Assembly: GCF_007858975.2 (NCBI RefSeq)
Contig: NZ_CP042220.2
Coordinates: 1,426,001 to 1,490,000, forward strand
DNA from: Dickeya poaceiphila
GTDB taxonomy: Bacteria > Pseudomonadota > Gammaproteobacteria > Enterobacterales > Enterobacteriaceae
Direction of reading: 5' to 3'
DNA length: 64,000 nt
The first letter of the stretch is position 1. Each line of letters opens with the position of its first letter. The translations under genes were made by a program, and so were the position numbers. The notes beneath the pieces are model-generated. The model was not told the DNA's origin and did no database searches. It was given only the letters and a program-made list of their open reading frames with translations. Positions 1 through 64,000 of this stretch are shown here, piece after piece.

Positions 1-3000
1 TTGGCCGGGTCGGCGACCTGATACCCCTCGATCATCGGTGCCTGAGCAAGGTTCATGGATAAACGTGTCGGATCGAATCTCTGGTGCAGCGCCCCGATAA
101 CATCGTCGGACTGGATAACCAGCGTTTCCAACGGCATCAGCGCGTCGCGCCAGACCACCTGCACGGCCTCGTCCAGCCCTTCCCAGACGACCGCTGTGCG
201 CAGAATATCGTGGCGCTGGATCACCGCCTGTAATGCCGAGACAAAGTTATCCAGCCCGGCTTGTGCCTCAAAGCTCAGGATGGAACGGGTGATATAGGCA
301 TCCCCCACCGGTTGCAGCAGATGGTGGAACAGAATGCCGGTCTGTAACGGTGCCAGTGGGTAGATATCCTGCACATTACGGGCACCGCCCGGCACGGTGG
401 CCACGACGGTATCGATCTGCGACTGCGTCAGGGCCACCAGCGGCAGCATGGCCGGGGTGATCTGTTCTGCATGCAGGGGGATCTGATTGGCCGGTACGGC
501 GTCGGTCGTGATGGTTTGGGTTAGTGTGGCGGCGAGAGCGGCCAGTGTTGGCTGTTTGAACAACTGGCTGACAGAGAGCGTATAACCGGCCCGGCGCAAA
601 CGTTCGAGCAAGGTAATCGCCAGCAGGGAATGGCCGCCCAGTGCGAAGAAATGATCCTGGCGACCAACGTGGTCGATACCGAGCAGATCCTGCCAGAGAG
701 TCGCCAAAAGCTGTTCGCGCTCACCCTGTGGGGCTTCGTATTCGGTGCGCACCACATCGTGCTCAGTGGGCTCCGGCAGGGCCTTGCGATCGACCTTACC
801 ATTCGGCGTTAGCGGCAGAGTATCGAGGTGAATATACGCGCCCGGCAACATATGAACCGGTAACTGCGCGGCAAGATGTGCATGTAGCTCGGCTACTCCT
901 GCATGACCGGTAAACCAGGCAATCAGCCGTGGCTGATGGTGTTGATCCGCTCGGGCCATGACGATGACGTCAGTAACACCGGCACAGTGGCGTGCGCAGG
1001 ACTCAATTTCACCCAGCTCGATGCGAAAACCGCGAATCTTGATCTGAAAGTCGTTGCGGCCGAGATAGTCAATGGTGCCATCGGCGTGCCAGCGCCCCAG
1101 ATCACCTGTCTTATACAGGCGTGCGCCGGGTGTAGAGGAAAACGGGTCGGGAATGAAACGTTCGGCACTCAGTTCTGGCCGGTTCAGGTAGCCGCGCGCA
1201 ACCTGTACCCCGCCAATATGGAGTTCACCCACCACCCCGACAGGAACCGGGCGTCCCTGCGGGTCGAGAATATACATACGAACATTGGCTTTGGGCCGAC
1301 CGATGGAGACCAGCACGCTGTCGGTATCATAGGCGCAGGCCCAGCCGGTGACGTCCACGGCGGCTTCCGTCGGCCCATACAGGTTGTGCAGTTCAGTGTG
1401 GGGCAAATATCTACCCGTTTGCCTGATGGTGGCGGCAGGCAGGGCTTCCCCGCTACAGAATATCGCTCGCAGACTGGGGCACTGGCCGGGTTTCAGCACG
1501 CTGAGAAAGTGGCTCAACATCGGCGGGACAAAGTGAGCGATGGTCACCCGTGCCTGTTCAATCAGTGTGCTCAGGTAATACGGGTCTTTATGACCCTCCG
1601 GCTTAGCCAGCAGCAGGGTTGCACCGACCCATAACGGACAGAAAAACTCCCACACCGAGACATCAAAACTGAAGGGGGTTTTTTGCAGAATGATGTCTTG
1701 CGCGTCGAAGGCGTAGTCTTCAATCATCCAGGCCAGACGGTTGACCACGCCCCGGTGCTCATTCATTACCCCTTTGGGCTGGCCGGTCGAGCCGGAGGTG
1801 TAGATAACATACGCCAGATGATGAGGCTCCAGGCCGATATCGCTGGGGTTGATGTTGTCTGTCGGGCATTGTTGCCACGGTGTGGTTTCGCCATCCAGTT
1901 CAATCAGGTGAGTCGCACTTGACTGTGCAGAGAGGAGGCTGACCCGGGCGCGGACAGACTGACTGGTGATCAGCACCGCAGGCTGGCTGTCATTGATCAT
2001 GTAGGACAGCCGATCCTCCGGGTAATCCGGGTCCAGCGGCACGTAAGCACCCCCGGCTTTCAAGGTTGCCAGCAGGGCGATAACCAGTTCATGACTGCGC
2101 TCCAGCGCGACACCGACCCGACTGTCCGGCCCCACGCCCTGTTGGCGCAGCCACCAGGCCAGCTGGTTGGCCCGGCGGTTCAGTTCACCATAGCTGAGTG
2201 TCTTACCGTTCAGTGACAACGCTATCGCGTCTGGCTGTTGACGTGCCTGTGCTTCAAACGGCAGCTGGATATAGTCGCTGACAGGACCGGCGAGCTGAAC
2301 GGCATTCCACTGATCCAGAATGCGGGCTCGCTCGCCGGGGACAAACAGCTCCCGCTCGCCGACAGGCTGCTCCTGATGCTGGTCGGCCTCAGCGATAAAA
2401 CAGAGCAGACGCTGGAGATGGCTGTCCAGATCAGCGGTGCTGTACAAGGCTGCGTTAGCGTCCAGATAAAATTCAAGGCCATGCTCACCGAGGTCGGAGA
2501 CGGTGATGGAAAGGTCGTCCAGCGGGCCGAAGGCCAGATTGTGTTCGGCGGTGCTCAGGCCATCGAACGTCACCTCGCCTGACAGCGGCAGGAAATTGAA
2601 CGCGGTGGCATAAAATGTCCGGTTCTCTGTCGCCAGGCCGAGGTCGGTTCTTAACTGCTCGCCCCGGTAGCGTTGATGGCGTAGCGCACTGCTTAACCGG
2701 CCTTTCACCTGTTGCAGGCACTCGCTCAGGGTCAGGTCGGCTGACAGGGTTAAGCGCATCGGGACGATATTGGACGACATGCCCGCCAGGCTTCGATGCT
2801 GACGGGTCATCCTCGCCGTGACCGGCAGTCCCATGACCAGGTCGTTCTGGCCGGTCATCCGGTACAGATAAATGGCGGTCAGGGCGGTCAATAATTGCGC
2901 AAGGCTGGCATCGTGCTGGCGGGCGAGGTCACGAACGCGCTGGCTTTCCTGACGGGTCATAGCCCGCGCTCGTCTGACAATATCAGTACAACGTGCCTGC

Positions 3001-3671
3001 TGGTTGGCGAGACTGACGGGGGCCGGTGCGTCTTGCATCAACGTCAGCCAGTATTGACGGTCACGCTCAACATGGCTGGATGTGTGGTAATCCTGCTCCA
3101 GCGTCATCAAATCCTGAATGCTGCCAAAGGTGTGCTCTGACACCGGCTGCCCCTGCATCAGTGCCGAGTAGATATCGGCAATACGGCGTGTCATCAGGGT
3201 TCCACTGTAACCATCGATCACCACATGGTGAGCGCACTGGTAAAAGAAAAACCGGTTAGGCGCGATGCGCAGCAGGGCAAAGGAAAAAAGTGGCCCTTGT
3301 TCAATATCAAAAGGTTGGTTCAGGTTTTCCCGCATCCATTGGATGGCGCATTGCTCAGGGTACTGTTCGGCACTGAAATCCAGTGTTGGAAACGCCCAGC
3401 GTGGTGCTTTCAACACTCGCTGTACCGGTGTGGGGCCAGAGGCATCAATGACTGATCGGAACGCTTCGGTCTCTTCAATGGCCTGAGCAATAGCCACCTT
3501 CAATATATTGGCATCTACCTGACCACCAATATCGGTATATTTGGAAACCTTGAATACATTGGCTTGGGCATCCTGATTCACTTCCTGTGCTAACCAGATA
3601 CCTTGTTGAGCGGTTGATAATGGAAACAAGGCGGAATAGTTTGATGCACGACGCTCTTTGTTGTTACTCAT
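1..3671 (-). CDS. Non-ribosomal peptide synthetase, N-terminal part (C-A-T-C), serine-type A domain
   Basis: This is a multimodular peptide synthetase cut by the window edge; about 1,223 codons are visible in one open frame. In order I read an EntF-like condensation domain opening with PLSTAQQGIWLAQEV and carrying HHVVIDG. Next comes an adenylation domain (YTSGSTGQPKG, NLYGPTEAAVD, LPLTPNGKVDRKAL), then a carrier domain (FFALGGHSLL, the Ser taking phosphopantetheine). The last visible domain is a second C domain starting VQDIYPLAPLQTGILFHHLL, a form typical of LCL or dual condensation/epimerisation domains. The ten specificity positions read D-V-W-H-F-S-L-V-D-K, the code known from serine-activating EntF. 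The start is ATG at 3671 (MSNNKERR). Because it begins with a C domain, its substrate arrives as an acyl chain or from another synthetase. The product, possibly a siderophore or lipopeptide, cannot be named from this fragment. Confidence 0.92.
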   Translation of the reverse strand, partial: MSNNKERRASNYSALFPLSTAQQGIWLAQEVNQDAQANVFKVSKYTDIGGQVDANILKVAIAQAIEETEAFRSVIDASGPTPVQRVLKAPRWAFPTLDFSAEQYPEQCAIQWMRENLNQPFDIEQGPLFSFALLRIAPNRFFFYQCAHHVVIDGYSGTLMTRRIADIYSALMQGQPVSEHTFGSIQDLMTLEQDYHTSSHVERDRQYWLTLMQDAPAPVSLANQQARCTDIVRRARAMTRQESQRVRDLARQHDASLAQLLTALTAIYLYRMTGQNDLVMGLPVTARMTRQHRSLAGMSSNIVPMRLTLSADLTLSECLQQVKGRLSSALRHQRYRGEQLRTDLGLATENRTFYATAFNFLPLSGEVTFDGLSTAEHNLAFGPLDDLSITVSDLGEHGLEFYLDANAALYSTADLDSHLQRLLCFIAEADQHQEQPVGERELFVPGERARILDQWNAVQLAGPVSDYIQLPFEAQARQQPDAIALSLNGKTLSYGELNRRANQLAWWLRQQGVGPDSRVGVALERSHELVIALLATLKAGGAYVPLDPDYPEDRLSYMINDSQPAVLITSQSVRARVSLLSAQSSATHLIELDGETTPWQQCPTDNINPSDIGLEPHHLAYVIYTSGSTGQPKGVMNEHRGVVNRLAWMIEDYAFDAQDIILQKTPFSFDVSVWEFFCPLWVGATLLLAKPEGHKDPYYLSTLIEQARVTIAHFVPPMLSHFLSVLKPGQCPSLRAIFCSGEALPAATIRQTGRYLPHTELHNLYGPTEAAVDVTGWACAYDTDSVLVSIGRPKANVRMYILDPQGRPVPVGVVGELHIGGVQVARGYLNRPELSAERFIPDPFSSTPGARLYKTGDLGRWHADGTIDYLGRNDFQIKIRGFRIELGEIESCARHCAGVTDVIVMARADQHHQPRLIAWFTGHAGVAELHAHLAAQLPVHMLPGAYIHLDTLPLTPNGKVDRKALPEPTEHDVVRTEYEAPQGEREQLLATLWQDLLGIDHVGRQDHFFALGGHSLLAITLLERLRRAGYTLSVSQLFKQPTLAALAATLTQTITTDAVPANQIPLHAEQITPAMLPLVALTQSQIDTVVATVPGGARNVQDIYPLAPLQTGILFHHLLQPVGDAYITRSILSFEAQAGLDNFVSALQAVIQRHDILRTAVVWEGLDEAVQVVWRDALMPLETLVIQSDDVIGALHQRFDPTRLSMNLAQAPMIEGYQVADPA

Positions 3672-4237
3672 ATGAATTAGTCCCTATTTAATCTGACACA
3701 TCCTTTTGAAAAATTCAGAGTTACCTGTTTTGATAAAGGTGCAGGAACGTAAATCAAAACAAAAAGCGGTAACGCTCGTGTTGCATACTAACAATCCCAT
3801 TATTAAATACAACGTAGGTTTATTAAATATGACGGAATGATTAGGCGGATGTTAGGGAGCTCTCATAGAACAAAGGGTAACACACGTGATTTCAACGCAA
3901 TAGGCTCTGCGATTGTGCCGGGGCTGGTGGTGATATGACCTTGAAATTTCAATTCGATATTTGATACGGCATCACGTTTGTAAGGAGTGTGCTTTTATGG
4001 CAAAATAAATATTTTTATGTCTTAGTGAGTTTATTTTGTAGTTTTATGTAAATTTTCATATTGGTTTTTTATTTTTAAAATCAAATGCTCTAAATGGGAA
4101 TAAAGTTGTTTTAAATTATTTCAATCGATGTGATTTATCCTGGTAATTAAGAAAGAAAAAGTTTTTTTGTAGAGAGTTATTTAAAATTGGTTGGTTAACT
4201 TATTTTTTGATTTTGCTCTGATGACTAATAGCAGATA

Positions 4238-4303
4238 GACCGTCATAACCTGCCCTCCAATCTGACCACCACATCCTTCCGATGCAGAGGGAATACTGAA
4301 AAT
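4238..4303 (+). repeat. Degenerate copy of the integrase/att upstream arm
   Basis: About 65 bases match 7064-7142, the leader of the integrase gene at 5771-7054. Shared blocks include CCGTCAT, AATCTGACCACCA, CGATGCAGAGGGAA and ACTGAAAATGCATCG, with scattered mismatches. Weaker similarity continues past 4360 (ATATAAG..CGCAAA). This looks like the remains of a second recombination arm from an older integration. The 25-bp tRNA-Asn core was not found next to it. Confidence 0.6.
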
Positions 4304-4689
4304 GCATCGGGGGAGGGTGTAATTAAAATTGTGTAATTGCCTGTTTTTGATATGTTCACTCCAACTGTCAGCAACACTGATATAAGACCGCAAAAGGGGT
4401 GCGGAATGGTTAATGGCTGTTTTTCAATATTAAATGATGTGTGGATGATGCATTTTTCTAATAAGGTGTCGCTCATGATTTTAATTTATTGTGAGTGTTT
4501 TTTTGATTTGTCTTAATGTTGAATTTATTTCTTATAAAAATTAAATCGTGGATGTGAGGTAATGACTTAATTTAAGGGAATTGACATGTCAGGCTGGCCG
4601 GTTATGAATGTAGGGTGTTTGCGACTATCCAGGCGGAAATACCGAACCGAGCTAAGCTGCCATAAGGATACCCCAAACAGCAAAGGATG

Positions 4690-4709
4690 CCCCGTCGTGA
4701 ATGACGGGG
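4690..4709 (+). terminator. Hairpin, possible terminator
   Basis: A 7-bp GC-rich stem CCCCGTC / GACGGGG with a 6-base loop is followed by GCTTTCGTTTG. The T tract is weak and there is no obvious upstream gene. Confidence 0.3.
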
Positions 4710-5008
4710 GCTTTCGTTTGCCATAATTTGCTGCGTCAGGTTGCATGGAGGTGACCACTGGCGATGATGGCGTTGTGGTCATGAAGGAGGCGTCACCGAT
4801 ATGCCGTCCGGCCTGATGACCGGATTGATGCCATAAGCTGTTTGCACCGAGGGGCGGTCAGCAGGGCAAGTAGCCTGTCGTGGGGATGATGACCTTGACC
4901 GCATCAGGAGAGGCACAGGTAAAGCCGCTTGTGCGAGCAAAGCCGGGTCAGCCATTGCGCCTTTTGGATCGGTCAGCCCATGCGTCCTTGCGTACGTTGT
5001 GAATCCTT

Positions 5009-5152
5009 GCAGGAGCCGGGCTTCATGGCCGCAACCGGAAGAGGCAAACAATTTCCCCGGTGCAAGCGCCTTCCTCGCGCAGCAAATTCTTTGCCTCTTC
5101 CGGTCCTTCACGGTGTTGCGGTCGCAAGCGATGCGGCCAGCCCGGCTCCTGC
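5009..5152 (+). promoter_or_regulatory. Long nested-hairpin leader upstream of the DUF736 gene
   Basis: Two perfect 14-bp stems are nested. The outer stem is 5009-5022 (GCAGGAGCCGGGCT) with 5139-5152. The inner stem is 5035-5048 (CCGGAAGAGGCAAA) with 5090-5103. A further match CCGCAA (5029-5034) / TTGCGG (5115-5120) lies between them. The structure ends about 60 bases before the DUF736 start codon at 5215, so it would form the 5' untranslated RNA of that gene or a DNA cruciform. Confidence 0.65.
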
Positions 5153-5213
5153 CGGTCGGATCACAACAAGGACGCGACGGGCGCGACCTTGAAAATCCGA
5201 AAGGAGCAATATC

Positions 5214-5525
5214 ATGGCTAACATCGGCACCTTCACCGCACAAAACAACGGCTTCACTGGCACCGTCCGCACCCTGACCCTGAACGTGAAGGTCAAGTTT
5301 GTCCCCAGAGACAAAGGCGGCGAGCTTGCCCCTGACTTCCTCATTCAGACCATCGGTGGTTATGACATCGGCGCGGCATGGCAGAAAATCAGCAAGGCCG
5401 AACGGCCTTACCTGTCGGTGATGCTCGACGATCCTTCCTTCCCGGCAACCCTCTATGCTCGCCTGATAGAAGAAGAGGATGGCAAGCACCAGTTGATCTG
5501 GTCGCGCAGCAAACCATTGGCCTGA
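5214..5525 (+). CDS. DUF736 family protein
   Basis: 103 residues starting MANIGTFTAQNNGFTG and ending LIWSRSKPLA. The order of motifs (IGTF, GFTG..RTLTLNVK, APDF, GAAWQK, YLSVMLDDPSFPATLYA) is that of DUF736. These small proteins of unknown function are common on conjugative elements and plasmids, usually near transfer or maintenance genes. Here the gene stands alone, with no transfer genes around it. AGGAGC lies 8 bases before the ATG. It follows a striking nested-hairpin leader and is followed by a hairpin at 5583-5597. I infer a relic of a larger mobile element. Confidence 0.85.
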   Translation: MANIGTFTAQNNGFTGTVRTLTLNVKVKFVPRDKGGELAPDFLIQTIGGYDIGAAWQKISKAERPYLSVMLDDPSFPATLYARLIEEEDGKHQLIWSRSKPLA

Positions 5526-5582
5526 CGGTCAGACACCAGACCCCGCCAGTCATGGCGGGGCATACGCTGTTTACTCCGGCAA

Positions 5583-5607
5583 TGAGCCTGTGGCTCAATG
5601 CGTTTTT
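5583..5607 (+). terminator. Rho-independent terminator after the DUF736 gene
   Basis: Stem TGAGCC / GGCTCA with a TGT loop, followed by ATGCGTTTTT. A second hairpin (CCCCGCC / GGCGGGG) precedes it just after the stop codon. Confidence 0.5.
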
Positions 5608-5726
5608 ACTGCATTCCATCTAAAGATGGTGACAAGACATTCACTACGTGGATAACGCGTAAGCCACGCAAATAACGCCAGACCCGAGGCATCGAACCCA
5701 AAGGTTAACCGTGGTCAATACGATTT

Positions 5727-5752
5727 GTCCCCTGCAGTAATGCACAGGGGAC
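5727..5752 (-). terminator. Hairpin downstream of integrase
   Basis: An 8-bp perfect stem GTCCCCTG / CAGGGGAC with a 10-base loop sits 19 bases past the stop of the minus-strand integrase. The T tract is short, so terminator function is moderate. Confidence 0.4.
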
Positions 5753-5770
5753 AATAGCGAAGACCTTTTG

Positions 5771-7054
5771 CTAACCAGTGATGCGGTTTACTTCGCGCTC
5801 CCTGCATTCTTGCGCATAAACATAGGGTGCAACGTATCTTTCCCGGTTCATATCCAGATAATCAGACCACCATTGCATCATCGCTTTTCGGGCATCCAGA
5901 TATTCCGCTTTATGGATGTACGCCGCTCGCACGCTGTTGCGTTCCTGATGGCTCATCTGGCGCTCAACTGCATCTTGTGACCACATGCCGGATTCCATCA
6001 GGGCGCTGCAAGCCATTGCCCGAAATCCGTGGCCGCAGATGTCATTTTTGGTGTCATAACCCATCAGACGCAACGCTTTATTGACCGTGTTTTCGCACAT
6101 CGGCTTATATGGATTGTGATCACCGGGGAATACCAGCACCTGATGCCCGGATATGTTCCGTATCTGTTTCAAAATAGAGATGGACTGACGGGAGAGGGGA
6201 ACGATATGCGGGGTACGCATTTTCGCGCCACGCCCGGAATAACGCACGCCGGGGATAGCTTCACGGGTGGCGGGAATAGTCCAGATGTGGTTTCTGAAAT
6301 CAATTTCCGACCAGCGGGCAAAACGCAGTTCGCTGGAGCGGATAAACAGATGCAGGGTGAGCGATACGGCCAGCCGGGTTAATTCCCGTCCTTGCTGGTA
6401 GTCCTCAATCTGAGTCAACAGTTCCGGTAGTTGCTCCAGCGGCAGGGCAGGGTAGTGGCGTTTAACAGATGGGGCGATAATACCGTCCAGACTGGCCGCC
6501 GGATTATTTTCAATCAGTTCCTGATGCACGGCATGGCGCATGATGTTGCACAGGTGCTGCCGGGTACGGGACGCCACTTCCAGCAGCCCTTTTTTCTCGA
6601 TGCCTTTCAGCAGGCTGATGAAATGACGGGGGTTCAGCTCCGTAACAGGCAGGTGCCCGATGACCGGAAAGATATGGTTGTTCATGCTGGCAAGCAGACG
6701 GGCGGCATGGTTCTCCGACCATGTCCGGTTGCTCTTGTGCCAGTCCAGCGCTACGTCCCTGAATGATTTTTCTGGTGAGCGGGGTGCTTTTTTTGCCGCT
6801 CGCTGGTGTGCGGGGTTGATATTCTGCGCCAGCAGTTTACGGATGCCGTCACGCTGTTGACGCGCCTCAGCCAGCGACACATCGGGGTAAGCACCTAAGC
6901 CAAGACGGGATTCTTTTCCGTTGATGCGATATTTGAGATACCAGAGACGCGAACCACCGGGATTAACCAGCAGGTACAAACCGTGTGAATCAGATACTTT
7001 GAAAGGTTTTGCTAAGGATTTTACGTTGCGGATTTTTGAATCATTAAGAGACAT
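5771..7054 (-). CDS. Tyrosine recombinase, P4-type integrase (island 1)
   Basis: 427 residues. An N-terminal arm-binding domain of the DUF4102 type (LYLLVNPGGSRLWYLKYR, LGLGAYPDVSLAEARQQRD) is followed by the core-binding and catalytic domains. Visible catalytic pieces are LFIRSSELRFARWSEIDF (first Arg), HGFRAMACS (H-x-x-R) and the C-terminal RAAYIHKAEYLDARKAMMQWW containing the Tyr. Length is normal. It reads away from the att core at 7215-7239, only 160 bases upstream. That is the same arrangement as the second integrase beside tRNA-Asn. It therefore served an element lying to the left of 7215 that used the same tRNA-Asn site. No left att core was found, so that element is probably decayed. 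Confidence 0.93.
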   Translation of the reverse strand: MSLNDSKIRNVKSLAKPFKVSDSHGLYLLVNPGGSRLWYLKYRINGKESRLGLGAYPDVSLAEARQQRDGIRKLLAQNINPAHQRAAKKAPRSPEKSFRDVALDWHKSNRTWSENHAARLLASMNNHIFPVIGHLPVTELNPRHFISLLKGIEKKGLLEVASRTRQHLCNIMRHAVHQELIENNPAASLDGIIAPSVKRHYPALPLEQLPELLTQIEDYQQGRELTRLAVSLTLHLFIRSSELRFARWSEIDFRNHIWTIPATREAIPGVRYSGRGAKMRTPHIVPLSRQSISILKQIRNISGHQVLVFPGDHNPYKPMCENTVNKALRLMGYDTKNDICGHGFRAMACSALMESGMWSQDAVERQMSHQERNSVRAAYIHKAEYLDARKAMMQWWSDYLDMNRERYVAPYVYAQECREREVNRITG

Positions 7055-7063
7055 GTGGGGGTC

Positions 7064-7142
7064 ACTCCGTCATCGAACCAACCTGACCCCAAATCTGACC
7101 ACCAAATTCTCCCGATGCAGAGGGAAAACTGAAAATGCATCG
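7064..7142 (+). repeat. Integrase upstream arm, partner of the repeat at 4238-4303
   Basis: Lies between the start of the integrase at 7054 and the att core at 7215, in the same orientation as the copy at 4238-4303. It probably belongs to the attP-arm/promoter region of that integrase. Confidence 0.6.
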
Positions 7143-7788
7143 TGAAGATATTTCACGCTAACTTATTGAATCCGAATCATATAAGGATTCGCAAAGCCGC
7201 ATGAAAACAAGAATTTGGCTCCTCTGACTGGACTCGAACTTCATCTGTATCTCCTGCTATTAGTGGCTTTATGTGAACGCTGTGATTTTTTACCAGCATT
7301 TTTACCGTCATTATTTAATGCCTAACAATTAAATGTCAATTAAAAACAATTTGTTATGAAAATATTTTGTTGTCCATTGCTATTTGGCAAAACTGTTAGG
7401 TTAAACATCAAGTTGTCAGTATTTCTATGATTTTAATGCTTTAAAAACATCATATTATGAAGTTATAAGTGGATTTTTTACTTTGTCTACTGTTGAAGAG
7501 AACGTATATTGATAGTGAATACACTATGAGTGAGAACCTACATCAGTAGATTAGCCTCCAACAAAGTCTGAGAAACCTACTATGCCATTTGACAGGCTGC
7601 TTTGAGCGTTCGGTATATACCTGTCACACATGTTACCGACAACCAGCCCGCCGAGTCACATAGCTTATCTATGCTAATCTACGGGCTGAACTTGGCACCT
7701 ACAAGCAACTCGAATTATTTAGGGCATGTTATTAGATCTGGCAATAAACATATTCATATTACTGCTCAGTTAGTTCAGTTAATAACAG
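7143..7788. other. Non-coding junction between island 1 and island 2
   Basis: Contains the att core at 7215-7239 and then AT-rich DNA with no convincing gene. A long imperfect hairpin with arms CAGCCCG and CGGGCTG lies around 7641-7688, downstream of the minus-strand gene ending at 7789, and may act as its terminator. Confidence 0.5.
7215..7239 (-). repeat. att core, left end of the 25.9-kb island (tRNA-Asn 3' end)
   Basis: 25 bases identical to 33076-33100, the 3' end of the tRNA-Asn gene. The match stops right after ACTCGAAC, so this is only a tRNA fragment and not a second tRNA gene. The pair marks the borders of the integrated element. Confidence 0.9.
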
Positions 7789-8358
7789 CTAATCAGTTTC
7801 AGATGGTTTTTGATTATCCTTGGTTTCAGATGGTTCTGGGGTGCTATTAGTCTCAGGAGAATTCAAAGACTTATAATGACTTTCAATGTTTATCAACCCT
7901 GCATTCGTTATGTGAAGGATTGTTTTTCCTGATTGTGAGTGAGCAGTTTGAAGACTAATCAGTTCATCCTTTGCTCCTTTAGTAAGAGCACTTCCACCCA
8001 TTAAAATATGATTTTTGCAGTCAGGATTTTTTCTTATATCACCACCAAACTTAATTACTGTATCCTTACCAAGCTTCCTATCAGTATTTTTTACATCAAT
8101 TCTTGTTTTCTCTGTATTAGTTATCACTTCACTTGGCGGTAAATTCGGAATTGTGGACTCAGTATCTGACTTAGTAGCTATTGTTTCAAGTTTATCTACA
8201 AAACCTTGCGGATGTTCAAGAACTATATCTGCACCACTATCCGCAGTATTTGTGTTAGTATGACGCGTAAAGTCCACATCACCTCCGACATCCATGATAT
8301 CAGTGATAACACGAATTACTCTGGTTTCACCTATTCTACCTTTATTTTTTTTAGACAT
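7789..8358 (-). CDS. Putative PD-(D/E)XK-like nuclease, unknown family
   Basis: 189 residues, not assigned to a family. The N-terminal half has a pattern seen in Mrr-like restriction folds: GRIGETRVIRVI (a Glu in helix 1), then DSGADIVLEHP (Asp), then RIDVKNTD (D-x-K), then a basic patch (FGGDIRKNPDCKNHILMGG). The C-terminal 30 residues are Pro/Glu/Thr/Ser-rich and probably disordered. It follows an acidic 148-residue gene by 3 bases, so the two form an operon. A nuclease with a partner that neutralises or loads it would fit, but the fold call is my inference. Confidence 0.5.
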   Translation of the reverse strand: MSKKNKGRIGETRVIRVITDIMDVGGDVDFTRHTNTNTADSGADIVLEHPQGFVDKLETIATKSDTESTIPNLPPSEVITNTEKTRIDVKNTDRKLGKDTVIKFGGDIRKNPDCKNHILMGGSALTKGAKDELISLQTAHSQSGKTILHITNAGLINIESHYKSLNSPETNSTPEPSETKDNQKPSETD

Positions 8359-8361
8359 TGG

Positions 8362-8808
8362 TTAACCTACCTTTAAAAATACATTTTTAGAGCCATAGTA
8401 ATTATCATTTTTTAATTTTAGAATTGATATTAAATTTGCTAACGTTTTAAATCTCTCGATATCATTAAAAGTGAAGTCAAGATTTTTATTATCCTCACCA
8501 ATATTTATTAATGTATCCTTGGCGGTGAGTGTGATTTTTTCGTTCTCTTTTATTATCAATTTCTTGAAAGCTTCGAAAAAATAATTATAAATATCATTGA
8601 TTTCGTCATCTCCTAAGCTTTCAATTTCAATTTGTTCATCACTATCTTCCTCTTCATATATAACGGTAAGGTTGAAATCCCAACGTTCTCTTATTTCTTT
8701 TAAAAGTCTTTGATCAATAAAAGCCGTTTCAATTATGTGAGCAGTATTTTCTAATAATTTACCATCTGAAGATTGGCTATATTCTACCAGTAATAAGTTA
8801 TTTGACAT
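8362..8808 (-). CDS. Acidic hypothetical protein, partner of the nuclease-like gene
   Basis: 148 residues, strongly acidic in the middle (VIYEEEDSDEQIEIESLGDDEI), with no signal peptide or membrane segment. I do not recognise the family. AGGAGAAC precedes the ATG at 8808. It is the first gene of a two-gene minus-strand operon with the nuclease-like protein. Its size and charge fit an immunity or antitoxin-like partner, but nothing proves that. Confidence 0.65.
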   Translation of the reverse strand: MSNNLLLVEYSQSSDGKLLENTAHIIETAFIDQRLLKEIRERWDFNLTVIYEEEDSDEQIEIESLGDDEINDIYNYFFEAFKKLIIKENEKITLTAKDTLINIGEDNKNLDFTFNDIERFKTLANLISILKLKNDNYYGSKNVFLKVG

Positions 8809-9121
8809 AAGTTCTCCTACCTACCTAGATTATATGGCATTAATATATTATGTTAACGCTTTTTCTGAGTTGTCAATGTTTATTTGTAAATAAGTGGAAC
8901 TGTTACTATAGTTTTCAGATTCCCATTGGCTCAGAGATCTTTAACGAATCATCTACTTCAATCCAAAAATAACGAATCAAACCCTCCAGCTTATTATGAT
9001 CCAAAGAGAAGTTGAATCACCCGCTTTAATCTAATGCCCAGACAATAAAACTGTCTTATGTCAACAACATCCGCGTTTTGTGATATAAATTTATTACAAC
9101 TGGAAAATTTGTAGAGAAAAA
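8809..9121. other. Intergenic region with divergent promoters
   Basis: 313 bases separate the minus-strand gene at 8808 from the plus-strand gene at 9122. The region is AT-rich and presumably holds both promoters. No gene or strong hairpin seen. Confidence 0.4.
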
Positions 9122-9997
9122 ATGACCAAAAAGATGTCTAAAGCGGAGATCGTCGAAGCATTAAGCAAATGGTTTGATGTAAGTCGCTATGATGTGCTGA
9201 AAGACTTAACGCTAGAACAAATTTATGCTGAGCTGGAAAGACGGATTTTTGCTTATAAAACTCGGCAGCAATGGGAAACAGCAGGTGAAGATAACCAAAT
9301 GCTGGCGATACACCATGATGCTCTGATCCGTTCTGGTAAGGTTATACGTGAGGCTAAATGGCTTTCTGACAGCCATATGCTGGCCCATAGTTATGCTGTC
9401 AGGCCAATGACAAGGACTTCGTTGTTTAACTATGGAAGGGCGATGTATCGTCTGGAAAACAACACGCCTAAAGATGATGTTTCGGTGAGTTCGGAATACA
9501 TCTCTGAATACTTGAAGCAAGGCGGTTTGAATCCTGCTAACAAGATGCTGATTGAAATTGATTTGGATGAAGCCAGCAGTGATGATCTGGCTGAACATTT
9601 AAAAGTGCTGATCACTCAATGGCAGAAGCACCTGAAAGCACCTAAGCCCCCGGAAAAAGATTTCCGCTTTGGTCATAAAACATTCCAAAAGATACTCGAT
9701 TACAAAATCATCCCTTTGATGGATCTTATCGGATGGGAACAACTCTACAATCAGAAGATCCCGTATCCTGTATTGGCTGGACTCCTGCACCCCGATATAC
9801 GTTATGCCAGAGGCAGCGAGCAAATCAAAGACACTGATTACCCTCTAGCCTATGACTTCTTGAACAATGACAATTATTTCAAGTCGTTAAATGATTTCTT
9901 CATAAAAAACATGCTCATAAAGAGTTCGAATATTATTGAAGTCATCACTATGAATGACAAACCGGAAGACAAAAAGAAAACAAGGGATGTTCGCTAA
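9122..9997 (+). CDS. DUF6387-like protein of enterobacterial islands
   Basis: 291 residues, soluble, starting MTKKMSKAEIVEALSKWFDV. The opening segment (KWFDVSRYDVLKDLT), the middle WQKH and the C-terminal part (KILDYKIIPLMDLIGWE, then a block of conserved hydrophobics) recall the DUF6387 family carried by tRNA-linked islands, often next to alpA. Function is unknown. It lies 150 bases upstream of the AlpA-type regulator on the same strand. The family call is from memory of the pattern and not tested. Confidence 0.6.
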   Translation: MTKKMSKAEIVEALSKWFDVSRYDVLKDLTLEQIYAELERRIFAYKTRQQWETAGEDNQMLAIHHDALIRSGKVIREAKWLSDSHMLAHSYAVRPMTRTSLFNYGRAMYRLENNTPKDDVSVSSEYISEYLKQGGLNPANKMLIEIDLDEASSDDLAEHLKVLITQWQKHLKAPKPPEKDFRFGHKTFQKILDYKIIPLMDLIGWEQLYNQKIPYPVLAGLLHPDIRYARGSEQIKDTDYPLAYDFLNNDNYFKSLNDFFIKNMLIKSSNIIEVITMNDKPEDKKKTRDVR

Positions 9998-10148
9998 GCC
10001 TGAACGTCCCCGGTATTCAACTCCCATAAACATCCCCTAAATTCACTGGTCCTGAACTTCCCGCCTGTTCAGGGCTGGTGAACCAACCTAGTTTCTCACA
10101 TGAGTTATCCATACAATTATTTCCATCGAAACAACACAGGAGATAAAT

Positions 10149-10367
10149 ATGGTTCAAATCGAAGAAAATAAAAAAAACCGCCTTATTCGTTTACCGGAAG
10201 TAATAAGAAGAACAGGATTTGGTAAGACGTGGATTTATGAACTTATCAAAGCCGGACGTTTTCCTACACAGGTAAAAACGGGTGTAAGAGCAGTAGCTTT
10301 TATCGAAAGTGAGATTGATTCGTGGATTGATAACGCAATTTCACAATCACGTAATGCATCTAAATAA
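10149..10367 (+). CDS. alpA: AlpA-type excision/transcription regulator
   Basis: 72 residues with an excisionase-type winged helix: LIRLPEVIRRTGFGKTWIYELIKAGRFP, then FIESEIDSWID. Proteins of the AlpA family activate the integrase gene or assist excision of P4-like and CP4-57-like elements. A good ribosome site (AGGAGAT) precedes the ATG. It heads a plus-strand run of five small genes up to 11814 and is likely the control gene of this island. Confidence 0.85.
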   Translation: MVQIEENKKNRLIRLPEVIRRTGFGKTWIYELIKAGRFPTQVKTGVRAVAFIESEIDSWIDNAISQSRNASK

Positions 10368-10387
10368 TATAAACAAGAGGAAATAAA

Positions 10388-10720
10388 ATGAAGAGTATGG
10401 TATTGCCATCAATGAAAATGAATGTCACTAATGATTCCACAAGATATTTTATATTAAAAAGTTGTGAGGGTTATGATAAGTATTTACGACGCATGCAGGA
10501 ATGTGTGGGGGAAAGGTTCTATTACATCCTTGAGGATGATGAGTATATGGAAGATATTTTAAAAGCAGTCATAGGAAACAGCAAGATAGGTTTTAACAAG
10601 TTTTTAAAAAGGCACAGATATAAAGGTTCGCTTAATGACGTTCACTTTGATGAAGTTCTTGTGAATCTACGCGAAATACACAATGCAGTGAGCTGCTGTA
10701 TTTTAAACGACCACCAGTAG
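10388..10720 (+). CDS. Island protein, first of three tandem paralogues
   Basis: 110 residues of unknown function. A central segment (GERFYYILEDDEYMEDILKAVI) is followed by SLNDVHFDEVLVNLREIH. The same D-[IV]-x-F-[DE]-E-[VL] signature recurs in the next two genes. AAGAGGAAATAAA precedes the ATG, 20 bases after alpA. Confidence 0.7.
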   Translation: MKSMVLPSMKMNVTNDSTRYFILKSCEGYDKYLRRMQECVGERFYYILEDDEYMEDILKAVIGNSKIGFNKFLKRHRYKGSLNDVHFDEVLVNLREIHNAVSCCILNDHQ

Positions 10721-10795
10721 GTGTTCGATCTGCCTCGTCAGGGGTAAATAATATCAAAGTGAAATATAAAAGCATTTAACTATGAGGATATAAAT

Positions 10796-11086
10796 ATGTC
10801 TAAAGAAAACGTTATTGAAAATAAATCCACAGCACTGTTCTTTGACCTTGCTAAAAGGTCATTTAAGGCAAGCTGGAAAGTCCTGCAAGAGATTAATGGT
10901 GAAAGTACGGAGCTTCTGGATGATCCTGATTTTATGAGTCCATTCATTATGAATGTATTTGACCATATTAAGAGGAACTTTGAAAGGTTTACGGCTCAAG
11001 AAGGTAATCGTGGTGATATTACCGAAGTTAACTTTGAACTGGTTGCAGCAATGTTGGTGCGGTATTCAGATAGTTTTAGAAAGTAA
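10796..11086 (+). CDS. Island protein, second of three tandem paralogues
   Basis: 96 residues. It shows the same layout as its neighbours: an N-terminal helix, then DPDFMSPFIMNVFDHIKR, then ITEVNFELVAAMLVRY near the end. Probably derived from the first copy by duplication and strong divergence. ATGAGGATATAAAT precedes the start. Function unknown. Confidence 0.7.
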   Translation: MSKENVIENKSTALFFDLAKRSFKASWKVLQEINGESTELLDDPDFMSPFIMNVFDHIKRNFERFTAQEGNRGDITEVNFELVAAMLVRYSDSFRK

Positions 11087-11142
11087 GTTTAACGTTGCCC
11101 CGCAAGGGGCTAACAATCATAAATATAACAGAAGGATTAAAA

Positions 11143-11508
11143 ATGAAAGAGATAGTATTGAATGAAAAAAGTGAAACGGTAATACATCTTATATCAACAG
11201 TATTACAGGGGTATTGTGAAACGATTTATCACATAAATGAAACAGAGCCTGAAACAGCAATGAATATTTTATCAGGAGAAATGTTGTCAGAGATACTTTA
11301 TGACGTTCTGATTGCACATGAAGTTGAAGTGTGTGTAAAAGATGAGAGGTATAAAGATTTATCTGATATCAACTTTGATGAGTTGAAGGAAAAGATTTTA
11401 TATTGGCATAAAGAACATATCATTGAAATGGTGTTGAAAAACATAAATCAGAATGACACTGACGGTCCTGTTTATTGGAAGTTAAAAATGACAGTGGACC
11501 GTGATTGA
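11143..11508 (+). CDS. Island protein, third of three tandem paralogues
   Basis: 121 residues from the ATG at 11143 (MKEIVLNEKSETV), which has AGAAGGATT upstream. An earlier in-frame ATG at 11095 has no ribosome site. The shared signature is DLSDINFDELKEKILYWH. Function unknown. Confidence 0.65.
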   Translation: MKEIVLNEKSETVIHLISTVLQGYCETIYHINETEPETAMNILSGEMLSEILYDVLIAHEVEVCVKDERYKDLSDINFDELKEKILYWHKEHIIEMVLKNINQNDTDGPVYWKLKMTVDRD

Positions 11509-11571
11509 TAAACGGTTATATTCCCTCGTTGAGAGGGAAATAACATAGAAAATAAAACTGAGAGGCTTAAT

Positions 11572-11814
11572 ATGATTGATGAATTCCACGTTATGTTTAT
11601 GTACAGAAAAATCCAAACTGAAGCCGCTACGACAGACCTTAAAACCCTGAACCAACTGTTGAAGAAGTTCCGCAAGGTTGTAGCAGAGCGGCGGGAAGAA
11701 TACTATCAGGAGATTGGTGAGAAGAAAGCACGCAAACATAAGATGAAAAGATTACAGAAGCTGCTTGAAAAAATGGAAAGTGACCGTATTTCGCCAGAAG
11801 ATCTTTATTGCTGA
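11572..11814 (+). CDS. H-NST-like truncated H-NS (oligomerisation domain only)
   Basis: 80 residues. It aligns along its whole length with the N-terminal oligomerisation domain of H-NS, and directly with the H-NS paralogue at 26427-26828. Compare TDLKTLNQLLKKFRKVVAER with [20 protein letters not shown]; both continue RREE and end near IxPEDL/IDPSEL. The linker and DNA-binding domain are absent, and the stop is natural. H-NST proteins of this size in pathogenic E. coli islands antagonise H-NS by forming mixed oligomers. Here the gene closes the alpA operon and would be expected to relieve silencing of this AT-rich island. Function is inferred from that family. Confidence 0.75.
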   Translation: MIDEFHVMFMYRKIQTEAATTDLKTLNQLLKKFRKVVAERREEYYQEIGEKKARKHKMKRLQKLLEKMESDRISPEDLYC

Positions 11815-11908
11815 CACCAGAAACTGCGAAAGGTATTACTTGAATGAACTTTCCTTCCAGAAAGTAAGCTCGTAAAAAAGTGGGTGAAGTAAATGTCAAT
11901 CACTACAT

Positions 11909-11936
11909 ACCATATTGGTGAGGTCACCAATATGGT
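11909..11936 (+). terminator. Perfect 13-bp inverted repeat between convergent genes
   Basis: ACCATATTGGTGA and its exact complement are separated by GG. It lies between the H-NST-like gene and the convergent gene ending at 11951. There is no long T tract, so it could equally be a protein-binding palindrome. Confidence 0.45.
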
Positions 11937-11950
11937 CTCTCTATGTTCAT

Positions 11951-12439
11951 TTAAACAGCCATTTTCCTACGTTTTGTATTCGTTATCGCATATCCATTTA
12001 CTAAAAATGATATATCAGAAAGTTGCTCAAGGTTTTTCTCAACAGACTGCTGAAAATCAAGTGCCGCTTCAGTTCGTTGCTTTACCACGAGAGCGATAAT
12101 TTCATCATCACTTTTTTCTACAATCGCTTTCGCATAAAGCCTGCGTTCATAAAGCTTATCAAAATCCCCTGATGATTGGACAGATTTTTTAGCTTCTGAA
12201 TAACTTATAGGATTAATTTCATCGATAAAATTAACCATTAGAGATTTTCTCTTTTTATCTAGCCTGCGTAGTTCTGTATGTGCAGATTTATATTTCTTAA
12301 TTTCATATTCAAATGCGTCTTCATTACGCAGTTTACGATATCCTTCTTTATATTCATCCATTGATGGTTGTTGTTTTAGTTTTTCAATAGTATCTAAATA
12401 TGCTAATAAATCGCTGTTGTCTAATTTTACATTTCTCAT
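11951..12439 (-). CDS. Hypothetical coiled-coil protein
   Basis: 162 residues, highly charged and helical (IEKLKQQPSMDEYKEGYRKL, KYKSAHTELRRLDKKRKSL), with no signal peptide. GAGGTATT precedes the ATG at 12439. It is the last of three minus-strand genes that start with the RepL-like initiator and may be a replication or maintenance accessory. Family not recognised. Confidence 0.65.
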   Translation of the reverse strand: MRNVKLDNSDLLAYLDTIEKLKQQPSMDEYKEGYRKLRNEDAFEYEIKKYKSAHTELRRLDKKRKSLMVNFIDEINPISYSEAKKSVQSSGDFDKLYERRLYAKAIVEKSDDEIIALVVKQRTEAALDFQQSVEKNLEQLSDISFLVNGYAITNTKRRKMAV

Positions 12440-12622
12440 AAATACCTCGCTATTAATATGTGTTATATTTATATGTTAAGGTATATAGAGAAAGTGTCAA
12501 ATTCAGTAGGGAATTAAATAAGGAAATTTATTTTCATCTCTTACTTTATTTGGCATAAAAACCGTCTGTGATAGTGTTAGCCTTGCTTCAATCTATCCTA
12601 ATACTAGGATGAGATTGTTATT

Positions 12623-13423
12623 TTAAACAAGCTGAAGAGTTTTATACTGCTCGAAAATCAACGCACCATCGTCAGTATAAATCTCAACTTTGCCGATTTT
12701 TCCATCAGGTCTCTTGATTGAGTAGCGAATTAATCTAACATCGTAATATTCTTTTAATAGGTCTTGGCGCTCATTAAAATATTTTGATTTTATAGTATGA
12801 TTTATTAGATAGTTATAGCTTGAGCAAATTTGCTTTTTGAAGTCCTTTTCAGATAAACCACTTTCTTTAATTTTTGTGGCAATAAAATCTTTTAGTGGAC
12901 GTTCATATTCTTCTTTCTCTCTGGCTTTACGGGCTTGTTCTTCCTTCTTACGTTGCTGTTCGATGAGATAGAGCCTATCTTTCTCTGCCTGTTGGCGATT
13001 TTGTTCATCTTGAATGATGCTACTTACCTGCGAAGCTGGAATAACCTGAATGTTGTTTGACCAATATCGGTAAGGATTACTCGACTGAATGTTTTCAACT
13101 GTAGTGATTATTTTATCTGTATCAAGTTTTTTATCAAAAGAAATGATACGGGTATTACCCTCTTTTGAGATTAGTTTTGCTGTATTCTCTAAGTTTTCCT
13201 GACTTCTTAAATTAAATGAACCTACAATGGTGGTTTGGCCATCGTGATATAAAGCTTGTTTTTTATTGTCACGATAACATTCAAGATAAGAATAGAGTTT
13301 GAACTCTTCAATGCCAAATGTTTCCTCAAGCATAGTCATGTGTTCTGCTAAGACGTTCAGAATGTCGTTTTTAGATAGCTTTTCATGAAGTTTTATTTCA
13401 AGTGAACCGGGTAGTTTTTTCAT
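12623..13423 (-). CDS. Hypothetical protein with central Lys/Glu-rich helix, rep operon
   Basis: 266 residues. The N-terminal globular part (about 1-135) contains FKLYSYLECYRDNKKQ and RIISFDKKLDTDKIITTVEN. A long charged coiled coil follows (about 138-176, rich in Q, K, E and R), then a C-terminal part with SYNYLINHTIKSKYFNERQ and a terminal strand-rich piece. The gene follows the RepL-like gene by about 27 bases. I do not recognise it; position suggests plasmid-style replication or segregation. Confidence 0.65.
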   Translation of the reverse strand: MKKLPGSLEIKLHEKLSKNDILNVLAEHMTMLEETFGIEEFKLYSYLECYRDNKKQALYHDGQTTIVGSFNLRSQENLENTAKLISKEGNTRIISFDKKLDTDKIITTVENIQSSNPYRYWSNNIQVIPASQVSSIIQDEQNRQQAEKDRLYLIEQQRKKEEQARKAREKEEYERPLKDFIATKIKESGLSEKDFKKQICSSYNYLINHTIKSKYFNERQDLLKEYYDVRLIRYSIKRPDGKIGKVEIYTDDGALIFEQYKTLQLV

Positions 13424-13450
13424 TTTTTCTCCTTGTTATTATTGTTTTTA

Positions 13451-14185
13451 TCAGGATACTGCTTTCAAAAGATTTGTGCCATCAGCTAATTCTTTTCTTG
13501 CCGCTTCATTTTCTTTCGTTCGTTTGTATACCTTTCGTGGTTTATCGATCTTGATACTGTTTTTAGCATTAGGAACTGCATTATTCTTTTTCTTCTTACT
13601 AAAAATAAATGCGTCCGTGTAGATCTCTTTCGTTTCTGTTTCTAACGCTAAGTTTCGTCTTTCTTGCTTTGAGTAATCAGTATAGTTTTCTGGGTATTGT
13701 TCAAGCTCCGCATGAAGACTTCTGGCATTACTTAAATGCTCTTTACGCTTCTCATCAAGTTGATGACTTAGACCTTTGGCGAAAATGTTCGAGTTAATAT
13801 ATAGATGACCATGATGCTCAACGAGTATTCCTTTCTGTTTTAGTTTTTTGAATATGTTTGACATATTACCGGATGCGATATTCAATGCTTTGCAGAGTGA
13901 TGATTGAGACAGATTGATAAGATTTCCGAACTCCATATATTCTAAAATATAAGTTAATACACGGAATTCATTCTTAGATATGTCTAAATCAGAAAAAACA
14001 CGAAAGTTGGACGTGAAAGCAAAAACATAAGGCTGTGCAAATGAGATTGCTTTATCTTCTTCTGTTGAAATAACAGTGGTCGATTTTATATCCTTGTTTT
14101 GCAGTAAGTGTCTTGCGATATCAATCTTTTGTTCTGTGGTTAATGTTTCAAATAGGTGAAGTAGTTCAGTGTCATTAGTATTCAT
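13451..14185 (-). CDS. RepL-like replication initiator (winged helix)
   Basis: 244 residues from the ATG at 14185 (MNTNDTELLH), preceded by AAGAGAGAAT. An upstream in-frame ATG at 14248 lacks a ribosome site. The core at about 75-145 reads ISKNEFRVLTYILEYMEFGN, then LSQSSLCKALNIASGNMSNI, then FKKLKQKGILVEHHGHLYIN. That is a winged-helix domain of the type found in RepL-family plasmid initiators. The C-terminal 60 residues are very basic (FIFSKKKKNNAV, KPRKVYKRTK). Four regularly spaced palindromes lie 125-210 bases upstream and are the likely binding sites. I infer an autonomous replication function for the excised element. Confidence 0.6.
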   Translation of the reverse strand: MNTNDTELLHLFETLTTEQKIDIARHLLQNKDIKSTTVISTEEDKAISFAQPYVFAFTSNFRVFSDLDISKNEFRVLTYILEYMEFGNLINLSQSSLCKALNIASGNMSNIFKKLKQKGILVEHHGHLYINSNIFAKGLSHQLDEKRKEHLSNARSLHAELEQYPENYTDYSKQERRNLALETETKEIYTDAFIFSKKKKNNAVPNAKNSIKIDKPRKVYKRTKENEAARKELADGTNLLKAVS

Positions 14186-14309
14186 ATTATTCTCTCTTAT
14201 AGTTTTTATTATGTTATTTTTAATACTATGCAGAAAAATAAAAGTCAATAGTTAAACTATAAATAAAATAGGACTTTTATTATTATGCTATTGTTATATG
14301 TTAAAAAAA

Positions 14310-14393
14310 CTATGTTCAAACATAGATCTCGCTATGTTCGAACATAGGACAGATCTATGTGCGCACATAGGATTCCGCTATGTTCGAACATAG
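14310..14393 (+). repeat. Four palindromic iterons upstream of the rep-like gene
   Basis: Four 16-bp palindromes start at 14310, 14332, 14355 and 14378: CTATGTTCAAACATAG, CTATGTTCGAACATAG, CTATGTGCGCACATAG and CTATGTTCGAACATAG. The outer six bases at each end are invariant (CTATGT/ACATAG). The 22-23 bp spacing puts the sites on one face of the helix. This is the pattern of initiator-binding iterons or an autoregulatory operator. Confidence 0.85.
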
Positions 14394-14550
14394 CAAAAAA
14401 AGTTGTGAAGCCTTGATTTTATTGGGTTGAGACAGTGCTTATAATTAAATAATTAGTAAGAAGTTAAGAGAGTCCAGTTTTCCTTTTTTCTTATGTGCGG
14501 AGTGTTTTACGTGGGAATATGTGGTTTTCTTGAGAGTTATTTTCAGCGAA

Positions 14551-14582
14551 GTGATTGTTTAATACAATCACGAAGCGCTGCT
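14551..14582 (+). repeat. Hairpin repeat, copy 1
   Basis: GTGATTGTTT, a short spacer, then ACAATCACGAAGCGCTGCT. The first part folds as GTGATTGT / ACAATCAC. Copy 2 is at 14693-14724, 142 bases on, with only the spacer and one base of the tail changed. Confidence 0.65.
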
Positions 14583-14692
14583 GGCATCTTAGGAATACTG
14601 CAATTGTTTTACCTTTATTTTATTGGCGGCTGTCGCCGCAATTCTTTATGGATAAATCCATCACTAACAGGGGCAAGCCCTGTTCCAGCAAT

Positions 14693-14724
14693 GTGATTGT
14701 TTCGGACAATCACGAAGTGCTGCT
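14693..14724 (+). repeat. Hairpin repeat, copy 2
   Basis: Same stem as at 14551 (GTGATTGT / ACAATCAC) with the loop changed to TTCGG-type and the tail GAAGTGCTGCT. Conservation of the stem and tail with a changed loop suggests an RNA or protein-recognition element. Confidence 0.65.
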
Positions 14725-15590
14725 TCTTTGAATATAGTTTTCCTATACGTTTAAGAGCAAATGCTATATGTTTTAGTGCTAATACTGTTATGACATATAG
14801 GATCATATATATCTTATTATAATTAAAAGAACAGAGATTGATCCTTTTGACTTTCTCCGCAAACATAGCAAATACCATTTTTAAAACATTAAATATATTT
14901 TACAGCGTTAGGGCGTAGCCGTGCGTCAGCACATGAGCATCAGCTCATAGAGGATGGTGATTTTCAAAAAAAGGTTTTAATAAAATAATAAGGAAAGCTT
15001 CACAATAAAAATGAAGATTGCACTCAGAAAAATCTAATGATTTTTAATGTCCAAACCCTTCATGGCGATCATAAAAATCGCCCGGTTTCTTTTAATCCTC
15101 TTAAGTATTACATCTTACTTATTGAAAAATTAAATTAAGGAAAAGTCGGCCTGTAGCCCTTGCAGTATAAGACTTAGGACGAAAGTATGCGACTGACCGT
15201 ACAGTCAGTGTTCCTGACTCTGTAGTCAGTTTCTATGTCATTTTCAAGCGTAAAAACGACAGCATGCTAAATTACTAACGCTAGAAAAATTCAGATATTG
15301 AAAAAATAAAAAAGAATCCGATGATCTCTGTGGTAATTACTTTACTCTGAAGAGAGTAATCAAAGAAAATTGGCGTTATAAATTGATAGTAGAATTTTTG
15401 TAAATTCGGATAATAATCTGAAAATAAGTGTCTAAAAAGTTTGGTGATATTTAACTTAATGTCTCCTATAAGATACATTACTATAAATAATAAAGGAGAA
15501 AAATATAACGAATGCCATTAAACTTATAGAGCATTCTACCCGAAGTTTTAGAGAAAGAATCTTTTTAAGTAAAAATAGTCTCTGTTTTTA

Positions 15591-15614
15591 AAAGCCACTA
15601 TAGAAAGTGGCTTT
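15591..15614. terminator. Bidirectional terminator
   Basis: Stem AAAGCCACT / AGTGGCTTT with a 6-base loop, followed by TTTTT on the plus strand and AAAAA upstream. It directly follows the stop of the minus-strand lipoprotein gene at 15626. Confidence 0.75.
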
Positions 15615-15625
15615 TTTTATAGGTT

Positions 15626-16003
15626 TTAATCCAACAACCCACGCGAAACCTTAGTTGCTGTCTGACTGAAATTATATCGGTCAACAACATTCCCTTTAAA
15701 CCAGATTTCAAGGGAGTTCATATGAGCGGTGTTGCTGTTCTTCAGCAGGGCCAGACCGGGAACGTAGTTCGATATCTGGCTCTCGCCTGACATACTGGAG
15801 TAAGACCACATCTCCTGACCATCATTGCTGGCGCGTGTTTGAGGCTCACCGAATGCAGCTAAGATTTCCTGCTGCGTAGTTTTCCCTTTAACGATTTTGG
15901 TTTTAACGGTCTGTTGGGTTTCGTTTTTCAGAGATTTATTACCATAAGTCGTGCAGGCGGAAAGAGGCAGGATAACCAGTGCCGCAATAAGCTGTTTTTT
16001 CAT
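15626..16003 (-). CDS. BamE/SmpA-like lipoprotein
   Basis: 125 residues from the ATG at 16003 (MKKQLIAALVILPLSACTTYG), with AGCTCCGAT-type leader bases on the sense strand. A lipobox L-S-A-C gives a predicted lipidated Cys at about 18. After it comes the SmpA/OmlA signature VKGKTTQQEILAAFGEPQTR and WSYSSM, ending in strands (EIWFKGNVVDRYNFS). BamE itself is a subunit of the outer-membrane assembly complex. Island and plasmid relatives of this fold usually have unknown roles, so I do not call this bamE. Confidence 0.7.
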   Translation of the reverse strand: MKKQLIAALVILPLSACTTYGNKSLKNETQQTVKTKIVKGKTTQQEILAAFGEPQTRASNDGQEMWSYSSMSGESQISNYVPGLALLKNSNTAHMNSLEIWFKGNVVDRYNFSQTATKVSRGLLD

Positions 16004-16673
16004 ATTAGCTCCGATAAAACATAACAATAAAAAAGTGGTATGAGGGAGATTAAAAATCGTGTTGGTCATAAACCGCCACAAGCCTGTTTCATTGATTACT
16101 GGCGAACATATGCCTCCACAGAAAATGGAAAAGCATTAGGTGAACGAGTAATCGGGTAAATTAAGTGATTATCACGTTATTCCATATGAAATCTTGTCTG
16201 CGTAGTTTCCCTGATGTGCATAACAGCCATTCCTGCCTCATAAAACAGCCTATAGCGCGTTTCTTACCATCTGAAAGGCTTTGTTTTTACTGAGCCAGAA
16301 GTACGTGGCAAATCGCTTTATGAGCCTCTGGTTAACTCTATCTATCAGCGTCAGGTATGGCAAGCAAAATGATCGGTATATCAGATCGATAATTGAATAT
16401 TGATAGATAATAGCGATTAAAATAGGTTTATCGATCGGTATTTTAATTGTTTAAATCGATCGATAAAAAATTAATGATAGCTAATATCTATCATTAATTC
16501 AGTTTTGATCGTTACAAACGATATGACGGCCAGCAGAAATAATTGAAAGCTATCAATTGGTTAATGAGGTGGCTGTGCTCTTATGTGTCTGTCAGAACAA
16601 GCTGTAACGGATACCGGTAAACAGTCGCCTCCCTTAAATGACAGCGTTTTTGATTATCAGGATGGATAAGCAG
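16004..16673. other. Non-coding region with GATC cluster and palindromes
   Basis: No gene seen. Five GATC sites fall within 140 bases (16371, 16384, 16433, 16458, 16507) in very AT-rich DNA. They lie beside inverted repeats such as TTAATGATAG / CTATCATTAA near 16470-16497 and two ATCGATCG blocks. Clustered Dam sites in AT-rich DNA are typical of replication origins and Dam-controlled promoters. Confidence 0.45.
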
Positions 16674-17228
16674 ATGAAGAAGATTTTGCTCGTTGCTGGC
16701 ACGGCACTGGTTCTGGCGGGATGTGGTGAGAAAGGCGACTTTGAGAAGGCTATCAACGCAAAAATATCATCGTCCAAAGTGTGCTACTCACTCAAGGACA
16801 ATGATGTTGTATTCAATAAAGGCTTCCCCAGACGGGTGAACCGTGGTTTCCGCTCTGCCGGATACAGTGCCAGTGATGAAATCCTTAAAGGACTTGTTGG
16901 ACAGGGGCTGTTAAAGGTTTCGCAAGAATCTGACGGGTTTAACAGTGTTGATGTTCTGGAAGTTACCGATAAAGGTCAGGAAGTTGAGTTTTGGGATCGC
17001 AAAGACGGTGCCTGTGTGGGTCATCGTGTTGTCGCTGAGGTGAAAAGCTGGACCGAACCCAGCGAGGGTAATGGCGTTAAAATGACGCAAGTGACCTATA
17101 CGTGGAAACTGGATGGTGTACCGGGCTGGGTGGATAAGAAAACCTTTTCTGGCGTCAAGGGGATGGCTACACCTGAAGAAACCAAAACTGTTCTGGTGAA
17201 AACCAATAACGGCTGGTCAGCACAGTAA
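16674..17228 (+). CDS. Lipoprotein, unknown function
   Basis: 184 residues from the ATG at 16674 (MKKILLVAGTALVLAGCGEK). The lipobox L-A-G-C predicts an outer- or inner-membrane lipoprotein. The mature part is soluble, with KVCYSLKDNDVVFNKGFPRR near its start and a strand-rich C-terminal half (TQVTYTWKLDGVPGWVDK). The pattern is like lipoproteins that enterobacterial islands carry with small membrane proteins. It probably forms an operon with the membrane protein 17 bases downstream. Function unknown. Confidence 0.75.
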   Translation: MKKILLVAGTALVLAGCGEKGDFEKAINAKISSSKVCYSLKDNDVVFNKGFPRRVNRGFRSAGYSASDEILKGLVGQGLLKVSQESDGFNSVDVLEVTDKGQEVEFWDRKDGACVGHRVVAEVKSWTEPSEGNGVKMTQVTYTWKLDGVPGWVDKKTFSGVKGMATPEETKTVLVKTNNGWSAQ

Positions 17229-17245
17229 TTTCAGGAAAAGACGCT

Positions 17246-17902
17246 ATGAACACTATCTGGATGTTTTTGATTGCTCTGCTGGTGAACATACCATCACTGG
17301 CTCCGGTACTATTTCTACATAAGATATCAAAGAAGGTTAAGGTATCATTGGCCCTGAGGCTTTTTCTGCTGAACGCCTTCTTGGTACTTTCTATTGTGAC
17401 GCTATCGCAGAACACCACGCAAAAATACGGACTGTTCCCGTTATGGCTGATGTTAGCTGCTATCGGGCTGTTTATGGTCACACTGGTGCCAACGATAAAA
17501 TTTATACGTAAGCATTTGACCGTAGGTAAAAGTAGGGTTGTTATCCTCTCATCATTCCTGATTGTCTATGCCGTCAGATTTCATAGCGTATTTTCAAATG
17601 TGAATGGCAGCGGATACACGCTTAATGGATTCAATATGGTATGGACGTTGTGCTTCCTGTTTGCCTGTCTGCTGGCTTATCTCGGTTGTGGTGGGAGTAA
17701 AACATATTCTGGTTATTCTGCATCGTCATATGCACCGCAATCAGATCATTTTAAACCGACCAAAGAATATGAGATGCAATCACAAATTGACTACGATATT
17801 GCTGTGAAGGGGCGGAGTATTTTGCTTGATGCAAATCTGAATATTGTTGAACGGCAGCGATATCAGGATGCTTTAGATCAGAGAAACCCCACTAACGAAT
17901 AA
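17246..17902 (+). CDS. Membrane protein, four to five predicted helices
   Basis: 218 residues. Hydrophobic helices lie at about 4-24, 37-53, 67-84, 97-113 and 131-150, then a soluble tail of about 65 residues (GYSASSYAPQSDHFKP onward). AGGAAAAG precedes the ATG. It follows the lipoprotein gene and ends at a strong terminator, so the pair is a complete two-gene unit. No family recognised. Confidence 0.7.
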   Translation: MNTIWMFLIALLVNIPSLAPVLFLHKISKKVKVSLALRLFLLNAFLVLSIVTLSQNTTQKYGLFPLWLMLAAIGLFMVTLVPTIKFIRKHLTVGKSRVVILSSFLIVYAVRFHSVFSNVNGSGYTLNGFNMVWTLCFLFACLLAYLGCGGSKTYSGYSASSYAPQSDHFKPTKEYEMQSQIDYDIAVKGRSILLDANLNIVERQRYQDALDQRNPTNE

Positions 17903-17906
17903 ATTA

Positions 17907-17940
17907 AAAAATGGAAGGCAGCTTTTTGCCTTCCATTTTT
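17907..17940. terminator. Strong bidirectional terminator
   Basis: A 14-bp perfect stem AAAAATGGAAGGCA / TGCCTTCCATTTTT with a 6-base loop lies between two convergent genes and has T/A tracts on both sides. Confidence 0.9.
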
Positions 17941-17948
17941 TCTGCTTA

Positions 17949-18440
17949 TTATTGATACATATATAATTTTTTTTCTAAAAATGATGGTTTCTCTCCTAGT
18001 GACGTTACCTCTTGAATGTGTACTTTTGTTTTTTTAGTATTAAATAGATGGTCACCTCTGTTCATAGATAATTCTATCAGAGCACTTTCTATATCATCGA
18101 TACACTTATCTTTATTGCAATTACCATGCATTTTTATTTCTGCAAAAGATAATAGCTTAGCTCCTCTTTTCGCATCTCTCACATGCTCAATCAGCTCTTT
18201 GGCATTTAACTCTTGAGATATCCTTCTCCTTAAATTAGAAGCCTTGCCAATGTATAATGCCTCGCCGAATTCAGCATAACGCCGATGGAAAATATAAATA
18301 CCATAACTTTCCGGTATTTGATATATCAGTTCGTGTTTTCGGTTGTAGTTGATTTCGACAAGATTTATTGGCTTATGCCAGTATAGTTCGGCTGGGCTTG
18401 AGTATATTTCGTGCGCACACATTCTGATGTACTGTTCCAT
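17949..18440 (-). CDS. GIY-YIG nuclease domain protein
   Basis: 163 residues. The motif YGIYIF at about 45-50 and ALYIGKASNLRRRI at about 60-73 are the GIY and YIG strands plus the catalytic Arg. A downstream acidic residue (DDIESALIEL) fits the catalytic Glu. GIY-YIG single-domain proteins cut DNA in repair, homing or restriction. It sits downstream of the relaxase gene on the same strand, about 90 bases away. Role here unknown. Confidence 0.8.
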   Translation of the reverse strand: MEQYIRMCAHEIYSSPAELYWHKPINLVEINYNRKHELIYQIPESYGIYIFHRRYAEFGEALYIGKASNLRRRISQELNAKELIEHVRDAKRGAKLLSFAEIKMHGNCNKDKCIDDIESALIELSMNRGDHLFNTKKTKVHIQEVTSLGEKPSFLEKKLYMYQ

Positions 18441-18530
18441 AATGAAAAAATTAAATTAGATTTTCTCATGATATTTTATAACGTTCAATATGATTATCAC
18501 AATCAATTATACATATGCCAACTGTTATTA

Positions 18531-19952
18531 TTACTCATTATGATAATTATGCGGTCTAAGTTTAGGCAATAGCGGTTTTTTGCCACTAGAAAGCGTAGGT
18601 ATGTAGTCAAGATCATCATCAGGCTGTACTGACTTAACCGGACGACTTGGAAAACGTCTTATTTCATCAGGTGTTGGACTATAAGTGTCACTGTTAAACC
18701 TTGCGCGTCTTTCATACTCAGCACGTGGAATATAGATCCCCTGCACCTCATCAAACACATAGTTTTCAGCAATACGCTTATCGTGATCAGCTTCAACGGA
18801 AACAGGAGCTGGTTTCTTTCTGGCCCAGACAAATTTTTCTCTTATATATTCCACTACCAGCAAAGTGAAACGTTTAAAAATACCGTCCTGACGGGGTTTA
18901 ACCTGCTTTCTCTTACTTTTAACAGGAGCGCGTTTAACCGCTCTGGCCGTTGAAGAGGATGGGGTTTTCAATTTGGTGCGTGTATGAGGCGCAGGGGCAA
19001 CCAGAACAGGCTTTTGGTCTTCTGATGATGCTGACTGTGAACCTGTCTCAGAGAACTCTGTTCGAGGTTGTATTTCAGGTAAGACGATTTCAAGAGGTTC
19101 AGGAAGCTGCGACACGGTAAAGCTTCTGAGGTCAACAACGATCTGAAGATCCAAATCTTTGAAGACACTATATGTGGCCTGTGCTTCCTTTATCATCTCA
19201 TCACGAACAGCCTGTTCAGCAGCACGTTTTTCCTGAACGCTTCGACTGTTCCATTTGGCACGATGAATACGTTGCATTGCCGGGCGGCTGGTTGCTGTTG
19301 CTTTGGCAAGCCATAGTGCTTTTTCTTCTGCATCCAAGGTGATAGCAGCATGTTCGAGTGCTTCATTATGTTGAGCCTCAATAGAACGATGATCAATACG
19401 TTCTGACACGCCTGATGCTTCAAGATAGCGATTGGCAAGAGCAGACCACGCTTCACGCCACAGTATTACGTTTTTCTTGTCGTTCCAGCTCCTTTCTTTT
19501 TTACCAAAGCCATCAGCGGTGATTGGTTTTAATGTCAACATTACATGTGCGTGGGGATTATTGCCACCCAAATCGTGGAAGGCTATATCGGCAATCATTC
19601 CTTTATCGACGAAATTTTCCTGACAGTATTCAACAACCAGTTTTATCTTGTCTTCATTGTCCAATTCACAGGGAATAGCCACATCAAAATAACGGGCTGT
19701 TTGACCGTCTTTCTGACGCTCAACCCTTTCAACTTCGTTCCACAAGGAGCTTGAGTTTTCGACAATATCAGCAGGTGCGGAAACAGGCGCTAATATCAGA
19801 TGATGGAATAAATCTGTTCGGTGGCTGAAATCGTAGGTATTGCCAGTGCGATCATCTGTTATTCTGCAACGTGCATGATAGGCTGCCTTCCTGCAGGAAG
19901 ACATACCCTCAGAACGTTTCACAATTTTAAACTCCAGATGAAATATCGCCAT
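18531..19952 (-). CDS. MobA/MobL-type relaxase (MobQ family)
   Basis: 473 residues from the ATG at 19952 (MAIFHLEFKIVKRSEGMSS), preceded by TTGAGGT. The open frame continues upstream, but the family always starts at this point. Visible relaxase motifs are KAAYHARC, the region FDVAIPCEL and NPHAHVMLTLKP (the HxH metal site). The C-terminal half is a basic linker with a WARKK block and a short acidic tail. A relaxase nicks oriT and pilots the strand into the recipient. A fitting oriT lies 160 bases upstream at 20113-20140. No coupling protein or type IV secretion gene is in the island, so it must be mobilised by a helper. Confidence 0.88.
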   Translation of the reverse strand: MAIFHLEFKIVKRSEGMSSCRKAAYHARCRITDDRTGNTYDFSHRTDLFHHLILAPVSAPADIVENSSSLWNEVERVERQKDGQTARYFDVAIPCELDNEDKIKLVVEYCQENFVDKGMIADIAFHDLGGNNPHAHVMLTLKPITADGFGKKERSWNDKKNVILWREAWSALANRYLEASGVSERIDHRSIEAQHNEALEHAAITLDAEEKALWLAKATATSRPAMQRIHRAKWNSRSVQEKRAAEQAVRDEMIKEAQATYSVFKDLDLQIVVDLRSFTVSQLPEPLEIVLPEIQPRTEFSETGSQSASSEDQKPVLVAPAPHTRTKLKTPSSSTARAVKRAPVKSKRKQVKPRQDGIFKRFTLLVVEYIREKFVWARKKPAPVSVEADHDKRIAENYVFDEVQGIYIPRAEYERRARFNSDTYSPTPDEIRRFPSRPVKSVQPDDDLDYIPTLSSGKKPLLPKLRPHNYHNE

Positions 19953-20112
19953 ATAATAAAAGACCTCAACATAAAATAAAACCAAAATATAAAACGCAAC
20001 GATAACTATGCTGCCGTTAGTTTTTCGCAAGAAAAACTTCGGGGTTGACGTTGACGTTGTTTCCGAAGGAAACGGTGTTAGCCTGCGGCAGGCAACCCCC
20101 GGTAGGGCCCAC

Positions 20113-20140
20113 ACACTGCTACGCAGTGTATAAGTGGGCA
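20113..20140 (+). other. Candidate oriT (MobQ type)
   Basis: An inverted repeat ACACTGC / GCAGTGT (20113-20119 and 20123-20129, loop TAC) is directly followed by ATAAGTGGGCA. Origins nicked by RSF1010-like relaxases have the same layout: a hairpin, then TAAG and TGCGCC with the nick between G and T. By analogy the nick would fall after 20134. An outer match GCCCAC / GTGGGC extends the structure. Position upstream of the relaxase gene supports the call. Confidence 0.7.
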
Positions 20141-20728
20141 TTGTCTTATTAAAAATAGAGACAATGTAAAAGCCTCCCTACTTAATTAATACGAAATATA
20201 TGAATGCCTGTAAAACAAAACGCCGAATTAAGCGGCGCAATCTGGATAAACGGGCGAAGTATTCCCTCGATATTATAGCGATGGGTTTTAGATAGCGTCC
20301 GAAGGACAAAAAGAGTGTTAATTTATCCCGCCGTAAGGCGGGAAAACTCTAAAACAAAAAAACAGGTAAGTTTATCGGTAGTTTTCCCTGTTGCACAATT
20401 CACAGGTCAACTATGGAAATCAGGATTAAATTTTAACAAGTAAAATGAAAAGCACTAATAAATAAAAATAAGTAACGCGGAGAGTATTGGACAAAATAGT
20501 TAGTGATTACTATCGTATTGTGTTTTTAAATTTTGTTTCGCCATCCTTTTTTATGCGTTTTTTTAAACTGGTCATATCTGTGTGTGGTGAAAGACAATAA
20601 AAACTTGTATTGAGATTGAACTCTCATCATTGGGGCCAGCCCTCATAGCAAGCAGGGCGGGATCCCTTTTTACTTATTGAAATAGAGGATTTTTATTTTT
20701 TTGATTTACAAGGGATATTTGGAGCAAT
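20141..20728. other. Non-coding region between oriT and the ABC gene
   Basis: About 590 bases with no gene seen. It contains small GC-rich hairpins: CCCGCC / GGCGGG at about 20326-20342, and GCCCT / AGGGC near 20639-20658. It probably belongs to the relaxosome leader region and to the end of the ABC operon. Confidence 0.4.
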
Positions 20729-22756
20729 TTACTGCTTACGTATGATATTACTATTAAAATGTAAAAGATTTACATGTAAACCTTCTAACATCGAGATTAA
20801 ATCGTTATACTTTTCACTAGTCCCCATTATAATCTGTTTTTCCTCTAGATATGATTCTGACGCTTTTTTAATAAACGTCTTGAAACTAACATCTTTTGTT
20901 TCCTGCTGCCTAGGTTCATCCATAATAAGCAATCCCAAATGATTAGTAGATATTTCATTTGAGTCTAACATTAATAATGAATATAAATATGACCAAATAA
21001 CCCTAATATTATCACTGGCAGATGCTTCAGAGCCAATATCTATGCCGTCAATAGTAGGTTTATAGGTATTACTCGATAAGCTAAAATTTTCTATTGGAGT
21101 GCTTTTGTACCCAAAATCTTGTAAATTAGACTTAAATGAATCCCTTAATAACTTTAACTTTAAATTATCTCTATGGGTAAAACCATCATACGGAAGCGTT
21201 GTCAATTTATTATTACACTCGCTCCAGTCGGAAATAACCGCGAGAAGAGTATCTTTTTTACTTAACTCATAATTTAAAAGTGAATTTAAATTTTCAATAT
21301 CTTTTTCTAATTTTACTTCTTTTCTTATCAGCTCTCTAATTTCTGAATTTATCGGAGAGGAAATACTACGTTGAGTCTCCTTGACTTGGTAACGTAAATC
21401 TCGAACTCTAGCATTAGCAACTTTTAATGTTGCTTCTTTCTTTTCAAATTTTGATTTTTCACTTCTTGCTAAACTATTGAAAACAGCCAAAGTCTTTTCA
21501 AGATATTTGATGTTATCTTCAATAGTTAATATTTTACCATCTAAGGTTGCTGGCAAAAGCGTATTTTCTATAGTTTGCCCACAGGTTGGACAACTCCCCT
21601 CAACAAAAGAAAATTCCTCTTGTGAACCTAATAGCTGAAGTTTCTCAATATCTCTATATTTCCTCAAGCTTTCCTTTGTATCATTCAGACTTCTATTTAT
21701 TGAGATAATATACTGTCTATTAGACTCTATATCTGATATTAATAATGAGAGCGCATTTTCATGATTTTCTAAACTTGCTCTAAGATTATCAAGCACTAAA
21801 TCTAGCGACCCATTATTTGATATATCATCATTATTTAATTTTCTTTTAACTATTTCCAATTCCTTTTCATGGTTAGATTTTTCTTGTGACAATGAAATTT
21901 CACGATTATTTTCATCCAATGTATATAAATCACTATCCTGATAGATCTCAGATCTCGCTGTGATTTTCTCTGGTATTCTTCTTGATACAAAAAAACCATA
22001 CGCTTTTGCATTAGACTCTAAATCTGAAAGTGTATTCAGCCATTTAGTCTCTTGATTTTTCTTTTCATCCAAATATATCTCTCGCTTTCTTCTAATCTCG
22101 CGAATATCCAGATCAAGAGTATATTCAAGAATATTCTGTGACAAATCCTTTATGCCAAGATAAGTAGGGGTAATGTTTAATATACCTCCCCAACCTCTTG
22201 TCTGCTCTACGTAATTAACAGTAAATATTGACTCAATATATAATGGACATTTGGTTCCATCATATTTTAGGACTTGAGGTTGCTTAATCCCTAAATAATT
22301 TGATAGGAAGTAATGAAAGCCTTTTTCTCGCTGTGCAGAGCCGGGATCTTTTAGAAAATAATCAGTGAATTTCTGTGGATTTATTCTGTCAAACTCGCAA
22401 TCAAAAACGGTAACTATTTTTGAAGCATCACTATCACTTTTTCTTAAAATGGTAATTGTCTTTGAATTTTTATTAGCAATTTGGAGGTATATTTTTGATT
22501 CATTAACTGGAATTTCATTATCATTATAATCCCTTAATTTAGTTGTTAGCGCAGATTTTAAAGGATTGTTTCTCGATGGCCCCAAAATACCTTCCAATCC
22601 TAATGCATATATTATTGATTGTATACAGGTAGATTTACCAGAAGAATTCTCTGCACTTATTATATTTAAGCCATAGTCAAATTTGAGATCTGTTCCATAA
22701 ATCCCATCACTTGTACTTGTTCTAATTATCAACCGTTCGATTTTAAGCCTGCTCAT
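20729..22756 (-). CDS. Rad50/SMC-like ABC ATPase with zinc hook (ABC three-component system)
   Basis: 675 residues. The N-terminal half-ATPase has the Walker A AENSSGKST at about 35-43. Two long coiled-coil arms flank a zinc hook SCPTCGQT at about 395, and the C-terminal half has the Walker B GLLIMDEPRQQE. This is the Rad50 layout at roughly two thirds of Rad50 length. Such ATPases are the defining part of ABC three-component conflict systems. There a wHTH-like middle protein and a nuclease-like effector are encoded next to them. The two upstream genes fit those roles. The start overlaps the previous stop by 4 bases (ATGA). I infer anti-phage or anti-plasmid defence. Confidence 0.8.
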   Translation of the reverse strand: MSRLKIERLIIRTSTSDGIYGTDLKFDYGLNIISAENSSGKSTCIQSIIYALGLEGILGPSRNNPLKSALTTKLRDYNDNEIPVNESKIYLQIANKNSKTITILRKSDSDASKIVTVFDCEFDRINPQKFTDYFLKDPGSAQREKGFHYFLSNYLGIKQPQVLKYDGTKCPLYIESIFTVNYVEQTRGWGGILNITPTYLGIKDLSQNILEYTLDLDIREIRRKREIYLDEKKNQETKWLNTLSDLESNAKAYGFFVSRRIPEKITARSEIYQDSDLYTLDENNREISLSQEKSNHEKELEIVKRKLNNDDISNNGSLDLVLDNLRASLENHENALSLLISDIESNRQYIISINRSLNDTKESLRKYRDIEKLQLLGSQEEFSFVEGSCPTCGQTIENTLLPATLDGKILTIEDNIKYLEKTLAVFNSLARSEKSKFEKKEATLKVANARVRDLRYQVKETQRSISSPINSEIRELIRKEVKLEKDIENLNSLLNYELSKKDTLLAVISDWSECNNKLTTLPYDGFTHRDNLKLKLLRDSFKSNLQDFGYKSTPIENFSLSSNTYKPTIDGIDIGSEASASDNIRVIWSYLYSLLMLDSNEISTNHLGLLIMDEPRQQETKDVSFKTFIKKASESYLEEKQIIMGTSEKYNDLISMLEGLHVNLLHFNSNIIRKQ

Positions 22757-23217
22757 ATAATTCCATTATATAATATCTGATCAATTTTTTTGTCTGAAAA
22801 TTCAGATTTACTATAGTTTTCAATGAACTCTTTCTCAAAAACAAATAATGTTGAATCTTTATAAATTTTTTTAGACAAAAGAGTTCCTTTATTAGTCAAA
22901 ACAACACTTTTTGCTGTGTCTAGCGAGAACACCCCTTCCGCCAATCCCAACGAAATCGCTTTATCCAATAGCGGATCAAAACGAATGCTAATATCTGAGA
23001 AAGCTCCCTCAGAGAGATATCGCGATCTTTTATCAGCAGATGCGATTAAAGAATATAAGACTTGTATTTTTTTCAAACTTGCAGAGGAACCTCTACATAG
23101 TTTGTTAAGAATAATAGTGAGTAAGGATATTCTCCAAATGGGGCGCAATTCCGGCTCAACAGGCGATCCAGTTGAGTTAAAAGTCATCTTTTCAGGAGTT
23201 ACTTTTAAAAGATCCAT
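22753..23217 (-). CDS. Middle component of ABC three-component system
   Basis: 154 residues, compact and helical, with ELRPIWRISLLTIILNKLCR at about 22-41 and a winged-helix-like block RFDPLLDKAISLGLAEGVFS followed by VVLTNKGTLL. Middle components of ABC-3C systems are small proteins of this kind. They sit between the effector and the ATPase genes. The spacing (2 bases from the gene before, 4-base overlap with the gene after) shows tight coupling. Assigned by context and shape rather than a diagnostic motif. Confidence 0.6.
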   Translation of the reverse strand: MDLLKVTPEKMTFNSTGSPVEPELRPIWRISLLTIILNKLCRGSSASLKKIQVLYSLIASADKRSRYLSEGAFSDISIRFDPLLDKAISLGLAEGVFSLDTAKSVVLTNKGTLLSKKIYKDSTLFVFEKEFIENYSKSEFSDKKIDQILYNGII

Positions 23218-23219
23218 GA

Positions 23220-24119
23220 TTAAAAATCCAAATTACAACGCATTAGCCAATCACCAACTACTCCAGTTGAGATACATTTTAGATTATCTTGATGAAGGCG
23301 ACTAAATTCTTTAAGTTTATTATTTAGAAATTCAATTTGCTGATTCGGAGCCAAAATATTAGCATCAAAAAATGCTAAAGACAAATCTTGCTCGCGATCC
23401 AGAATACCGTTTGTTATTTTCTCATGTAAAATTGGATAGTTATCTTTAAGATCGCTCATAATATTTTTATACATAACAATATTTCTTAATAGCATTGTTG
23501 ATGCATTCTGAACTTGGCTTTCATCATTCCTGATTTTTCTAAGTTTTCTTGATATATTATCGCCAAACTCACTGCTATCTTTGAGATGAAAAATATCAGA
23601 CATATCCACTCGTGGTACTTCAATTTTCAATAATCTAAGCCCACTGCTAATTAACTCGTCCTCTTCTTTTTTAAAATTATCTCGATCCCAAATCAATACT
23701 TTAAAATCATCCTTATCGATATAAGGTAATTCAGCTGATAAAATATCACTTTCTTTATTTGTTGCATGCACATTCAAATTTTTTGATAAATGTCTTGGTA
23801 CTACTAAAATCCAACGCTTTATTTTTGTGTTTTTTAATATATTTTTCAAATAACCATTTTTATCTAAAATAAATTTTCCAACATCCGCTGTCATTTTATC
23901 TCTTTGTTTATCATACAACTTATCAACCGTACATGCCTCATCGGGACAATAAGACTGAAATGCATACCCTTGTATGCAATATCCCTCAATTCCTGCATCC
24001 CCATTATGAAAATCAGGTATCGGAATATAATTTTCTTCTCCGAATTTAAGCCGGAGAAGATCATTGACGTGACTTTCCCATTCCTTTGCTTCCCATACTT
24101 TATTTTTTGATATTTCCAT
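23220..24119 (-). CDS. Effector of ABC three-component system, restriction-endonuclease-like
   Basis: 299 residues. The N-terminal region (WESHVNDLLRLKFGEENY, then GDAGIEGYCIQGYAFQSYCP) resembles an Mrr-like fold. There GDxGIDG and a [EQ]-x-K strand form the active site. Here the last position reads F-Q-S-Y, so the usual Lys is missing and activity is uncertain. A middle strand-rich part (KRWILVVPRHLSKN) and a helical C-terminal half follow. It is the first gene of the three-gene operon. I infer the effector role from position. Confidence 0.6.
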   Translation of the reverse strand: MEISKNKVWEAKEWESHVNDLLRLKFGEENYIPIPDFHNGDAGIEGYCIQGYAFQSYCPDEACTVDKLYDKQRDKMTADVGKFILDKNGYLKNILKNTKIKRWILVVPRHLSKNLNVHATNKESDILSAELPYIDKDDFKVLIWDRDNFKKEEDELISSGLRLLKIEVPRVDMSDIFHLKDSSEFGDNISRKLRKIRNDESQVQNASTMLLRNIVMYKNIMSDLKDNYPILHEKITNGILDREQDLSLAFFDANILAPNQQIEFLNNKLKEFSRLHQDNLKCISTGVVGDWLMRCNLDF

Positions 24120-24275
24120 AAAATCGTCAAATGATTATTAATCTAAAATATGCAAGCACTAATAACACAAAGAGGTAAAAAAATCAACAAATAAAGTTGG
24201 GGTTTTAGATCTGCAGAAAATTTTATTTTTTATAAATCTATATGAAATTTAATATCCTTCTAATCAATCTTCTCA

Positions 24276-24605
24276 TCAGGCAAAAATAACCCTAGGGATT
24301 AGGCTGGATGATTTTTTTTCACTACTTTGTTCTCTTACAACAATTTCAACATCGAGTCCAAGTCTGAGTAGACATTCCATCATTTTAAGCTCACTAACAC
24401 CTCGGAACTGTCCACGCATCAGCCCGGAGAGTTTGGATTGAGGGATACCGAGAATTTCTGCTGCTTGATTTTGTGTATAGTGGTTATCTTTAATAATATC
24501 AGTGATTTTGGATGCAAGCTGGGCCTTTAAAAACATAGTTGTTGAATCTGGTAGATCCAGATCTTCATAGACATTACCACTGCTAACTTCGATTTTGTTT
24601 TTCAT
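24276..24605 (-). CDS. higA: HigA-like antitoxin, XRE family
   Basis: 109 residues. The helix-turn-helix YTQNQAAEILGIPQSKLSGL lies at about 43-62, then MRGQFRGVSELKMMECLLRL. This is the HigA subgroup paired with phage Gp49-like toxins. It follows the toxin gene by 1 base, the toxin-first order typical of higBA. It should bind the toxin and repress its own operon through the palindromes near 24981-25019. Confidence 0.85.
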   Translation of the reverse strand: MKNKIEVSSGNVYEDLDLPDSTTMFLKAQLASKITDIIKDNHYTQNQAAEILGIPQSKLSGLMRGQFRGVSELKMMECLLRLGLDVEIVVREQSSEKKSSSLIPRVIFA

Positions 24606-24606
24606 G

Positions 24607-24963
24607 TTATTTTCCTCTTAAACTATTTGCGTGTTCTTCAGCCTGTTTCAACCTTTCACGGATCTTATCCATATCTGGTTTTGGTGTTGCGATGCCTTTT
24701 TTAGATTTTTTCTTAAACACATGCAAAACATATACGGCATCTTCAATTTTAACTGTATAAACAGCCCGATACGTATCAGTTTCGTAATCCTCAACGACCT
24801 CAAGAACGCCAGCACCGCTAAATCCGGTCATCACTTTGGCATCGCTGTGCTTTTTCCCACATTGAGCCAAATGCAGGGCATAGCCGAAAACATCCTGAAC
24901 CTCTTCAGGCATTTCCTTCATGTCTTTCCTTGCGCTGGCAATCCAATACAAATTTTTAAGCAT
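24607..24963 (-). CDS. higB: HigB-like toxin, RelE/Gp49 family
   Basis: 118 residues from the ATG at 24963 (MLKNLYWIASARKDMKEM). An upstream in-frame start at 25062 would include the operator and is unlikely. Family motifs: PEEVQDVFGYALHLAQCGKK, MTGFSGAGVLEVVEDYETDT, YRAVYTVKIEDAVYVLHVFK, KKSKKGIATP. Toxins of this type are ribosome-dependent mRNA nucleases. The operon probably stabilises the island. Confidence 0.88.
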   Translation of the reverse strand: MLKNLYWIASARKDMKEMPEEVQDVFGYALHLAQCGKKHSDAKVMTGFSGAGVLEVVEDYETDTYRAVYTVKIEDAVYVLHVFKKKSKKGIATPKPDMDKIRERLKQAEEHANSLRGK

Positions 24964-24980
24964 CGCATCATCTGTGTTGT

Positions 24981-25019
24981 TATATCCATATGGGAATAAT
25001 TTATACCTATATGGGTATA
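24981..25019 (-). promoter_or_regulatory. Operator repeats of the higBA promoter
   Basis: Two near-palindromes, TATATCCATATGGGAATA (24981-24998) and TATACCTATATGGGTATA (25002-25019), share the core CC[AT]ATATGGG and are 21 bases apart just upstream of higB. They are likely antitoxin-binding sites. Confidence 0.6.
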
Positions 25020-25294
25020 GAGTCAAGCCGAAAGAGCGAGAAATAAATGCATTAAAATACAATGGTCTATTAGATTTTCTTTGGGTGAGCGGCCAGAAAT
25101 TTTGTAGTCGCGTGAGACAAAAACTTGAAACTCGGAGAACTGAATGAAGCCGTATTGGTTTTAATCGGCGTTAATGCTGTGGTGTAAGGTATAAATTCTG
25201 ACTTGTGGTTTTCATTAAATAAAATCATCTTCCTGTATTGATAATTATCAAAAATATGATAAATGATAATATATAACAAATACAAGGAGGTGTA

Positions 25295-25552
25295 ATGTAT
25301 AAAAATAATGATGAAGCTATTGATTGGGAAGCCAAGCGACTTTTAGATGATGGGATCTATACCAATACAGAACAAGCCTATTTAGAGGCAGAGAAACTAG
25401 TAAACCAGATAAGGGAACAAGCAAAACAGCGCCAGATAAAGCAACAATTTAAATTGAAAATTAAGTCAATCAAGAAAAAAATTGGTAATGGTTATTATTA
25501 TGCGGATGTCCCTTATGCCAACAAGAAAAAACATTGGGGAGAACATAAATGA
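25295..25552 (+). CDS. Small charged protein, partner of the TraD-like gene
   Basis: 85 residues, very rich in K, Q and E in the middle (REQAKQRQIKQQFKLKIKSI) and starting MYKNNDEAIDWEAKRLLDDG. AAGGAGG lies 8 bases before the ATG. Its stop overlaps the start of the next gene by 4 bases, so the two are translated together. Probably a mobilisation accessory; family not recognised. Confidence 0.65.
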   Translation: MYKNNDEAIDWEAKRLLDDGIYTNTEQAYLEAEKLVNQIREQAKQRQIKQQFKLKIKSIKKKIGNGYYYADVPYANKKKHWGEHK

Positions 25553-25833
25553 CCAGAAAAGATATCAAACAACAAATTGCTTCAGCACAGGAACGTTTAT
25601 ATTTCTTGGAAGCTAAAAAGAAACAACAAACAAAAAAAGAAAACACACGCCAGAAAATTATTTTCGGTGCAGAGGTTGCCAAAGTCTTAGGTTGTGATAT
25701 TGGTTATGTAGATAAAGAATTAGTCTTTGGTGTTCTGCTCAATATATCTAATCTACCTGAGCGTGATATTGAAAGGTATAAAGCACAGGGCCAAGTCTAT
25801 ATCGAAAATGTTATAAATAAATCCAAATGTTAA
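25549..25833 (+). CDS. TraD/MobC-like mobilisation accessory protein
   Basis: 94 residues. A coiled-coil N-terminus (QQIASAQERLYFLEAKKKQQ) precedes RQKIIFGAEVAKVLGCDIGY and a tail with KELVFGVLLNISNLPERDIE. This recalls the small TraD-type proteins encoded with MobQ relaxases, whose signature is a basic helix followed by R-[RK]-K-I-[IL]-x-G-A. They help the relaxase at oriT. The relaxase gene is about 6 kb away on the other strand, so the mobilisation set has been split by the defence and toxin-antitoxin genes. Confidence 0.5.
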   Translation: MTRKDIKQQIASAQERLYFLEAKKKQQTKKENTRQKIIFGAEVAKVLGCDIGYVDKELVFGVLLNISNLPERDIERYKAQGQVYIENVINKSKC

Positions 25834-26045
25834 TTATTTTTTTCACGTCCGAACGGTGAACCGGCCTAAAACTTGCTTTTAGGTCGGTGAGCTGTTGAGC
25901 AAGCCCTAGAGGGCGCGGTAGCTTGTCTAAGGTAGTAGGCGTGACAGAATAATATGACTGTCTGCTCTGAGCGAGGAGCAGAAGTTCGGAATGCATACTT
26001 ACATCGATGCGTCTTAAGCAAAGGGGAGCAGGTCAAATCGACTCA

Positions 26046-26300
26046 TTATACAATCAAGCCAGCTAAGTGCTTGTAGGGTTCATCCAATACATCCAACCCC
26101 ATATGTTTAGCCAATGCTATAGCTTCATCATATTCAGTTTGGCTAAGCTGTACTTCATACTCACAAATATGTTCGCATAAGATTTCAAAGGCTAATGGTT
26201 CTTCGTTAAAGTTTATATAGTCCAAAGCACCTTCAAGTAGAAAAGGCTCTAATCTACCTTCAAATGCCTTTCCAAAATTCCTTATTCGATTAGCAAACAT
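26046..26300 (-). CDS. MafI-type immunity protein, orphan
   Basis: 84 residues, acidic and helical: EGALDYINFNEEPLAFEILC, then EHICEYEVQLSQTEYDEAIA and LAKHMGLDVLDEP. This two-block pattern is that of MafI-like immunity proteins, which neutralise secreted polymorphic toxins. No toxin gene adjoins it. It looks like an orphan immunity gene kept for protection against competitors. Confidence 0.65.
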   Translation of the reverse strand: MFANRIRNFGKAFEGRLEPFLLEGALDYINFNEEPLAFEILCEHICEYEVQLSQTEYDEAIALAKHMGLDVLDEPYKHLAGLIV

Positions 26301-26426
26301 TTTTTAAAATTCCTCAATTGACTGCTCTCCATAAATTAGCATATGTCAATGTCTGCTTTTGGCACAGAACAGCCTGTCCAATTAAGTGACTCCCCATTGC
26401 ACCAAATACAACAGGGAGTCATATAA

Positions 26427-26828
26427 TTAAATAGCAAAGTCTTCCAGTGTTTTACCACTTTCCAACGCTGCTGCGATAGCTTTAGGTGTCCGTCCCTGAC
26501 CTGTCCACGTCTGTTCGTTGCCGTTTTCGTCGGTATATTTGTATTTAGCGGGACGGGGAGTGCGTTTGGCTTTTGCTGTTTTGCTGGTAACACCTGCGTC
26601 GAGCAGTTCAGACGGATCAATACCATCTTCCAGCAGTCTGGCGCGTAAGGCTTCGATTTTAGCCTGACGCTCCGCGTTTTGTTGCTGTGCGCTGGCTTCT
26701 TCTTCACGCCGGTCTTCAACAATGGCGGTCAGTTTTTCCAGCATTTCTTCCAGTGTTGCCAGATCGGTTTCACGAGCCTGAGCACGAAGGGTACGAATGT
26801 TATTTAATATTTTTAGGGCTTCACTCAT
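26427..26828 (-). CDS. H-NS paralogue (full length), nucleoid silencer
   Basis: 133 residues from [18 protein letters not shown]; two extra in-frame codons upstream are ignored. The N-terminal oligomerisation domain spans about 1-65. The linker carries [16 protein letters not shown]. The C-terminal DNA-binding domain has [20 protein letters not shown], the conserved W-T-G-Q-G-R-T-P core. Length matches E. coli H-NS (137). An island-borne H-NS usually keeps its own AT-rich genes silent. Here it shares the island with the truncated antagonist at 11572-11814. Confidence 0.93.
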
Positions 26829-27010
26829 TATCATTTATCCTGAATGTTGAACGTCATACACATCATACTATAAACGATAAAATAATGCAGACACTATCAA
26901 TGTGTTTGATGCCTTATTATTCGTTTTTTATGGATTTACATTTCCTGCTCTTGACCACTTTTTCATTTTTGTTAATTGAATAGTACGTGAAAATAAAAAG
27001 GACGATGAAA

Positions 27011-28615
27011 ATGAAAAAACAAAATAAGAAAGGGTTCTCACTGTTAGAACTCATTTTGGTGCTGGGTGTTGGAACAACAGTGACTTTTATGAAATTTCAG
27101 GATATGAAAAATGAACAGGAAACTGTTGTTGCTAAAGCCGTGGGTGAACAGATAAAGCAAATGGGTGAGGCGGTAAATGGCTATATCAATATCCGTTATG
27201 ACAAGCTTTCTACCCTGACATCCAGTAGCAGCCAGTCAAGTGATCCGGGTCCAAGAACGTGTTCGGGGTCAGTCTGCGAGATTACTTATCAAACACTGGT
27301 GAATGAAGGGTTATTACCTTCCTCTTTTTCTGGTGTTAATGCGCAAAAGTCTTCATATAAAATTTTTTTGAGACGTTCAGGGAACGTTCCCAACTACATC
27401 ATTAATGGCCTGATTACGACTACGAACGTATGGGCTGATGGCGGGAAAGTCCGTTATGACTTGTTGGGCAAAGCGATGCAGACAGCGGGAATTGACAGTG
27501 GAATGACAAAAACAGATACCGCTGCATCAGGTTATGGTGGTCAATGGTCAGAACTCTCTACGGACTACAGCAATATCACCGCTGCGGGGCTTCTGGCTTA
27601 TCGTGTGGGATATGATTCTGCAATGTATTCTGTTTACCTGCGTCGTGATGGAACACTCCCTATGACGGGCGATCTGAATATGGGTGGTCAGAATATATAT
27701 AACGCTCAGAACATCACTGCGGCTGGGACAACGACAACGGGAATACTTAAGACTGTGGGCGAGGCGACAGTAGGTGCGGATCTAACCGTGGCGGGGAACA
27801 CTCAGGTTAACGGAAATATCAATACCAATAATACTGTTTCAGGCACAACTGTAGTATCTCGTGGTGAAACCTATACGCAAAACTGGTTCAGAACATTAGG
27901 TGATGGCGGGATTTATTTCCAGAAATACGGCGGTGGCTGGAATATGGCAGATACGGCAACCATTAACGCTTATGGCGGCAAGAATGTTCAGACCAGTGGC
28001 GGGTTATATGGTGGTTATGTCCATTCAAACGGAAATGTTGATGCTTCTGGAAATATTTTTTCAGGACAAACCATTACAGCCAATGGAAGTATCAGCACGG
28101 GGGATAGCCTTTACGCCAGAAACAGTATTTACACCGGAAGTGAGTCTTCAACCAAAGCCTTTATGACTAAAGATGGTTATATTTATGCTTCTGGAAATAT
28201 TGAATCTGACAACAATATCAGATCATCCTCGACAATTTATACTACAAATAAGACGAATACAGAGGTTAAAGCCACAATGAATTCTCAGGGCGATATTTGG
28301 GCATCAAACCGAATAAGTGCTGGAGAGTTTTTACAGATAAATGGCGTAGCCAATGTTGGTTGGGGATGTTCACCGAATGGCTTACAGGGCAGAGCAGCAA
28401 ATGGCGCGATTCTTTCCTGTGTTAATGGTCTCTGGAAAGCGGCTGATGGTAATTCCATTAAGGTTTGTGCAAATTATTGTGGTGGACAATGGCCTCTCGA
28501 AGTGGGGCGTGTTGAACATAATGGCGACTGGAGTTCATGGCGTACATTAGGTGAAGGGTGCGGCGGAGGTTATGCATCAAACTGGAATGAGCCTGTATTC
28601 TGTTCATCAAACTGA
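27011..28615 (+). CDS. pilV: PilV-like type IVb pilus tip adhesin, orphan
   Basis: 534 residues from the ATG at 27011 (MKKQNKKGFSLLELILVLG), chosen because AAGGA lies 8 bases upstream. KKG / FSLLEL is a prepilin peptidase site followed by the hydrophobic pilin helix. The PilV constant region follows: YIINGLITTTNVWADGGKVR, YDLLGKAMQTAGIDSGMT, VYLRRDGTLPMTGDLNMGG. The middle, about 230-440, is a string of tail-fibre-like strand repeats (NITAAGTTTTG, DLTVAGNTQVNGNI). The end is CSPNGLQGRAANGAILSC and a Cys-rich tip. In IncI plasmids PilV sits at the tip of the thin pilus and selects recipient cells. No other pil gene and no shufflon recombinase is present. Confidence 0.85.
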   Translation: MKKQNKKGFSLLELILVLGVGTTVTFMKFQDMKNEQETVVAKAVGEQIKQMGEAVNGYINIRYDKLSTLTSSSSQSSDPGPRTCSGSVCEITYQTLVNEGLLPSSFSGVNAQKSSYKIFLRRSGNVPNYIINGLITTTNVWADGGKVRYDLLGKAMQTAGIDSGMTKTDTAASGYGGQWSELSTDYSNITAAGLLAYRVGYDSAMYSVYLRRDGTLPMTGDLNMGGQNIYNAQNITAAGTTTTGILKTVGEATVGADLTVAGNTQVNGNINTNNTVSGTTVVSRGETYTQNWFRTLGDGGIYFQKYGGGWNMADTATINAYGGKNVQTSGGLYGGYVHSNGNVDASGNIFSGQTITANGSISTGDSLYARNSIYTGSESSTKAFMTKDGYIYASGNIESDNNIRSSSTIYTTNKTNTEVKATMNSQGDIWASNRISAGEFLQINGVANVGWGCSPNGLQGRAANGAILSCVNGLWKAADGNSIKVCANYCGGQWPLEVGRVEHNGDWSSWRTLGEGCGGGYASNWNEPVFCSSN

Positions 28616-28706
28616 CAGAGCATTTGTTTTCACTCTGTATTATCCATAACATCGTTTAAAAGTCAGATCCACCGCAAGGCAGATCTGACGTTTTCATATC
28701 TATCTG

Positions 28707-28901
28707 TTATGCCTGAAATTCACCCTCTGTGTCGTCAGTGCTTTCGGAATGACATGTCCGATACAGGAAATCAAGACGCTCCCACAGCACAAAACTCAGT
28801 ATCTCTTTGGCTTGGGGATTATCAATTTCAACAACAGCGTAAATCAATGCCCGACACTGATCGATAATTTCTTCTGGTTCCAGCGGCGTGTTATCGAACA
28901 T
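28707..28901 (-). CDS. Small acidic island protein
   Basis: 64 residues from the ATG at 28901 (MFDNTPLEPEEIIDQCRALI), with GGAGGTG 5 bases upstream. A longer in-frame reading upstream overlaps a second small frame and lacks a ribosome site. One amphipathic helix pair (YAVVEIDNPQAKEILSFVLW). Similar short proteins are common in P4-like and tRNA-linked islands of enterobacteria; function unknown. Confidence 0.6.
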   Translation of the reverse strand: MFDNTPLEPEEIIDQCRALIYAVVEIDNPQAKEILSFVLWERLDFLYRTCHSESTDDTEGEFQA

Positions 28902-28995
28902 AACACACCTCCAGAACAGACTGGCCCGAAGTAAAAAAGCCCGTATCCAGATGCAGATTTTCAGGTGGGGAATGGGTAAACTGATAAACAGCCAT
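28891..28995 (-). CDS. Possible 34-residue leader-like peptide overlapping the next gene
   Basis: ATG at 28995 opens MAVYQFTHSPPENLHLDTGF and ends CYVR, overlapping the start of the next gene by 11 bases. The overlap and the direct path to the strong ribosome site suggest translational coupling. No clear ribosome site of its own, so low certainty. Confidence 0.35.
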   Translation of the reverse strand: MAVYQFTHSPPENLHLDTGFFTSGQSVLEVCYVR

Positions 28996-29200
28996 AGCGT
29001 TAGCTCCATAACGGTGTGGTTAGCCCCTGTCTGGTATTGGCGTACCTTTCAGGGGCGAAACGGGTGTTCAGGTGAGTTGTGATAAGGTTTCGTACCTGAT
29101 CGGCTGCAATGTAAGGCTAGGATTGGTGCTAGTCAATTGCTAAACGCGAGACAGAAAAACCTGCGGTCGGTAAATTTCTGACCTTGAGAGCTTGATATCG

Positions 29201-29635
29201 CTATGGAAGACTGCCGCCAGTTGAATATTGGTCTTGATATTCGCTAATCTCTTCTATCGTTATCATAGGATTTGCAGATTTTTTCTTATGTTCTTTACAA
29301 TACCTTCTCATTATATTTATTTCCAAATGAGCGGGTACTACCTCTCGCTCATTTGGCATCATGAAAGTATAGAAAAAATCAGAACTGTTAGATTTTGATT
29401 TAGGAACAACCCCCGATGTTGGTGAAACACCATCAGGCCACTCGCAATCTGTATCTAATATAAATGTGCTGGAATCTATAGCATCAATCTTAAATAGTGT
29501 ATTGTCTGGGTAATCCGCAAGAATCGGACACATGATTATGCACTCATAAACTATTCCTTCATCAAGGAAAAAATGTGTTCTTACTTTTTTTCTTTCTAGA
29601 GGTGTAGGTATTGGAGTAACTTCCCAGTCAAACAA
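29201..29635 (-). CDS. Hypothetical protein, immunity-like
   Basis: 144 residues, soluble, no signal. The central part (STFILDTDCEWPDGVSPTSG, then SDFFYTFMMPNE) resembles the protein at 29966-30394 in layout (FLIEKITDWPEGVNIRKGFF, then CCWYVFPDGSN). The two may be distant relatives. Small acidic strand-rich proteins in such clusters are often immunity proteins, but no family is recognised. Confidence 0.6.
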   Translation of the reverse strand: MFDWEVTPIPTPLERKKVRTHFFLDEGIVYECIIMCPILADYPDNTLFKIDAIDSSTFILDTDCEWPDGVSPTSGVVPKSKSNSSDFFYTFMMPNEREVVPAHLEINIMRRYCKEHKKKSANPMITIEEISEYQDQYSTGGSLP

Positions 29636-29965
29636 GTTTATATAAGTAAAGTCGACTTTTTTTCTGCTATTTCACGCCACTCATCTATTATTTTTAGTTT
29701 ATATTTCATATTGAATATTCCTCTTTTTAAATTGTCGTATAGATAATAATTCTTATGGTAATTAACTTATTTGTAATGTTTATTATAGTGAAAATTAAGG
29801 TGTGTCAAATTTATTTTATTGGTGCTAGGGATGAAATTAATTGACCTATGTTTTTGATATTGAATTTAACTCTTGTGTTACGATGTTATATGATGAGAGT
29901 GAAATTTGACAAAAAAACTTGCTATTGATAATAAATAATAAATCACAAATAACATAGGTGTTTAA
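29636..29965. other. AT-rich intergenic region
   Basis: 330 bases between divergent genes, presumably holding both promoters. A basic stub in frame with the end of the preceding gene is visible near 29640-29710, but it has no start. Nothing else seen. Confidence 0.35.
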
Positions 29966-30394
29966 ATGAAAATATTAATTAACGTACAAAACAACTGGCC
30001 TGATAATGTAAAAGAACTCGATTCAGCTAAATATGATCAAAATAAAATCCCTTGGTGTGGTAAAGAACTGTTCTTTTTGCATAAAGATGGAAAGGTTTAT
30101 CAGAGATATGTAAAGATGCCTTTTATCGTTGATGTTGAGGAGTTTTCTTTATTCTCGTTAACAATGAAAGATGATAACTCTTTTTTGATAGAAAAAATCA
30201 CTGATTGGCCTGAAGGTGTCAATATTCGAAAAGGGTTTTTTCGTGAAGAATGGGGACATAAATCCAATGGCTGCTGTTGGTATGTATTTCCTGATGGTAG
30301 CAATATGTATGCGTATTTTGATGCTCCACTGATTAAAGAGCATCATAGGATATATAACGTAATGCCTTTTATTTCATACGAGGTCTTGAGCTAA
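29966..30394 (+). CDS. Hypothetical protein, immunity-like
   Basis: 142 residues, starting MKILINVQNNWPDNVKELDS, with a tryptophan-rich strand region (ITDWPEGVN, GHKSNGCCWYVFPDG). Its 3' end overlaps the convergent gene at 30369-30578 by 26 bases. The layout resembles the protein at 29201-29635. Function unknown. Confidence 0.65.
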   Translation: MKILINVQNNWPDNVKELDSAKYDQNKIPWCGKELFFLHKDGKVYQRYVKMPFIVDVEEFSLFSLTMKDDNSFLIEKITDWPEGVNIRKGFFREEWGHKSNGCCWYVFPDGSNMYAYFDAPLIKEHHRIYNVMPFISYEVLS

Positions 30395-30578
30395 CTTGTC
30401 TTTTTAACTCTTCAATCTTTATCTGTGCTTCTTCCAATGAGTTGCAAACAGTAATAACTCGTTGATTAACGGTATCGAAAATCAGGTGCATTTCTAATTC
30501 AATAGTAACCTCTTCATTGCCGTCAAATCTATATGATAGATTGGTTTTATGCGGGATAATGATATATCTTTCATCCAC
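30369..30578 (-). CDS. Small hypothetical protein
   Basis: 69 residues: strands (YIIIPHKTNLSYRFDGNEEV, IELEMHLIFDTVNQRVITVC), then a helix (SLEEAQIKIEELKRQ). It overlaps the 3' end of the gene on the other strand. Possibly another small immunity-like or antitoxin-like protein; unproven. Confidence 0.5.
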   Translation of the reverse strand: MDERYIIIPHKTNLSYRFDGNEEVTIELEMHLIFDTVNQRVITVCNSLEEAQIKIEELKRQVSSRPRMK

Positions 30579-30880
30579 GATTTGGCCTCATACTATGTGT
30601 TATTTAGACGATGATTATAGCGCATCATTAACGAAATAGTTGAGTGGAATATCAGCCATCCGTGGCGGTTATTTATCCCTTCTGCGCAAACTCAAACGGT
30701 CTCACTATTGCTTTCCGGCAACATAAAGCATCAGTTCTCCTTTGTAGCATCAGGCGGCGTTGTTCAAGGTGTTTGACCTAACCTGATCTGGATAAGAGTT
30801 TGACGTTGCTTTAGCATCACGGATCTGGCTACAATCTTTCGTTCATTGTGATGATATGATAATGCATAGGGAATGGCAGT
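30579..30880. other. Intergenic stretch holding an integrase remnant
   Basis: Contains the decayed integrase 3' end at 30672-30780 and about 100 bases of leader before the gene at 30881. No intact gene. Confidence 0.5.
30672..30780 (-). pseudogene. Decayed 3' end of a second island integrase
   Basis: Matches the 3' end of the integrase at 31620-32897 in two blocks: TTTATCCCTTCTG[CT]GCAA (30672 and 31618) and CATCAGGCGGCGTTGTTCAA (30747 and 31697). The spacing between blocks differs by 4 bases (72 against 76), which breaks the frame. It is a fossil of an earlier integrase copy. It makes a direct repeat around the toxin-like gene at 30881-31372. Confidence 0.8.
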
Positions 30881-31372
30881 TTGAATAGACATAATAATAA
30901 GTTAATGGAAATTCCTGCTGATTATGTTTTCCATGAAAATCATAATATTTTGCATCCGGTGAACAATACTGAGCATTGGGGTGAAGTAAAAATAACCAGT
31001 AAACAGTTCAACCAACTCGGAGGGAAGATTTTTCTTCGTGCGGGTAAGCATATTGGTCCTCACAAAGGCTTTGGTGTTAGGCATATCTGGTCAGAGCGAG
31101 GATCTAAGCTTATTCAGTGGGGATTTCCTACCATCCATGATGTCCCTCGTTTTGTATCCGAGATTATTGTTCATCAGGCAGGGATAGTATGTGAATTCTC
31201 GGAAATGGGAGGATACCACCGAGTGGTTGTTCTGAGAGGGCGTAAAGGATGTGCTGTGTTAGCGGCATTTGACAGCCCCAATGATGAGGGTAGCCTTATT
31301 TATAGCGTTGTTACGGCATATCGTAACATAAACCCAAACGGTACATTGGTAGCACAAGTTTCTGTTCTATAA
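30881..31372 (+). CDS. Stand-alone toxin domain, BECR-fold RNase-like
   Basis: Up to 163 residues. The start is either TTG at 30881 or ATG at 30905, and neither has a strong ribosome site. The second half has GFGVRHIWSERGSKLIQWGF, an insertion with RVVVLRGRKGCAVLAAFDSP, and ends VVTAYRNINPNG. A basic/His motif followed by a C-terminal [ST]-x-T-A-[YF] strand is typical of Barnase-EndoU-ColicinE5/D-RelE type toxins found at the tips of polymorphic toxins and in phages. No secretion domain is attached. It has its own terminator at 31376 and lies between two copies of the integrase 3' end. Confidence 0.55.
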   Translation: MNRHNNKLMEIPADYVFHENHNILHPVNNTEHWGEVKITSKQFNQLGGKIFLRAGKHIGPHKGFGVRHIWSERGSKLIQWGFPTIHDVPRFVSEIIVHQAGIVCEFSEMGGYHRVVVLRGRKGCAVLAAFDSPNDEGSLIYSVVTAYRNINPNGTLVAQVSVL

Positions 31373-31375
31373 ATG

Positions 31376-31405
31376 AAAAAGGTGCTCTTTTCAGAACACC
31401 TTTTT
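31376..31405. terminator. Bidirectional terminator
   Basis: Stem AAAAAGGTG / CACCTTTTT with a 12-base loop directly after the stop of the toxin-like gene. It separates that gene from the integrase on the other strand. Confidence 0.8.
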
Positions 31406-31619
31406 CATTATTGAGGTTGGTAGTCGCAGCGCTTGCTTAGCTAACTCTCTTTGAGTTGGGTCACATGCCAATCATAAACTTGCATTTACGATTACCGCTA
31501 CCATAAGGTCGGTGAACCTTACAATCCACACTATCGAACCAATATCACCGTGATATCCGATAGCCCTGCTCTTATTAAGCCTCACAGTTATCTTACTCAA
31601 ATTTGAGCAAGAGTCAAAT

Positions 31620-32897
31620 TTATCCCTTCTGTGCAAACTCAAACGGCCTGACCATCCCATTCCGGTTAGCGTCCAGAAAATCAGCCCACCATTGCAGCAT
31701 CAGGCGGCGTTGTTCAAGGTGTTTGGCCTTGTGAGTGTAGGCAGCGCGAACGTTGTTCTTTTCCATGTGGCTCATTTGAAGCTCTACCACATCTTCAGGC
31801 CAGATACCCGATTCAATCAAGGCACTACAGGCCAGCGTTCGAAAGCCGTGACCGCACAGATCGGTTTTGGTGTCATAGCCCATTTTGCGTAGTGCCTTAT
31901 TGATGGTGTTTTCACTCATTGGCTTCATCGCATCATAACAGCCAGTCAGGATAAAGCCGTCATCACCGTTAACGTCATAGGTGAGGCCTTTAAGCTCTTC
32001 CAAAATTGCCAGTGCTTGATGGCATAAGGGAACATAATGCTTCCTGCGCATTTTGGCACCACGGCCCGAATGTTTGATCCCTTCAATGGCTTCACGCTGT
32101 TCAGGGATAACCCACAAACCGCTTTTGAAATCGATCTCTGACCATCGGGCAAAGCGTAGTTCACTGGAGCGAATAAATATCAACAGAGTGAGTTTTATCG
32201 CCAGCAGGGTCAGCCTGCTACGTCCCTGATAGCCTTCAATGCGTTCCAACAGGGTAGGTATCTCTTCCAGCTCGATAGCGGGGCGGTGTTCCGTTTGTGG
32301 TTTCTGAACCGCACCTTCCAAATCATAGGCAGGGTTAAAGCGGATCATCTTTTGCTGGACGGCATAGCGCATAATGGCAGTGGCGTACTGTTTCACCCGC
32401 ATAGCGATTTCCAGATAGCCCAGCTTTTCTATCTTTTTGATGGGAACCAGCAGATCGCCTGTATCCAGTTCAGCAATGTCCTTGTTACCGATGTCAGGAA
32501 ACAGATAGGTTTCAATACGTGTCCAAACAGAACGCTGATAATCTTCCGACCATGTGGTTTTGGTGGCAAACCAGCTCTTAGCAACAGTTTTGAAAGCGCG
32601 GGTATTGTTACGTCGCTCTTGAATAGTTTTGTTGTCAGCCTGCTTTTTAGCGCTGGGGTCAACGCCAGCCGCTAACAGCTTTTTTGCCTCATCCCGTCGT
32701 TGTCTGGCATCAGCCAGTGAAACAGCCGGGTAGACGCCAATGGAAAACACCTTCTGTTTTCCTTCAAAGCGATAGCCTAACTGCCAGTATTTGGAACCAT
32801 TGGGATGAACCAGCAAGTAGAGGCCGAACCCGTCAGTGAGCTTCACCGCCTTTTCTGACGGCTTGGCATTTTTTACTTTAGTATCAGTAAGTGACAT
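31620..32897 (-). CDS. Tyrosine recombinase, P4-type integrase (island 2)
   Basis: 425 residues from the ATG at 32897 (MSLTDTKVKNAKPSEKAVKL), chosen because GGAGGG lies 7 bases upstream. A reading from 32963 lacks a ribosome site. The DUF4102-type N-terminus (LYLLVHPNGSKYWQLGYR) is followed by catalytic LIFIRSSELRFARWSEIDF, HGFRTLACS and RAAYTHKAKHLEQRR with the Tyr. It is clearly related to the island-1 integrase. It lies 180 bases from the 3' end of tRNA-Asn and reads away from it, so it is the integrase of the 7215-33100 island. Confidence 0.95.
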   Translation of the reverse strand: MSLTDTKVKNAKPSEKAVKLTDGFGLYLLVHPNGSKYWQLGYRFEGKQKVFSIGVYPAVSLADARQRRDEAKKLLAAGVDPSAKKQADNKTIQERRNNTRAFKTVAKSWFATKTTWSEDYQRSVWTRIETYLFPDIGNKDIAELDTGDLLVPIKKIEKLGYLEIAMRVKQYATAIMRYAVQQKMIRFNPAYDLEGAVQKPQTEHRPAIELEEIPTLLERIEGYQGRSRLTLLAIKLTLLIFIRSSELRFARWSEIDFKSGLWVIPEQREAIEGIKHSGRGAKMRRKHYVPLCHQALAILEELKGLTYDVNGDDGFILTGCYDAMKPMSENTINKALRKMGYDTKTDLCGHGFRTLACSALIESGIWPEDVVELQMSHMEKNNVRAAYTHKAKHLEQRRLMLQWWADFLDANRNGMVRPFEFAQKG

Positions 32898-33075
32898 GAC
32901 GGTTCCCTCCGATTGCTGGTAAAAACGAAATCGAACCAGCTTTACCAGTATTTTTACCAGCAAAAGGGTATGGCTTCGAGCGTTTTTTGGTGAACGAGGG
33001 CGAACCTGAAGAAGGGGATAACCAATTGATATAAAGCAAAAAAGCAGACGTCAGTGAACGTCTGCTTTCTTTAAA

Positions 33076-33100
33076 TTGGCTCCTCTGACTGGACTCGAAC
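33076..33100 (-). repeat. att core inside tRNA-Asn, right end of the island
   Basis: 25 bases identical to 7215-7239. The tRNA 3' end is rebuilt by the att core, so the tRNA stays functional after insertion. Confidence 0.9.
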
Positions 33101-33152
33101 CAGTGACATACGGATTAACAGTCCGCCGTTCTACCGACTGAACTACAGAGGA
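33077..33152 (-). tRNA. tRNA-Asn (GTT)
   Basis: 76 bases on the minus strand, starting TCCTCTGTAGTTCAG and ending in encoded CCA. The acceptor stem TCCTCTG / CAGAGGA, the anticodon loop CTGTTAA and GGTTCGAGTCC in the T arm are all present. This is the integration target of the islands to its left. Confidence 0.97.
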
Positions 33153-33532
33153 ATCGCTAGTGGTGTGGATGATAGCGATAGCCTGATTACTTGTCAAAGC
33201 ATGATGACGCAAGGTGTAACTGTTTGATGAACTTATAATCAAATTGTTGAAATTACTGAGGTGGTTGGTGTTTTTTGCGCCAGATGATGAGTGATTGACT
33301 AATGCGTGCACTTTCAGATAGCAATTACCGCACCAGTTTGGTGCAACATGAGACAGCGCTGACATACTATCAATTATGATGAGAGGATTAGCATTGTTAC
33401 TGTTGCTGCTATCGCCATTGCTTTTACTTATTTTTAAGCATGTTAAGACGGCGCCGCATTTTTTTCGATAATAATAAAATAATCTGGCGCGCTTCTTGCA
33501 GTTACTTAGCTGTAACTATTCGGGAGGTACAC
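33153..33532. other. Intergenic region upstream of the nac-like gene
   Basis: 380 bases with no certain gene. It holds the tRNA-Asn promoter on the minus strand and the nac leader. A short palindrome AGTTAC / GTAACT lies at about 33500-33517, just before the nac ribosome site. A 31-codon hydrophobic frame (33376-33471, MMRGLALLLLLLSPLLLLIF) has no ribosome site and is uncertain. Confidence 0.4.
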
Positions 33533-33808
33533 ATGAATCTGAGACGGCTCAAATACTTTGTGAAAATCGTTGATATTGGTAGCCTGACCCAAGCTGCTGA
33601 AATGTTGCATATTGCGCAACCAGCGCTGAGCCAGCAAGTTGCTACGCTCGAAAGCGAAATGGAGAAGCAACTGCTGGTCCGTAGTCGTCGTGGCGTGACG
33701 CCGACAGAAGCGGGCAAGATTCTGTATTCGCACGCACAAACTATTTTGAATCAGTGCGAACAGGCTAAAAACGCAGTGAATGGTGTACGACAAACAGTAA
33801 GTGTCTAA
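33533..33808 (+). CDS. nac: Stand-alone Nac DNA-binding domain (truncated LysR-family regulator)
   Basis: 91 residues from the ATG at 33533, with GGGAGG upstream. It matches E. coli/Klebsiella Nac over the N-terminus: MNLRRLKYFVKIVDIGSLTQ, AAEMLHIAQPALSQQVATLE, RGVTPTEAGKILYSHA. Normal Nac has about 305 residues; the co-inducer-like domain is absent. No decayed remainder follows, because a strong terminator begins 4 bases after the stop. Nac is the sigma-54/NtrC-dependent nitrogen regulator, and its first 100 residues alone were reported to retain activity in Klebsiella. This may therefore be a working minimal regulator and not a pseudogene. In E. coli nac also lies in a tRNA-Asn cluster. Confidence 0.85.
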   Translation: MNLRRLKYFVKIVDIGSLTQAAEMLHIAQPALSQQVATLESEMEKQLLVRSRRGVTPTEAGKILYSHAQTILNQCEQAKNAVNGVRQTVSV

Positions 33809-33812
33809 TCGG

Positions 33813-33850
33813 ATACGGTCAGCTATGTCATCAGGTGTAGCTGACCGTAT
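33813..33850. terminator. Bidirectional terminator between nac and cycA
   Basis: A 13-bp perfect stem ATACGGTCAGCTA / TAGCTGACCGTAT with a 12-base loop lies between convergent genes. Confidence 0.8.
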
Positions 33851-33890
33851 TGGATCTGACGCTGTTTTAAATTGGCGCTGGTACTGAGTG

Positions 33891-35300
33891 CTACGCTTGA
33901 GAATCAGCGTTGGCTCTACCACGGCGAATGAAGAAGTAGGTGATCGCCAGAACTACAAACCACATAGGTGTGACTATCAATGCCTGCAACGTATCTGGTT
34001 GCAATGTCAGTAATATCAGCACGAAAGCAAAGAAAGCCAGACAGGCCCAGCTCATCATAATTCCCCATGGCATTTTATATGAAGATGCTTGGTGCAACTG
34101 TGGCCGATGCTTGCGGTACACCAGGTAAGAGCACAGGATAATACTCCACACGAACATGAAAAGAATGGCAGATACGGTGGTGACCAGCGTAAAAACTGTC
34201 ATGACATTCGGAATCAAGTAGATCAGCACAACACCTGAGAGCAGGCACAGGCACGAAAAAAGGAGTCCTGCTGAGGGCACCGCACGTTTTGATAGCTTGC
34301 CAAAACGCGCTGGTGCATCACCTTGTCTGGCTAGCCCAAATAACATACGGCTAGTCGAGAACACGCCGCTATTAGCTGAAGATGCTGCTGATGTGAGTAC
34401 TACGAAGTTAATGACGCTGGCTGCGGCCGGAAAACCTACTAATACAAACATCTCAACAAACGGGCTGCGGTCTGCTGCAATATGGCTCCATGGAGTAACC
34501 GACATAATCATCATCAACGCAAATACATAAAACATAATAATACGTATCGGTATAGCGTTGATTGCTCGTGGCAAAACCACTGTCGGATTTTTAGTTTCCG
34601 CAGCTGTAGTACCGACCAGTTCAATGCCGACAAATGCAAACACAGCGATTTGAAAACCAGCGAAAAAACCGCTGAGTCCTTTCGGAAAAAGTCCACCGTC
34701 CTGCCACAGGTTGGTCACGGATGCCACGGCACCGGATGGTGAGGTAAAGTTCATGATGACCAGCCCAACGCCAATGATGATCAGCGTGACGATAGCAACA
34801 ATTTTGATCATGGCGAACCAAAATTCCATTTCGCCAAACAGCTTGACGGTAGCCAGATTTAAGGTCAAAAGTAGCAGAACGCATAGCAGAGAACTGAGCC
34901 ATTGCGACAGCTCAGGGAACCAGAACTGTGCGTAAGCACTGATGGCGACAACATCGGCAATACCTGTTACAACCCAGCAAAACCAGTAAGTCCAACCGGT
35001 AAAAAAGCCTGCCCATGGTCCTAGCAGGTCGGCGGCGAAGTCACTGAACGATTTGTAATTGAGATCGGAAAGTAACAATTCCCCCATGGCGCGCATGACA
35101 AAAAACAGCATGAACCCGATTATCATGTAAACAAAGATAATTGATGGGCCAGCAAGGCTGATGGTTTTTCCCGACCCCATAAACAAGCCTGTACCAATGG
35201 CGCCACCGATGGCGATCAACTGAATATGGCGATTGGTCAGATTGCGCCGTAGGTCGCTGTGCCCTGTTGTGCCTGGGGCATGATGCGTTTGTTCTGTCAT
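33891..35300 (-). CDS. cycA: D-serine/D-alanine/glycine transporter CycA
   Basis: 469 residues, twelve predicted membrane helices, APC superfamily. It follows E. coli CycA nearly residue for residue in the core: LRRNLTNRHIQLIAIGGAIG, TGLFMGSGKTISLAGPS, FTGWTYWFCWVVTG, FAFVGIELVGTTAAETK, SSANSGVFSTSRMLFGLA. It imports glycine, D-alanine, D-serine and cycloserine with protons. This is core genome between the two tRNA integration sites. Confidence 0.95.
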   Translation of the reverse strand: MTEQTHHAPGTTGHSDLRRNLTNRHIQLIAIGGAIGTGLFMGSGKTISLAGPSIIFVYMIIGFMLFFVMRAMGELLLSDLNYKSFSDFAADLLGPWAGFFTGWTYWFCWVVTGIADVVAISAYAQFWFPELSQWLSSLLCVLLLLTLNLATVKLFGEMEFWFAMIKIVAIVTLIIIGVGLVIMNFTSPSGAVASVTNLWQDGGLFPKGLSGFFAGFQIAVFAFVGIELVGTTAAETKNPTVVLPRAINAIPIRIIMFYVFALMMIMSVTPWSHIAADRSPFVEMFVLVGFPAAASVINFVVLTSAASSANSGVFSTSRMLFGLARQGDAPARFGKLSKRAVPSAGLLFSCLCLLSGVVLIYLIPNVMTVFTLVTTVSAILFMFVWSIILCSYLVYRKHRPQLHQASSYKMPWGIMMSWACLAFFAFVLILLTLQPDTLQALIVTPMWFVVLAITYFFIRRGRANADSQA

Positions 35301-35624
35301 GTAATATTATTCCGGATTGTGTCTGTCATAGTGGGGTTTGACAGGTTTGCTGTTCCTGCCACCCGTGAGATATAAAAAAGTCACAGTGTTTAATAGTAAC
35401 ACGGTATTCATCTGATGATGCGTTGCAGCGCCTCTCCAGTCAGTCAGGAGCAAACGTTTCCGTCAGAAGATGAATATGTCCTAATATTAACCATAGGTAT
35501 CTTGTTGAGGCCAGAAGGGAAAATCGTGATAGGTTACAAGATGTTTGAGGAATACTCTGACTTCTGAAAAAATAAAATGAACTGTTTGACAGATGACGTT
35601 AAGAAGAGAATAATCCGTCCCGTT
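35301..35624. other. Intergenic region between cycA and tRNA-Lys
   Basis: 324 bases containing the cycA promoter region and the tRNA-Lys promoter. No gene seen. Confidence 0.4.
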
Positions 35625-35700
<76 letters not shown>

Positions 35701-35714
35701 ACAATATCAAGCAT

Positions 35715-36878
35715 TTACATCGCATTCTTTATTTCCCCGATTATCCCTTGTGCCGTATTTTTGCCATTCTTGGCAAAAATGCTGTCTATTTGTTTGGCGT
35801 GTTGAGTTAAATGATTTGGCGACAGATGTGCATATCTGCGTACCATTTCTATCGACTCCCAGCCGCCCATTTCTTGTAATGCAGATAAAGGTACGCCGGA
35901 TTGAACTAACCAGCTCGCCCACGTATGACGCAAATCGTGGAAGCGAAAGTTTTCAATTCCGGCCCTTTTTAAGGCAGCATTCCAAGCCTTATTTCCGTCA
36001 ACTCTTAACTTTCGTATTTCTGGCGTTTTTTCACCATTAGGCTTTGTCGTTGATATTTCATGAACGAATACCCAACGGTGATGCTTTCCGATCTGCCCCC
36101 TCAATACTCCGCACGCCGTATCGTTCAACGCGACGCCGATCGCCTTTCCTCCTTTTGCATTTTCTGGATGAATCCATGCCATCTTTCTCTGCATGTCCAC
36201 CTGTGACCACTCAAGATCTAGGATGTTAGACCGCCTCAACCCGGTTGCCAGTGCGAAAGTAACAACCGATTTCAAATGGTCTGGAAGGCAGTCGATCAAC
36301 TGCCGTGCCTCGTCATGCGTAAGCCAACGTATCCGCTTGTTTCTCGGCTGCCGCGCTTTCACCACTGGCACCGAGTTAAGCCATCCCCATTCGTTGGCCG
36401 CTATCCGTAGCAGAGCACGCATGAAGGCCTGAAACGAATACTTGGTCGATTCAGATATCGGCTTTGGACTGTACGCTGGAACTGATTTCCCTTCTCGCTT
36501 CAACCTGTCCCGCATTTCTTCCCAGCGCTCCCTGTGCTTTCTATCGTACGCCTTGGATATCGCCACCTGAATGTGATCATTCGTTATCGTAGATAACTCC
36601 CGTCCGTGAAAGTGATCGAGAAAAAACGTTATCTTCGACTTGTCTGCATCCAGTGAACGCTTGTGCGATTTCTCGCGCAGCCACCGAATGCACGCCTCAT
36701 CGAACAGCTTTACCGGCGCTTCACCCAGCTTTGCAGACCGCCACGAATCGGCTTTCAGCTTGTCGTGGAGTTCCTGCGCCTCTCGCTTGTCTTCCGTGCC
36801 AAGAGACTGTCTAACTCGCTTACCGTCCGGCGTAGTGAAATCACAGTGCCAGACACCGTTCCGTTGTTTGATTGACAT
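35715..36878 (-). CDS. int: Prophage tyrosine integrase
   Basis: 387 residues, starting MSIKQRNGVWHCDFTTPDGK. Catalytic parts: ATGLRRSNILDLEWSQVD (Arg), HDLRHTWASWLVQSGVPLSA (H-x-x-R), GGWESIEMVRRYAHLSPNHL (Tyr). It integrates and excises the prophage at the adjacent tRNA-Lys. The start overlaps the upstream xis-like gene by 124 bases in another frame. It is the last gene of the long leftward operon. Confidence 0.95.
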   Translation of the reverse strand: MSIKQRNGVWHCDFTTPDGKRVRQSLGTEDKREAQELHDKLKADSWRSAKLGEAPVKLFDEACIRWLREKSHKRSLDADKSKITFFLDHFHGRELSTITNDHIQVAISKAYDRKHRERWEEMRDRLKREGKSVPAYSPKPISESTKYSFQAFMRALLRIAANEWGWLNSVPVVKARQPRNKRIRWLTHDEARQLIDCLPDHLKSVVTFALATGLRRSNILDLEWSQVDMQRKMAWIHPENAKGGKAIGVALNDTACGVLRGQIGKHHRWVFVHEISTTKPNGEKTPEIRKLRVDGNKAWNAALKRAGIENFRFHDLRHTWASWLVQSGVPLSALQEMGGWESIEMVRRYAHLSPNHLTQHAKQIDSIFAKNGKNTAQGIIGEIKNAM

Positions 36879-37099
36879 GGTTTTTTCTCGGTCATGTCAC
36901 CCGCATTCACGGCGACAGTGTTGATCGGTTTTGACATCGCTTCAAGACACGCTGATTTTACGAACCGGTATTTATGACGTTGCCCGGTGCCGATGTCAGT
37001 TGCCGGGAGGATGCCGCGCTGTACGAGTGACTTTATTGTTTCGGGGTGGACTTTCAATAGTGTGGAGACCTCTTTTAGTGTCAAAACCTCGTCATTCAA
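36755..37099 (-). CDS. Excisionase-like helix-turn-helix protein
   Basis: 114 residues. A MerR/Xis-type winged helix spans the start: EVLTLKEVSTLLKVHPETIK, SLVQRGILPATDIGTGQRHK. The C-terminal 50 residues are read from DNA that also encodes the integrase N-terminus in another frame. That tail may be unconstrained. Position next to int supports a directionality factor. Confidence 0.65.
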   Translation of the reverse strand: MNDEVLTLKEVSTLLKVHPETIKSLVQRGILPATDIGTGQRHKYRFVKSACLEAMSKPINTVAVNAGDMTEKKPCQSNNGTVSGTVISLRRTVSELDSLLARKTSERRRNSTTS

Positions 37100-37110
37100 T
37101 TCATATCCCC

Positions 37111-37359
37111 TTATTTAAGTGTCGCAACAGTTCCGCCAGCCCGATGTATTTCATCGATTACCCGCTTTCGATACGAATGCGCAGATTCGTTTAAAATTGG
37201 CTGTGGCACACACACCTCTACTGTTGACTGAATGCTGCGGAAAATGTGTCGAATAAAGTTTTCCCGCCCAATCGATAAATCCAGCGCATCTTTGCGTTTT
37301 TTGAAAATACCGTGCTCTGACTCAATGCACTCATTAAGCCAGTCGTCTGCTGATTTCAT
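37111..37359 (-). CDS. Phage hypothetical protein
   Basis: 82 residues from the ATG at 37359 (MKSADDWLNECIESEHGIFK), with AGAGGT upstream. Basic second half (SAHSYRKRVIDEIHRAGG). Unrecognised early-region orphan. Confidence 0.6.
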   Translation of the reverse strand: MKSADDWLNECIESEHGIFKKRKDALDLSIGRENFIRHIFRSIQSTVEVCVPQPILNESAHSYRKRVIDEIHRAGGTVATLK

Positions 37360-37440
37360 GATGACCTCTATATCAATAAAAAGCCGCACTAGGCGGCTAA
37401 TTACAAGCAGAGCTGATTACAAAAATCAGAAATACATAGC

Positions 37441-37776
37441 TCACGCTTCACCCCCTTCTCTATTAAAACTGGACTCAATGGCCTCACCCATTCGTTTGAG
37501 CCATGCAGCCAGTTTTAACGCTGCCTCTTCTGCTGACCCCAACTTAGGAAAGTCGGTTATTACCAGATCGGCTTTGTAGTAACCGAACTGATCGCGGCTA
37601 ATAACTAATCCCTGCTCAAGAACTGTTGTCTGATTGCTATGCCTCACGTAATAGCGAGCCTCAGAGGTTCCCGTTTCACGGTTCTTTACGTATGAGACCA
37701 GCTCAACCTCCGTGGTGGTGCAGTTTCCTAATTCATCTTCCAGTTGGTTAATGCGGCGAAGGAATTCATCACTCAC
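37441..37776 (-). CDS. Phage hypothetical protein
   Basis: 111 residues, starting MSDEFLRRINQLEDELGN. The start overlaps the previous stop by 4 bases. It shares its C-terminal EGGEA ending with the previous gene, whose stop region uses the same bases (TCACGCTTCACCCCCTTC) at 37441 and 37773. A small duplication may link the two genes. Function unknown. Confidence 0.6.
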   Translation of the reverse strand: MSDEFLRRINQLEDELGNCTTTEVELVSYVKNRETGTSEARYYVRHSNQTTVLEQGLVISRDQFGYYKADLVITDFPKLGSAEEAALKLAAWLKRMGEAIESSFNREGGEA

Positions 37777-38630
37777 GCTTCACCCCCTTCGCTCTGTGGA
37801 ATCGGGCGAACCCAGTAGCACACTGGTCCTTCATCAGTTTCGTGGATTGACACGATGAACCATCCATCCCCTTCTGGGCGCATCGGGTTCCATTCGCTGA
37901 TGTCTGTGTCGCCATTCTCAAAGTAGTGATATGCCACGGCTTCCGCTTTAGCCGAGTGATCTAACTCCAGCTCGACATACGTGCATTCGAGATTTTTTGC
38001 TGCCAGCGTGGCTTTCAGTTCATCTAGCGGCATACCCTCGCGATCGCCGAAAAGCGCACTCCACACATGGTGCGACCAATATCCGTTTCCGTCACGCTCA
38101 ACTGGTATTTCGACCAATTCGAGCAGGTGCTCGGAATCGTCTGTACTGATTTCGGTAGTATTAGCGATACCGCTGGAATTTAGTGCTGATAATGCGACGT
38201 GGTGATAGTCCGCAATGCGTGACATGCCGTATGTCAGCCCACTATTTTGCACGGCGTTATCAACTACTTGCTTGCATCGTTCAATTAGGTCTTTTGCCGG
38301 TGTGTCAACTGGAACCATTTTCGTGGCGTCAGGAACATTGTCACGCAATTGATCGGGCTGAGGAGCGGCGGCGAGTGCAAACTGAACTCCCTGCCTGATT
38401 TCATCAAAGACAACATCACCTTTAATTTCGCAATGCCTGAACGCAACGGATAAGAATTCAACGCATTGCTCGTCAGTCCATGTCGCGTTAATGCGCAGAT
38501 TATTGATAACGGCGACCAAATCAGACGGCGAAACATCTTCGGCATCTGGCGAAAACCCTAACGCTTTTCTCACTGCTAGTGCCTCTGCACGATATTGATC
38601 AGCGCGCCCAGCAGACATTTTATTTTCCAC
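37773..38630 (-). CDS. Phage hypothetical protein
   Basis: 285 residues with a GTG start at 38630, chosen because GGAGG lies 6 bases upstream. Contains an N-terminal helical part (DQYRAEALAVRKALGFSPDA) and a C-terminal piece with tryptophans (SEWNPMRPEGDGWFIVSIHE, YWVRPIPQ), typical of cargo genes in the leftward operons of enterobacterial prophages. Function unknown. Confidence 0.6.
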   Translation of the reverse strand: MENKMSAGRADQYRAEALAVRKALGFSPDAEDVSPSDLVAVINNLRINATWTDEQCVEFLSVAFRHCEIKGDVVFDEIRQGVQFALAAAPQPDQLRDNVPDATKMVPVDTPAKDLIERCKQVVDNAVQNSGLTYGMSRIADYHHVALSALNSSGIANTTEISTDDSEHLLELVEIPVERDGNGYWSHHVWSALFGDREGMPLDELKATLAAKNLECTYVELELDHSAKAEAVAYHYFENGDTDISEWNPMRPEGDGWFIVSIHETDEGPVCYWVRPIPQSEGGEA

Positions 38631-39573
38631 GATTCACCTCCGATGCGCGCCGATTCCACGAATTTGATGCCATACTAATTTTGTTTTTTCCGACCATCTG
38701 CGCTGACTGAGCATTGCAGTTATGGCAACGAACGATAGCCGACATATTCGGGCAATCATCTTTATCTTGTGCAAATGCTTCTACGTCACCGCTTCCGCAA
38801 AATGGACACGGAAGCAGACCGTTGCCCATTTTCGTGAAGTCAGGAAATTGATCGGCGCCAACCTTTTTGGCGGAATGGTCAGGCAGGGGAGCGGCGGCGA
38901 GCATCTTGTGATACCTAGCTATCATCGACTCAAGCGAGCCACTCATTCCGAGAACGAGCAACATAGCCTCGGTCGGCTCAACAGGAACAATCTTCCAACC
39001 ATCCGGTAATCCCGGATGGTTGCTGACCACAAGGCCGAGGTCGTTGTCGATGCCAATCGTTACACAGATAGGGGATAGCCCATCCTCTGCTCGCCGAAAG
39101 TCGAAACGGGTTTCCCCCCTACCGTGGTAGTCGTGTCTGCAATCCACTCGGAATTTGCGCCCGAATAGCTCAACGATTTCGTCAGGCTCAAGGTCTTTCA
39201 ACGGTTTGCCGGTGGTAGGAGCGCAATCACGGATGAAATTGCGCATTGCTGCAACCCCGGCTTCGTGTTCAGCGGGTTTTATATACTCTCGCATGGCGAG
39301 ATATTCAGCGCGACGCTTTAAGGCCAAGTGCAGAGTGCTGATTGGGCAACCCTTCCCAATTCTCAGTCCCGGCTTTAATTCAACGTCGCAGGGCAGAATG
39401 GCGGGGAACTCATCACGTTTATTTACAGGTTCAGCAGCACTCAGTTGTTCGGTAGCTTTCAATGGCCCAACAAGCGCACCATCCGGGCCTTTTACCGCCA
39501 GCATTTGCGGGGCCGCTTGTTTCAGCAGCTCGACAGCCGCGTCGATGCGGGATTGAATGTCTTTATCTTTCAT
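38620..39573 (-). CDS. Phage protein with C-terminal Lar-type restriction alleviation domain
   Basis: 317 residues from the ATG at 39573 (MKDKDIQSRIDAAVELLKQA). The last 65 residues read LLPCPFCGSGDVEAFA, VRCHNCNAQSAQ, SNSWNRRAS. That is the zinc-binding C-P-F-C-G ... C-x-x-C ... W-N-R-R pattern of Lar (Rac) proteins that modulate EcoKI restriction and modification. The N-terminal 250 residues are unrelated and of unknown role, so this is a fusion. It overlaps the next gene by 11 bases. Confidence 0.65.
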   Translation of the reverse strand: MKDKDIQSRIDAAVELLKQAAPQMLAVKGPDGALVGPLKATEQLSAAEPVNKRDEFPAILPCDVELKPGLRIGKGCPISTLHLALKRRAEYLAMREYIKPAEHEAGVAAMRNFIRDCAPTTGKPLKDLEPDEIVELFGRKFRVDCRHDYHGRGETRFDFRRAEDGLSPICVTIGIDNDLGLVVSNHPGLPDGWKIVPVEPTEAMLLVLGMSGSLESMIARYHKMLAAAPLPDHSAKKVGADQFPDFTKMGNGLLPCPFCGSGDVEAFAQDKDDCPNMSAIVRCHNCNAQSAQMVGKNKISMASNSWNRRASEVNRGK

Positions 39574-39574
39574 A

Positions 39575-39916
39575 TTAATTTTTTCCGTTATCAATTCTGA
39601 TTCCAGAGACGCAATGTTTACATTCCACCGTCTCGTCTGGATTCTCGGAACCTTCAAAAGTGCGGCCATTAACGCATTTAGGGCAACGGAATGTTTCACC
39701 TAGTTTCGAGAGGCGAATAACAGAGCGGCTATATCCCATATGCACTAGCTCCAGAACCCCTTTCCGTATCAGCCCGTCCGCTACAGCACCAACTTTTACA
39801 GGCACTAGCGGGTCGTCATCCCACAATGCTGTTTTTCTGTATGCGCTAACGTAAATTTGCCAAGAGTAAAGAAAGGCGGGCTTTATGTACTCAATCTCCC
39901 TCTTACTAAGTCGCAT
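39575..39916 (-). CDS. Phage zinc-ribbon protein
   Basis: 113 residues. A C-terminal zinc ribbon FRCPKCVNGRTF ... VECKHCVSG follows a winged-helix-like part (VADGLIRKGVLELVHMGYSR). Probably a small DNA-binding protein; family not recognised. Confidence 0.6.
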   Translation of the reverse strand: MRLSKREIEYIKPAFLYSWQIYVSAYRKTALWDDDPLVPVKVGAVADGLIRKGVLELVHMGYSRSVIRLSKLGETFRCPKCVNGRTFEGSENPDETVECKHCVSGIRIDNGKN

Positions 39917-40899
39917 TATTCCCCCTCGACATTGCTTTTAATGCCAGCATTGCCCAGCTGTTCGGAATTACCGGACAACTGACAAGTGTTGGTTGACTGT
40001 TTGATCATTGCGGCGCGGCAGGCGTTGTCCCTGTCCGCCCTTGCTGTCTCTACTAAGGCCCACGCATATTCGAGTTTTTCCGTTTCTCTTCCGCTCAACC
40101 CGCCATTCCGCAGTCGCTCATTGATGTTGTCGGCAAGTTCCTTCAACTCATCCGGCACAGCTGGTGCTGGCGGGGTGGGAATACCCTGCAACTCCGCCAG
40201 TTGTTTCTCTGCCTCTCGGAACATATCGTGCCAGCGGTTACACGCGATAAAAGCGCCAGCTCGCTGACCCTCAGCGGTTTCGAGCTGGCGCAGGCAATCG
40301 GCAATCTGGCGACACGCCATCTCACCAAAATAGCTATCCGGGTGCGCCAATAGCGCGGCAATCGCCGACTGGCGCTCACTATCCGTGATGATTGGAGCGC
40401 TATCCGTGATGACGGGGGCGGTGTATACATATTCGCACTCTACATCCCTGTCTTTGCTGACTACGCGCTCGATGAAGCGGTCAGCGAGGTCTGCCGGTAG
40501 GTATTCCCATTTACTAGCCGGAAACTCACCATCCGCCCGGTGACGCCACCGGAAAGCCGCAGGCTCTTGTTCGTTAACCGAGGGAACTGCGGTGGGGTGG
40601 ATGTATAGAGGAATGCCTCGGCGACCACATGAAAATTGATTGTGTCCGTTGTATTCTCGTCCAGCGTCATCATCGCACATGTACGCAACCGGCTCTTGCT
40701 GCGCCTGACGCAGAGCTGTCAGCTGGCTCTCAACCGATTCTATGTATTCAATAATCTGATGCAATACTACTGGTGCTGTATATCTCTGATACATGTATTG
40801 CCAGTTTGCTATTTTTCCGTTTTTTATCGAGTCATCTTGTATTTCGAGATGAGATTTTATTTTTTCTATCAGGCAGGCAGTTTCATTATTTGCGTTCAT
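39916..40899 (-). CDS. Ea22-like phage protein
   Basis: 327 residues from the ATG at 40899 (MNANNETACLIEKIKSHLEI), with AGGAG upstream. The C-terminal half, with VPDELKELADNINERLRNGG and a tail of variable length, and the mosaic middle (AFRWRHRADGEFPASKWEYL) recall Ea22/Ead-type proteins of lambdoid leftward operons. Function unknown. Its start overlaps the preceding gene by 14 bases. Confidence 0.55.
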   Translation of the reverse strand: MNANNETACLIEKIKSHLEIQDDSIKNGKIANWQYMYQRYTAPVVLHQIIEYIESVESQLTALRQAQQEPVAYMCDDDAGREYNGHNQFSCGRRGIPLYIHPTAVPSVNEQEPAAFRWRHRADGEFPASKWEYLPADLADRFIERVVSKDRDVECEYVYTAPVITDSAPIITDSERQSAIAALLAHPDSYFGEMACRQIADCLRQLETAEGQRAGAFIACNRWHDMFREAEKQLAELQGIPTPPAPAVPDELKELADNINERLRNGGLSGRETEKLEYAWALVETARADRDNACRAAMIKQSTNTCQLSGNSEQLGNAGIKSNVEGE

Positions 40900-41077
40900 T
40901 TTTTCTCCTGAGCTCAAAATCATTTCTACAGTCTGCATCACAGAATGAACCTACTGATATCTTCTCGTCACAATTACGGCATTTACCAGTAAATGGCAAC
41001 GGAGCAGGTCGGCTATTAATAGCGTGCTGAATTGTCATTTCAACTAATTCATTTGCCTGATCAATTATCTCAGTCAT
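40886..41077 (-). CDS. Small zinc-finger phage protein
   Basis: 63 residues from the ATG at 41077 (MTEIIDQANELVEMTIQHAI), with GGAGAGAG upstream. A four-Cys knuckle KCRNCDEKISVGSFCDADCR is followed by a basic tail. The layout is like TraR/DksA-type small phage proteins, without the full signature. Confidence 0.65.
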   Translation of the reverse strand: MTEIIDQANELVEMTIQHAINSRPAPLPFTGKCRNCDEKISVGSFCDADCRNDFELRRKNERK

Positions 41078-41258
41078 TGTCTCTCTCCAGATATTTACCA
41101 AATTTCTGACAAAATTCAGCACGTAATTCGCAGTGTTCGATATTTTTACCAGAAGCATAGCGCTGTGCAGCTAACCACATCATTCCTGCGTTATGAAATT
41201 CATATGCGCGTTCGTGCGCAACTGCTTTATTTGCAGCTGTAGTATATGCTGTGTTCAT
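41070..41258 (-). CDS. ANR-family regulator
   Basis: 62 residues: KAVAHERAYEFHNAGMMWLA, then AQRYASGKNIEHCELRAEFC. This is the layout of the small ANR (AraC negative regulator) proteins carried by enterobacterial phages and pathogenicity elements, which bind and inhibit AraC-type activators. It overlaps the next gene by 8 bases. Confidence 0.65.
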   Translation of the reverse strand: MNTAYTTAANKAVAHERAYEFHNAGMMWLAAQRYASGKNIEHCELRAEFCQKFGKYLERDND

Positions 41259-41271
41259 GATTTATTCCTGA

Positions 41272-41502
41272 TTAGTCGCCCATGACGCGGCCTTGACCGT
41301 ATCCGCGATATTTACCGAATGAATCTTGAATGAAGAATTTATTATCTTGTTTTGGTAGTGGGTGAAATGACGTCCTATACACAATCATTTTTAACCATCG
41401 ATCATAGTTTGATTCTTTCTTTAACTCTCCGCCAAACCCAAGTTGTATTTTTTTAATAGCTTCTGACTTATTTTTTTTATCCAGTTGATATTCCAGCATC
41501 AT
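41272..41502 (-). CDS. Phage hypothetical protein
   Basis: About 76 residues if started at the ATG at 41502 (GGTGA upstream); in-frame ATGs at 41514 and 41541 are possible. Basic, with KKIQLGFGGELKKESNYDRW. Function unknown. Confidence 0.5.
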   Translation of the reverse strand: MMLEYQLDKKNKSEAIKKIQLGFGGELKKESNYDRWLKMIVYRTSFHPLPKQDNKFFIQDSFGKYRGYGQGRVMGD

Positions 41503-41531
41503 TATGTTCACCATTTGTTTTTTGCATAGAT

Positions 41532-41557
41532 AATACGCCAAGTTAATTTGGCGTATT
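41532..41557 (-). terminator. Hairpin after the exonuclease gene
   Basis: A 10-bp perfect stem AATACGCCAA / TTGGCGTATT with a 6-base loop, 15 bases past the stop of the exonuclease gene. The T tract is poor, so it could instead stabilise mRNA ends. Confidence 0.45.
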
Positions 41558-41571
41558 CTTTGCGCGTAAAT

Positions 41572-42147
41572 CTAATTGGGTTTATTTAATAATTTTTTAT
41601 AAATCGCTGAAACGTATTTTGCCTGATGTACCGCATCAGCTAGAGCGTTATGTCTGTCACCATCAAATGGTATATCGCGTTTAGGGTCGAAGCCAACACA
41701 TCGCCCCATATCGACAATCGTTCTCACATCCATGTCGTTCCAGAATTCCCAGAACGGGGTCAAATGACATGCTTTGTATGATTCGCGGAGAATAACGTTA
41801 TCGAAAGCTGAACCATTACCCCAAATCTTTAATAGACTACCACCGTAATTAGCTGCAGGTGAATACGCAAAAACTGCAAACTGAGATAATGCCGTAAGAG
41901 CATCAGTAATGCTTGATTTTGCCTTAATAACTTCCTCAACAACTTTCTTATCTTGATTCATCCACCACTTAATAGTGTTGGCAGTAGGGGTAAGGCCAAG
42001 TTTCATGGAACTTTCAAGGTCTACGGTTCGATAGAATGTCTTCCCCAGCTCACCTGTAACCGGATTGAAGAATACAGCGCCAATAGCGACGATGGGTGAA
42101 TGAGGATTAGTCCCCATCGTTTCGAGGTCAATCATTATGTTGTTCAA
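41572..42147 (-). CDS. Phage 3'-5' exonuclease, DEDDh family
   Basis: 191 residues if started at the TTG at 42147 (NNIMIDLETMG), which has GGTGG upstream and matches the usual family start. An ATG at 42177 is an alternative. The three exonuclease motifs are IDLETMG, IWGNGSAFDNVILRE and DRHNALADAVHQA. Related to prophage exodeoxyribonuclease VIII-like proteins. Fits with the SSB and annealing protein upstream as a recombination set. Confidence 0.82.
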   Translation of the reverse strand: MNNIMIDLETMGTNPHSPIVAIGAVFFNPVTGELGKTFYRTVDLESSMKLGLTPTANTIKWWMNQDKKVVEEVIKAKSSITDALTALSQFAVFAYSPAANYGGSLLKIWGNGSAFDNVILRESYKACHLTPFWEFWNDMDVRTIVDMGRCVGFDPKRDIPFDGDRHNALADAVHQAKYVSAIYKKLLNKPN

Positions 42148-42273
42148 TTTATTCCACCATGCGTTATGAATAACCAATTCCAGAATTAACAGAAAATTGA
42201 TAGGTAATGAATTTCCTTAATTTTATGCGGCACAAATCCCACGGAGTGGTTCAGTGTTCTGCGTCAATTTTAT

Positions 42274-42873
42274 TTAAATTGAGTGAATGGAATGTTTATT
42301 AAATTGCAATCCGATAGGCGCGAAAGGAATATCGTCGTCAAAATCCATCGGCGGTTCGTTGCCTGGCATCGGCGAGCTTTGCTGCGGACGGGACTGGGAC
42401 TGACCACCGCCGCTGAACTGGTTGGCTTGCTGCGGTTGTTGTGGCTGACCCCAACCGCCTTGTGGCGCGTTACCACCACCCATATTACCGCCTATGCCGC
42501 CACCGGCTGGTGCACCGCCGCCTGCGCGGCCACCCAGCATCTGCATACTACCGGAGATATCGACCACCACTTCGGTGGTGTAGCGATCCTGACCGCTCTG
42601 ATCCTGCCATTTGCGGGTGCGCAACTGGCCTTCGATATACACCTGAGAGCCTTTGCGAAGGTACTCACCAGCGATTTCCGCCAGCTTGCCGTAAAGGGCA
42701 ATGCGGTGCCACTCGGTGCGCTCTTTCTGCTCGCCGGTCTGCTTGTCGCGCCAGCTGTCCGACGTGGCCAGAGTCAGGTTGGCGACCGCACCGCCGTTCG
42801 GCATGTAGCGAACTTCCGGGTCTTGACCCAGATTGCCGATAAGAATCACTTTGTTAACGCCTCTGCTGGCCAT
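42274..42873 (-). CDS. ssb: Single-stranded DNA-binding protein with tail extension
   Basis: 199 residues. The OB fold starts [20 protein letters not shown] and is followed by a Gly/Gln-rich linker. The acidic tip DFDDDIPF, normally the very C-terminus that binds partners, is followed here by 15 more residues ([15 protein letters not shown]). The gene begins right after the Sak4-like gene. Some phage SSBs carry such a tail; it may change which host proteins can dock. Confidence 0.93.
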
Positions 42874-43737
42874 TTATGCTGACTCCTCTAATTCAGATTT
42901 GCGTATGTCGTACACGCTCTTAGCATCTGACTGCTGGGTAGACCCTCGCAGGGTTCGCCACGCCTCTTCGAATGCCGATTTAAGCTCATCCACGCTCTTA
43001 GCTGACGCGGCGGCTTCAGTAAAATGCTTTAGCGCCTCGTCGTGCTGATTGACGCCAGAGTCAAGCCACTCTAAAAGCCTTGCGCCCACTGCCTCGCTCA
43101 GAATTACCGGATCTGCATTAGAGAAAATTTTCGTGCGATCTTTGCTGGCAATTGCATGATGCGTCTCATGCCCTATATCAAGAACGGTAGTGAATTCATA
43201 CTCCACGCCATCACGCTGCTCTGACTTCATCCCAAGTTTTGCAACTTTTTTTCTGCCATTTTCTTCAACCTGCGCAGTTTCCGTCTTGCTCCGCATAGTG
43301 GCTATGATGTGCATGTTTGAGCGCAAAATTGCATCAAGGAATAGGCGGTGGCGCGGGTTGATTTCACTCCACACTGACCAGCTATTCCCACGGAATTTGT
43401 TCTTTGCGATGGTGTCTACCAGCTCCAGACAGCCGCCAACACCAGCCCATTCATGTGTGATGCTGTCGATAATCAGCGTGTCGTATTCTGCGATTTCTGC
43501 CGCATGAATAGCCTCAATAAAACGCTCAGGAGAGAATGGTGGTTCGAGCTCTAGCACATCAAAATCAGCGATATCAGAGTAAAGCGATGCGCTACCCTTT
43601 TCTGTGTCGATTACCGCTATCTTTCCGCCAATACCTTTTGCTACCAAAAGAGCACTGTATGTTTTCCCCGATCCGCTTGGCCCGGTAAGTGCCAGCCGCA
43701 GCCTGGCTTTCTTTCGTACAGCCCTTTCAAATTTCAT
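42874..43737 (-). CDS. Sak4-like RecA-fold ssDNA annealing ATPase
   Basis: 287 residues. Walker A LALTGPSGSGKTYSALLVAK near the N-terminus, Walker B EYDTLIIDSITHEW, and a conserved RSKTETAQVEENGRKKVAKL region. This is the phage ATP-binding protein family that includes Sak4 of HK620. Sak4 is a remote RecA homologue whose strand annealing is stimulated by its cognate SSB. The adjacent ssb gene supports the call. Confidence 0.8.
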   Translation of the reverse strand: MKFERAVRKKARLRLALTGPSGSGKTYSALLVAKGIGGKIAVIDTEKGSASLYSDIADFDVLELEPPFSPERFIEAIHAAEIAEYDTLIIDSITHEWAGVGGCLELVDTIAKNKFRGNSWSVWSEINPRHRLFLDAILRSNMHIIATMRSKTETAQVEENGRKKVAKLGMKSEQRDGVEYEFTTVLDIGHETHHAIASKDRTKIFSNADPVILSEAVGARLLEWLDSGVNQHDEALKHFTEAAASAKSVDELKSAFEEAWRTLRGSTQQSDAKSVYDIRKSELEESA

Positions 43738-43747
43738 TTGTTATTCC

Positions 43748-43942
43748 TCAAAATGGCTCTTTGCCGCTCGGTGTAAAATGCTGAAAATTTAATCTTGCAA
43801 TTGCTGCAGAATAAAGATGGTTTGCAGCAGCCCCAATATTCCCCATTTTTCTGCATTCACCAGCCATGATTAAACAGTGATGATGCCAAGATGCCGCTGC
43901 AACTCTTGTTTTTGGGAATAGGGTTTCTACTGACTGGCTCAT
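43748..43942 (-). CDS. Small phage protein
   Basis: 64 residues from the ATG at 43942 (MSQSVETLFPKTRVAAASWH), with AGGGGTG upstream. Its start overlaps the previous stop (ATGA). Helical, function unknown. Confidence 0.6.
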   Translation of the reverse strand: MSQSVETLFPKTRVAAASWHHHCLIMAGECRKMGNIGAAANHLYSAAIARLNFQHFTPSGKEPF

Positions 43943-44130
43943 AGCGGACACCCCTTTTGATTAACCGTTGCGACAATTTGTTCGAATAACCGTTGCAGCC
44001 AACTCTTAGTTGTAAATGATGAACTAGCGAGAATATTCACTCTCGCATGTTGAATAGATTTAATTGCGTCAAACTCAAAAACTGGCTGTGAGCTACCCAT
44101 AGGGATAGCCCCGACATTGGTATATGCCAT
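43939..44130 (-). CDS. Small phage protein
   Basis: 63 residues, starting MAYTNVGAIPMGSSQPVFEF. Ends overlapping the next start by 4 bases. Ordinary cargo of the leftward operon, function unknown. Confidence 0.6.
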   Translation of the reverse strand: MAYTNVGAIPMGSSQPVFEFDAIKSIQHARVNILASSSFTTKSWLQRLFEQIVATVNQKGCPL

Positions 44131-44217
44131 TGGGTAACTCCTGATTGATTAATTAGTAGGTGATGCGGATGTGAGGGATGGTAATTTTACTTATCACTCC
44201 CTCCCGTTGATTTATAA

Positions 44218-44484
44218 CTATGCCGCCGTATTTTTGGTTGTGTAATCAGCAATAACTTTCCCGTCAGCGTCGAAATATTTAACTTCACAAATTGGATGGC
44301 AGTTTTCAGGATGCTTTCCATATTTAAGCTGATTGGTGAAAACCACATCTAAATTAGCGCTGCCGTTCATGCCTACGATGGTTCCGATATCTCCGTAAAC
44401 TTCAACCATCATTCCGATACGGGCAAAATCGATACCACGGCAACGAATCATATCGTCAACGAATTGCTTTTCTTTCTTTGTCAT
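44218..44484 (-). CDS. Phage hypothetical protein
   Basis: 88 residues from the ATG at 44484 (MTKKEKQFVDDMIRCRGIDF), with GGAG upstream. A small beta-barrel-like pattern (RIGMMVEVYGDIGTIVGMNG, LDVVFTNQLKYGKHP) suggests a KOW/SH3-like fold. Function unknown. Confidence 0.6.
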   Translation of the reverse strand: MTKKEKQFVDDMIRCRGIDFARIGMMVEVYGDIGTIVGMNGSANLDVVFTNQLKYGKHPENCHPICEVKYFDADGKVIADYTTKNTAA

Positions 44485-44553
44485 CTCTATCTCCAATGCC
44501 CAATAGGGCGTTAAGTGTTATCGCGTTATCTGGTGTTGGCGCGGGGGTGGTGG

Positions 44554-44835
44554 TTAATTGTTAGCGTCTTCATAATCCCAATCATCATCCCAAGTTGAGC
44601 TATCATGTTCGATCGGAATGCTATTTTCGTTTTCAATATCTACGCACTGATAAGAGCACTGCTGTTCTTCCCCATATATATTTCTGAAAGCATCAGCCAA
44701 TGACGCAACATTACCTTGCTCCATTCCCCCGCCTGCATGAAATGCGTCATCGTATGTATCTATTGTTTCGTTCTCTTGGCTGAGAAGAATCCCTTGCGTT
44801 TTATTCTCATTCCAGACGATGATGTATTTACCCAT
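44554..44835 (-). CDS. Acidic phage hypothetical protein
   Basis: 93 residues, starting MGKYIIVWNENKTQGILLSQ. Very acidic C-terminus (SSTWDDDWDYEDANN). Follows the previous gene by 3 bases. Function unknown; small acidic early phage proteins are sometimes host-takeover factors or DNA mimics. Confidence 0.6.
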   Translation of the reverse strand: MGKYIIVWNENKTQGILLSQENETIDTYDDAFHAGGGMEQGNVASLADAFRNIYGEEQQCSYQCVDIENENSIPIEHDSSTWDDDWDYEDANN

Positions 44836-44838
44836 CTC

Positions 44839-45063
44839 TCACCTCTCTGTACTGATTAAGTTATTAATATTTACCAGCGTGAAATCTACGCCATCCTCTC
44901 GTAAATCTTGGAGAGAGTGATTACATGGCTCGCCTTTCTCATACTCTTCAATGGCGTACAGTCCAAAATCGGCATCAACATAAACTGGAAGCGTCGTGCC
45001 ATCCATTAAGTATGTTCCGTTGCTGTTATTTATTCGGATATATCCAACGCATATATCGTCCAT
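44839..45063 (-). CDS. Acidic phage hypothetical protein
   Basis: 74 residues, starting MDDICVGYIRINNSNGTYLM. Acidic (DADFGLYAIEEYEKGEP), no family recognised. Couples closely to the gene after it. Confidence 0.6.
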   Translation of the reverse strand: MDDICVGYIRINNSNGTYLMDGTTLPVYVDADFGLYAIEEYEKGEPCNHSLQDLREDGVDFTLVNINNLISTER

Positions 45064-45100
45064 ATCCCCTCACTCAGTTATTAATCGGATGCAATAAACT

Positions 45101-45174
45101 CTATGGCGATGCGGTGAGATACAAACAATGTCTGTATATTCGCACCCCGGTGTTGGCGTCACCGCATCCCATAG
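45101..45174. ncRNA. Long hairpin between phage genes
   Basis: Left arm 45101-45117 (CTATGGCGATGCGGTGA) pairs with 45159-45174 (TCACCGCATCCCATAG) with one bulged C. That gives a 16-bp stem with a loop of about 41 bases. No gene covers it. It could be a processed RNA, an attenuator in the leftward transcript or a DNA palindrome. Confidence 0.4.
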
Positions 45175-45194
45175 AATTTATGTGGTAATAAAAG

Positions 45195-45213
45195 AGGCCG
45201 CGCTATGCGGCCT
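45195..45213 (-). terminator. Terminator in the leftward operon
   Basis: Stem AGGCCGC / GCGGCCT with a 5-base loop, followed on the minus strand by CTTTTAT. It sits 1 base past the stop of the gene at 45215, so it would stop transcription from the left promoter unless antitermination acts. Confidence 0.65.
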
Positions 45214-45214
45214 T

Positions 45215-45451
45215 TCAATTAAACTTAACTAGCAGATTATTTATTAGATTTAATGCCTCGTAAAAATAGCCTCTTTGTTCTTCGCAATATCCGGCGATGT
45301 GCTTGTTCTCATCATAACAATTGCCACCAATAGACCATGCTGATATAGCCATCTCAACCATTCTTTTTTGATTTATTAATCGCTCCGGAGAATGTTCGTT
45401 GTTTTGAATGCATGTAAGTAAAATTTTATTTGGCCTGTCTTTCATACTCAC
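45215..45451 (-). CDS. Phage hypothetical protein
   Basis: 78 residues. In-frame ATGs at 45451 and 45445 are possible. It contains PNKILLTCIQNNEHSPERLI and CEEQRGYFYEALNLINNLLV. Start overlaps the stop of the first operon gene by 4 bases. Function unknown. Confidence 0.6.
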   Translation of the reverse strand: MSMKDRPNKILLTCIQNNEHSPERLINQKRMVEMAISAWSIGGNCYDENKHIAGYCEEQRGYFYEALNLINNLLVKFN

Positions 45452-45687
45452 CTCGCACTAATATTTTCAGATTTACGATACCCGGCTCGAAATAGCGCAA
45501 CATCAGGTATGCATGTAGCACCGCTATCTACTTCTGTCACTCGCGGTAATTCAATCAGAGCCTTTGTTACGCGTTCTGAACAACCTGAAATTGCCGCCTC
45601 AATTTTCCGAGCCAGTCGAATATCGGCTTGCTGTGCTGCACGATGAGCAATCGCTCGCGCTAAATTCTTGTGTGTGTTTCTTGGCAT
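45448..45687 (-). CDS. First gene of the leftward operon, candidate N-like antiterminator
   Basis: 79 residues from the ATG at 45687, with GGAG 8 bases upstream. The N-terminus is Arg/Ala-rich (MPRNTHKNLARAIAHRAAQQ, then ADIRLARKIEAAI) and could form the helix with which lambda-type N proteins bind boxB RNA. It lies directly downstream of the left nut-like site, the position of N in lambda. The rest has no resemblance to known N proteins, so this is an inference from position and composition. Confidence 0.4.
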   Translation of the reverse strand: MPRNTHKNLARAIAHRAAQQADIRLARKIEAAISGCSERVTKALIELPRVTEVDSGATCIPDVALFRAGYRKSENISAR

Positions 45688-45757
45688 ATGGATATCTCCA
45701 GTGGTTTCATTCATGCCGCTTCGTAAAGCAGCAGGGTGAAATCGCTTGTTTTTTTGG

Positions 45758-45791
45758 GGGTGAAACACCCTCAGGCGTATTGTTAAAGAGC
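45758..45791 (-). promoter_or_regulatory. nutL-like site: boxA and boxB
   Basis: On the minus strand GCTCTTTAACA (45791-45781) is followed after 10 bases by the hairpin GGGTGTTTCACCC (45770-45758). The rightward arm carries the same pair at 48084-48116. This is the boxA-boxB order of lambdoid antitermination sites. Confidence 0.7.
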
Positions 45792-46004
45792 AATAAATCC
45801 GTTTTGTACTGAGTCAGCGTCCTGCTGTGAATCAATTAAACATCATGTGAATTGCTCGGTCAACATAATGTTGATTTATTTTTTATAAAAATGCTCATTC
45901 CGTTGATTTTTATGTTTATTTATTTTTATCAGTGTTGATTTATGTGTTCAAGACAAAGGGGATTGAGGATGGGCATAAAAAACCCGGCGCGGAGCCGGGT
46001 GGGA
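45792..46004. promoter_or_regulatory. Left promoter/operator region
   Basis: AT-rich region between the accessory gene at 46005 and nutL. It contains a perfect 7-1-7 palindrome TCAACATAATGTTGA at 45860-45874, the same type as the operators at 47766-47838, plus scattered GTTGATTTA half sites. This is the expected place of PL and OL. A hairpin GGCGCGGAGCC-type near 45982-46000 ends the lysogenic transcript. Confidence 0.6.
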
Positions 46005-46946
46005 TTACTCGAAGGGGAATTCAATTTGCCGTTGTGGGTTTATGATCTTCTTAACATTCACAATTTCATAGGTAGTCTTGATGCCTTTCTCTGCTAGATA
46101 CTGCGTTACTTTCAAATCAACTAGCAAGAGATCACCCTTAGCAAAGGCTATTGATTGGTCATCAATAGCCTTTAGGAATCGTTCATCACTAACTTCAGCT
46201 TGAAATGGGCTCGCTCCATCTGAAAACTGCCACTTGTGTCCTTCACGAAAAGAGATATCTAAGGGTTGAAGTGCTTTCTCAGTAATGGACTCAGATATTA
46301 TTGATTCTTCTATGTTATCAACTTTGAAAAATATCGCTTCGTCTTTACTGACTTCAACAAAAGTTTTCCCGTTGTCGATGGTGACGGCGAAACTGTCGAT
46401 ACCATCTCTCTCTAAAGGTTTAGTGATTACATTTTCAAGAGATCGCCTTAATTTTTTGTTTTTATATAATTCAATAACTTGAGACTCAAAAACCTCACTT
46501 TCACCATCAGTGAAAATCTCTGTGCAGCCATCAAATGTTGGTTCTATTCTTTTTATCTTTCTTGGCCCCAGCCATTTGATTAACTGGAGCAGACCTTTAT
46601 AAGACTGTTTTGATGCTAAATATCCAAACCCAACCAGGCTTATTATGTTGCAGGCAGCAGAGGCACTATTGCCAGAAAAAGCTCCGATTATTTGGCTGGT
46701 TAGTGATGATGATTGAGCTATGAGATCGACGCCGAAAGATCCAGCTTTAAAAGAAGCATTTACCTTTACTGATACGCGCCTTTCTTTTCCATAGATTGTC
46801 TTTCCCGCCTCCTCTAAAGCATCAGATAGCGACAGAAGGGCAGGTGCCAAATCGCGGACATCCATCTCATGGTTGTCTAGGGCTGGGCCGTCATAAACAA
46901 TTCTGAACTTCATGTCGTCTGTTTCCGCAATTCCACTTGCTTCCAT
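46005..46946 (-). CDS. Lysogen-expressed accessory protein (moron), unknown function
   Basis: 313 residues from the ATG at 46946, with AGGTG 8 bases upstream. The conserved-looking opening is MKFRIVYDGPALDNHEMDVR, then DLAPALLSLSDALEEAGKTI and VKVNASFKAGSFGVDLI. A hydrophobic stretch (NIISLVGFGYLASK) lies near 105-118, then a soluble strand-rich C-terminus. The gene lies directly downstream of the CI-type repressor on the same strand, so it should be transcribed in the lysogen. Genes placed there often protect the host against other phages. I do not recognise a named defence family. Confidence 0.65.
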   Translation of the reverse strand: MEASGIAETDDMKFRIVYDGPALDNHEMDVRDLAPALLSLSDALEEAGKTIYGKERRVSVKVNASFKAGSFGVDLIAQSSSLTSQIIGAFSGNSASAACNIISLVGFGYLASKQSYKGLLQLIKWLGPRKIKRIEPTFDGCTEIFTDGESEVFESQVIELYKNKKLRRSLENVITKPLERDGIDSFAVTIDNGKTFVEVSKDEAIFFKVDNIEESIISESITEKALQPLDISFREGHKWQFSDGASPFQAEVSDERFLKAIDDQSIAFAKGDLLLVDLKVTQYLAEKGIKTTYEIVNVKKIINPQRQIEFPFE

Positions 46947-47028
46947 TATGGCATTCACCTGATCTCATATACAGTAAATTTACTGTTTGCTGCCTATTGA
47001 AGTTCGCACCAACACCCACCGCCTGTGG

Positions 47029-47742
47029 CTAGTAATCTATTACAGACCACCAGAATACGCGCCCGATAATCTCTACATTTGAGATGGCGGCTTCTTCTGG
47101 CGGGTGTTCTGCGCTGTTATAGCTGCGTATACTCAATGTATCCGGCCCGGTCCGGTACAGTAGTTTTATGCGTTTCCAGCCATCTTGATTTATTGCGTAT
47201 ATTTTTCCATCAACTATTTTTTTGTCGTCAATGTTGACGGCAACAGTTGTTCCGTCTGGTATGTTAGGCTCCATACTGTTACCCCTTGCGGGAAAACAGA
47301 AAATTCCAGACCCATCAGTATTAGCGCCAACCCGGCGCAAAGTGGCTTTCGAAAATCTCAATTTGAATCCGTTATAATCGTCTTCTGATATTCGACCATC
47401 TCCAGCGGCGAGTTCTATGTCACGCAAAAATGGAACTTCGACCTCGTCGCTAGGTAGTGGTGTTTTTTTATCCCATGCATCAACTGTATCCCACTCTGAT
47501 TCCGGTGGAACTGTGGACTCTCTATTGATGATTGGCTTTGGGCTACCTGTCCCATCAAGAACCCACTCTAAGGAATAGCCATACATTTCAGCTATTTTTT
47601 TTGCTGCGTCCTTGCTGATCGAGTTTCGTTTTTTCCAGTTATTTACTGTTTGAGGTGTGGCATTGACCATTCGGGCTAGGTCTTTTTGCCTAATCCCTTC
47701 ACTATCAATGATGTATTCGATTCTGTCTTCAGCTGTTTTCAT
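47029..47742 (-). CDS. CI-type prophage repressor (XRE plus S24 peptidase)
   Basis: 237 residues from the ATG at 47742 (MKTAEDRIEYIIDSEGIRQK), with GGAG upstream. The helix-turn-helix is QKDLARMVNATPQTVNNWKK. The C-terminal LexA-like part has a possible A-G cleavage site in LAAGDGRIS, the Ser in PARGNSMEPNIPDG, and a Lys in WKRIKLLY. It should repress both early promoters and be inactivated after DNA damage through RecA. Its start is next to the operator cluster at 47766-47838. Confidence 0.92.
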   Translation of the reverse strand: MKTAEDRIEYIIDSEGIRQKDLARMVNATPQTVNNWKKRNSISKDAAKKIAEMYGYSLEWVLDGTGSPKPIINRESTVPPESEWDTVDAWDKKTPLPSDEVEVPFLRDIELAAGDGRISEDDYNGFKLRFSKATLRRVGANTDGSGIFCFPARGNSMEPNIPDGTTVAVNIDDKKIVDGKIYAINQDGWKRIKLLYRTGPDTLSIRSYNSAEHPPEEAAISNVEIIGRVFWWSVIDY

Positions 47743-47765
47743 GGCGATCTCCATATCACAAAATA

Positions 47766-47838
47766 TAAACATATTGTTTATTCACATCCATCATCATTAT
47801 GTTGATTTATTCCAGCTAAGGAGTTAACATTACGTTGA
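47766..47838 (+). promoter_or_regulatory. Right operator cluster, three 7-1-7 palindromes
   Basis: Three sites share one pattern: TAAACATATTGTTTA (47766-47780), TCATCATTATGTTGA (47791-47805) and TTAACATTACGTTGA (47824-47838). They lie between the divergent CI and Cro-like genes, as OR1-OR3 do in lambda. The consensus is about T-[CTA]-A-[AT]-CAT-N-ATGTTGA. Confidence 0.8.
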
Positions 47839-47859
47839 TTTAAATAAACGGAGATAGAT

Positions 47860-48075
47860 ATGATCAACACGCAGACTACACCGCTGGAAAAAGCCGTAGC
47901 CGCTGTTGGTGGCAGCCAAAAGAACTTGGCTGAAAAAGTGGGTGTAACTCCGCAGGCCATCAACATGATTAAACGGCGCGGTGGCCGGTTGCCAGCACGA
48001 AAAATGAACAAATTTTTGGCAGCAACCGGACTCAGTAAGGAAGAACTTTACCCTGATATTTTCAGTGCCGCATAA
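47860..48075 (+). CDS. Cro-like repressor (YdaS-type)
   Basis: 71 residues: LEKAVAAVGGSQKNLAEKVG, VTPQAINMIKRRGGRLPARK. A YdaS/Cro-type helix-turn-helix. First gene of the rightward operon, divergent from CI, preceded by ACGGAGATAGAT. Expected to repress cI and tune early transcription. Confidence 0.88.
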   Translation: MINTQTTPLEKAVAAVGGSQKNLAEKVGVTPQAINMIKRRGGRLPARKMNKFLAATGLSKEELYPDIFSAA

Positions 48076-48083
48076 GTAACGCC

Positions 48084-48116
48084 GCTCTTTAACAGCCTGA
48101 TGTGGGTGATTCACCC
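48084..48116 (+). promoter_or_regulatory. nutR-like site: boxA and boxB
   Basis: GCTCTTTAACA (48084-48094), 9 bases, then the hairpin GGGTGATTCACCC (48104-48116), between the Cro-like and CII-like genes. It matches the leftward copy at 45758-45791 and the position of nutR in lambda. Confidence 0.7.
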
Positions 48117-48177
48117 CAAACAAACACAGTGGCACCCCACGGGATGCCTATGTATTCAACACGGATAAGTATCACAA

Positions 48178-48471
48178 ATGGAACGTGCAAAAACACGCAA
48201 AGAAGCTCTGCACATTGAGAGCGCTTTACTGAACAAAATTGCTGTGAAAGGGGTCAGCGCTATTGCTGAGGCAGTGGGCGTAAATCCATCACAGATTACC
48301 CGGTGGAAAGAAACGCTGATACCGCGCATGAGCCTGTTACTGGCAGTGCTGGAATGGGGCGTTGATGACGATGAGTTGGCGCATTTGGCTAAACAAGTTG
48401 CTCTGTTGCTCATAAAGAAAAAATCCGCGTCGGGCAAGGACACGGATTCTCAGATATCGATGGAATTTTAA
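48178..48471 (+). CDS. CII-like transcription activator
   Basis: 97 residues. KTRKEALHIESALLNKIAVK, then GVSAIAEAVGVNPSQITRWK and a C-terminal helix, the layout of lambda CII (97 residues). It should activate repressor and integrase promoters when lysogeny is chosen. Confidence 0.88.
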   Translation: MERAKTRKEALHIESALLNKIAVKGVSAIAEAVGVNPSQITRWKETLIPRMSLLLAVLEWGVDDDELAHLAKQVALLLIKKKSASGKDTDSQISMEF

Positions 48472-48489
48472 ACCGATAGGAATAATACC

Positions 48490-49026
48490 ATGATTTTAAC
48501 TGTCAGCAAAACCGCGCTGTTAAGCGCAATGATTTTCCAAGCAAAAGCGGATGTTCGTTATTACCTCAATGGCATCTGTTTTGCTCCTGACAAAAAGCTT
48601 TATTCGACAGATGGCCACAGAGCGTTTATCGGCCAACATGAAACTGATGGCCTAGAAGATCGCGTGATCGTCGCTATCAAGGGTGCCAAGCCTACCAGAT
48701 TCGAGAAAGCCGAAATTGATACTGATACAGGTAACGTTTCTTATCTTGACGCTCATGGATTGCGCGTTGGCGCTGGCCTGTGTGAAGTAATTGACGCTCG
48801 ATTCCCTGACATCGAACGCCTCACCTCAAAATTTGAAAGTAAGCCTACTGACGAGATCGGCTTTAACGCTGGTTATCTGGCTGACATCGAAAAAGCCGCA
48901 AAGCTATACAACCCGAAATTCTGTGGCATCAAGATCAAGCCAAACGGTAACACAGAAGCATCAATCGTTGAGTTCAACAGCGCTTTCGGCAATGGAACGC
49001 TGGTCATTATGCCGATGCGCATCTAG
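48490..49026 (+). CDS. Phage sliding-clamp-like protein (DnaN domain)
   Basis: 178 residues. YYLNGICFAPDKKLYSTDGH, RAFIGQHETDGLEDRVIVAI, DARFPDIERL and a last strand GTLVIMPMRI. That is one DnaN-like lobe as in beta-clamp sequences (YLNGI ... ATDGHRL ... V.MPMR). It is much shorter than the 366-residue clamp. It precedes the initiator gene and may interact with the replication complex. Confidence 0.7.
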   Translation: MILTVSKTALLSAMIFQAKADVRYYLNGICFAPDKKLYSTDGHRAFIGQHETDGLEDRVIVAIKGAKPTRFEKAEIDTDTGNVSYLDAHGLRVGAGLCEVIDARFPDIERLTSKFESKPTDEIGFNAGYLADIEKAAKLYNPKFCGIKIKPNGNTEASIVEFNSAFGNGTLVIMPMRI

Positions 49027-49035
49027 GGAGGGGGC

Positions 49036-49959
49036 ATGAACACTGCTGAGGTAATCAAATTCCCCGGACCTGAGCCGGGGCAGGAGAAAAGAGTGGCAGA
49101 TCTCGACGATGGTTACACGCGAACTGCTAACGAATTGCTGGAGGCCGTGATGTTATCCGGCCTGACGCAACACCAACTGCTGATTGTTATGGCCGTATGG
49201 AGAAAGACCTACGGCTATAACAAAAAAATGGACTGGATCGGCAATGAGCAGTTCGCAGAGCTAACAGGGATGGCGGCAACAAAATGCTCTACAGCAAGAA
49301 ACGAGTTAATCAGGATGGGAGTCCTTGTACAACAAGGGCGTCAGGTAGGGATGAACAAGGCCGTTTCTGAGTGGAAAACCAAGTTTAACGGATTCAGTAA
49401 AACATTTACCGAATCGGTAAAGAAAACCTTTCCTAAATCGGTAAAAAGCGATTTACCGAAACGGTCAAACACAAAAGACAATATTACAAAAGACAATAAA
49501 GACAGTATTACCCCTATAGTCCCCGCTGGGGACGCGTGTGAAAAACCACCTGAGCAGGACGAAGAGAAACCGCCAGAACAACCAGCATCACAAGCCATTA
49601 AAACCGTGTTCAGCCACTGGCAGGCAGAGCATAACCACCTGACATCAAAACTCGACCAGAAGCGCCGCAAGCGAATCAACGCCCGTCTCGATGAGGGATT
49701 CACCGTTGCTGACCTCTGCAAAGCGATATCTGGTGCCAAATACGACTCTTGGCTAATGGGCAAAAACCCGTCCAACAAGCGCTATGACGGCATCGAGACA
49801 ATCCTGCGTGACGCCGCTCAGGTCGAAAAGCTACGCGACCTTGACGACAACGAGCACGCGAAGGCGATCGCCGCCGGGAAATACTCGGCAACCACTGCAA
49901 GAAACCTTGACCGTCTCCAGCGCTGGGCAGGAGAGGGCGACAGCGGAGCACCATTCTGA
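49036..49959 (+). CDS. O-like replication initiator
   Basis: 307 residues. The N-terminal winged helix is typical of phage O proteins: GYTRTANELLEAVMLSGLTQ, HQLLIVMAVWRKTYGYNKKM, GNEQFAELTGM. A low-complexity middle (TFTESVKKTFPKSVKSDLPK) is encoded by the origin repeats at 49405-49498. The C-terminal part is charged and ends WAGEGDSGAPF. It binds the internal origin and recruits the helicase loading step. Confidence 0.88.
   Translation: MNTAEVIKFPGPEPGQEKRVADLDDGYTRTANELLEAVMLSGLTQHQLLIVMAVWRKTYGYNKKMDWIGNEQFAELTGMAATKCSTARNELIRMGVLVQQGRQVGMNKAVSEWKTKFNGFSKTFTESVKKTFPKSVKSDLPKRSNTKDNITKDNKDSITPIVPAGDACEKPPEQDEEKPPEQPASQAIKTVFSHWQAEHNHLTSKLDQKRRKRINARLDEGFTVADLCKAISGAKYDSWLMGKNPSNKRYDGIETILRDAAQVEKLRDLDDNEHAKAIAAGKYSATTARNLDRLQRWAGEGDSGAPF
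49405..49498 (+). other. Prophage replication origin inside the O-like gene
   Basis: Iterons with the core TTTACCGAATCGGTAAA (49405-49421), AAATCGGTAAAA (49435-49446) and GATTTACCGAAACGGTCAAA (49450-49469). They are followed by an AT-rich tract with the direct repeat ACAAAAGACAATA at 49471 and 49486. This is the iteron plus AT-tract order of lambdoid origins. Confidence 0.75.
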
Positions 49960-50552
49960 TGAACGACACTGAAAAACCTAAGTTCGCTCAGTCGATGGCA
50001 GCGATTGGCGAGATATACGGGAAAGAGATTTCCGAGGTGATGATCGGGATTTACTGGAACGCCCTAAAGCCGTATCCGTCTGAGGACGTGCAAAGAGCAT
50101 TTCAGGGGCATACCCGCGACACCGACAACGGGCAATTCTTTCCCAAGCCTGCTGACCTGCTACGGCACATCGAGGGAAACAAGGACGGCAGAGCGTTACA
50201 GGCATGGAGCAAGGCATACAAGGCCATTTGCAGCTACGGACGCCGCAACAGCGTTGTATTCGATGATCCCGCGATTCACGCAGTGATTTCTGAAATGGGT
50301 GGCTGGATTGAGTTTGCTGGCGTCACTGAGGAGGAGTTGCCGTTCCGAGCGCGTGAGTTTGAGAAGCGCTACCGAGCGATGCTGATCACTGGTGTGCAGA
50401 AGTGCGAAACCATCCTGATCGGCATGGACGATGCCCAAAACATCCGCTCTGGATTTCAGGAAGCGCCAAAGCCGTTTTTGCTGGGCGATGTGACCAAAGC
50501 CAAGCAGATCCGCAACGGGATGTTCCTCATCGAAAACAAAGGGGCTGCGTGA
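49959..50552 (+). CDS. DUF6475-type protein, helicase-loading position
   Basis: 197 residues, MNDTEKPKFAQSMAAIGEIY, with YPSEDVQRAFQGHTRDTDNG QFFPKPADL-type N-terminal half. The C-terminal block FDDPAIHAVISEMGGWIEFA / LPFRAREFEKRYRAML is of DUF6475 type. It directly follows the O-like gene, where lambda has P, so it probably helps load the replicative helicase. The start overlaps the previous stop (TGATG). Confidence 0.7.
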   Translation: MNDTEKPKFAQSMAAIGEIYGKEISEVMIGIYWNALKPYPSEDVQRAFQGHTRDTDNGQFFPKPADLLRHIEGNKDGRALQAWSKAYKAICSYGRRNSVVFDDPAIHAVISEMGGWIEFAGVTEEELPFRAREFEKRYRAMLITGVQKCETILIGMDDAQNIRSGFQEAPKPFLLGDVTKAKQIRNGMFLIENKGAA

Positions 50553-50761
50553 TGGCTGAAATCATCGACTTTCTCAGCAGAACCAGAGCAATCAGCAACC
50601 GCAAAGACGCCATAGAGTTTAAGGAGTTGGTTATGGGGCAGCTTAACGGCGTTAAGTGCGCTGATGCTGAATCAGCGGAGAATTTACAGCAGGCGAAAGC
50701 ATCAATCGAACGGGTATTCGATTTAATTATCGAGTTCTCAGATTGGGACGTTGACGCCTAG
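50552..50761 (+). CDS. Small phage protein
   Basis: 69 residues from the ATG at 50552 (MAEIIDFLSRTRAISNRKDA), overlapping the previous stop by one base. Helical, acidic end (IIEFSDWDVDA). Function unknown. Confidence 0.65.
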   Translation: MAEIIDFLSRTRAISNRKDAIEFKELVMGQLNGVKCADAESAENLQQAKASIERVFDLIIEFSDWDVDA

Positions 50762-50785
50762 ACCGAATAAACAGGAGGATGTGAT

Positions 50786-51271
50786 ATGAACGTAATCAAA
50801 TTAAGTCAGGTACACCTAATTCAATCGGCAGGAATCGATGGACAAGAGCGAATCGAGTATGAGCCGATTTATATTCAGCCTAGCCACATCGAATCATTTT
50901 TTTCTGCTGGGAGAACAGTTCTGAGAATGACTAGCGGTGACAGGATTGAGGTGAAAGAAACGCCGGAATACATCATAAGCCATATGCATGTGACATTGGG
51001 TGATTCTATGCAAAACGAGCGAGAAATGTTAGACGCTATCATGGCAGAGCAAAGAAGCCGTAAATCGCTATGGACTCCGAAAGTAAATATCAAGCCAGCA
51101 CTAAAACAAACACATAGACAGGCAATTGCACAGGCGAAAATTGAATCACTCAATTCAGCGCTGGCAATTGTGCGAGATAAATTGCGGTTGGAAAAATCGG
51201 AACGTATGCGGATCGGGATGTTATCAGCAATTAGCGAAATAGAGCGCATTAGAGATGAGGTGAGACCGTGA
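50786..51271 (+). CDS. Phage hypothetical protein
   Basis: 161 residues, AGGAGG before the ATG. The N-terminal half is strands (EPIYIQPSHIESFFSAGRTV), the C-terminal half a coiled coil (AKIESLNSALAIVRDKLRLE). No family recognised. Confidence 0.6.
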   Translation: MNVIKLSQVHLIQSAGIDGQERIEYEPIYIQPSHIESFFSAGRTVLRMTSGDRIEVKETPEYIISHMHVTLGDSMQNEREMLDAIMAEQRSRKSLWTPKVNIKPALKQTHRQAIAQAKIESLNSALAIVRDKLRLEKSERMRIGMLSAISEIERIRDEVRP

Positions 51272-51447
51272 AAACTACATACCAAGAATTAATTTTGGCG
51301 CTACAAAGTTTTTTTGGGGTTGAACAAAGTTTTAGCGTTATTGAAATTCTCGGACAAATGTCAACAGGGGATATTATCGATGTCATCGTTGACGCACTAA
51401 ACGAATATCACGCCGTTGGTGAAGGCAATATAAACAAACAGGAATAG
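51268..51447 (+). CDS. Small phage protein
   Basis: 59 residues with a GTG start at 51268 overlapping the previous stop (GTGA). Reads KTTYQELILALQSFFGVEQS and ends EYHAVGEGNINKQE. Function unknown. Confidence 0.55.
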   Translation: MKTTYQELILALQSFFGVEQSFSVIEILGQMSTGDIIDVIVDALNEYHAVGEGNINKQE

Positions 51448-51489
51448 GCGGCGCGAGTTTGTGCGCGAGAAAAGTTAAAGGTGAAAGCG

Positions 51490-51690
51490 ATGCAAATCGA
51501 ACTCAATGAATTTGAACAGGATGAACTGACGCAACTAATCACCTGCTTTTTCCAAGATGGATTCGAAAGTGAGCACTTGGAATCAGTTCTAAAAAGACTG
51601 ACGCAGGATGAAGATGCCGAGCCATATGTCTGCCCTAAATGTGGTGGAGTTGGCTGGTCTGCTGGTTGTGATGAATGTATTCCTTACTGA
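51490..51690 (+). CDS. Small zinc-binding phage protein
   Basis: 66 residues from the ATG at 51490 (MQIELNEFEQDELTQLITCF), with AGGTG upstream. The C-terminus carries YVCPKCGGVGWSAGCDECIP, a four-Cys zinc site of DnaJ-like spacing. Function unknown. Confidence 0.6.
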   Translation: MQIELNEFEQDELTQLITCFFQDGFESEHLESVLKRLTQDEDAEPYVCPKCGGVGWSAGCDECIPY

Positions 51691-51705
51691 TTAAAGGGGT
51701 GAAAA

Positions 51706-52128
51706 GTGAAAGTGAAAACAAGTGAGTTGAGTGGAGCGGCGCTTGATTGGGCTGTAGCGACCGCTGATGGTCATGAAATTAAGTATGATCCAATGGATTT
51801 TGGGATTGGAGCAAACGGCGGATATTGGATATGGGGCGATGAGCTATCAGACCCGAAATTAAAAATCGGCTCTTTCGACAAGATGGGATACAGCCCCAGC
51901 ACACATTGGAAAGAATGTGCCCCGCTTATTGAGAAATATGGAATATGGCTCAGTGACGACGAGGACGAAAATAGATTAACTCACATTGCCAGCATTCATC
52001 CACACGTGGATAACGCAATCCAGAGAGGTGAGACGCAGTTGATCGCCATTTGCCGCGCTGTAGTCGCATCGGTGCTTGGGGAAGAAGTAGAAGTGCCGCA
52101 GGAGTTGGTGGAGGTGGGGCATGACTGA
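51706..52128 (+). CDS. ninX: NinX-type protein (DUF2591)
   Basis: 140 residues, GTG start. KVKTSELSGAALDWAVATAD, GGYWIWGDELSDPKL, YSPSTHWKECAPLIEKYGIW: the standard NinX/DUF2591 layout. Common in nin regions of enterobacterial phages, function unknown. Its end overlaps the next start by 8 bases. Confidence 0.85.
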   Translation: MKVKTSELSGAALDWAVATADGHEIKYDPMDFGIGANGGYWIWGDELSDPKLKIGSFDKMGYSPSTHWKECAPLIEKYGIWLSDDEDENRLTHIASIHPHVDNAIQRGETQLIAICRAVVASVLGEEVEVPQELVEVGHD

Positions 52129-52471
52129 CCGCGAATTGCTGGAGCTGGCGGCGAAGGCTGCCGGGATGGGTCCGCTTGATTTTGATTACGCCGAAAGAGA
52201 AGGCCACGGCTTGTATTTCGGACCCCGTTTGCCAGCACCAAAGAACAAAATCATGGCCGCGATGCATTCATATTGGAATCCTCTAACCAACGACGGCGAT
52301 GCTTTCAGGCTGGCGGTAGAATTGCGTATGCGGGTTAGCATTACAACGGAATCGGCTCTAGCAGAAACCATTGCGGGCCTGAGCGTCAGGGTCAACGGAG
52401 CGGATGAATTAGCCGCCACTCGCCGTGCCATCGTCGAGGCTGCGGCGGAGATTGGGAGGCGGATGGTATGA
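52121..52471 (+). CDS. Conserved phage protein
   Basis: 116 residues: MTDRELLELAAKAAGMGPLD, WNPLTNDGDAFRLAVELRMR, ATRRAIVEAAAEIGRRMV. This block pattern is frequent in nin regions of enterobacterial and pseudomonad phages; no function known. Confidence 0.7.
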   Translation: MTDRELLELAAKAAGMGPLDFDYAEREGHGLYFGPRLPAPKNKIMAAMHSYWNPLTNDGDAFRLAVELRMRVSITTESALAETIAGLSVRVNGADELAATRRAIVEAAAEIGRRMV

Positions 52472-52692
52472 CATGTCTGCTTGGCTTCCTGTGGTTGGGA
52501 AGCATGGTCATGGTTTTGATGTCTGTATCGCCACATCACGGCGGATTAATATTCGGACTCATGTTCTGGGTGCTGGGTATAATGATACCGGTGATGGAGT
52601 ATAGGCGCAGGTACCAGCCTGTAATTTATAATATTTTGCTAATCGACGATTTGAGCGAGGCAGGCCATGAGCACAGACCAGATGCGCAGTGA
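52468..52692 (+). CDS. Small membrane protein
   Basis: 74 residues with two hydrophobic helices (LLGFLWLGSMVMVLMSVS and GGLIFGLMFWVLGIMIPVM) and a soluble tail. Start overlaps the previous stop by 4 bases. Function unknown. Confidence 0.6.
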   Translation: MTCLLGFLWLGSMVMVLMSVSPHHGGLIFGLMFWVLGIMIPVMEYRRRYQPVIYNILLIDDLSEAGHEHRPDAQ

Positions 52693-52945
52693 GTTTGAGG
52701 CGTGGTTTAAGCCGCAAAAGGAAGAAATGATGCGGAATGGGGCTAGCCTACTGTCCATTAAAAAACTGCACAAAAGCAGCTGGGAGGCATGGCAAGCCAG
52801 CCGCGCTGCGCTGGTGGTTGAGATACCGGCAGCGATGGGGGCGCATCAAGTCGCTTGGGAAGGTGACGACTGGAATATGATGCGAGAGCACGCAGCAAAT
52901 GCTATCCGCGCAGCTGGCATCACCGTGCAAGGCAGAAAGCCATGA
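52667..52945 (+). CDS. Phage hypothetical protein
   Basis: 92 residues: MSTDQMRSEFEAWFKPQKEE, SSWEAWQASRAALVVEIPAA. A familiar FEAW ... WEAWQASRAAL module of nin-region proteins. Overlaps the membrane protein gene by 26 bases. Function unknown. Confidence 0.7.
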   Translation: MSTDQMRSEFEAWFKPQKEEMMRNGASLLSIKKLHKSSWEAWQASRAALVVEIPAAMGAHQVAWEGDDWNMMREHAANAIRAAGITVQGRKP

Positions 52946-53025
52946 AATTTATAGAATTTTTTGAAATAGCAATCAGTGCAATTTTTGTTATTGCGCTGCT
53001 GTATTTTACTCACCCTGATTCGTAA
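52942..53025 (+). CDS. 27-residue membrane peptide
   Basis: MKFIEFFEIAISAIFVIALL then YFTHPDS. One membrane helix. Start overlaps the previous stop (ATGA), which supports translation. Confidence 0.5.
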   Translation: MKFIEFFEIAISAIFVIALLYFTHPDS

Positions 53026-53047
53026 TCACGAAATATAGGAATAAACA

Positions 53048-53521
53048 GTGAAGCAAACCTACCTGCTTCGCAATGAAGCGATCAGAAATAACGCAATAGA
53101 CACCATCCTCGCATTACCAATTGACGACAAATCACCGCACGAAATTCACGTCAAAGAACCCAAGCGAAGTAAAGCGCAAAACGACCGCATGTGGCCGATG
53201 CTGCAGGACGTTTCACGGCAAGTTCTTTGGCATGGTAAGCGGTATGACGAAAGCGACTGGAAGGACATTTTCACAGCGCTATGGCTGAAAACGAAACGTC
53301 AGGAGCAACGCAGTGCGCCGGGTATCGATGGCGGTGTTGTGCTGTTCGGCGTTCGCACAAGCAAGATGCGCAAGGCCAGCATGACAGAGTTGATAGAAAT
53401 CATATTTTGGTTTGGCTCTGAGAGGAGTGTCAAATGGAGCGATGAATCTCGACGCGAGTATGAATGGGCGCAACGCTCAGGAGGTGAGGGTGATGAGAAG
53501 CCCAACCCAAGTAGTTTGTGA
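53048..53521 (+). CDS. ninB: NinB recombination protein
   Basis: 157 residues, GTG start. KQTYLLRNEAIRNNAIDTIL, EIHVKEPKRSKAQNDRMWPM, LQDVSRQVLWHGKRYDESDW and TSKMRKASMTELIEII are the NinB/Orf pattern. Lambda Orf binds SSB and ssDNA and takes over RecFOR roles in recombination. Confidence 0.93.
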   Translation: MKQTYLLRNEAIRNNAIDTILALPIDDKSPHEIHVKEPKRSKAQNDRMWPMLQDVSRQVLWHGKRYDESDWKDIFTALWLKTKRQEQRSAPGIDGGVVLFGVRTSKMRKASMTELIEIIFWFGSERSVKWSDESRREYEWAQRSGGEGDEKPNPSSL

Positions 53522-53663
53522 CAATTGTATATTCAGACCCACCCGCAGCAGTCGAAATAAACCCAAGAAAATCCCGCCAGCTAGTGAAGTCCAGACATTC
53601 GATTATGTCTACGGACTCAAAAAGGCTATGTGGGACAGAACCAGAAACAGGATTACGCGATGA
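53493..53663 (+). CDS. ninE: NinE-like protein
   Basis: 56 residues from the ATG at 53493, with GGAGGTGAGG upstream. VVCDNCIFRPTRSSRNKPKK, IPPASEVQTFDYVYGL follow lambda NinE (IICENCKY, TKRxRNK, KTFNY). Overlaps ninB by 29 bases and the next gene by 4. Function unknown. Confidence 0.85.
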   Translation: MRSPTQVVCDNCIFRPTRSSRNKPKKIPPASEVQTFDYVYGLKKAMWDRTRNRITR

Positions 53664-53971
53664 CGACAAAAAACGATGTCGGTAAATGGCGATTTAGTCT
53701 ACTGCCATTAGGTGCAATAAAGAGCGTTGTGGATGTTCTGGAATTCGGAGCAAAGAAATACGCTATTGATAATTGGAAAACCGTTCCTGATGCTCGTCGT
53801 CGCTATTTTGATGCCAGCATACGGCATATAACAGCATGGTGGGATGGTGAGCGACTGGATGATGAGAGCGGATTGCCACATTTAGCTCATGCCATTTGCT
53901 GCCTGCTATTCCTGATGTGGATTGATGAGAACCCGGAGAAATATAATGCTAACTCAGAATCAAATAACTGA
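53660..53971 (+). CDS. DUF5664-type dATP/dGTP diphosphohydrolase-like protein
   Basis: 103 residues from the ATG at 53660, overlapping the ninE stop (ATGA). KWRFSLLPLGAIKSVVDVLE, FGAKKYAIDNWKTVPDARRR, YFDASIRHITAWWDGERLDD, ESGLPHLAHAICCLLFL: the DUF5664 pattern with an all-alpha, MazG-like H-x-x-[AW] and E/D-rich metal site. It may act on dNTPs; activity not shown. Confidence 0.8.
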   Translation: MTTKNDVGKWRFSLLPLGAIKSVVDVLEFGAKKYAIDNWKTVPDARRRYFDASIRHITAWWDGERLDDESGLPHLAHAICCLLFLMWIDENPEKYNANSESNN

Positions 53972-54122
53972 CTATCAGCGACAGTGCATAGAGCGTGCAG
54001 GATATTGCATTCAATGCGGTGGCGGTCTGAAGGAAAATGAGGTTTATGCGTGCGAAAAATGCACGGATGAATTATTGGGCGGTGATGTGATGGATATAGT
54101 GCGGGAGGAAAATAATGGCTGA
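53946..54122 (+). CDS. Small zinc-ribbon phage protein
   Basis: 58 residues from the ATG at 53946, with GGAG upstream. Two Cys pairs: YCIQCGGGLKENEVYACEKC. Overlaps both neighbours. Function unknown. Confidence 0.65.
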   Translation: MLTQNQITDYQRQCIERAGYCIQCGGGLKENEVYACEKCTDELLGGDVMDIVREENNG

Positions 54123-54405
54123 ATTAAGAATTGGAGGGATGGCTATTATTGTTTACAGTATAAATCACGAAAACATTGGCAGGGTTGTAAACCTGTTTGA
54201 GTTTTTGGGTGCCGTAGATTATGGCCCGCACAAAAACAGAAATGACATTTGGCGCGTCAATTCCACTAACTCACCGCTTTACGGAGTAAAGGGAATTATT
54301 CAGCCGGGGCAAAACTGCAAATGCCCCGGCGCATGGCTCATGCCCATTGACGGCGACGACTTCACTCACGAAGACGAGAGAGAAAAGGAGCTAATGAATG
54401 GCTAA
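54115..54405 (+). CDS. Phage hypothetical protein
   Basis: 96 residues: RIGGMAIIVYSINHENIGRV and CKCPGAWLMPIDGDDFT. The type is a common nin-region cargo protein with a small beta-barrel opening. Overlaps the next gene by 8 bases. Confidence 0.65.
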   Translation: MAELRIGGMAIIVYSINHENIGRVVNLFEFLGAVDYGPHKNRNDIWRVNSTNSPLYGVKGIIQPGQNCKCPGAWLMPIDGDDFTHEDEREKELMNG

Positions 54406-54688
54406 TTTACGCAAAGAGGCCAGAGGCCGCGAGTGTCAGGTCAGGCTTCAGGGCATTTGTAACGGCAATGCTGAAACCGTGGTGCTGGCGCATTACCGAA
54501 TGTCTGGCATTTGCGGCACAGGAATGAAGCCTGATGACCTTTTCGGCGCGTGGACATGCTCGTCGTGCCATGACGAGATAGACCGCCGTACACGCCTCAC
54601 AGACGCAGATAGCGCACATCTGGCACACCTTGAGGGTGTAATCAGGACGCAGGCCGTGTTACTGGCGGAGGGAAAGATCAAATGCTAA
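54398..54688 (+). CDS. ybcO: YbcO-type protein (DUF1364), putative nuclease
   Basis: 96 residues: NLRKEARGRECQVRLQGICN, VLAHYRMSGICGTGMKPDDL, FGAWTCSSCHDEIDRRTR. Cys/His pattern and H-Y-R segment match DUF1364/YbcO, an HNH-like fold of prophages such as DLP12. In DLP12 ybcO sits beside rusA, as here apart from the inserted HNH gene. Confidence 0.9.
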   Translation: MANLRKEARGRECQVRLQGICNGNAETVVLAHYRMSGICGTGMKPDDLFGAWTCSSCHDEIDRRTRLTDADSAHLAHLEGVIRTQAVLLAEGKIKC

Positions 54689-55170
54689 GTCATCGACAAC
54701 TAATTGAGTTGATTAATTACGATGAATCTACAGGAATTTTCACATGGAATGTGGATAGAACGGGTGGCGTTAAAAAAGGTGACGAGGCCGGATATATAAA
54801 CAACCTAGGTTATCGCATGATTAAATTATTTGGAGAATTGCACCTTGCGCATCGTCTCGCCTGGTTTTACAAGCATAAGTATTGGCCTTCAAACTTAGAC
54901 CACTTGGATAGAAACAAAGATAACAACTCATTAAATAATTTAAGGGAATGCAGCAAGTCGGAAAATCAAATGAATAGAGCAGTTCCATCAAACAACACAT
55001 CAGGAGTTAAAGGGGTTGTGTGGAATAAGCGAACAAGTAAATGGCAAGCTCAGGCCGGACTAAATGGGAAAAGATATTATCTTGGCCTTTTTAATGAATT
55101 ATCAGATGCAAAAAATGCCTACATATCATTTTGCAAAGAAAATCATGGTGAATTCTATGCCGGAGATTAA
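54682..55170 (+). CDS. HNH homing-type endonuclease with AP2 domain
   Basis: 162 residues. An N-terminal part FTWNVDRTGGVKKGDEAG precedes the HNH core (HLAHRLAWFYKHKYWPSNLD, HLDRNKDNNSLNNLRECSKS). A C-terminal AP2 DNA-binding domain follows (GVKGVVWNKRTSKWQAQAGL, YYLGLFNELSDAKNAY). Free-standing HNH-AP2 genes are mobile and common in phages. It is wedged between ybcO and rusA, and its codon use is more AT-rich than that of its neighbours. Confidence 0.9.
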   Translation: MLSHRQLIELINYDESTGIFTWNVDRTGGVKKGDEAGYINNLGYRMIKLFGELHLAHRLAWFYKHKYWPSNLDHLDRNKDNNSLNNLRECSKSENQMNRAVPSNNTSGVKGVVWNKRTSKWQAQAGLNGKRYYLGLFNELSDAKNAYISFCKENHGEFYAGD

Positions 55171-55173
55171 GCG

Positions 55174-55536
55174 ATGACTGAATATCACCTCAAATTGCCG
55201 TGGCCACCAAGCCTAAACACATACTGGCGACACGCACGACACGGGCACTATATCAGCGAGAAAGGCAAAGAATACCGTCAAAGAATCATCCAGATAATCC
55301 AGCAACAAAACCTCGATATCAATACTCCCGCAAGACTGAAAATTTCCATCATCGCCAGCGCTCCAGACAAGCGAAGACGTGACCTCGATAACCTGCAAAA
55401 GGCGGTTTTTGATTCGCTCACGCACGCCGGATTCATGCTGGATGATGAACAGATAGATGATTTCAGAGTAAGGCGTGGCGATCAAGTTAAAGGCGGCAGT
55501 TTGGATATCGTCATTATTGAATTGGGGAAGGTATGA
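55174..55536 (+). CDS. rusA: RusA-type Holliday junction resolvase
   Basis: 120 residues: LKLPWPPSLNTYWRHARHGH, PDKRRRDLDNLQKAVFDSLT, DDEQIDDFRVRRGDQVKGGS. The R-R-D-L-D-N-L and D-D-x-Q-I-D-D acid residues form the metal site. Resolves recombination junctions of the phage. Confidence 0.95.
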   Translation: MTEYHLKLPWPPSLNTYWRHARHGHYISEKGKEYRQRIIQIIQQQNLDINTPARLKISIIASAPDKRRRDLDNLQKAVFDSLTHAGFMLDDEQIDDFRVRRGDQVKGGSLDIVIIELGKV

Positions 55537-55760
55537 CCAAAATAATTTACCCATGCGAAACGGCAGCGATATTTCAAGATGTCATTTTCATTATCAGGGC
55601 ACAAAGCCGCAGTGACTTGTTTAATGAAATAGACAAAGCAGAGAATTTTTATTTGAGTTATTTCCCATATGCTACGCTGGAAAATATTTGGGATGGCATA
55701 AGATACAGCTTTAACGGCCTATATCTGAATGCAATGCAGGCTAACAGGGAGGCAGCATGA
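55533..55760 (+). CDS. Phage hypothetical protein
   Basis: 75 residues starting MTKIIYPCETAAIFQDVIFI, coupled to rusA by a 4-base overlap. Helical. Function unknown. Confidence 0.6.
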   Translation: MTKIIYPCETAAIFQDVIFIIRAQSRSDLFNEIDKAENFYLSYFPYATLENIWDGIRYSFNGLYLNAMQANREAA

Positions 55761-55945
55761 TGTTTACAAATATCAACGCGGCAATAGAAGAAGCGCGATA
55801 CCTGCGTGCAACTGAAAAGCATCATCACTGTGTCATTCAAAAAAGAGACGGCACTATGCGAGTCAGTCAGGAGATGAGCACAACAAGAGAGCGCTTGCGC
55901 AAAAAAAAATATACACAACACGGCAAGATAGATTCGGAACTGTGA
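55757..55945 (+). CDS. Small basic phage protein
   Basis: 62 residues starting MMFTNINAAIEEARYLRATE, basic C-terminus (TTRERLRKKKYTQH). Start overlaps the previous stop. Function unknown. Confidence 0.6.
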   Translation: MMFTNINAAIEEARYLRATEKHHHCVIQKRDGTMRVSQEMSTTRERLRKKKYTQHGKIDSEL

Positions 55946-55960
55946 ATACCGAGGTGGATT

Positions 55961-56110
55961 ATGATCGATAAAATCCCTACGCATGTGACAGCGGAATTAC
56001 TTAGACTGGAAAAAGAAATATCCGATCATGAAAAGTCGATTGAGTGGAAAAATGAGCGCCGCCGGGAAATTATCAATCGATACTCACTGAACAAGGGTGA
56101 TAAATCATGA
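55961..56110 (+). CDS. Small charged phage protein
   Basis: 49 residues, MIDKIPTHVTAELLRLEKEI then a charged helix (SIEWKNERRREIINRYSL). GAGGTGG precedes the ATG. Function unknown. Confidence 0.55.
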   Translation: MIDKIPTHVTAELLRLEKEISDHEKSIEWKNERRREIINRYSLNKGDKS

Positions 56111-56217
56111 AATATCTTCCTTACATTCTGACTTTGTTTGCACCAATAATTCCGGCGGTTAAACCGGCGCATTATCAGTCATGGGATGCATATCCAGAGC
56201 GGAGGAAATCCAAGTGA
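56107..56217 (+). CDS. 36-residue phage peptide
   Basis: MKYLPYILTLFAPIIPAVKP with a weak hydrophobic N-terminus, then HYQSWDAYPERRKSK. Start and stop overlap both neighbours (ATGA, GTGA), which supports translation. Confidence 0.5.
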   Translation: MKYLPYILTLFAPIIPAVKPAHYQSWDAYPERRKSK

Positions 56218-57026
56218 ATCTAGAATCAATTCCTAAATTTTTCTCGCCGAAATCACCAAAACTCTCCGACGAATCACCGGCAACAGCAAGCGACAGATTA
56301 GGTATCAGTGATGTGATGGCCGCTATCGGCATGAGTCACCAATCTAGCGGCATTGGGATGGATTTGTTTCTCGCTAAAATCGGGGTAAGCAGCCCTGATA
56401 AAGCCATTGAGGGGTTGATAGAGATTGCAAAAAGTCTGGCGGGACACTGCAAACCTCTTTCAGAACTCGATGCAGATAGTAAACTGCGAGCGCTGCAATT
56501 GCTCGCAACATTTGCATATCATGACTATGCGCGTAGTGCTGCAAGCGTAAAGCGTTGCCCTGACTGCGATGATGGGTTTATCGACGTGGAGGTGTTCAGT
56601 CTGAAGGCGGCGTATGGAAAACGCGTCATTGATGCTATGCCGAAAATCGAAATGCTGGATAAACCGCTAGCTTGCAATGTTACTCACGAACGGCGCGAGA
56701 TAGTCCGTGTGCAATGCCCGACCTGCAAAGGAAGGGGGTTGGTCAGTAATTCATGCCGGTGCCGTGGACGCGGAATTGTGATTGATGAGCGGGCTACAGC
56801 GATAAATGGCGGAATACCGGTGACAAAAGAATGTGAGCGGTGCCACGGCACTGGATACTCTCGATTGCCAGCTGAGAGCGTCCGCAGGGCGCTATGTGCC
56901 GCTGGCGTTGAGATATCACAGCCGACATGGTCACGCCATGTAAAACCGATGTATGAGCGGCTCGTTTCGGCGTGTCATCAGGCGGAATCAACTGCAGAGA
57001 TTAATTTGAGGCGCGTTACCAGTTAA
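56214..57026 (+). CDS. Late antiterminator Q
   Basis: 270 residues with a GTG start at 56214 (NLESIPKFFSPKSPKLSDES) and GGAGGAAAT upstream. The centre has several zinc-site pairs: RCPDCDDGFIDVE, CPTCKGRGLVSNSCRCRGRG, CERCHGTGYSRLPAESVRRA. This is the phage 82/21-type antitermination protein with DnaJ-like Cys repeats. It lets RNA polymerase pass the late terminator at 58292-58320. Here about 1.1 kb of cargo lies between it and that promoter. Confidence 0.88.
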   Translation: MNLESIPKFFSPKSPKLSDESPATASDRLGISDVMAAIGMSHQSSGIGMDLFLAKIGVSSPDKAIEGLIEIAKSLAGHCKPLSELDADSKLRALQLLATFAYHDYARSAASVKRCPDCDDGFIDVEVFSLKAAYGKRVIDAMPKIEMLDKPLACNVTHERREIVRVQCPTCKGRGLVSNSCRCRGRGIVIDERATAINGGIPVTKECERCHGTGYSRLPAESVRRALCAAGVEISQPTWSRHVKPMYERLVSACHQAESTAEINLRRVTS

Positions 57027-57123
57027 TTCGCCTTGAAGTCGATGCGTGCTCACATAGCGCTCACATGGTTGGGCGCTAATCGAATTGGCTGAATGCGCAG
57101 AGAAAAATAATTCGTCCGCCATC

Positions 57124-57152
57124 TTGATGTATAACCATAAAGTGGTTATAGT
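57124..57152 (+). promoter_or_regulatory. Promoter 1 with palindromic operator in the spacer (acr/aca operon)
   Basis: TTGATG (57124-57129), a 17-base spacer, TATAGT (57147-57152). The operator TATAACCATAAAGTGGTTATA (8-bp arms, 57130-57150) fills the spacer and reaches into the -10. Promoter 2 at 57879 has the same design. Such placement lets a small repressor block polymerase directly, as Aca proteins do. Confidence 0.75.
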
Positions 57153-57184
57153 TAGGCCATCAAAACGAGGTTGAGGCCCAAAAA

Positions 57185-57682
57185 ATGAAACTGTTTCACG
57201 GCTCATGCAGTACCGTAGCTCCAGCAATAAAAGTTGGCGCATTCGAAATGCTCGGTGCTAGCGAAAACGTATTTGATGGCATCTTTGCCAGCGGCGACTG
57301 GGACGCAGCGGCATCCCACGGAAACGGTAACATTTTTACATATATTGTTGATGAAGAAAGGGTGGCTGAATCACGCGACTTGGATGCCAATTTTGAGGAG
57401 ATAGTAAGATTTCTGCTCGATCAATATGAAATTAATTCTGAAAACATGGATAGAGTTAATGAATTAGCCCGCGCAATAGTTGATGACGAAAATCAAGATG
57501 ATGAATTTGCTGATGTATTGTTATTTCCTCGGCTCGGATCTGATATCGGGGGTGCATATTCGTGGGAAATTCAACGCCTACGCGGTCGCGTTGCGGCGCA
57601 CCTTGGTTTTGATGCTGTAGAAATGAGAGACGAGCACGGCACCAGTTATTTAATCGTTAACCCAAAAATAACGGCAGAATAA
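57185..57682 (+). CDS. AcrIF11-like ADP-ribosyltransferase, candidate anti-CRISPR
   Basis: 165 residues. MKLFHGSCSTVAPAIKVGAF, FDGIFASGDW, a middle acidic region, then YSWEIQRLRGRVAAHLGFDA and VEMRDEHGTSYLIVNP. AcrIF11 of Pseudomonas (132 residues) has the same order: IFHTSP at the start, then LSWEIQ, LGF, MQDEQGACYMI at the end. That protein ADP-ribosylates the type I-F Cascade complex and blocks PAM recognition. Matching the N-terminal strand, the SWEIQ helix and the D-E-x-G acidic strand supports homology. Context agrees: cargo placed after Q, its own promoter with operator, and an HTH gene 1 base downstream. Alternative: another small phage ART acting on a host protein. Confidence 0.68.
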   Translation: MKLFHGSCSTVAPAIKVGAFEMLGASENVFDGIFASGDWDAAASHGNGNIFTYIVDEERVAESRDLDANFEEIVRFLLDQYEINSENMDRVNELARAIVDDENQDDEFADVLLFPRLGSDIGGAYSWEIQRLRGRVAAHLGFDAVEMRDEHGTSYLIVNPKITAE

Positions 57683-57683
57683 T

Positions 57684-57866
57684 ATGAAATTAGCCGATTA
57701 CATCGATCAGAATTTTGGCGGTAGCCGGGCAGAATTCGCTCGCCACATGGGTGTTCCACCACAAAAAATCACAAAGTGGCTATCGTCTGAAACGATAGTC
57801 CACATCGACGATGATGGAAGGGCATTCCTCTGCACCGTCAGAAGAGAGATACCCGTCACAAAATAA
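57684..57866 (+). CDS. Small HTH protein, candidate anti-CRISPR-associated (Aca) repressor
   Basis: 60 residues. KLADYIDQNFGGSRAEFARH, MGVPPQKITKWLSSE is a Cro-type helix-turn-helix, followed by a short strand pair (IVHIDDDGRAFLCTVRR). It starts 1 base after the AcrIF11-like gene, the order of acr-aca operons. The likely targets are the two palindromes at 57130 and 57886. Similar small phage regulators occur outside acr loci, so the Aca role is inferred. Confidence 0.65.
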   Translation: MKLADYIDQNFGGSRAEFARHMGVPPQKITKWLSSETIVHIDDDGRAFLCTVRREIPVTK

Positions 57867-57878
57867 ACCATCCGCACG

Positions 57879-57907
57879 TTGACACATAACCATTAAGGGG
57901 TTATATT
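57879..57907 (+). promoter_or_regulatory. Promoter 2 with the same operator design
   Basis: TTGACA (57879-57884), a 17-base spacer, TATATT (57902-57907), close to consensus. The operator ATAACCATTAAGGGGTTAT (57886-57904) differs from copy 1 in a few bases and has one arm mismatch. The downstream bases GCCATCAA[GA]ACGA also match promoter 1, so the whole block of about 45 bases is duplicated. Confidence 0.78.
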
Positions 57908-57959
57908 GAAGCCATCAAGACGAAGCGACACACATTCAATCACAAATAAGGGCTACATC

Positions 57960-58141
57960 ATGAAAAATGGACAGTTTTGCTGGATGATGACACCGTTGGT
58001 ACAGTTAATGAAGACACAATCGACGGCGACCTGAATGATTTTATCGGAGAGACTCTTAATGTCCACTTGCGCGATGAGAATGGCAATCCGATAGAAAAAA
58101 CTGGGAAAATCGTTGAGATTCTGGATGAAGAAAACATATAA
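57960..58141 (+). pseudogene. Frameshifted acidic mini-gene under promoter 2
   Basis: ATG at 57960 has AAGGG 7 bases upstream, but its frame stops after 24 codons. The next frame, open from 57962 to the stop at 58141, reads KWTVLLDDDTVGTVNEDTID, GDLNDFIGETLNVHL, RDENGNPIEKTGKIVE, ILDEENI. One extra A in the run of five A after the start codon would give a clean 60-residue protein. So this is a fresh frameshift, a slippage site or a sequencing error. The protein is strongly acidic. A two-strand barrel-like pattern is likely. Its own promoter shares the operator of the AcrIF11-like gene, so it is a candidate anti-CRISPR or related cargo. Confidence 0.6.
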
Positions 58142-58194
58142 ACCCATGACAACCCAGTACACGCCGCTCCAGCGGGGTTTTTATTTTGTATATA

Positions 58195-58222
58195 TTGACA
58201 CCTGAATAGATTTGGTTAATAT
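58195..58222 (+). promoter_or_regulatory. Probable late promoter (pR'-like)
   Basis: TTGACA (58195-58200), a 16-base spacer, TAATAT (58217-58222). It is followed 70 bases on by a strong terminator, the arrangement of a Q-controlled late promoter with its leader terminator. Confidence 0.6.
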
Positions 58223-58291
58223 AAGCACAACAATGCGGAAATTGCGTGTTGTTATTGTACTGGATTTATTTGTAGCAATAAAAAGAATTCA

Positions 58292-58320
58292 AACCCCAGC
58301 TCAATTGCTGGGGTTTTTTA
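58292..58320 (+). terminator. Strong terminator (tR'-like)
   Basis: Stem AACCCCAGC / GCTGGGGTT with a 6-base loop, then TTTTTA. It lies between the late promoter and the lysis genes, so late genes need antitermination by Q. Confidence 0.85.
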
Positions 58321-58371
58321 TTTCCGCGCTCCACGGGCGCTAATTCTCTGGCCGCCTAACGGGTGGAGCAC

Positions 58372-58665
58372 ATGTACGATGGACAGCAACTCATTGCTGC
58401 CCTGATCGCTGCCGCTATGACCCTGATAGGGTCTGTAGCCAAATATGCATACACATCATCAAAAAATGTTCCGATTCGAAATCACATAGTTATTTCAGCG
58501 TTTGCTGGGGCAATGATGTATTTGCTCGGCATTCAGCAAGGCTGGAGCTTGCCTTTGGTTGGTATGTGTTGCGGGTTGGCTGGGTGGCATGGGGCATCGA
58601 TTATCCGGCGAATAAATCCGCCCGGTGTGAACATTAACGGTGATGACGATGGTCGGAAACAATGA
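58372..58665 (+). CDS. Phage holin-like membrane protein
   Basis: 97 residues from the ATG at 58372, with GGGTGGAG upstream. MYDGQQLIAALIAAAMTLIG, then HIVISAFAGAMMYLLGIQQG and LVGMCCGLAGWHGASIIRRI give three helices. First gene after tR', the usual holin position. Confidence 0.7.
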   Translation: MYDGQQLIAALIAAAMTLIGSVAKYAYTSSKNVPIRNHIVISAFAGAMMYLLGIQQGWSLPLVGMCCGLAGWHGASIIRRINPPGVNINGDDDGRKQ

Positions 58666-58948
58666 CATCAAAATTTTTGGTAAATACAGCATCAGATTTA
58701 TGCCGCTGTTATTTATCGCGCTGACCGCATTTTGCGGGTATCAAATCGGGCAAGAGTCATCAGCGATGACTCGACGATTGACGGCGGCAAATATGCAAAA
58801 TTCCAGGCTTTCATCGGAAAACGCAAAATTGACGACGCAGCAAAACCAGCCCAACGTGACAGTGATAGTCCCGTCTGAGCAGCAGCGCTCTCAGTCTGTT
58901 CAGCGTAATTACGCTGAGTTGCGTAATAGTAGCGATATTCGTTTTTGA
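58649..58948 (+). CDS. Membrane-anchored coiled-coil lysis-cassette protein
   Basis: 99 residues from about 58649. One helix (FMPLLFIALTAFCGYQIGQE), then a coiled coil (RRLTAANMQNSRLSSENAKL). Overlaps the holin gene by 17 bases. It may modulate the holin or act like an inner-membrane spanin; a second spanin pair lies downstream. Confidence 0.55.
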   Translation: MVGNNDIKIFGKYSIRFMPLLFIALTAFCGYQIGQESSAMTRRLTAANMQNSRLSSENAKLTTQQNQPNVTVIVPSEQQRSQSVQRNYAELRNSSDIRF

Positions 58949-58955
58949 GGTAAGC

Positions 58956-59438
58956 GTGAATAAAAATCTGACTGCGTTTTTGGATGTGCTGGCATTTTCC
59001 GAGGGAACCTCAACACATCCGATCACTCGTAATCGCGGTTACGATGTCATTGTTACTGGTATTGATGGTAAACCGGAGATATTTACTGACTACCAAAATC
59101 ATCCATTCGCTAATGGTCGTCCGGGAAAAATCTTCAACAAACAAGGGCAGCGCTCCACGGCCTCTGGCCGCTATCAACAACTTTACCGCTACTGGCCGAC
59201 ATACAAGGCGCAGTTAAAACTGCCAGATTTTGGCCCTAATTCGCAGGACGCTTTGGCGACACAGTTAATCCGAGAGCGGAAAGCATTGGATGATGTTATC
59301 GCTGGACGGATTCAGTCGGCTATCGGCAAATGCTGCAATATATGGGCGTCACTGCCGGGAGCGGGTTACGGCCAGCGCGAGCATTCTATCGATACGTTGA
59401 TTGTGGTTTATAAACAAAGTGGCGGAGTAGTCGCATGA
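58956..59438 (+). CDS. Endolysin, lambda R-type transglycosylase
   Basis: 160 residues, GTG start. LTAFLDVLAFSEGTSTHPIT carries the catalytic Glu (F-S-E-G-T), then GYDVIVTGIDGKPEIFTDYQ, HPFANGRPGKIFNKQGQRST and ASGRYQQLYRYWPTYKAQLK as in lambda R. Cleaves peptidoglycan during lysis. No signal peptide, so it needs the holin. Confidence 0.95.
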   Translation: MNKNLTAFLDVLAFSEGTSTHPITRNRGYDVIVTGIDGKPEIFTDYQNHPFANGRPGKIFNKQGQRSTASGRYQQLYRYWPTYKAQLKLPDFGPNSQDALATQLIRERKALDDVIAGRIQSAIGKCCNIWASLPGAGYGQREHSIDTLIVVYKQSGGVVA

Positions 59439-59641
59439 AAATAATCGAAGACTGGAAACAGGCGTGGCGATGGTTTAGCGTGCACGCCCTGGCTATTTCC
59501 GGCGCAATTCCTGCAATGTGGGTTTCATTGCCAGACGAATTCAAGACGGCAATTCCGGCAGGCGCAATGAGCATCATCACTGCTGTAGTGGCTGTGGCCG
59601 GTATCGTTGGGCGCGTCATTCAGCAGGGCCAGCAATCATGA
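59435..59641 (+). CDS. Second small holin-like protein
   Basis: 68 residues, overlaps the endolysin by 4 bases. An amphipathic start (IIEDWKQAWRWFSVHALAIS), then two short helices (AIPAGAMSIITAVVAVAGIV). Class II holin layout. Confidence 0.7.
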   Translation: MKIIEDWKQAWRWFSVHALAISGAIPAMWVSLPDEFKTAIPAGAMSIITAVVAVAGIVGRVIQQGQQS

Positions 59642-59919
59642 GCATTGACATGATACTGACTGCGATTGCTGCCGTAATTGCTGCCATTGCCGCTGCGTTC
59701 GGTCTCGGCCACTCAAAAGGCAAGAATGAGGCAAAGTCAGCGGCGGGAAAGGCGGAATCGGAATCGGTTATAACGGCAACAAAAACTGTCGCGGAACGGC
59801 AAGTTAAAGTAACGAAAGAGGCGTCAGATGTTAAAGAAACTATTAATCACCTCTCTGATAGCGCTGTCGATAACGAGCTGCTCAACAACTGGACACGCCC
59901 CGGCTCCGGTGGTCGTTGA
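59638..59919 (+). CDS. Inner-membrane spanin-like protein (Rz analogue)
   Basis: 93 residues from the ATG at 59638 (ATGA overlap). One N-terminal helix (DMILTAIAAVIAAIAAAFGL), then a helical periplasmic part (AERQVKVTKEASDVKETINH). The C-terminal 30 codons overlap the Rz1-like lipoprotein in another frame, as in Rz/Rz1 pairs. Spanins fuse the two membranes at lysis. Confidence 0.75.
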   Translation: MSIDMILTAIAAVIAAIAAAFGLGHSKGKNEAKSAAGKAESESVITATKTVAERQVKVTKEASDVKETINHLSDSAVDNELLNNWTRPGSGGR

Positions 59920-60052
59920 TACGTCATGTAACTGGGTCAAGCCAATATATCTGACAGTCAATGATGTCAAGGTTCTCGATACGCAGACCAAAAAAGACAT
60001 TCTGGCTCATAATCGTAGCTGGCAAGCCAATTGCGAGGGTAAATCAAAATGA
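59828..60052 (+). CDS. Outer-membrane spanin lipoprotein (Rz1 analogue)
   Basis: 74 residues: MLKKLLITSLIALSITSCST with lipobox I-T-S-C, then a Pro/Val stretch and CNWVKPIYLTVNDVKVLDTQ. Starts inside the Rz-like gene, overlapping it by 92 bases. Confidence 0.8.
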   Translation: MLKKLLITSLIALSITSCSTTGHAPAPVVVDTSCNWVKPIYLTVNDVKVLDTQTKKDILAHNRSWQANCEGKSK

Positions 60053-60135
60053 CGGGCTATCTGATGGCGCCCGGATTTCTTGTTTTCTGCGCTGGACTGC
60101 TGATTACTGTTTTGTTGTTTTCTCTGCGTAAATAA
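60049..60135 (+). CDS. 28-residue membrane peptide
   Basis: MTGYLMAPGFLVFCAGLLIT then VLLFSLRK, one helix. Start overlaps the Rz1-like stop (ATGA). Possibly a small lysis-cassette or leftover peptide. Confidence 0.45.
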   Translation: MTGYLMAPGFLVFCAGLLITVLLFSLRK

Positions 60136-60289
60136 TCCGATAAATCGGAACCGCTGATTAACTCCGGATTTTTGCTGACAAGTGCTGGCTGTGTGTCAAC
60201 GTCATCAAGAAAACCTTTTCTATCTTCGTCGTGATCTATGCGGAGAGCACTTGGCTTACTGACGCCGCTGAACGCGAGATGTTTTTGTC

Positions 60290-60679
60290 ATGACCTACAC
60301 ATTGCACAACTCCGACTGTTTAGATGTACTGCGCACAATGCCAGAGAGCTCAGTCGATAGCATCATTACTGACCCGCCTTACGGCCTGAAATTCATGGGT
60401 AAAAAATGGGACTACGATGTGCCAGACGTTGATGTCTGGGCTGAATGTCTGCGCGTTTTGAAGCCTGGCGGCCACCTGCTAGCGTTTGCTGGTACACGTA
60501 CACAGCATCGAATGGCTGCGCGTATTGAGGACGCAGGATTTGAAATCCGCGACATGATCGCATGGGTGTACGGGTCGGGGTTCCCGAAAAGCCGAGACCT
60601 TTGGCGAGTCGATATCCGAGCAGAAGTAGAGCGGCAGCTAAGAGCCAAAGGCGTTGAGGGTGATATCGAATGGAAGTGA
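60290..60679 (+). CDS. N6/N4-type DNA methyltransferase, shortened
   Basis: 129 residues. YTLHNSDCLDVLRTMPESSV, then motif IV TDPPYGLKFMGKKWDYDVPD and VLKPGGHLLAFAGTRTQHRM. Phage enzymes of this kind normally continue for 100 or more residues with motif I (F-x-G-x-G) in the C-terminal half. Here the chain ends soon after GSGFPKSRDLWR. Without the AdoMet motif, activity is unlikely unless the missing part is supplied in trans. I call it a natural truncation. Confidence 0.75.
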   Translation: MTYTLHNSDCLDVLRTMPESSVDSIITDPPYGLKFMGKKWDYDVPDVDVWAECLRVLKPGGHLLAFAGTRTQHRMAARIEDAGFEIRDMIAWVYGSGFPKSRDLWRVDIRAEVERQLRAKGVEGDIEWK

Positions 60680-60969
60680 CTAAGGAGCTGTTGACTGCGC
60701 TTTACTGGGGTGGTGGGCTATCTGTTGCTGGCGTTGCCTTGCGTCTTGGCTGCTCAGAGGAATCTGCTAGGCGCTTGTCATTTCAGCCGGCATCACCGCT
60801 GCTGGCGTTTTGGGCGCGGCTCTGCCAGACAAGAAATAAATCATTTTTTCCGTTCATGATGGCGAAATCTGGTGAAGCGGTTTATGTCGGCGATAACACT
60901 ACCGGCACCGTAACTAATCTCACCACCGCGCAATTCACATCGAAATACGGGATTGCCCCGTTTAATTGA
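60670..60969 (+). CDS. Phage hypothetical protein with HTH-like start
   Basis: 99 residues. MEVTKELLTALYWGGGLSVA, GVALRLGCSEESARRL looks like a helix-turn-helix. The rest (FFPFMMAKSGEAVYVGDNTT, GTVTNLTTAQFTSKY) is of a different character, as if joined by a deletion. Overlaps the methyltransferase by 10 bases. Confidence 0.5.
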   Translation: MEVTKELLTALYWGGGLSVAGVALRLGCSEESARRLSFQPASPLLAFWARLCQTRNKSFFPFMMAKSGEAVYVGDNTTGTVTNLTTAQFTSKYGIAPFN

Positions 60970-61100
60970 TTCCATCAATTTATAAAATTCCACAATGCGC
61001 GTCTTATTGGGGTGCATTTTAGAGTTTTATATAAGTCTCATTGAGGGTGGTATCAAAAATCACCGGGCAAGCATCAAGCAAAACCAGCAGGATATTCTGA

Positions 61101-61526
61101 ATGACAGGTCTGACTATAAAGCAAGAGACTTTCTGTCAGGCATACATCGAAACGGGTAACGCTTCCGAGGCTTATCGCACGGCGTATGCTGCTGACAAGA
61201 TGAAGCCGGAAGCAATACATGTAAACGCAAGCAAGCTGCTTGATAACGCTAAGGTGGCACTAAGGGTATCTGAATTGCAGGGTGAAATTAAACAGCGTCA
61301 CAATGTCACGGTTGATTCGTTGCTGGCTGAACTTGAAGAAGCCCGACAGGCAGCACTGGGCGCTGAAACCCCGCAATCATCTGCTGCGGTTGCCGCCACG
61401 CTGGGGAAAGCAAAACTTACCGGGCTGGATAAGCAGATCGTTGATCATATCTCGTCAGATGGCTCTATGTCCCCAAAACCATCAGTAATTAAATTGGTGG
61501 CTCCAGATGTCAGTAGCACGGATTGA
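61101..61526 (+). CDS. Terminase small subunit
   Basis: 141 residues: GLTIKQETFCQAYIETGNAS, EAYRTAYAADKMKPEAIHVN, ASKLLDNAKVALRVSELQGE. This is the terminase_2 (PBSX/T1-like) small subunit pattern that binds pac/cos DNA. Overlaps the large subunit by 20 bases. Confidence 0.93.
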   Translation: MTGLTIKQETFCQAYIETGNASEAYRTAYAADKMKPEAIHVNASKLLDNAKVALRVSELQGEIKQRHNVTVDSLLAELEEARQAALGAETPQSSAAVAATLGKAKLTGLDKQIVDHISSDGSMSPKPSVIKLVAPDVSSTD

Positions 61527-62793
61527 ATTACCACCGAAGCTAATCCCGGTATTTAGCGGCGAAGCGCGTTATCGCGGCGCATACGGTGGTCGAGGATCGG
61601 CGAAAACTCGATCATTTGCCTTGATGACTGCTATTCGGGCGTATATGTTCGCCGAAGCTGGCGTTTCTGGTGTTATTCTCGGCGCTCGTGAGTTTATGAA
61701 CTCGCTTGAAGACTCCAGTATGGAGGAAATTAAGCAGGCTATTCGTTCCGTATCCTGGCTGAGTGATTATTTTGATATTGGTGACAGATACATTCGCACC
61801 AAAAATCGCCGGGTTTGGTATGCGTTTTCCGGCTTGCGGCATAATCTCGACAGCATCAAATCCAAAGCCCGCATACTGATAGCATGGATTGATGAAGCCG
61901 AAACAGTCAGCGAGATAGCGTGGCAAAAATTGCTGCCAACCGTGCGTGAAGAGGGTTCGGAAGTTTGGGTAACGTGGAACCCTGAAAAGGACGGTAGCCC
62001 CACAGATACGCGATTCAGGAAAAAAAAACCAGATGGCGCGAAAATTGTCGAACTGAATTACACAGATAATCCGTGGTTTCCCGATGTTCTCGACCAAGAA
62101 CGGCTGAATGACCGAGACAGATTGGACGACCAGACGTATGCATGGATTTGGGACGGCGCATATCGGGAAAATAGCGATGCACAAATTCTGGCTGGTAAAT
62201 ATCGTGTGGCTGAATTTGAGCCAGAAGCCCATTGGGATGGTCCATATTACGGTATTGACTGGGGATTTAGCCAAGACCCGACCGCTGGCGTTAAGTGCTG
62301 GGTCGGTAATGACAGGCTTTGGATCGAATACGAGGCTGGAAAAGTCGGGTTGGAAAACGATGACATTGCTGATTTTATGATTCAGCGCCTTCCTGAAATT
62401 GAAGAGCATGTTATTCGCGCCGATTCTGCGAGACCGGAAACTATCAGTCACGTCAAATCAACAGGTAATGGTAAACGCAATAATCTGCCAAAAATTACCG
62501 GTGTTGAGAAATGGACGGGAAGCGTAGAGGATGGTATTGCTCATTTGCGCAGTTACAAAGAAATCATTATCCACTCTCGCTGCAAGGAATGGCTAAAAGA
62601 GGCGAGGCTATACAGTTACAAGACCGACAGGCTTACCGGTGATGTTCTGACTGATATTGTCGATGCTCACAACCATTTTATTGATGCCACAAGGTATGCC
62701 CTCGCGCCGATGATTAAGGGCAAGGGGAAAATAAACATCAATCCAGCATTAATCAAACAAGCCCAACATCGGGCGCGTCGTCCATTCCGCTAG
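61507..62793 (+). CDS. Terminase large subunit (PBSX family)
   Basis: 428 residues. Walker A YGGRGSAKTRSFALMTAIRA, Walker B ARILIAWIDEAETVSEIAWQ, then the RNase H-like nuclease with YYGIDWGFSQDPTAG, VIRADSARPETISHVK and DIVDAHNHFIDATRYALAPM. Packages DNA into the prohead. Confidence 0.96.
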   Translation: MSVARIELPPKLIPVFSGEARYRGAYGGRGSAKTRSFALMTAIRAYMFAEAGVSGVILGAREFMNSLEDSSMEEIKQAIRSVSWLSDYFDIGDRYIRTKNRRVWYAFSGLRHNLDSIKSKARILIAWIDEAETVSEIAWQKLLPTVREEGSEVWVTWNPEKDGSPTDTRFRKKKPDGAKIVELNYTDNPWFPDVLDQERLNDRDRLDDQTYAWIWDGAYRENSDAQILAGKYRVAEFEPEAHWDGPYYGIDWGFSQDPTAGVKCWVGNDRLWIEYEAGKVGLENDDIADFMIQRLPEIEEHVIRADSARPETISHVKSTGNGKRNNLPKITGVEKWTGSVEDGIAHLRSYKEIIIHSRCKEWLKEARLYSYKTDRLTGDVLTDIVDAHNHFIDATRYALAPMIKGKGKININPALIKQAQHRARRPFR

Positions 62794-62800
62794 AGGCACT

Positions 62801-64000
62801 ATGTCACGCAAAAACAGAAACACCGCGTCTGCTCGGCGGGGACTTGCTACGCCTAATACTCGACGCGGATTAACCACATCCGCCGCGATGATGGCAAAAA
62901 TAGAATCCATGTCAGATCCCACATATGCCTTGCCGACAATTGAGCAAATCAAATCAATGTACGGCCCGGCCAGAACGCTGCATACGCCAGATTCGGCCAG
63001 AATGGCAATGGATCACTCGATGGAAGACGCTGGCGGTTATGCGTTGATTCAGCACGCTTTTGAGATGGGGCAGGGATATTCGCTAGGCCCGTCATTCATG
63101 GGATATGCCGCGCTATCATCGCTGATGCAAAACGGCCTAATCCGTGCCTGCATTGAGACCGTCGCTGATGATATGACACGCGAATGGATAGAGATTAGCG
63201 CGGTTGATACAAATGGAGACGGCGACAGTTCTGACGAGAAAAAAACACTGGATGATGCGCTGATTGATTTCTGCGTTCGGCAGGTGTTCCACAAGGCGGC
63301 GGAATTTGACGGATATTTCGGCGGGTGCTTAATCTACATCGATACAGGTGCAGATGATCGGGATTTACTCACCCCGTTGGACATTTCCGAAATGTCGGCG
63401 GAACTGAAAAACCTCAAGCGGTTTACTGTTATTGAGCCAATCAACGTATTTCCCGGACTGTATCAGTCCACAAATCCATTGCAGTCTGATTATTTTGAGC
63501 CGCGCACATGGTGGGTGCTGGGGAAAGAGGTTCACGCTAGCCGGATAATTCGCATCTGCGGCAATGAGGTGCCGGTATTGTTAAAGGCGAACTATAATTT
63601 CCTCGGCGTTCCGCAAGCGCAGGTGCTGTATGACTATGTAATCCATTTTCAGGATGCTCGTGTAGCAGAGTCCAGGTTGCTGGATAAATTCAGTCAGACT
63701 GTATTGATGACTGATATGCAGGATATTCTGACCAATCCGAACTCAACAAAATCTCTCGATTCGCGGCTGGCCTATATGTCTGCGTATCGCTCAAATGATG
63801 GGATTCTGGCGATTGATAAGGAAATGGAGGAATACGTCAATATCAACACACCGCTATCTGGTGTAACTGATATTGTGCGTCAGCAACTGGAAATGATTGT
63901 CGCCATTAACCGTACTCCGGCTGTTAAATTACTCGGTATATCACCCGCCGGATTTAATACGGGCGACGCTGACCTCAAGAATTACAACGACCACATCAGC
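62801..64000 (+). CDS. Portal protein, DUF1073 type, N-terminal part
   Basis: 400 codons visible, open to the window edge. MSRKNRNTASARRGLATPNT at the start, then MGYAALSSLMQNGLIRACIE, TVADDMTREWIEI, DGYFGGCLIYIDTGADD, EPINVFPGLY, ASRIIRICGNEVP. This is the DUF1073/Gp6-like portal family that forms the DNA entry ring, normally after the terminase. In some phages a C-terminal extension of this gene carries an anti-CBASS nuclease; that part would lie outside the window. Confidence 0.92.
   Translation, partial: MSRKNRNTASARRGLATPNTRRGLTTSAAMMAKIESMSDPTYALPTIEQIKSMYGPARTLHTPDSARMAMDHSMEDAGGYALIQHAFEMGQGYSLGPSFMGYAALSSLMQNGLIRACIETVADDMTREWIEISAVDTNGDGDSSDEKKTLDDALIDFCVRQVFHKAAEFDGYFGGCLIYIDTGADDRDLLTPLDISEMSAELKNLKRFTVIEPINVFPGLYQSTNPLQSDYFEPRTWWVLGKEVHASRIIRICGNEVPVLLKANYNFLGVPQAQVLYDYVIHFQDARVAESRLLDKFSQTVLMTDMQDILTNPNSTKSLDSRLAYMSAYRSNDGILAIDKEMEEYVNINTPLSGVTDIVRQQLEMIVAINRTPAVKLLGISPAGFNTGDADLKNYNDHIS

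Follow-up and report, generated by a model that had tools for sequence, protein, structure and literature searches.

A lambdoid prophage within the window of Dickeya poaceiphila DNA (the whole stretch analysed, 64,000 nucleotides) carries a cassette of ∼1 kb, with Q on one side and the lysis genes on the other, in which an acrIF11-family gene and a gene very probably of the aca5 type are followed by a second operator, set in a predicted promoter of its own ahead of a small ORF. Taken alone, the acr-aca pair adds one more ordinary example to a system already described. What is new lies in the regulation, namely a second Aca operator through which, if it works, the repressor also controls a separate gene farther downstream. 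We hold with good confidence the reading as a whole, i.e., an AcrIF11-Aca5 type operon accompanied by a second Aca-controlled unit.

The cassette runs from promoter P1 with operator O1 through the 165-aa ORF, the 60-aa HTH ORF, promoter P2 with operator O2, and the small ORF to a weak terminator-like stem (Table 1). The preliminary description of this locus had taken it for cargo inserted between Q and the late promoter, and the map bears this out, with Q upstream and a late-promoter-like site and holin downstream; the CI-like repressor and integrase lie in the same region, which places the acrIF11-family gene on a mobile element. The end of the feature, drawn in that description at 57866, was set too early, as the operator copy, its promoter, and the small ORF lie beyond it. 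Promoter-like sites as such were found at chance frequency (4, against 4.0 expected in shuffles), so P1 and P2 are singled out by the operator shared in their spacers. Terminator-like stems in 56900-58500 numbered 3, against 1.5 expected in shuffles.

Table 1 Features of the prophage and its cassette, in window positions
Feature	Position	Strand	Basis or remark
Integrase	35715-36878	-	PHROG
CI-like repressor	47029-47772	-	PHROG
Q	56181-57026		Upstream of cassette; Pfam Antiterm, E 3.5e-38
Promoter P1 of acr-aca operon (predicted)	57124-57152	+	TTGATG-17-TATAGT, 9/12 consensus
Operator O1 (very probable)	57130-57150	.	TATAACCATAAAGTGGTTATA; perfect 8-bp arms, in P1 spacer, overlaps -10 element
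acrIF11-family gene, 165-aa ADP-ribosyltransferase (activity predicted)	57185-57682	+	Family model, motifs, catalytic pair, fold
aca gene (very probably Aca5 type), 60-aa HTH protein	57684-57866	+	Predicted autorepressor of O1 and O2
Promoter P2 (predicted)	57879-57907	+	TTGACA-17-TATATT, 11/12 consensus
Operator O2 (predicted)	57886-57904	.	ATAACCATTAAGGGGTTAT; in P2 spacer, half-sites as O1
Small ORF behind P2	57960-58141	+	Conserved body is the 54-aa frame 57977-58141, TTG start
Weak terminator-like stem with T-tail	58166-58178	+	3' of small ORF
Late-promoter-like site	58195-58222		TTGACA-16-TAATAT; downstream of cassette
Holin	from 58363		PHROG; downstream of cassette

Defence-related genes are also present in the window. 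One inside the prophage, adjoining the repressor, matches the candidate defence gene PDC-S42 (46005-46958, minus strand; E 1.5e-85), and two adjacent genes close to the prophage (20729-24119, minus strand) match the LmuB (E 1.1e-97) and LmuA (E 6.3e-28) models, a Lamassu-type defence system.

The 165-aa protein is an AcrIF11-family ADP-ribosyltransferase, its activity being predicted from sequence; membership follows from a family-model score, phmmer matches, conserved catalytic residues, and fold. Against the NCBIfam equivalog model NF052490.1 it scored 116.2 bits (cut-off, 50), with residues 1-157 aligned to profile positions 1-142 of 142, and phmmer matched it to both 6KYF (Pseudomonas AcrIF11Pae1) and 8DWQ (AcrIF11Pae2). 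The motifs named in the preliminary description stand in the order given there, with MKLFHG at residue 1, SWEIQ at 126, LGF at 140, and DEHG at 149. D149 and E150 align with 146 and 147 of 8DWQ and with index 120 and 121 of the 6KYF chain, which would be D115 and E116 if that chain carries five extra residues; the catalytic acidic residues are given in the available text of PMC12421852 as D115 in Pae1 and D146/E147 in Pae2. The predicted model has an ART fold like that of 6KYF (28-29% identity in structure alignments), and in an AlphaFold-type comparison, proposed earlier as a check, both solved AcrIF11 structures took the top two places, with RES well behind; the model is poor towards its N terminus (pLDDT <50 at residues 1-3 and 5-46). 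These rankings, a score far above the equivalog cut-off, and the specificity for Csy1 reported for AcrIF11 (available text of PMC12421852) make it very improbable that the locus is instead a toxin-antitoxin pair, in which an ART/RES-like toxin would be accompanied by an HTH antitoxin-autorepressor.

As an AcrIF11-family member, the protein shares with AcrIF11Pae1 and AcrIF11Pae2 the family model, motif order, D-E pair, ART fold, and prophage location, and differs in its Aca5-type partner gene and in length (165 aa, as compared to chains of 137 in 6KYF and 167 in 8DWQ). The length had been thought to define a new subgroup, an idea we rejected, since 107 of the 120 proteins listed, the present one among them, have lengths of 150-169 aa. 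Within the host genus, AcrIF11 was found in one of nine genomes, that of D. poaceiphila itself. A scan of genome contigs gave no locus with the single protein as query and ten with an alignment as query, and the E. coli genomes held no close match to an AcrIF11 locus from another contig.

In the proposed mechanism, P1 would express the enzyme from the prophage cassette, and the enzyme, with NAD as substrate, would ADP-ribosylate an asparagine (N250; N259 in the host) in Csy1/Cas8f, part of the type I-F surveillance complex. Once Csy1/Cas8f is ADP-ribosylated, the complex no longer recognises target DNA. The host encodes Csy3 (452 bits) and a Cas8f that matches Csy1 of 9IRF (E 1.1e-184), surrounded by frames that resemble cas3, cas5f, and cas6f in position and sequence as judged by eye. 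N259 of this Cas8f aligns with N250 of Pseudomonas aeruginosa Csy1 (5UZ9), named as the AcrIF11 target residue in the available text of PMC12421852, and K247 of the P. aeruginosa protein is replaced by N256. A cas1-like frame of the host stops after 192 aa, with the sequence continuing in another frame (L013, 9260-9838; by eye), so that adaptation may be lost with the interference genes open.

The host genome contains three CRISPR arrays with 23 repeats of I-F type. The preliminary description had suggested looking for a I-F system with self-targeting spacers; the I-F genes are there, as is one perfectly matching spacer, and the consensus PAM is absent. This 33-nt spacer of the third array (L014, G000:C1:783.4-783.6 kb) matches the prophage at about 45123-45155, where the 5' flank of the protospacer is GC, not the consensus CC. 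Since the spacer begins with a C, it may have been taken up one base out of register with a CC site. In the available text of PMC7648647, 83% of I-F self-targeting protospacers had a consensus PAM. None of the 32-nt spacers of arrays 1 and 2 matched the window when up to 6 mismatches were allowed, nor did the last, 33-nt spacer of array 1, and BLAST against the whole genome gave no match spanning a whole spacer of these two arrays. Since the sole self-targeting spacer found lacks a consensus PAM, the CRISPR system need not be inhibited; the self-match is compatible with an active Acr and does not demand one. That self-targeting is not clear-cut would fit a family member no longer active on the host I-F system, through decay or retargeting to another Csy variant, as would the divergence within the family of the helical region, which the available text of PMC12421852 suggests sets specificity. 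We nonetheless consider such loss of activity improbable, because the frame is open, the catalytic pair and the invariant DEHGTSYLIVN strand are kept, and the host Cas8f retains the target asparagine.

The HTH ORF begins one base past the TAA of the acr gene, as first described, and very probably encodes an Aca5-type repressor, a placement based on size, position, and operator. According to the available text of PMC7648647, aca5 sits downstream of several acrIF11 orthologues and is enriched in Enterobacteriales; that of PMC9410906 gives a length of 60 aa for Aca5 of Pectobacterium carotovorum (WP_039494319.1) and describes, for every Aca family, inverted repeats located within the core promoter. 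Likened by size, position, and promoter repeat, the window's gene and Aca5 agree: both encode 60-aa HTH proteins directly 3' of acrIF11 in Enterobacterales, with an inverted repeat in the core promoter. They differ in the second operator, which here lies behind aca and ahead of another ORF. An HTH relative was present in 36 of 43 AcrIF11-relative loci (Acr identity ≥45%, window and duplicates counted); setting aside the 7 loci without an HTH match and 4 duplicates left 32 nonredundant acr-HTH pairs. No Aca5 model was among the NCBIfam, Pfam, and PHROGs matches of the HTH protein, whose best PHROG was phrog_10103, of unknown function (E 1e-7), and a large protein search gave only four relatives at E ≤ 0.001. 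Among solved structures, phmmer found only weak homeobox matches (E 0.17 and worse), and a profile built from six HTH relatives had no match at E ≤ 0.1.

O1 is a palindrome, TATAACCA-TAAAG-TGGTTATA, whose arms are perfect, as the preliminary description had it; besides occupying the promoter spacer, it overlaps the second hexamer. When the core promoter zone was shuffled 200 times with dinucleotides preserved, the score of O1 was never attained; the palindrome is very probably the operator of the HTH protein, which would bind within P1 and shut the operon after an early burst. With a lenient pattern, a -35/-10 pair stood at the expected place in 30 of the 32 acr-HTH loci, the window's included. 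A core-promoter palindrome that ≤5% of shuffles attain was found in 20 of them, one of which (L063) has another palindrome, and no significant palindrome appeared in the core promoter zone of the other 12. The sequence ATC(G/A)AAACG occurs near the expected transcription start, 3' of the -10 element, in 13 of 32 acr-aca loci, and variants of it in further such loci and in P2.

Five of the 32 loci lack the common operator pattern (L011, L054, L065, L068, and L069), leaving 27 for a test of co-variation. Operator types ATAACC, ATAATC, ATAGTC, and GTAGTC/GTAATC go with the HTH recognition helix: operator distance correlated with HTH distance when Acr distance was held (partial r 0.61; 0 of 2000 permutations), as compared to 0.11 (235 of 2000) for operator against Acr distance with HTH distance held. 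An earlier, narrower operator pattern, present in 15 of the 32 loci, had given a partial r of 0.71 (0 of 2000). Among 15 loci, the window's Acr is nearest to those of L042-L044 (67-68%), which have ATAGTC operators, and its HTH protein is nearest to that of L047 (60%), where the operator is ATAACC like the window's; four loci come next with an equal 57%, namely L004 and L070 (both ATAACC) and L045 and L046 (both ATAGTC). Position and co-variation are thus those expected of an aca partner, the role first assigned to the gene; as permutation leaves relatedness among loci in, the co-variation supports rather than proves binding. Set out as a table of operator types against HTH helices, these loci make Aca DNA recognition testable with natural pairs.

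In the 4.3-Mb genome, the operator pattern with ≤1 mismatch occurs only at O1 and O2, and a reversed control pattern is absent from it. P1 and P2 also have in common a stretch near the expected transcription start. By binding O2 as well, the HTH protein would also control the small ORF, as a transcription unit separate from the operon. When 43 distinct HTH loci were scanned from -900 to +600, a second site of the locus's own type downstream of aca was found in 2, the window and L128; in L064, the second site has half-sites of a different type. L128 shares a viral contig with L120, where the dual-operator layout is complete, with a perfect site (987-1005), a run of four ORFs, aca (2729-2923), a second site (2927-2945), and the small ORF; with ≤2 mismatches, 0.18 such sites were expected in L120, and 3 of 200 shuffles attained two. 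No AcrIF11 match was found upstream of the L120/L128 aca, which indicates that the aca-O2-small ORF block is kept while the cargo differs. The exact P2 motif was found in two viral contigs, this one and one other, whose acr, HTH gene, and small ORF do not differ from those in the window. The four ORFs between the Aca operator and aca in L120 (1041-2732) belong to no named family in the libraries tried and are candidate Acr genes.

The open-licence PMC papers contained nothing relevant on a second Aca-controlled promoter. The nearest arrangement described, in the available text of PMC9410906, is that of acr-aca promoters bearing a pair of inverted repeats (IR1 and IR2). There as here, two similar inverted repeats are presumably read by one Aca; in those promoters both repeats lie in one promoter region, whereas here each has its own promoter and the two flank the acr-aca operon.

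The copy of the small ORF in the window may be broken or inactive, because the ATG at 57960 lies in a different reading frame from the conserved body, and no in-frame ATG stands at the expected place; intact copies exist (L128/L120). This defect, along with the rarity of the second site (2 of 43 loci), would be accounted for if O2 and P2 were a functionless relic of promoter duplication and the small ORF a dead passenger. We think this unlikely, though a good deal less so than the other alternatives: P2 is nearer consensus than P1 (11 versus 9 of 12), and neither of the two phages with O2 has lost its half-sites, although one of these phages has other upstream cargo; that phage also has an intact ORF.

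As a second unit, the small ORF is a candidate for a new gene that acts against CRISPR or another defence. That one Aca runs two transcription units, the second for a 54-60 aa beta-rich protein of a new anti-CRISPR/anti-defence family, we propose tentatively, as a reading open to considerable doubt. An AlphaFold2 model of an intact relative (P0126) is a confident small beta protein, with no clear structural match. Eight database proteins are related at E ≤ 0.001, the window's own included; apart from the window and L120/L128, the ORF is carried by seven loci in viral contigs and genomes. Among 392 genomes from the host's family, 2 contained it, that of the window and a single other; a wider alignment gave no further viral locus. 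Homologues were also present in 47 plasmid records, of which 35 were Klebsiella and 10 Escherichia.

Linkage of the small ORF to aca was examined in 11 distinct loci. In the window and L128, it lies downstream of aca, behind O2. In L038, from another genus, a 54-aa homologue precedes an Aca5-like HTH gene by 39 bp in the same operon, the promoter of which resembles the AcrIF11-operon promoter of L069. In L150 (E. coli plasmid p133-1), the homologue has behind it, after position 2165, a remnant of 20 residues from an Aca5-like N terminus (score 46, attained by 0 of 2000 shuffles; the next best of 194 locus peptides scored 30). The link in L125 is weak: the gene after the small ORF is of the XRE-type HTH kind, scoring above the HTH_31 and HTH_3 cut-offs and below that of Aca2_YdiL (E 0.0013), other HTH families being subthreshold too. 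No aca-like neighbour was recognised beside the small ORF in L121-L124 or L126, and in L151 an annotated HTH regulator lies >1 kb off on the other strand.

According to the available text of PMC7648647, candidates in that study were limited to genes upstream of aca5, which places the position of the small ORF outside its search. If the proposal holds, searches upstream of aca alone would miss genes placed in this way, and another copy of the aca operator within the phage would be a simple sequence handle for anti-defence genes; here, the second operator nominates one small protein family for testing.

Other candidates lie upstream of Aca5-like HTH genes. Ten such proteins in other loci had no NCBIfam match above cut-off, and three had no PDB match at E ≤ 0.01. 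The L038 operon begins with a 55-aa ORF (1262-1426) ahead of the small ORF homologue, without a family match. Two recurring families lie directly upstream of Aca5-like HTH genes, one in L130, L133, and L135 (88/86 aa) and a second in L134 and L145 (169/170 aa); one member of each was scanned, without a family match, and both families are candidate Acrs.
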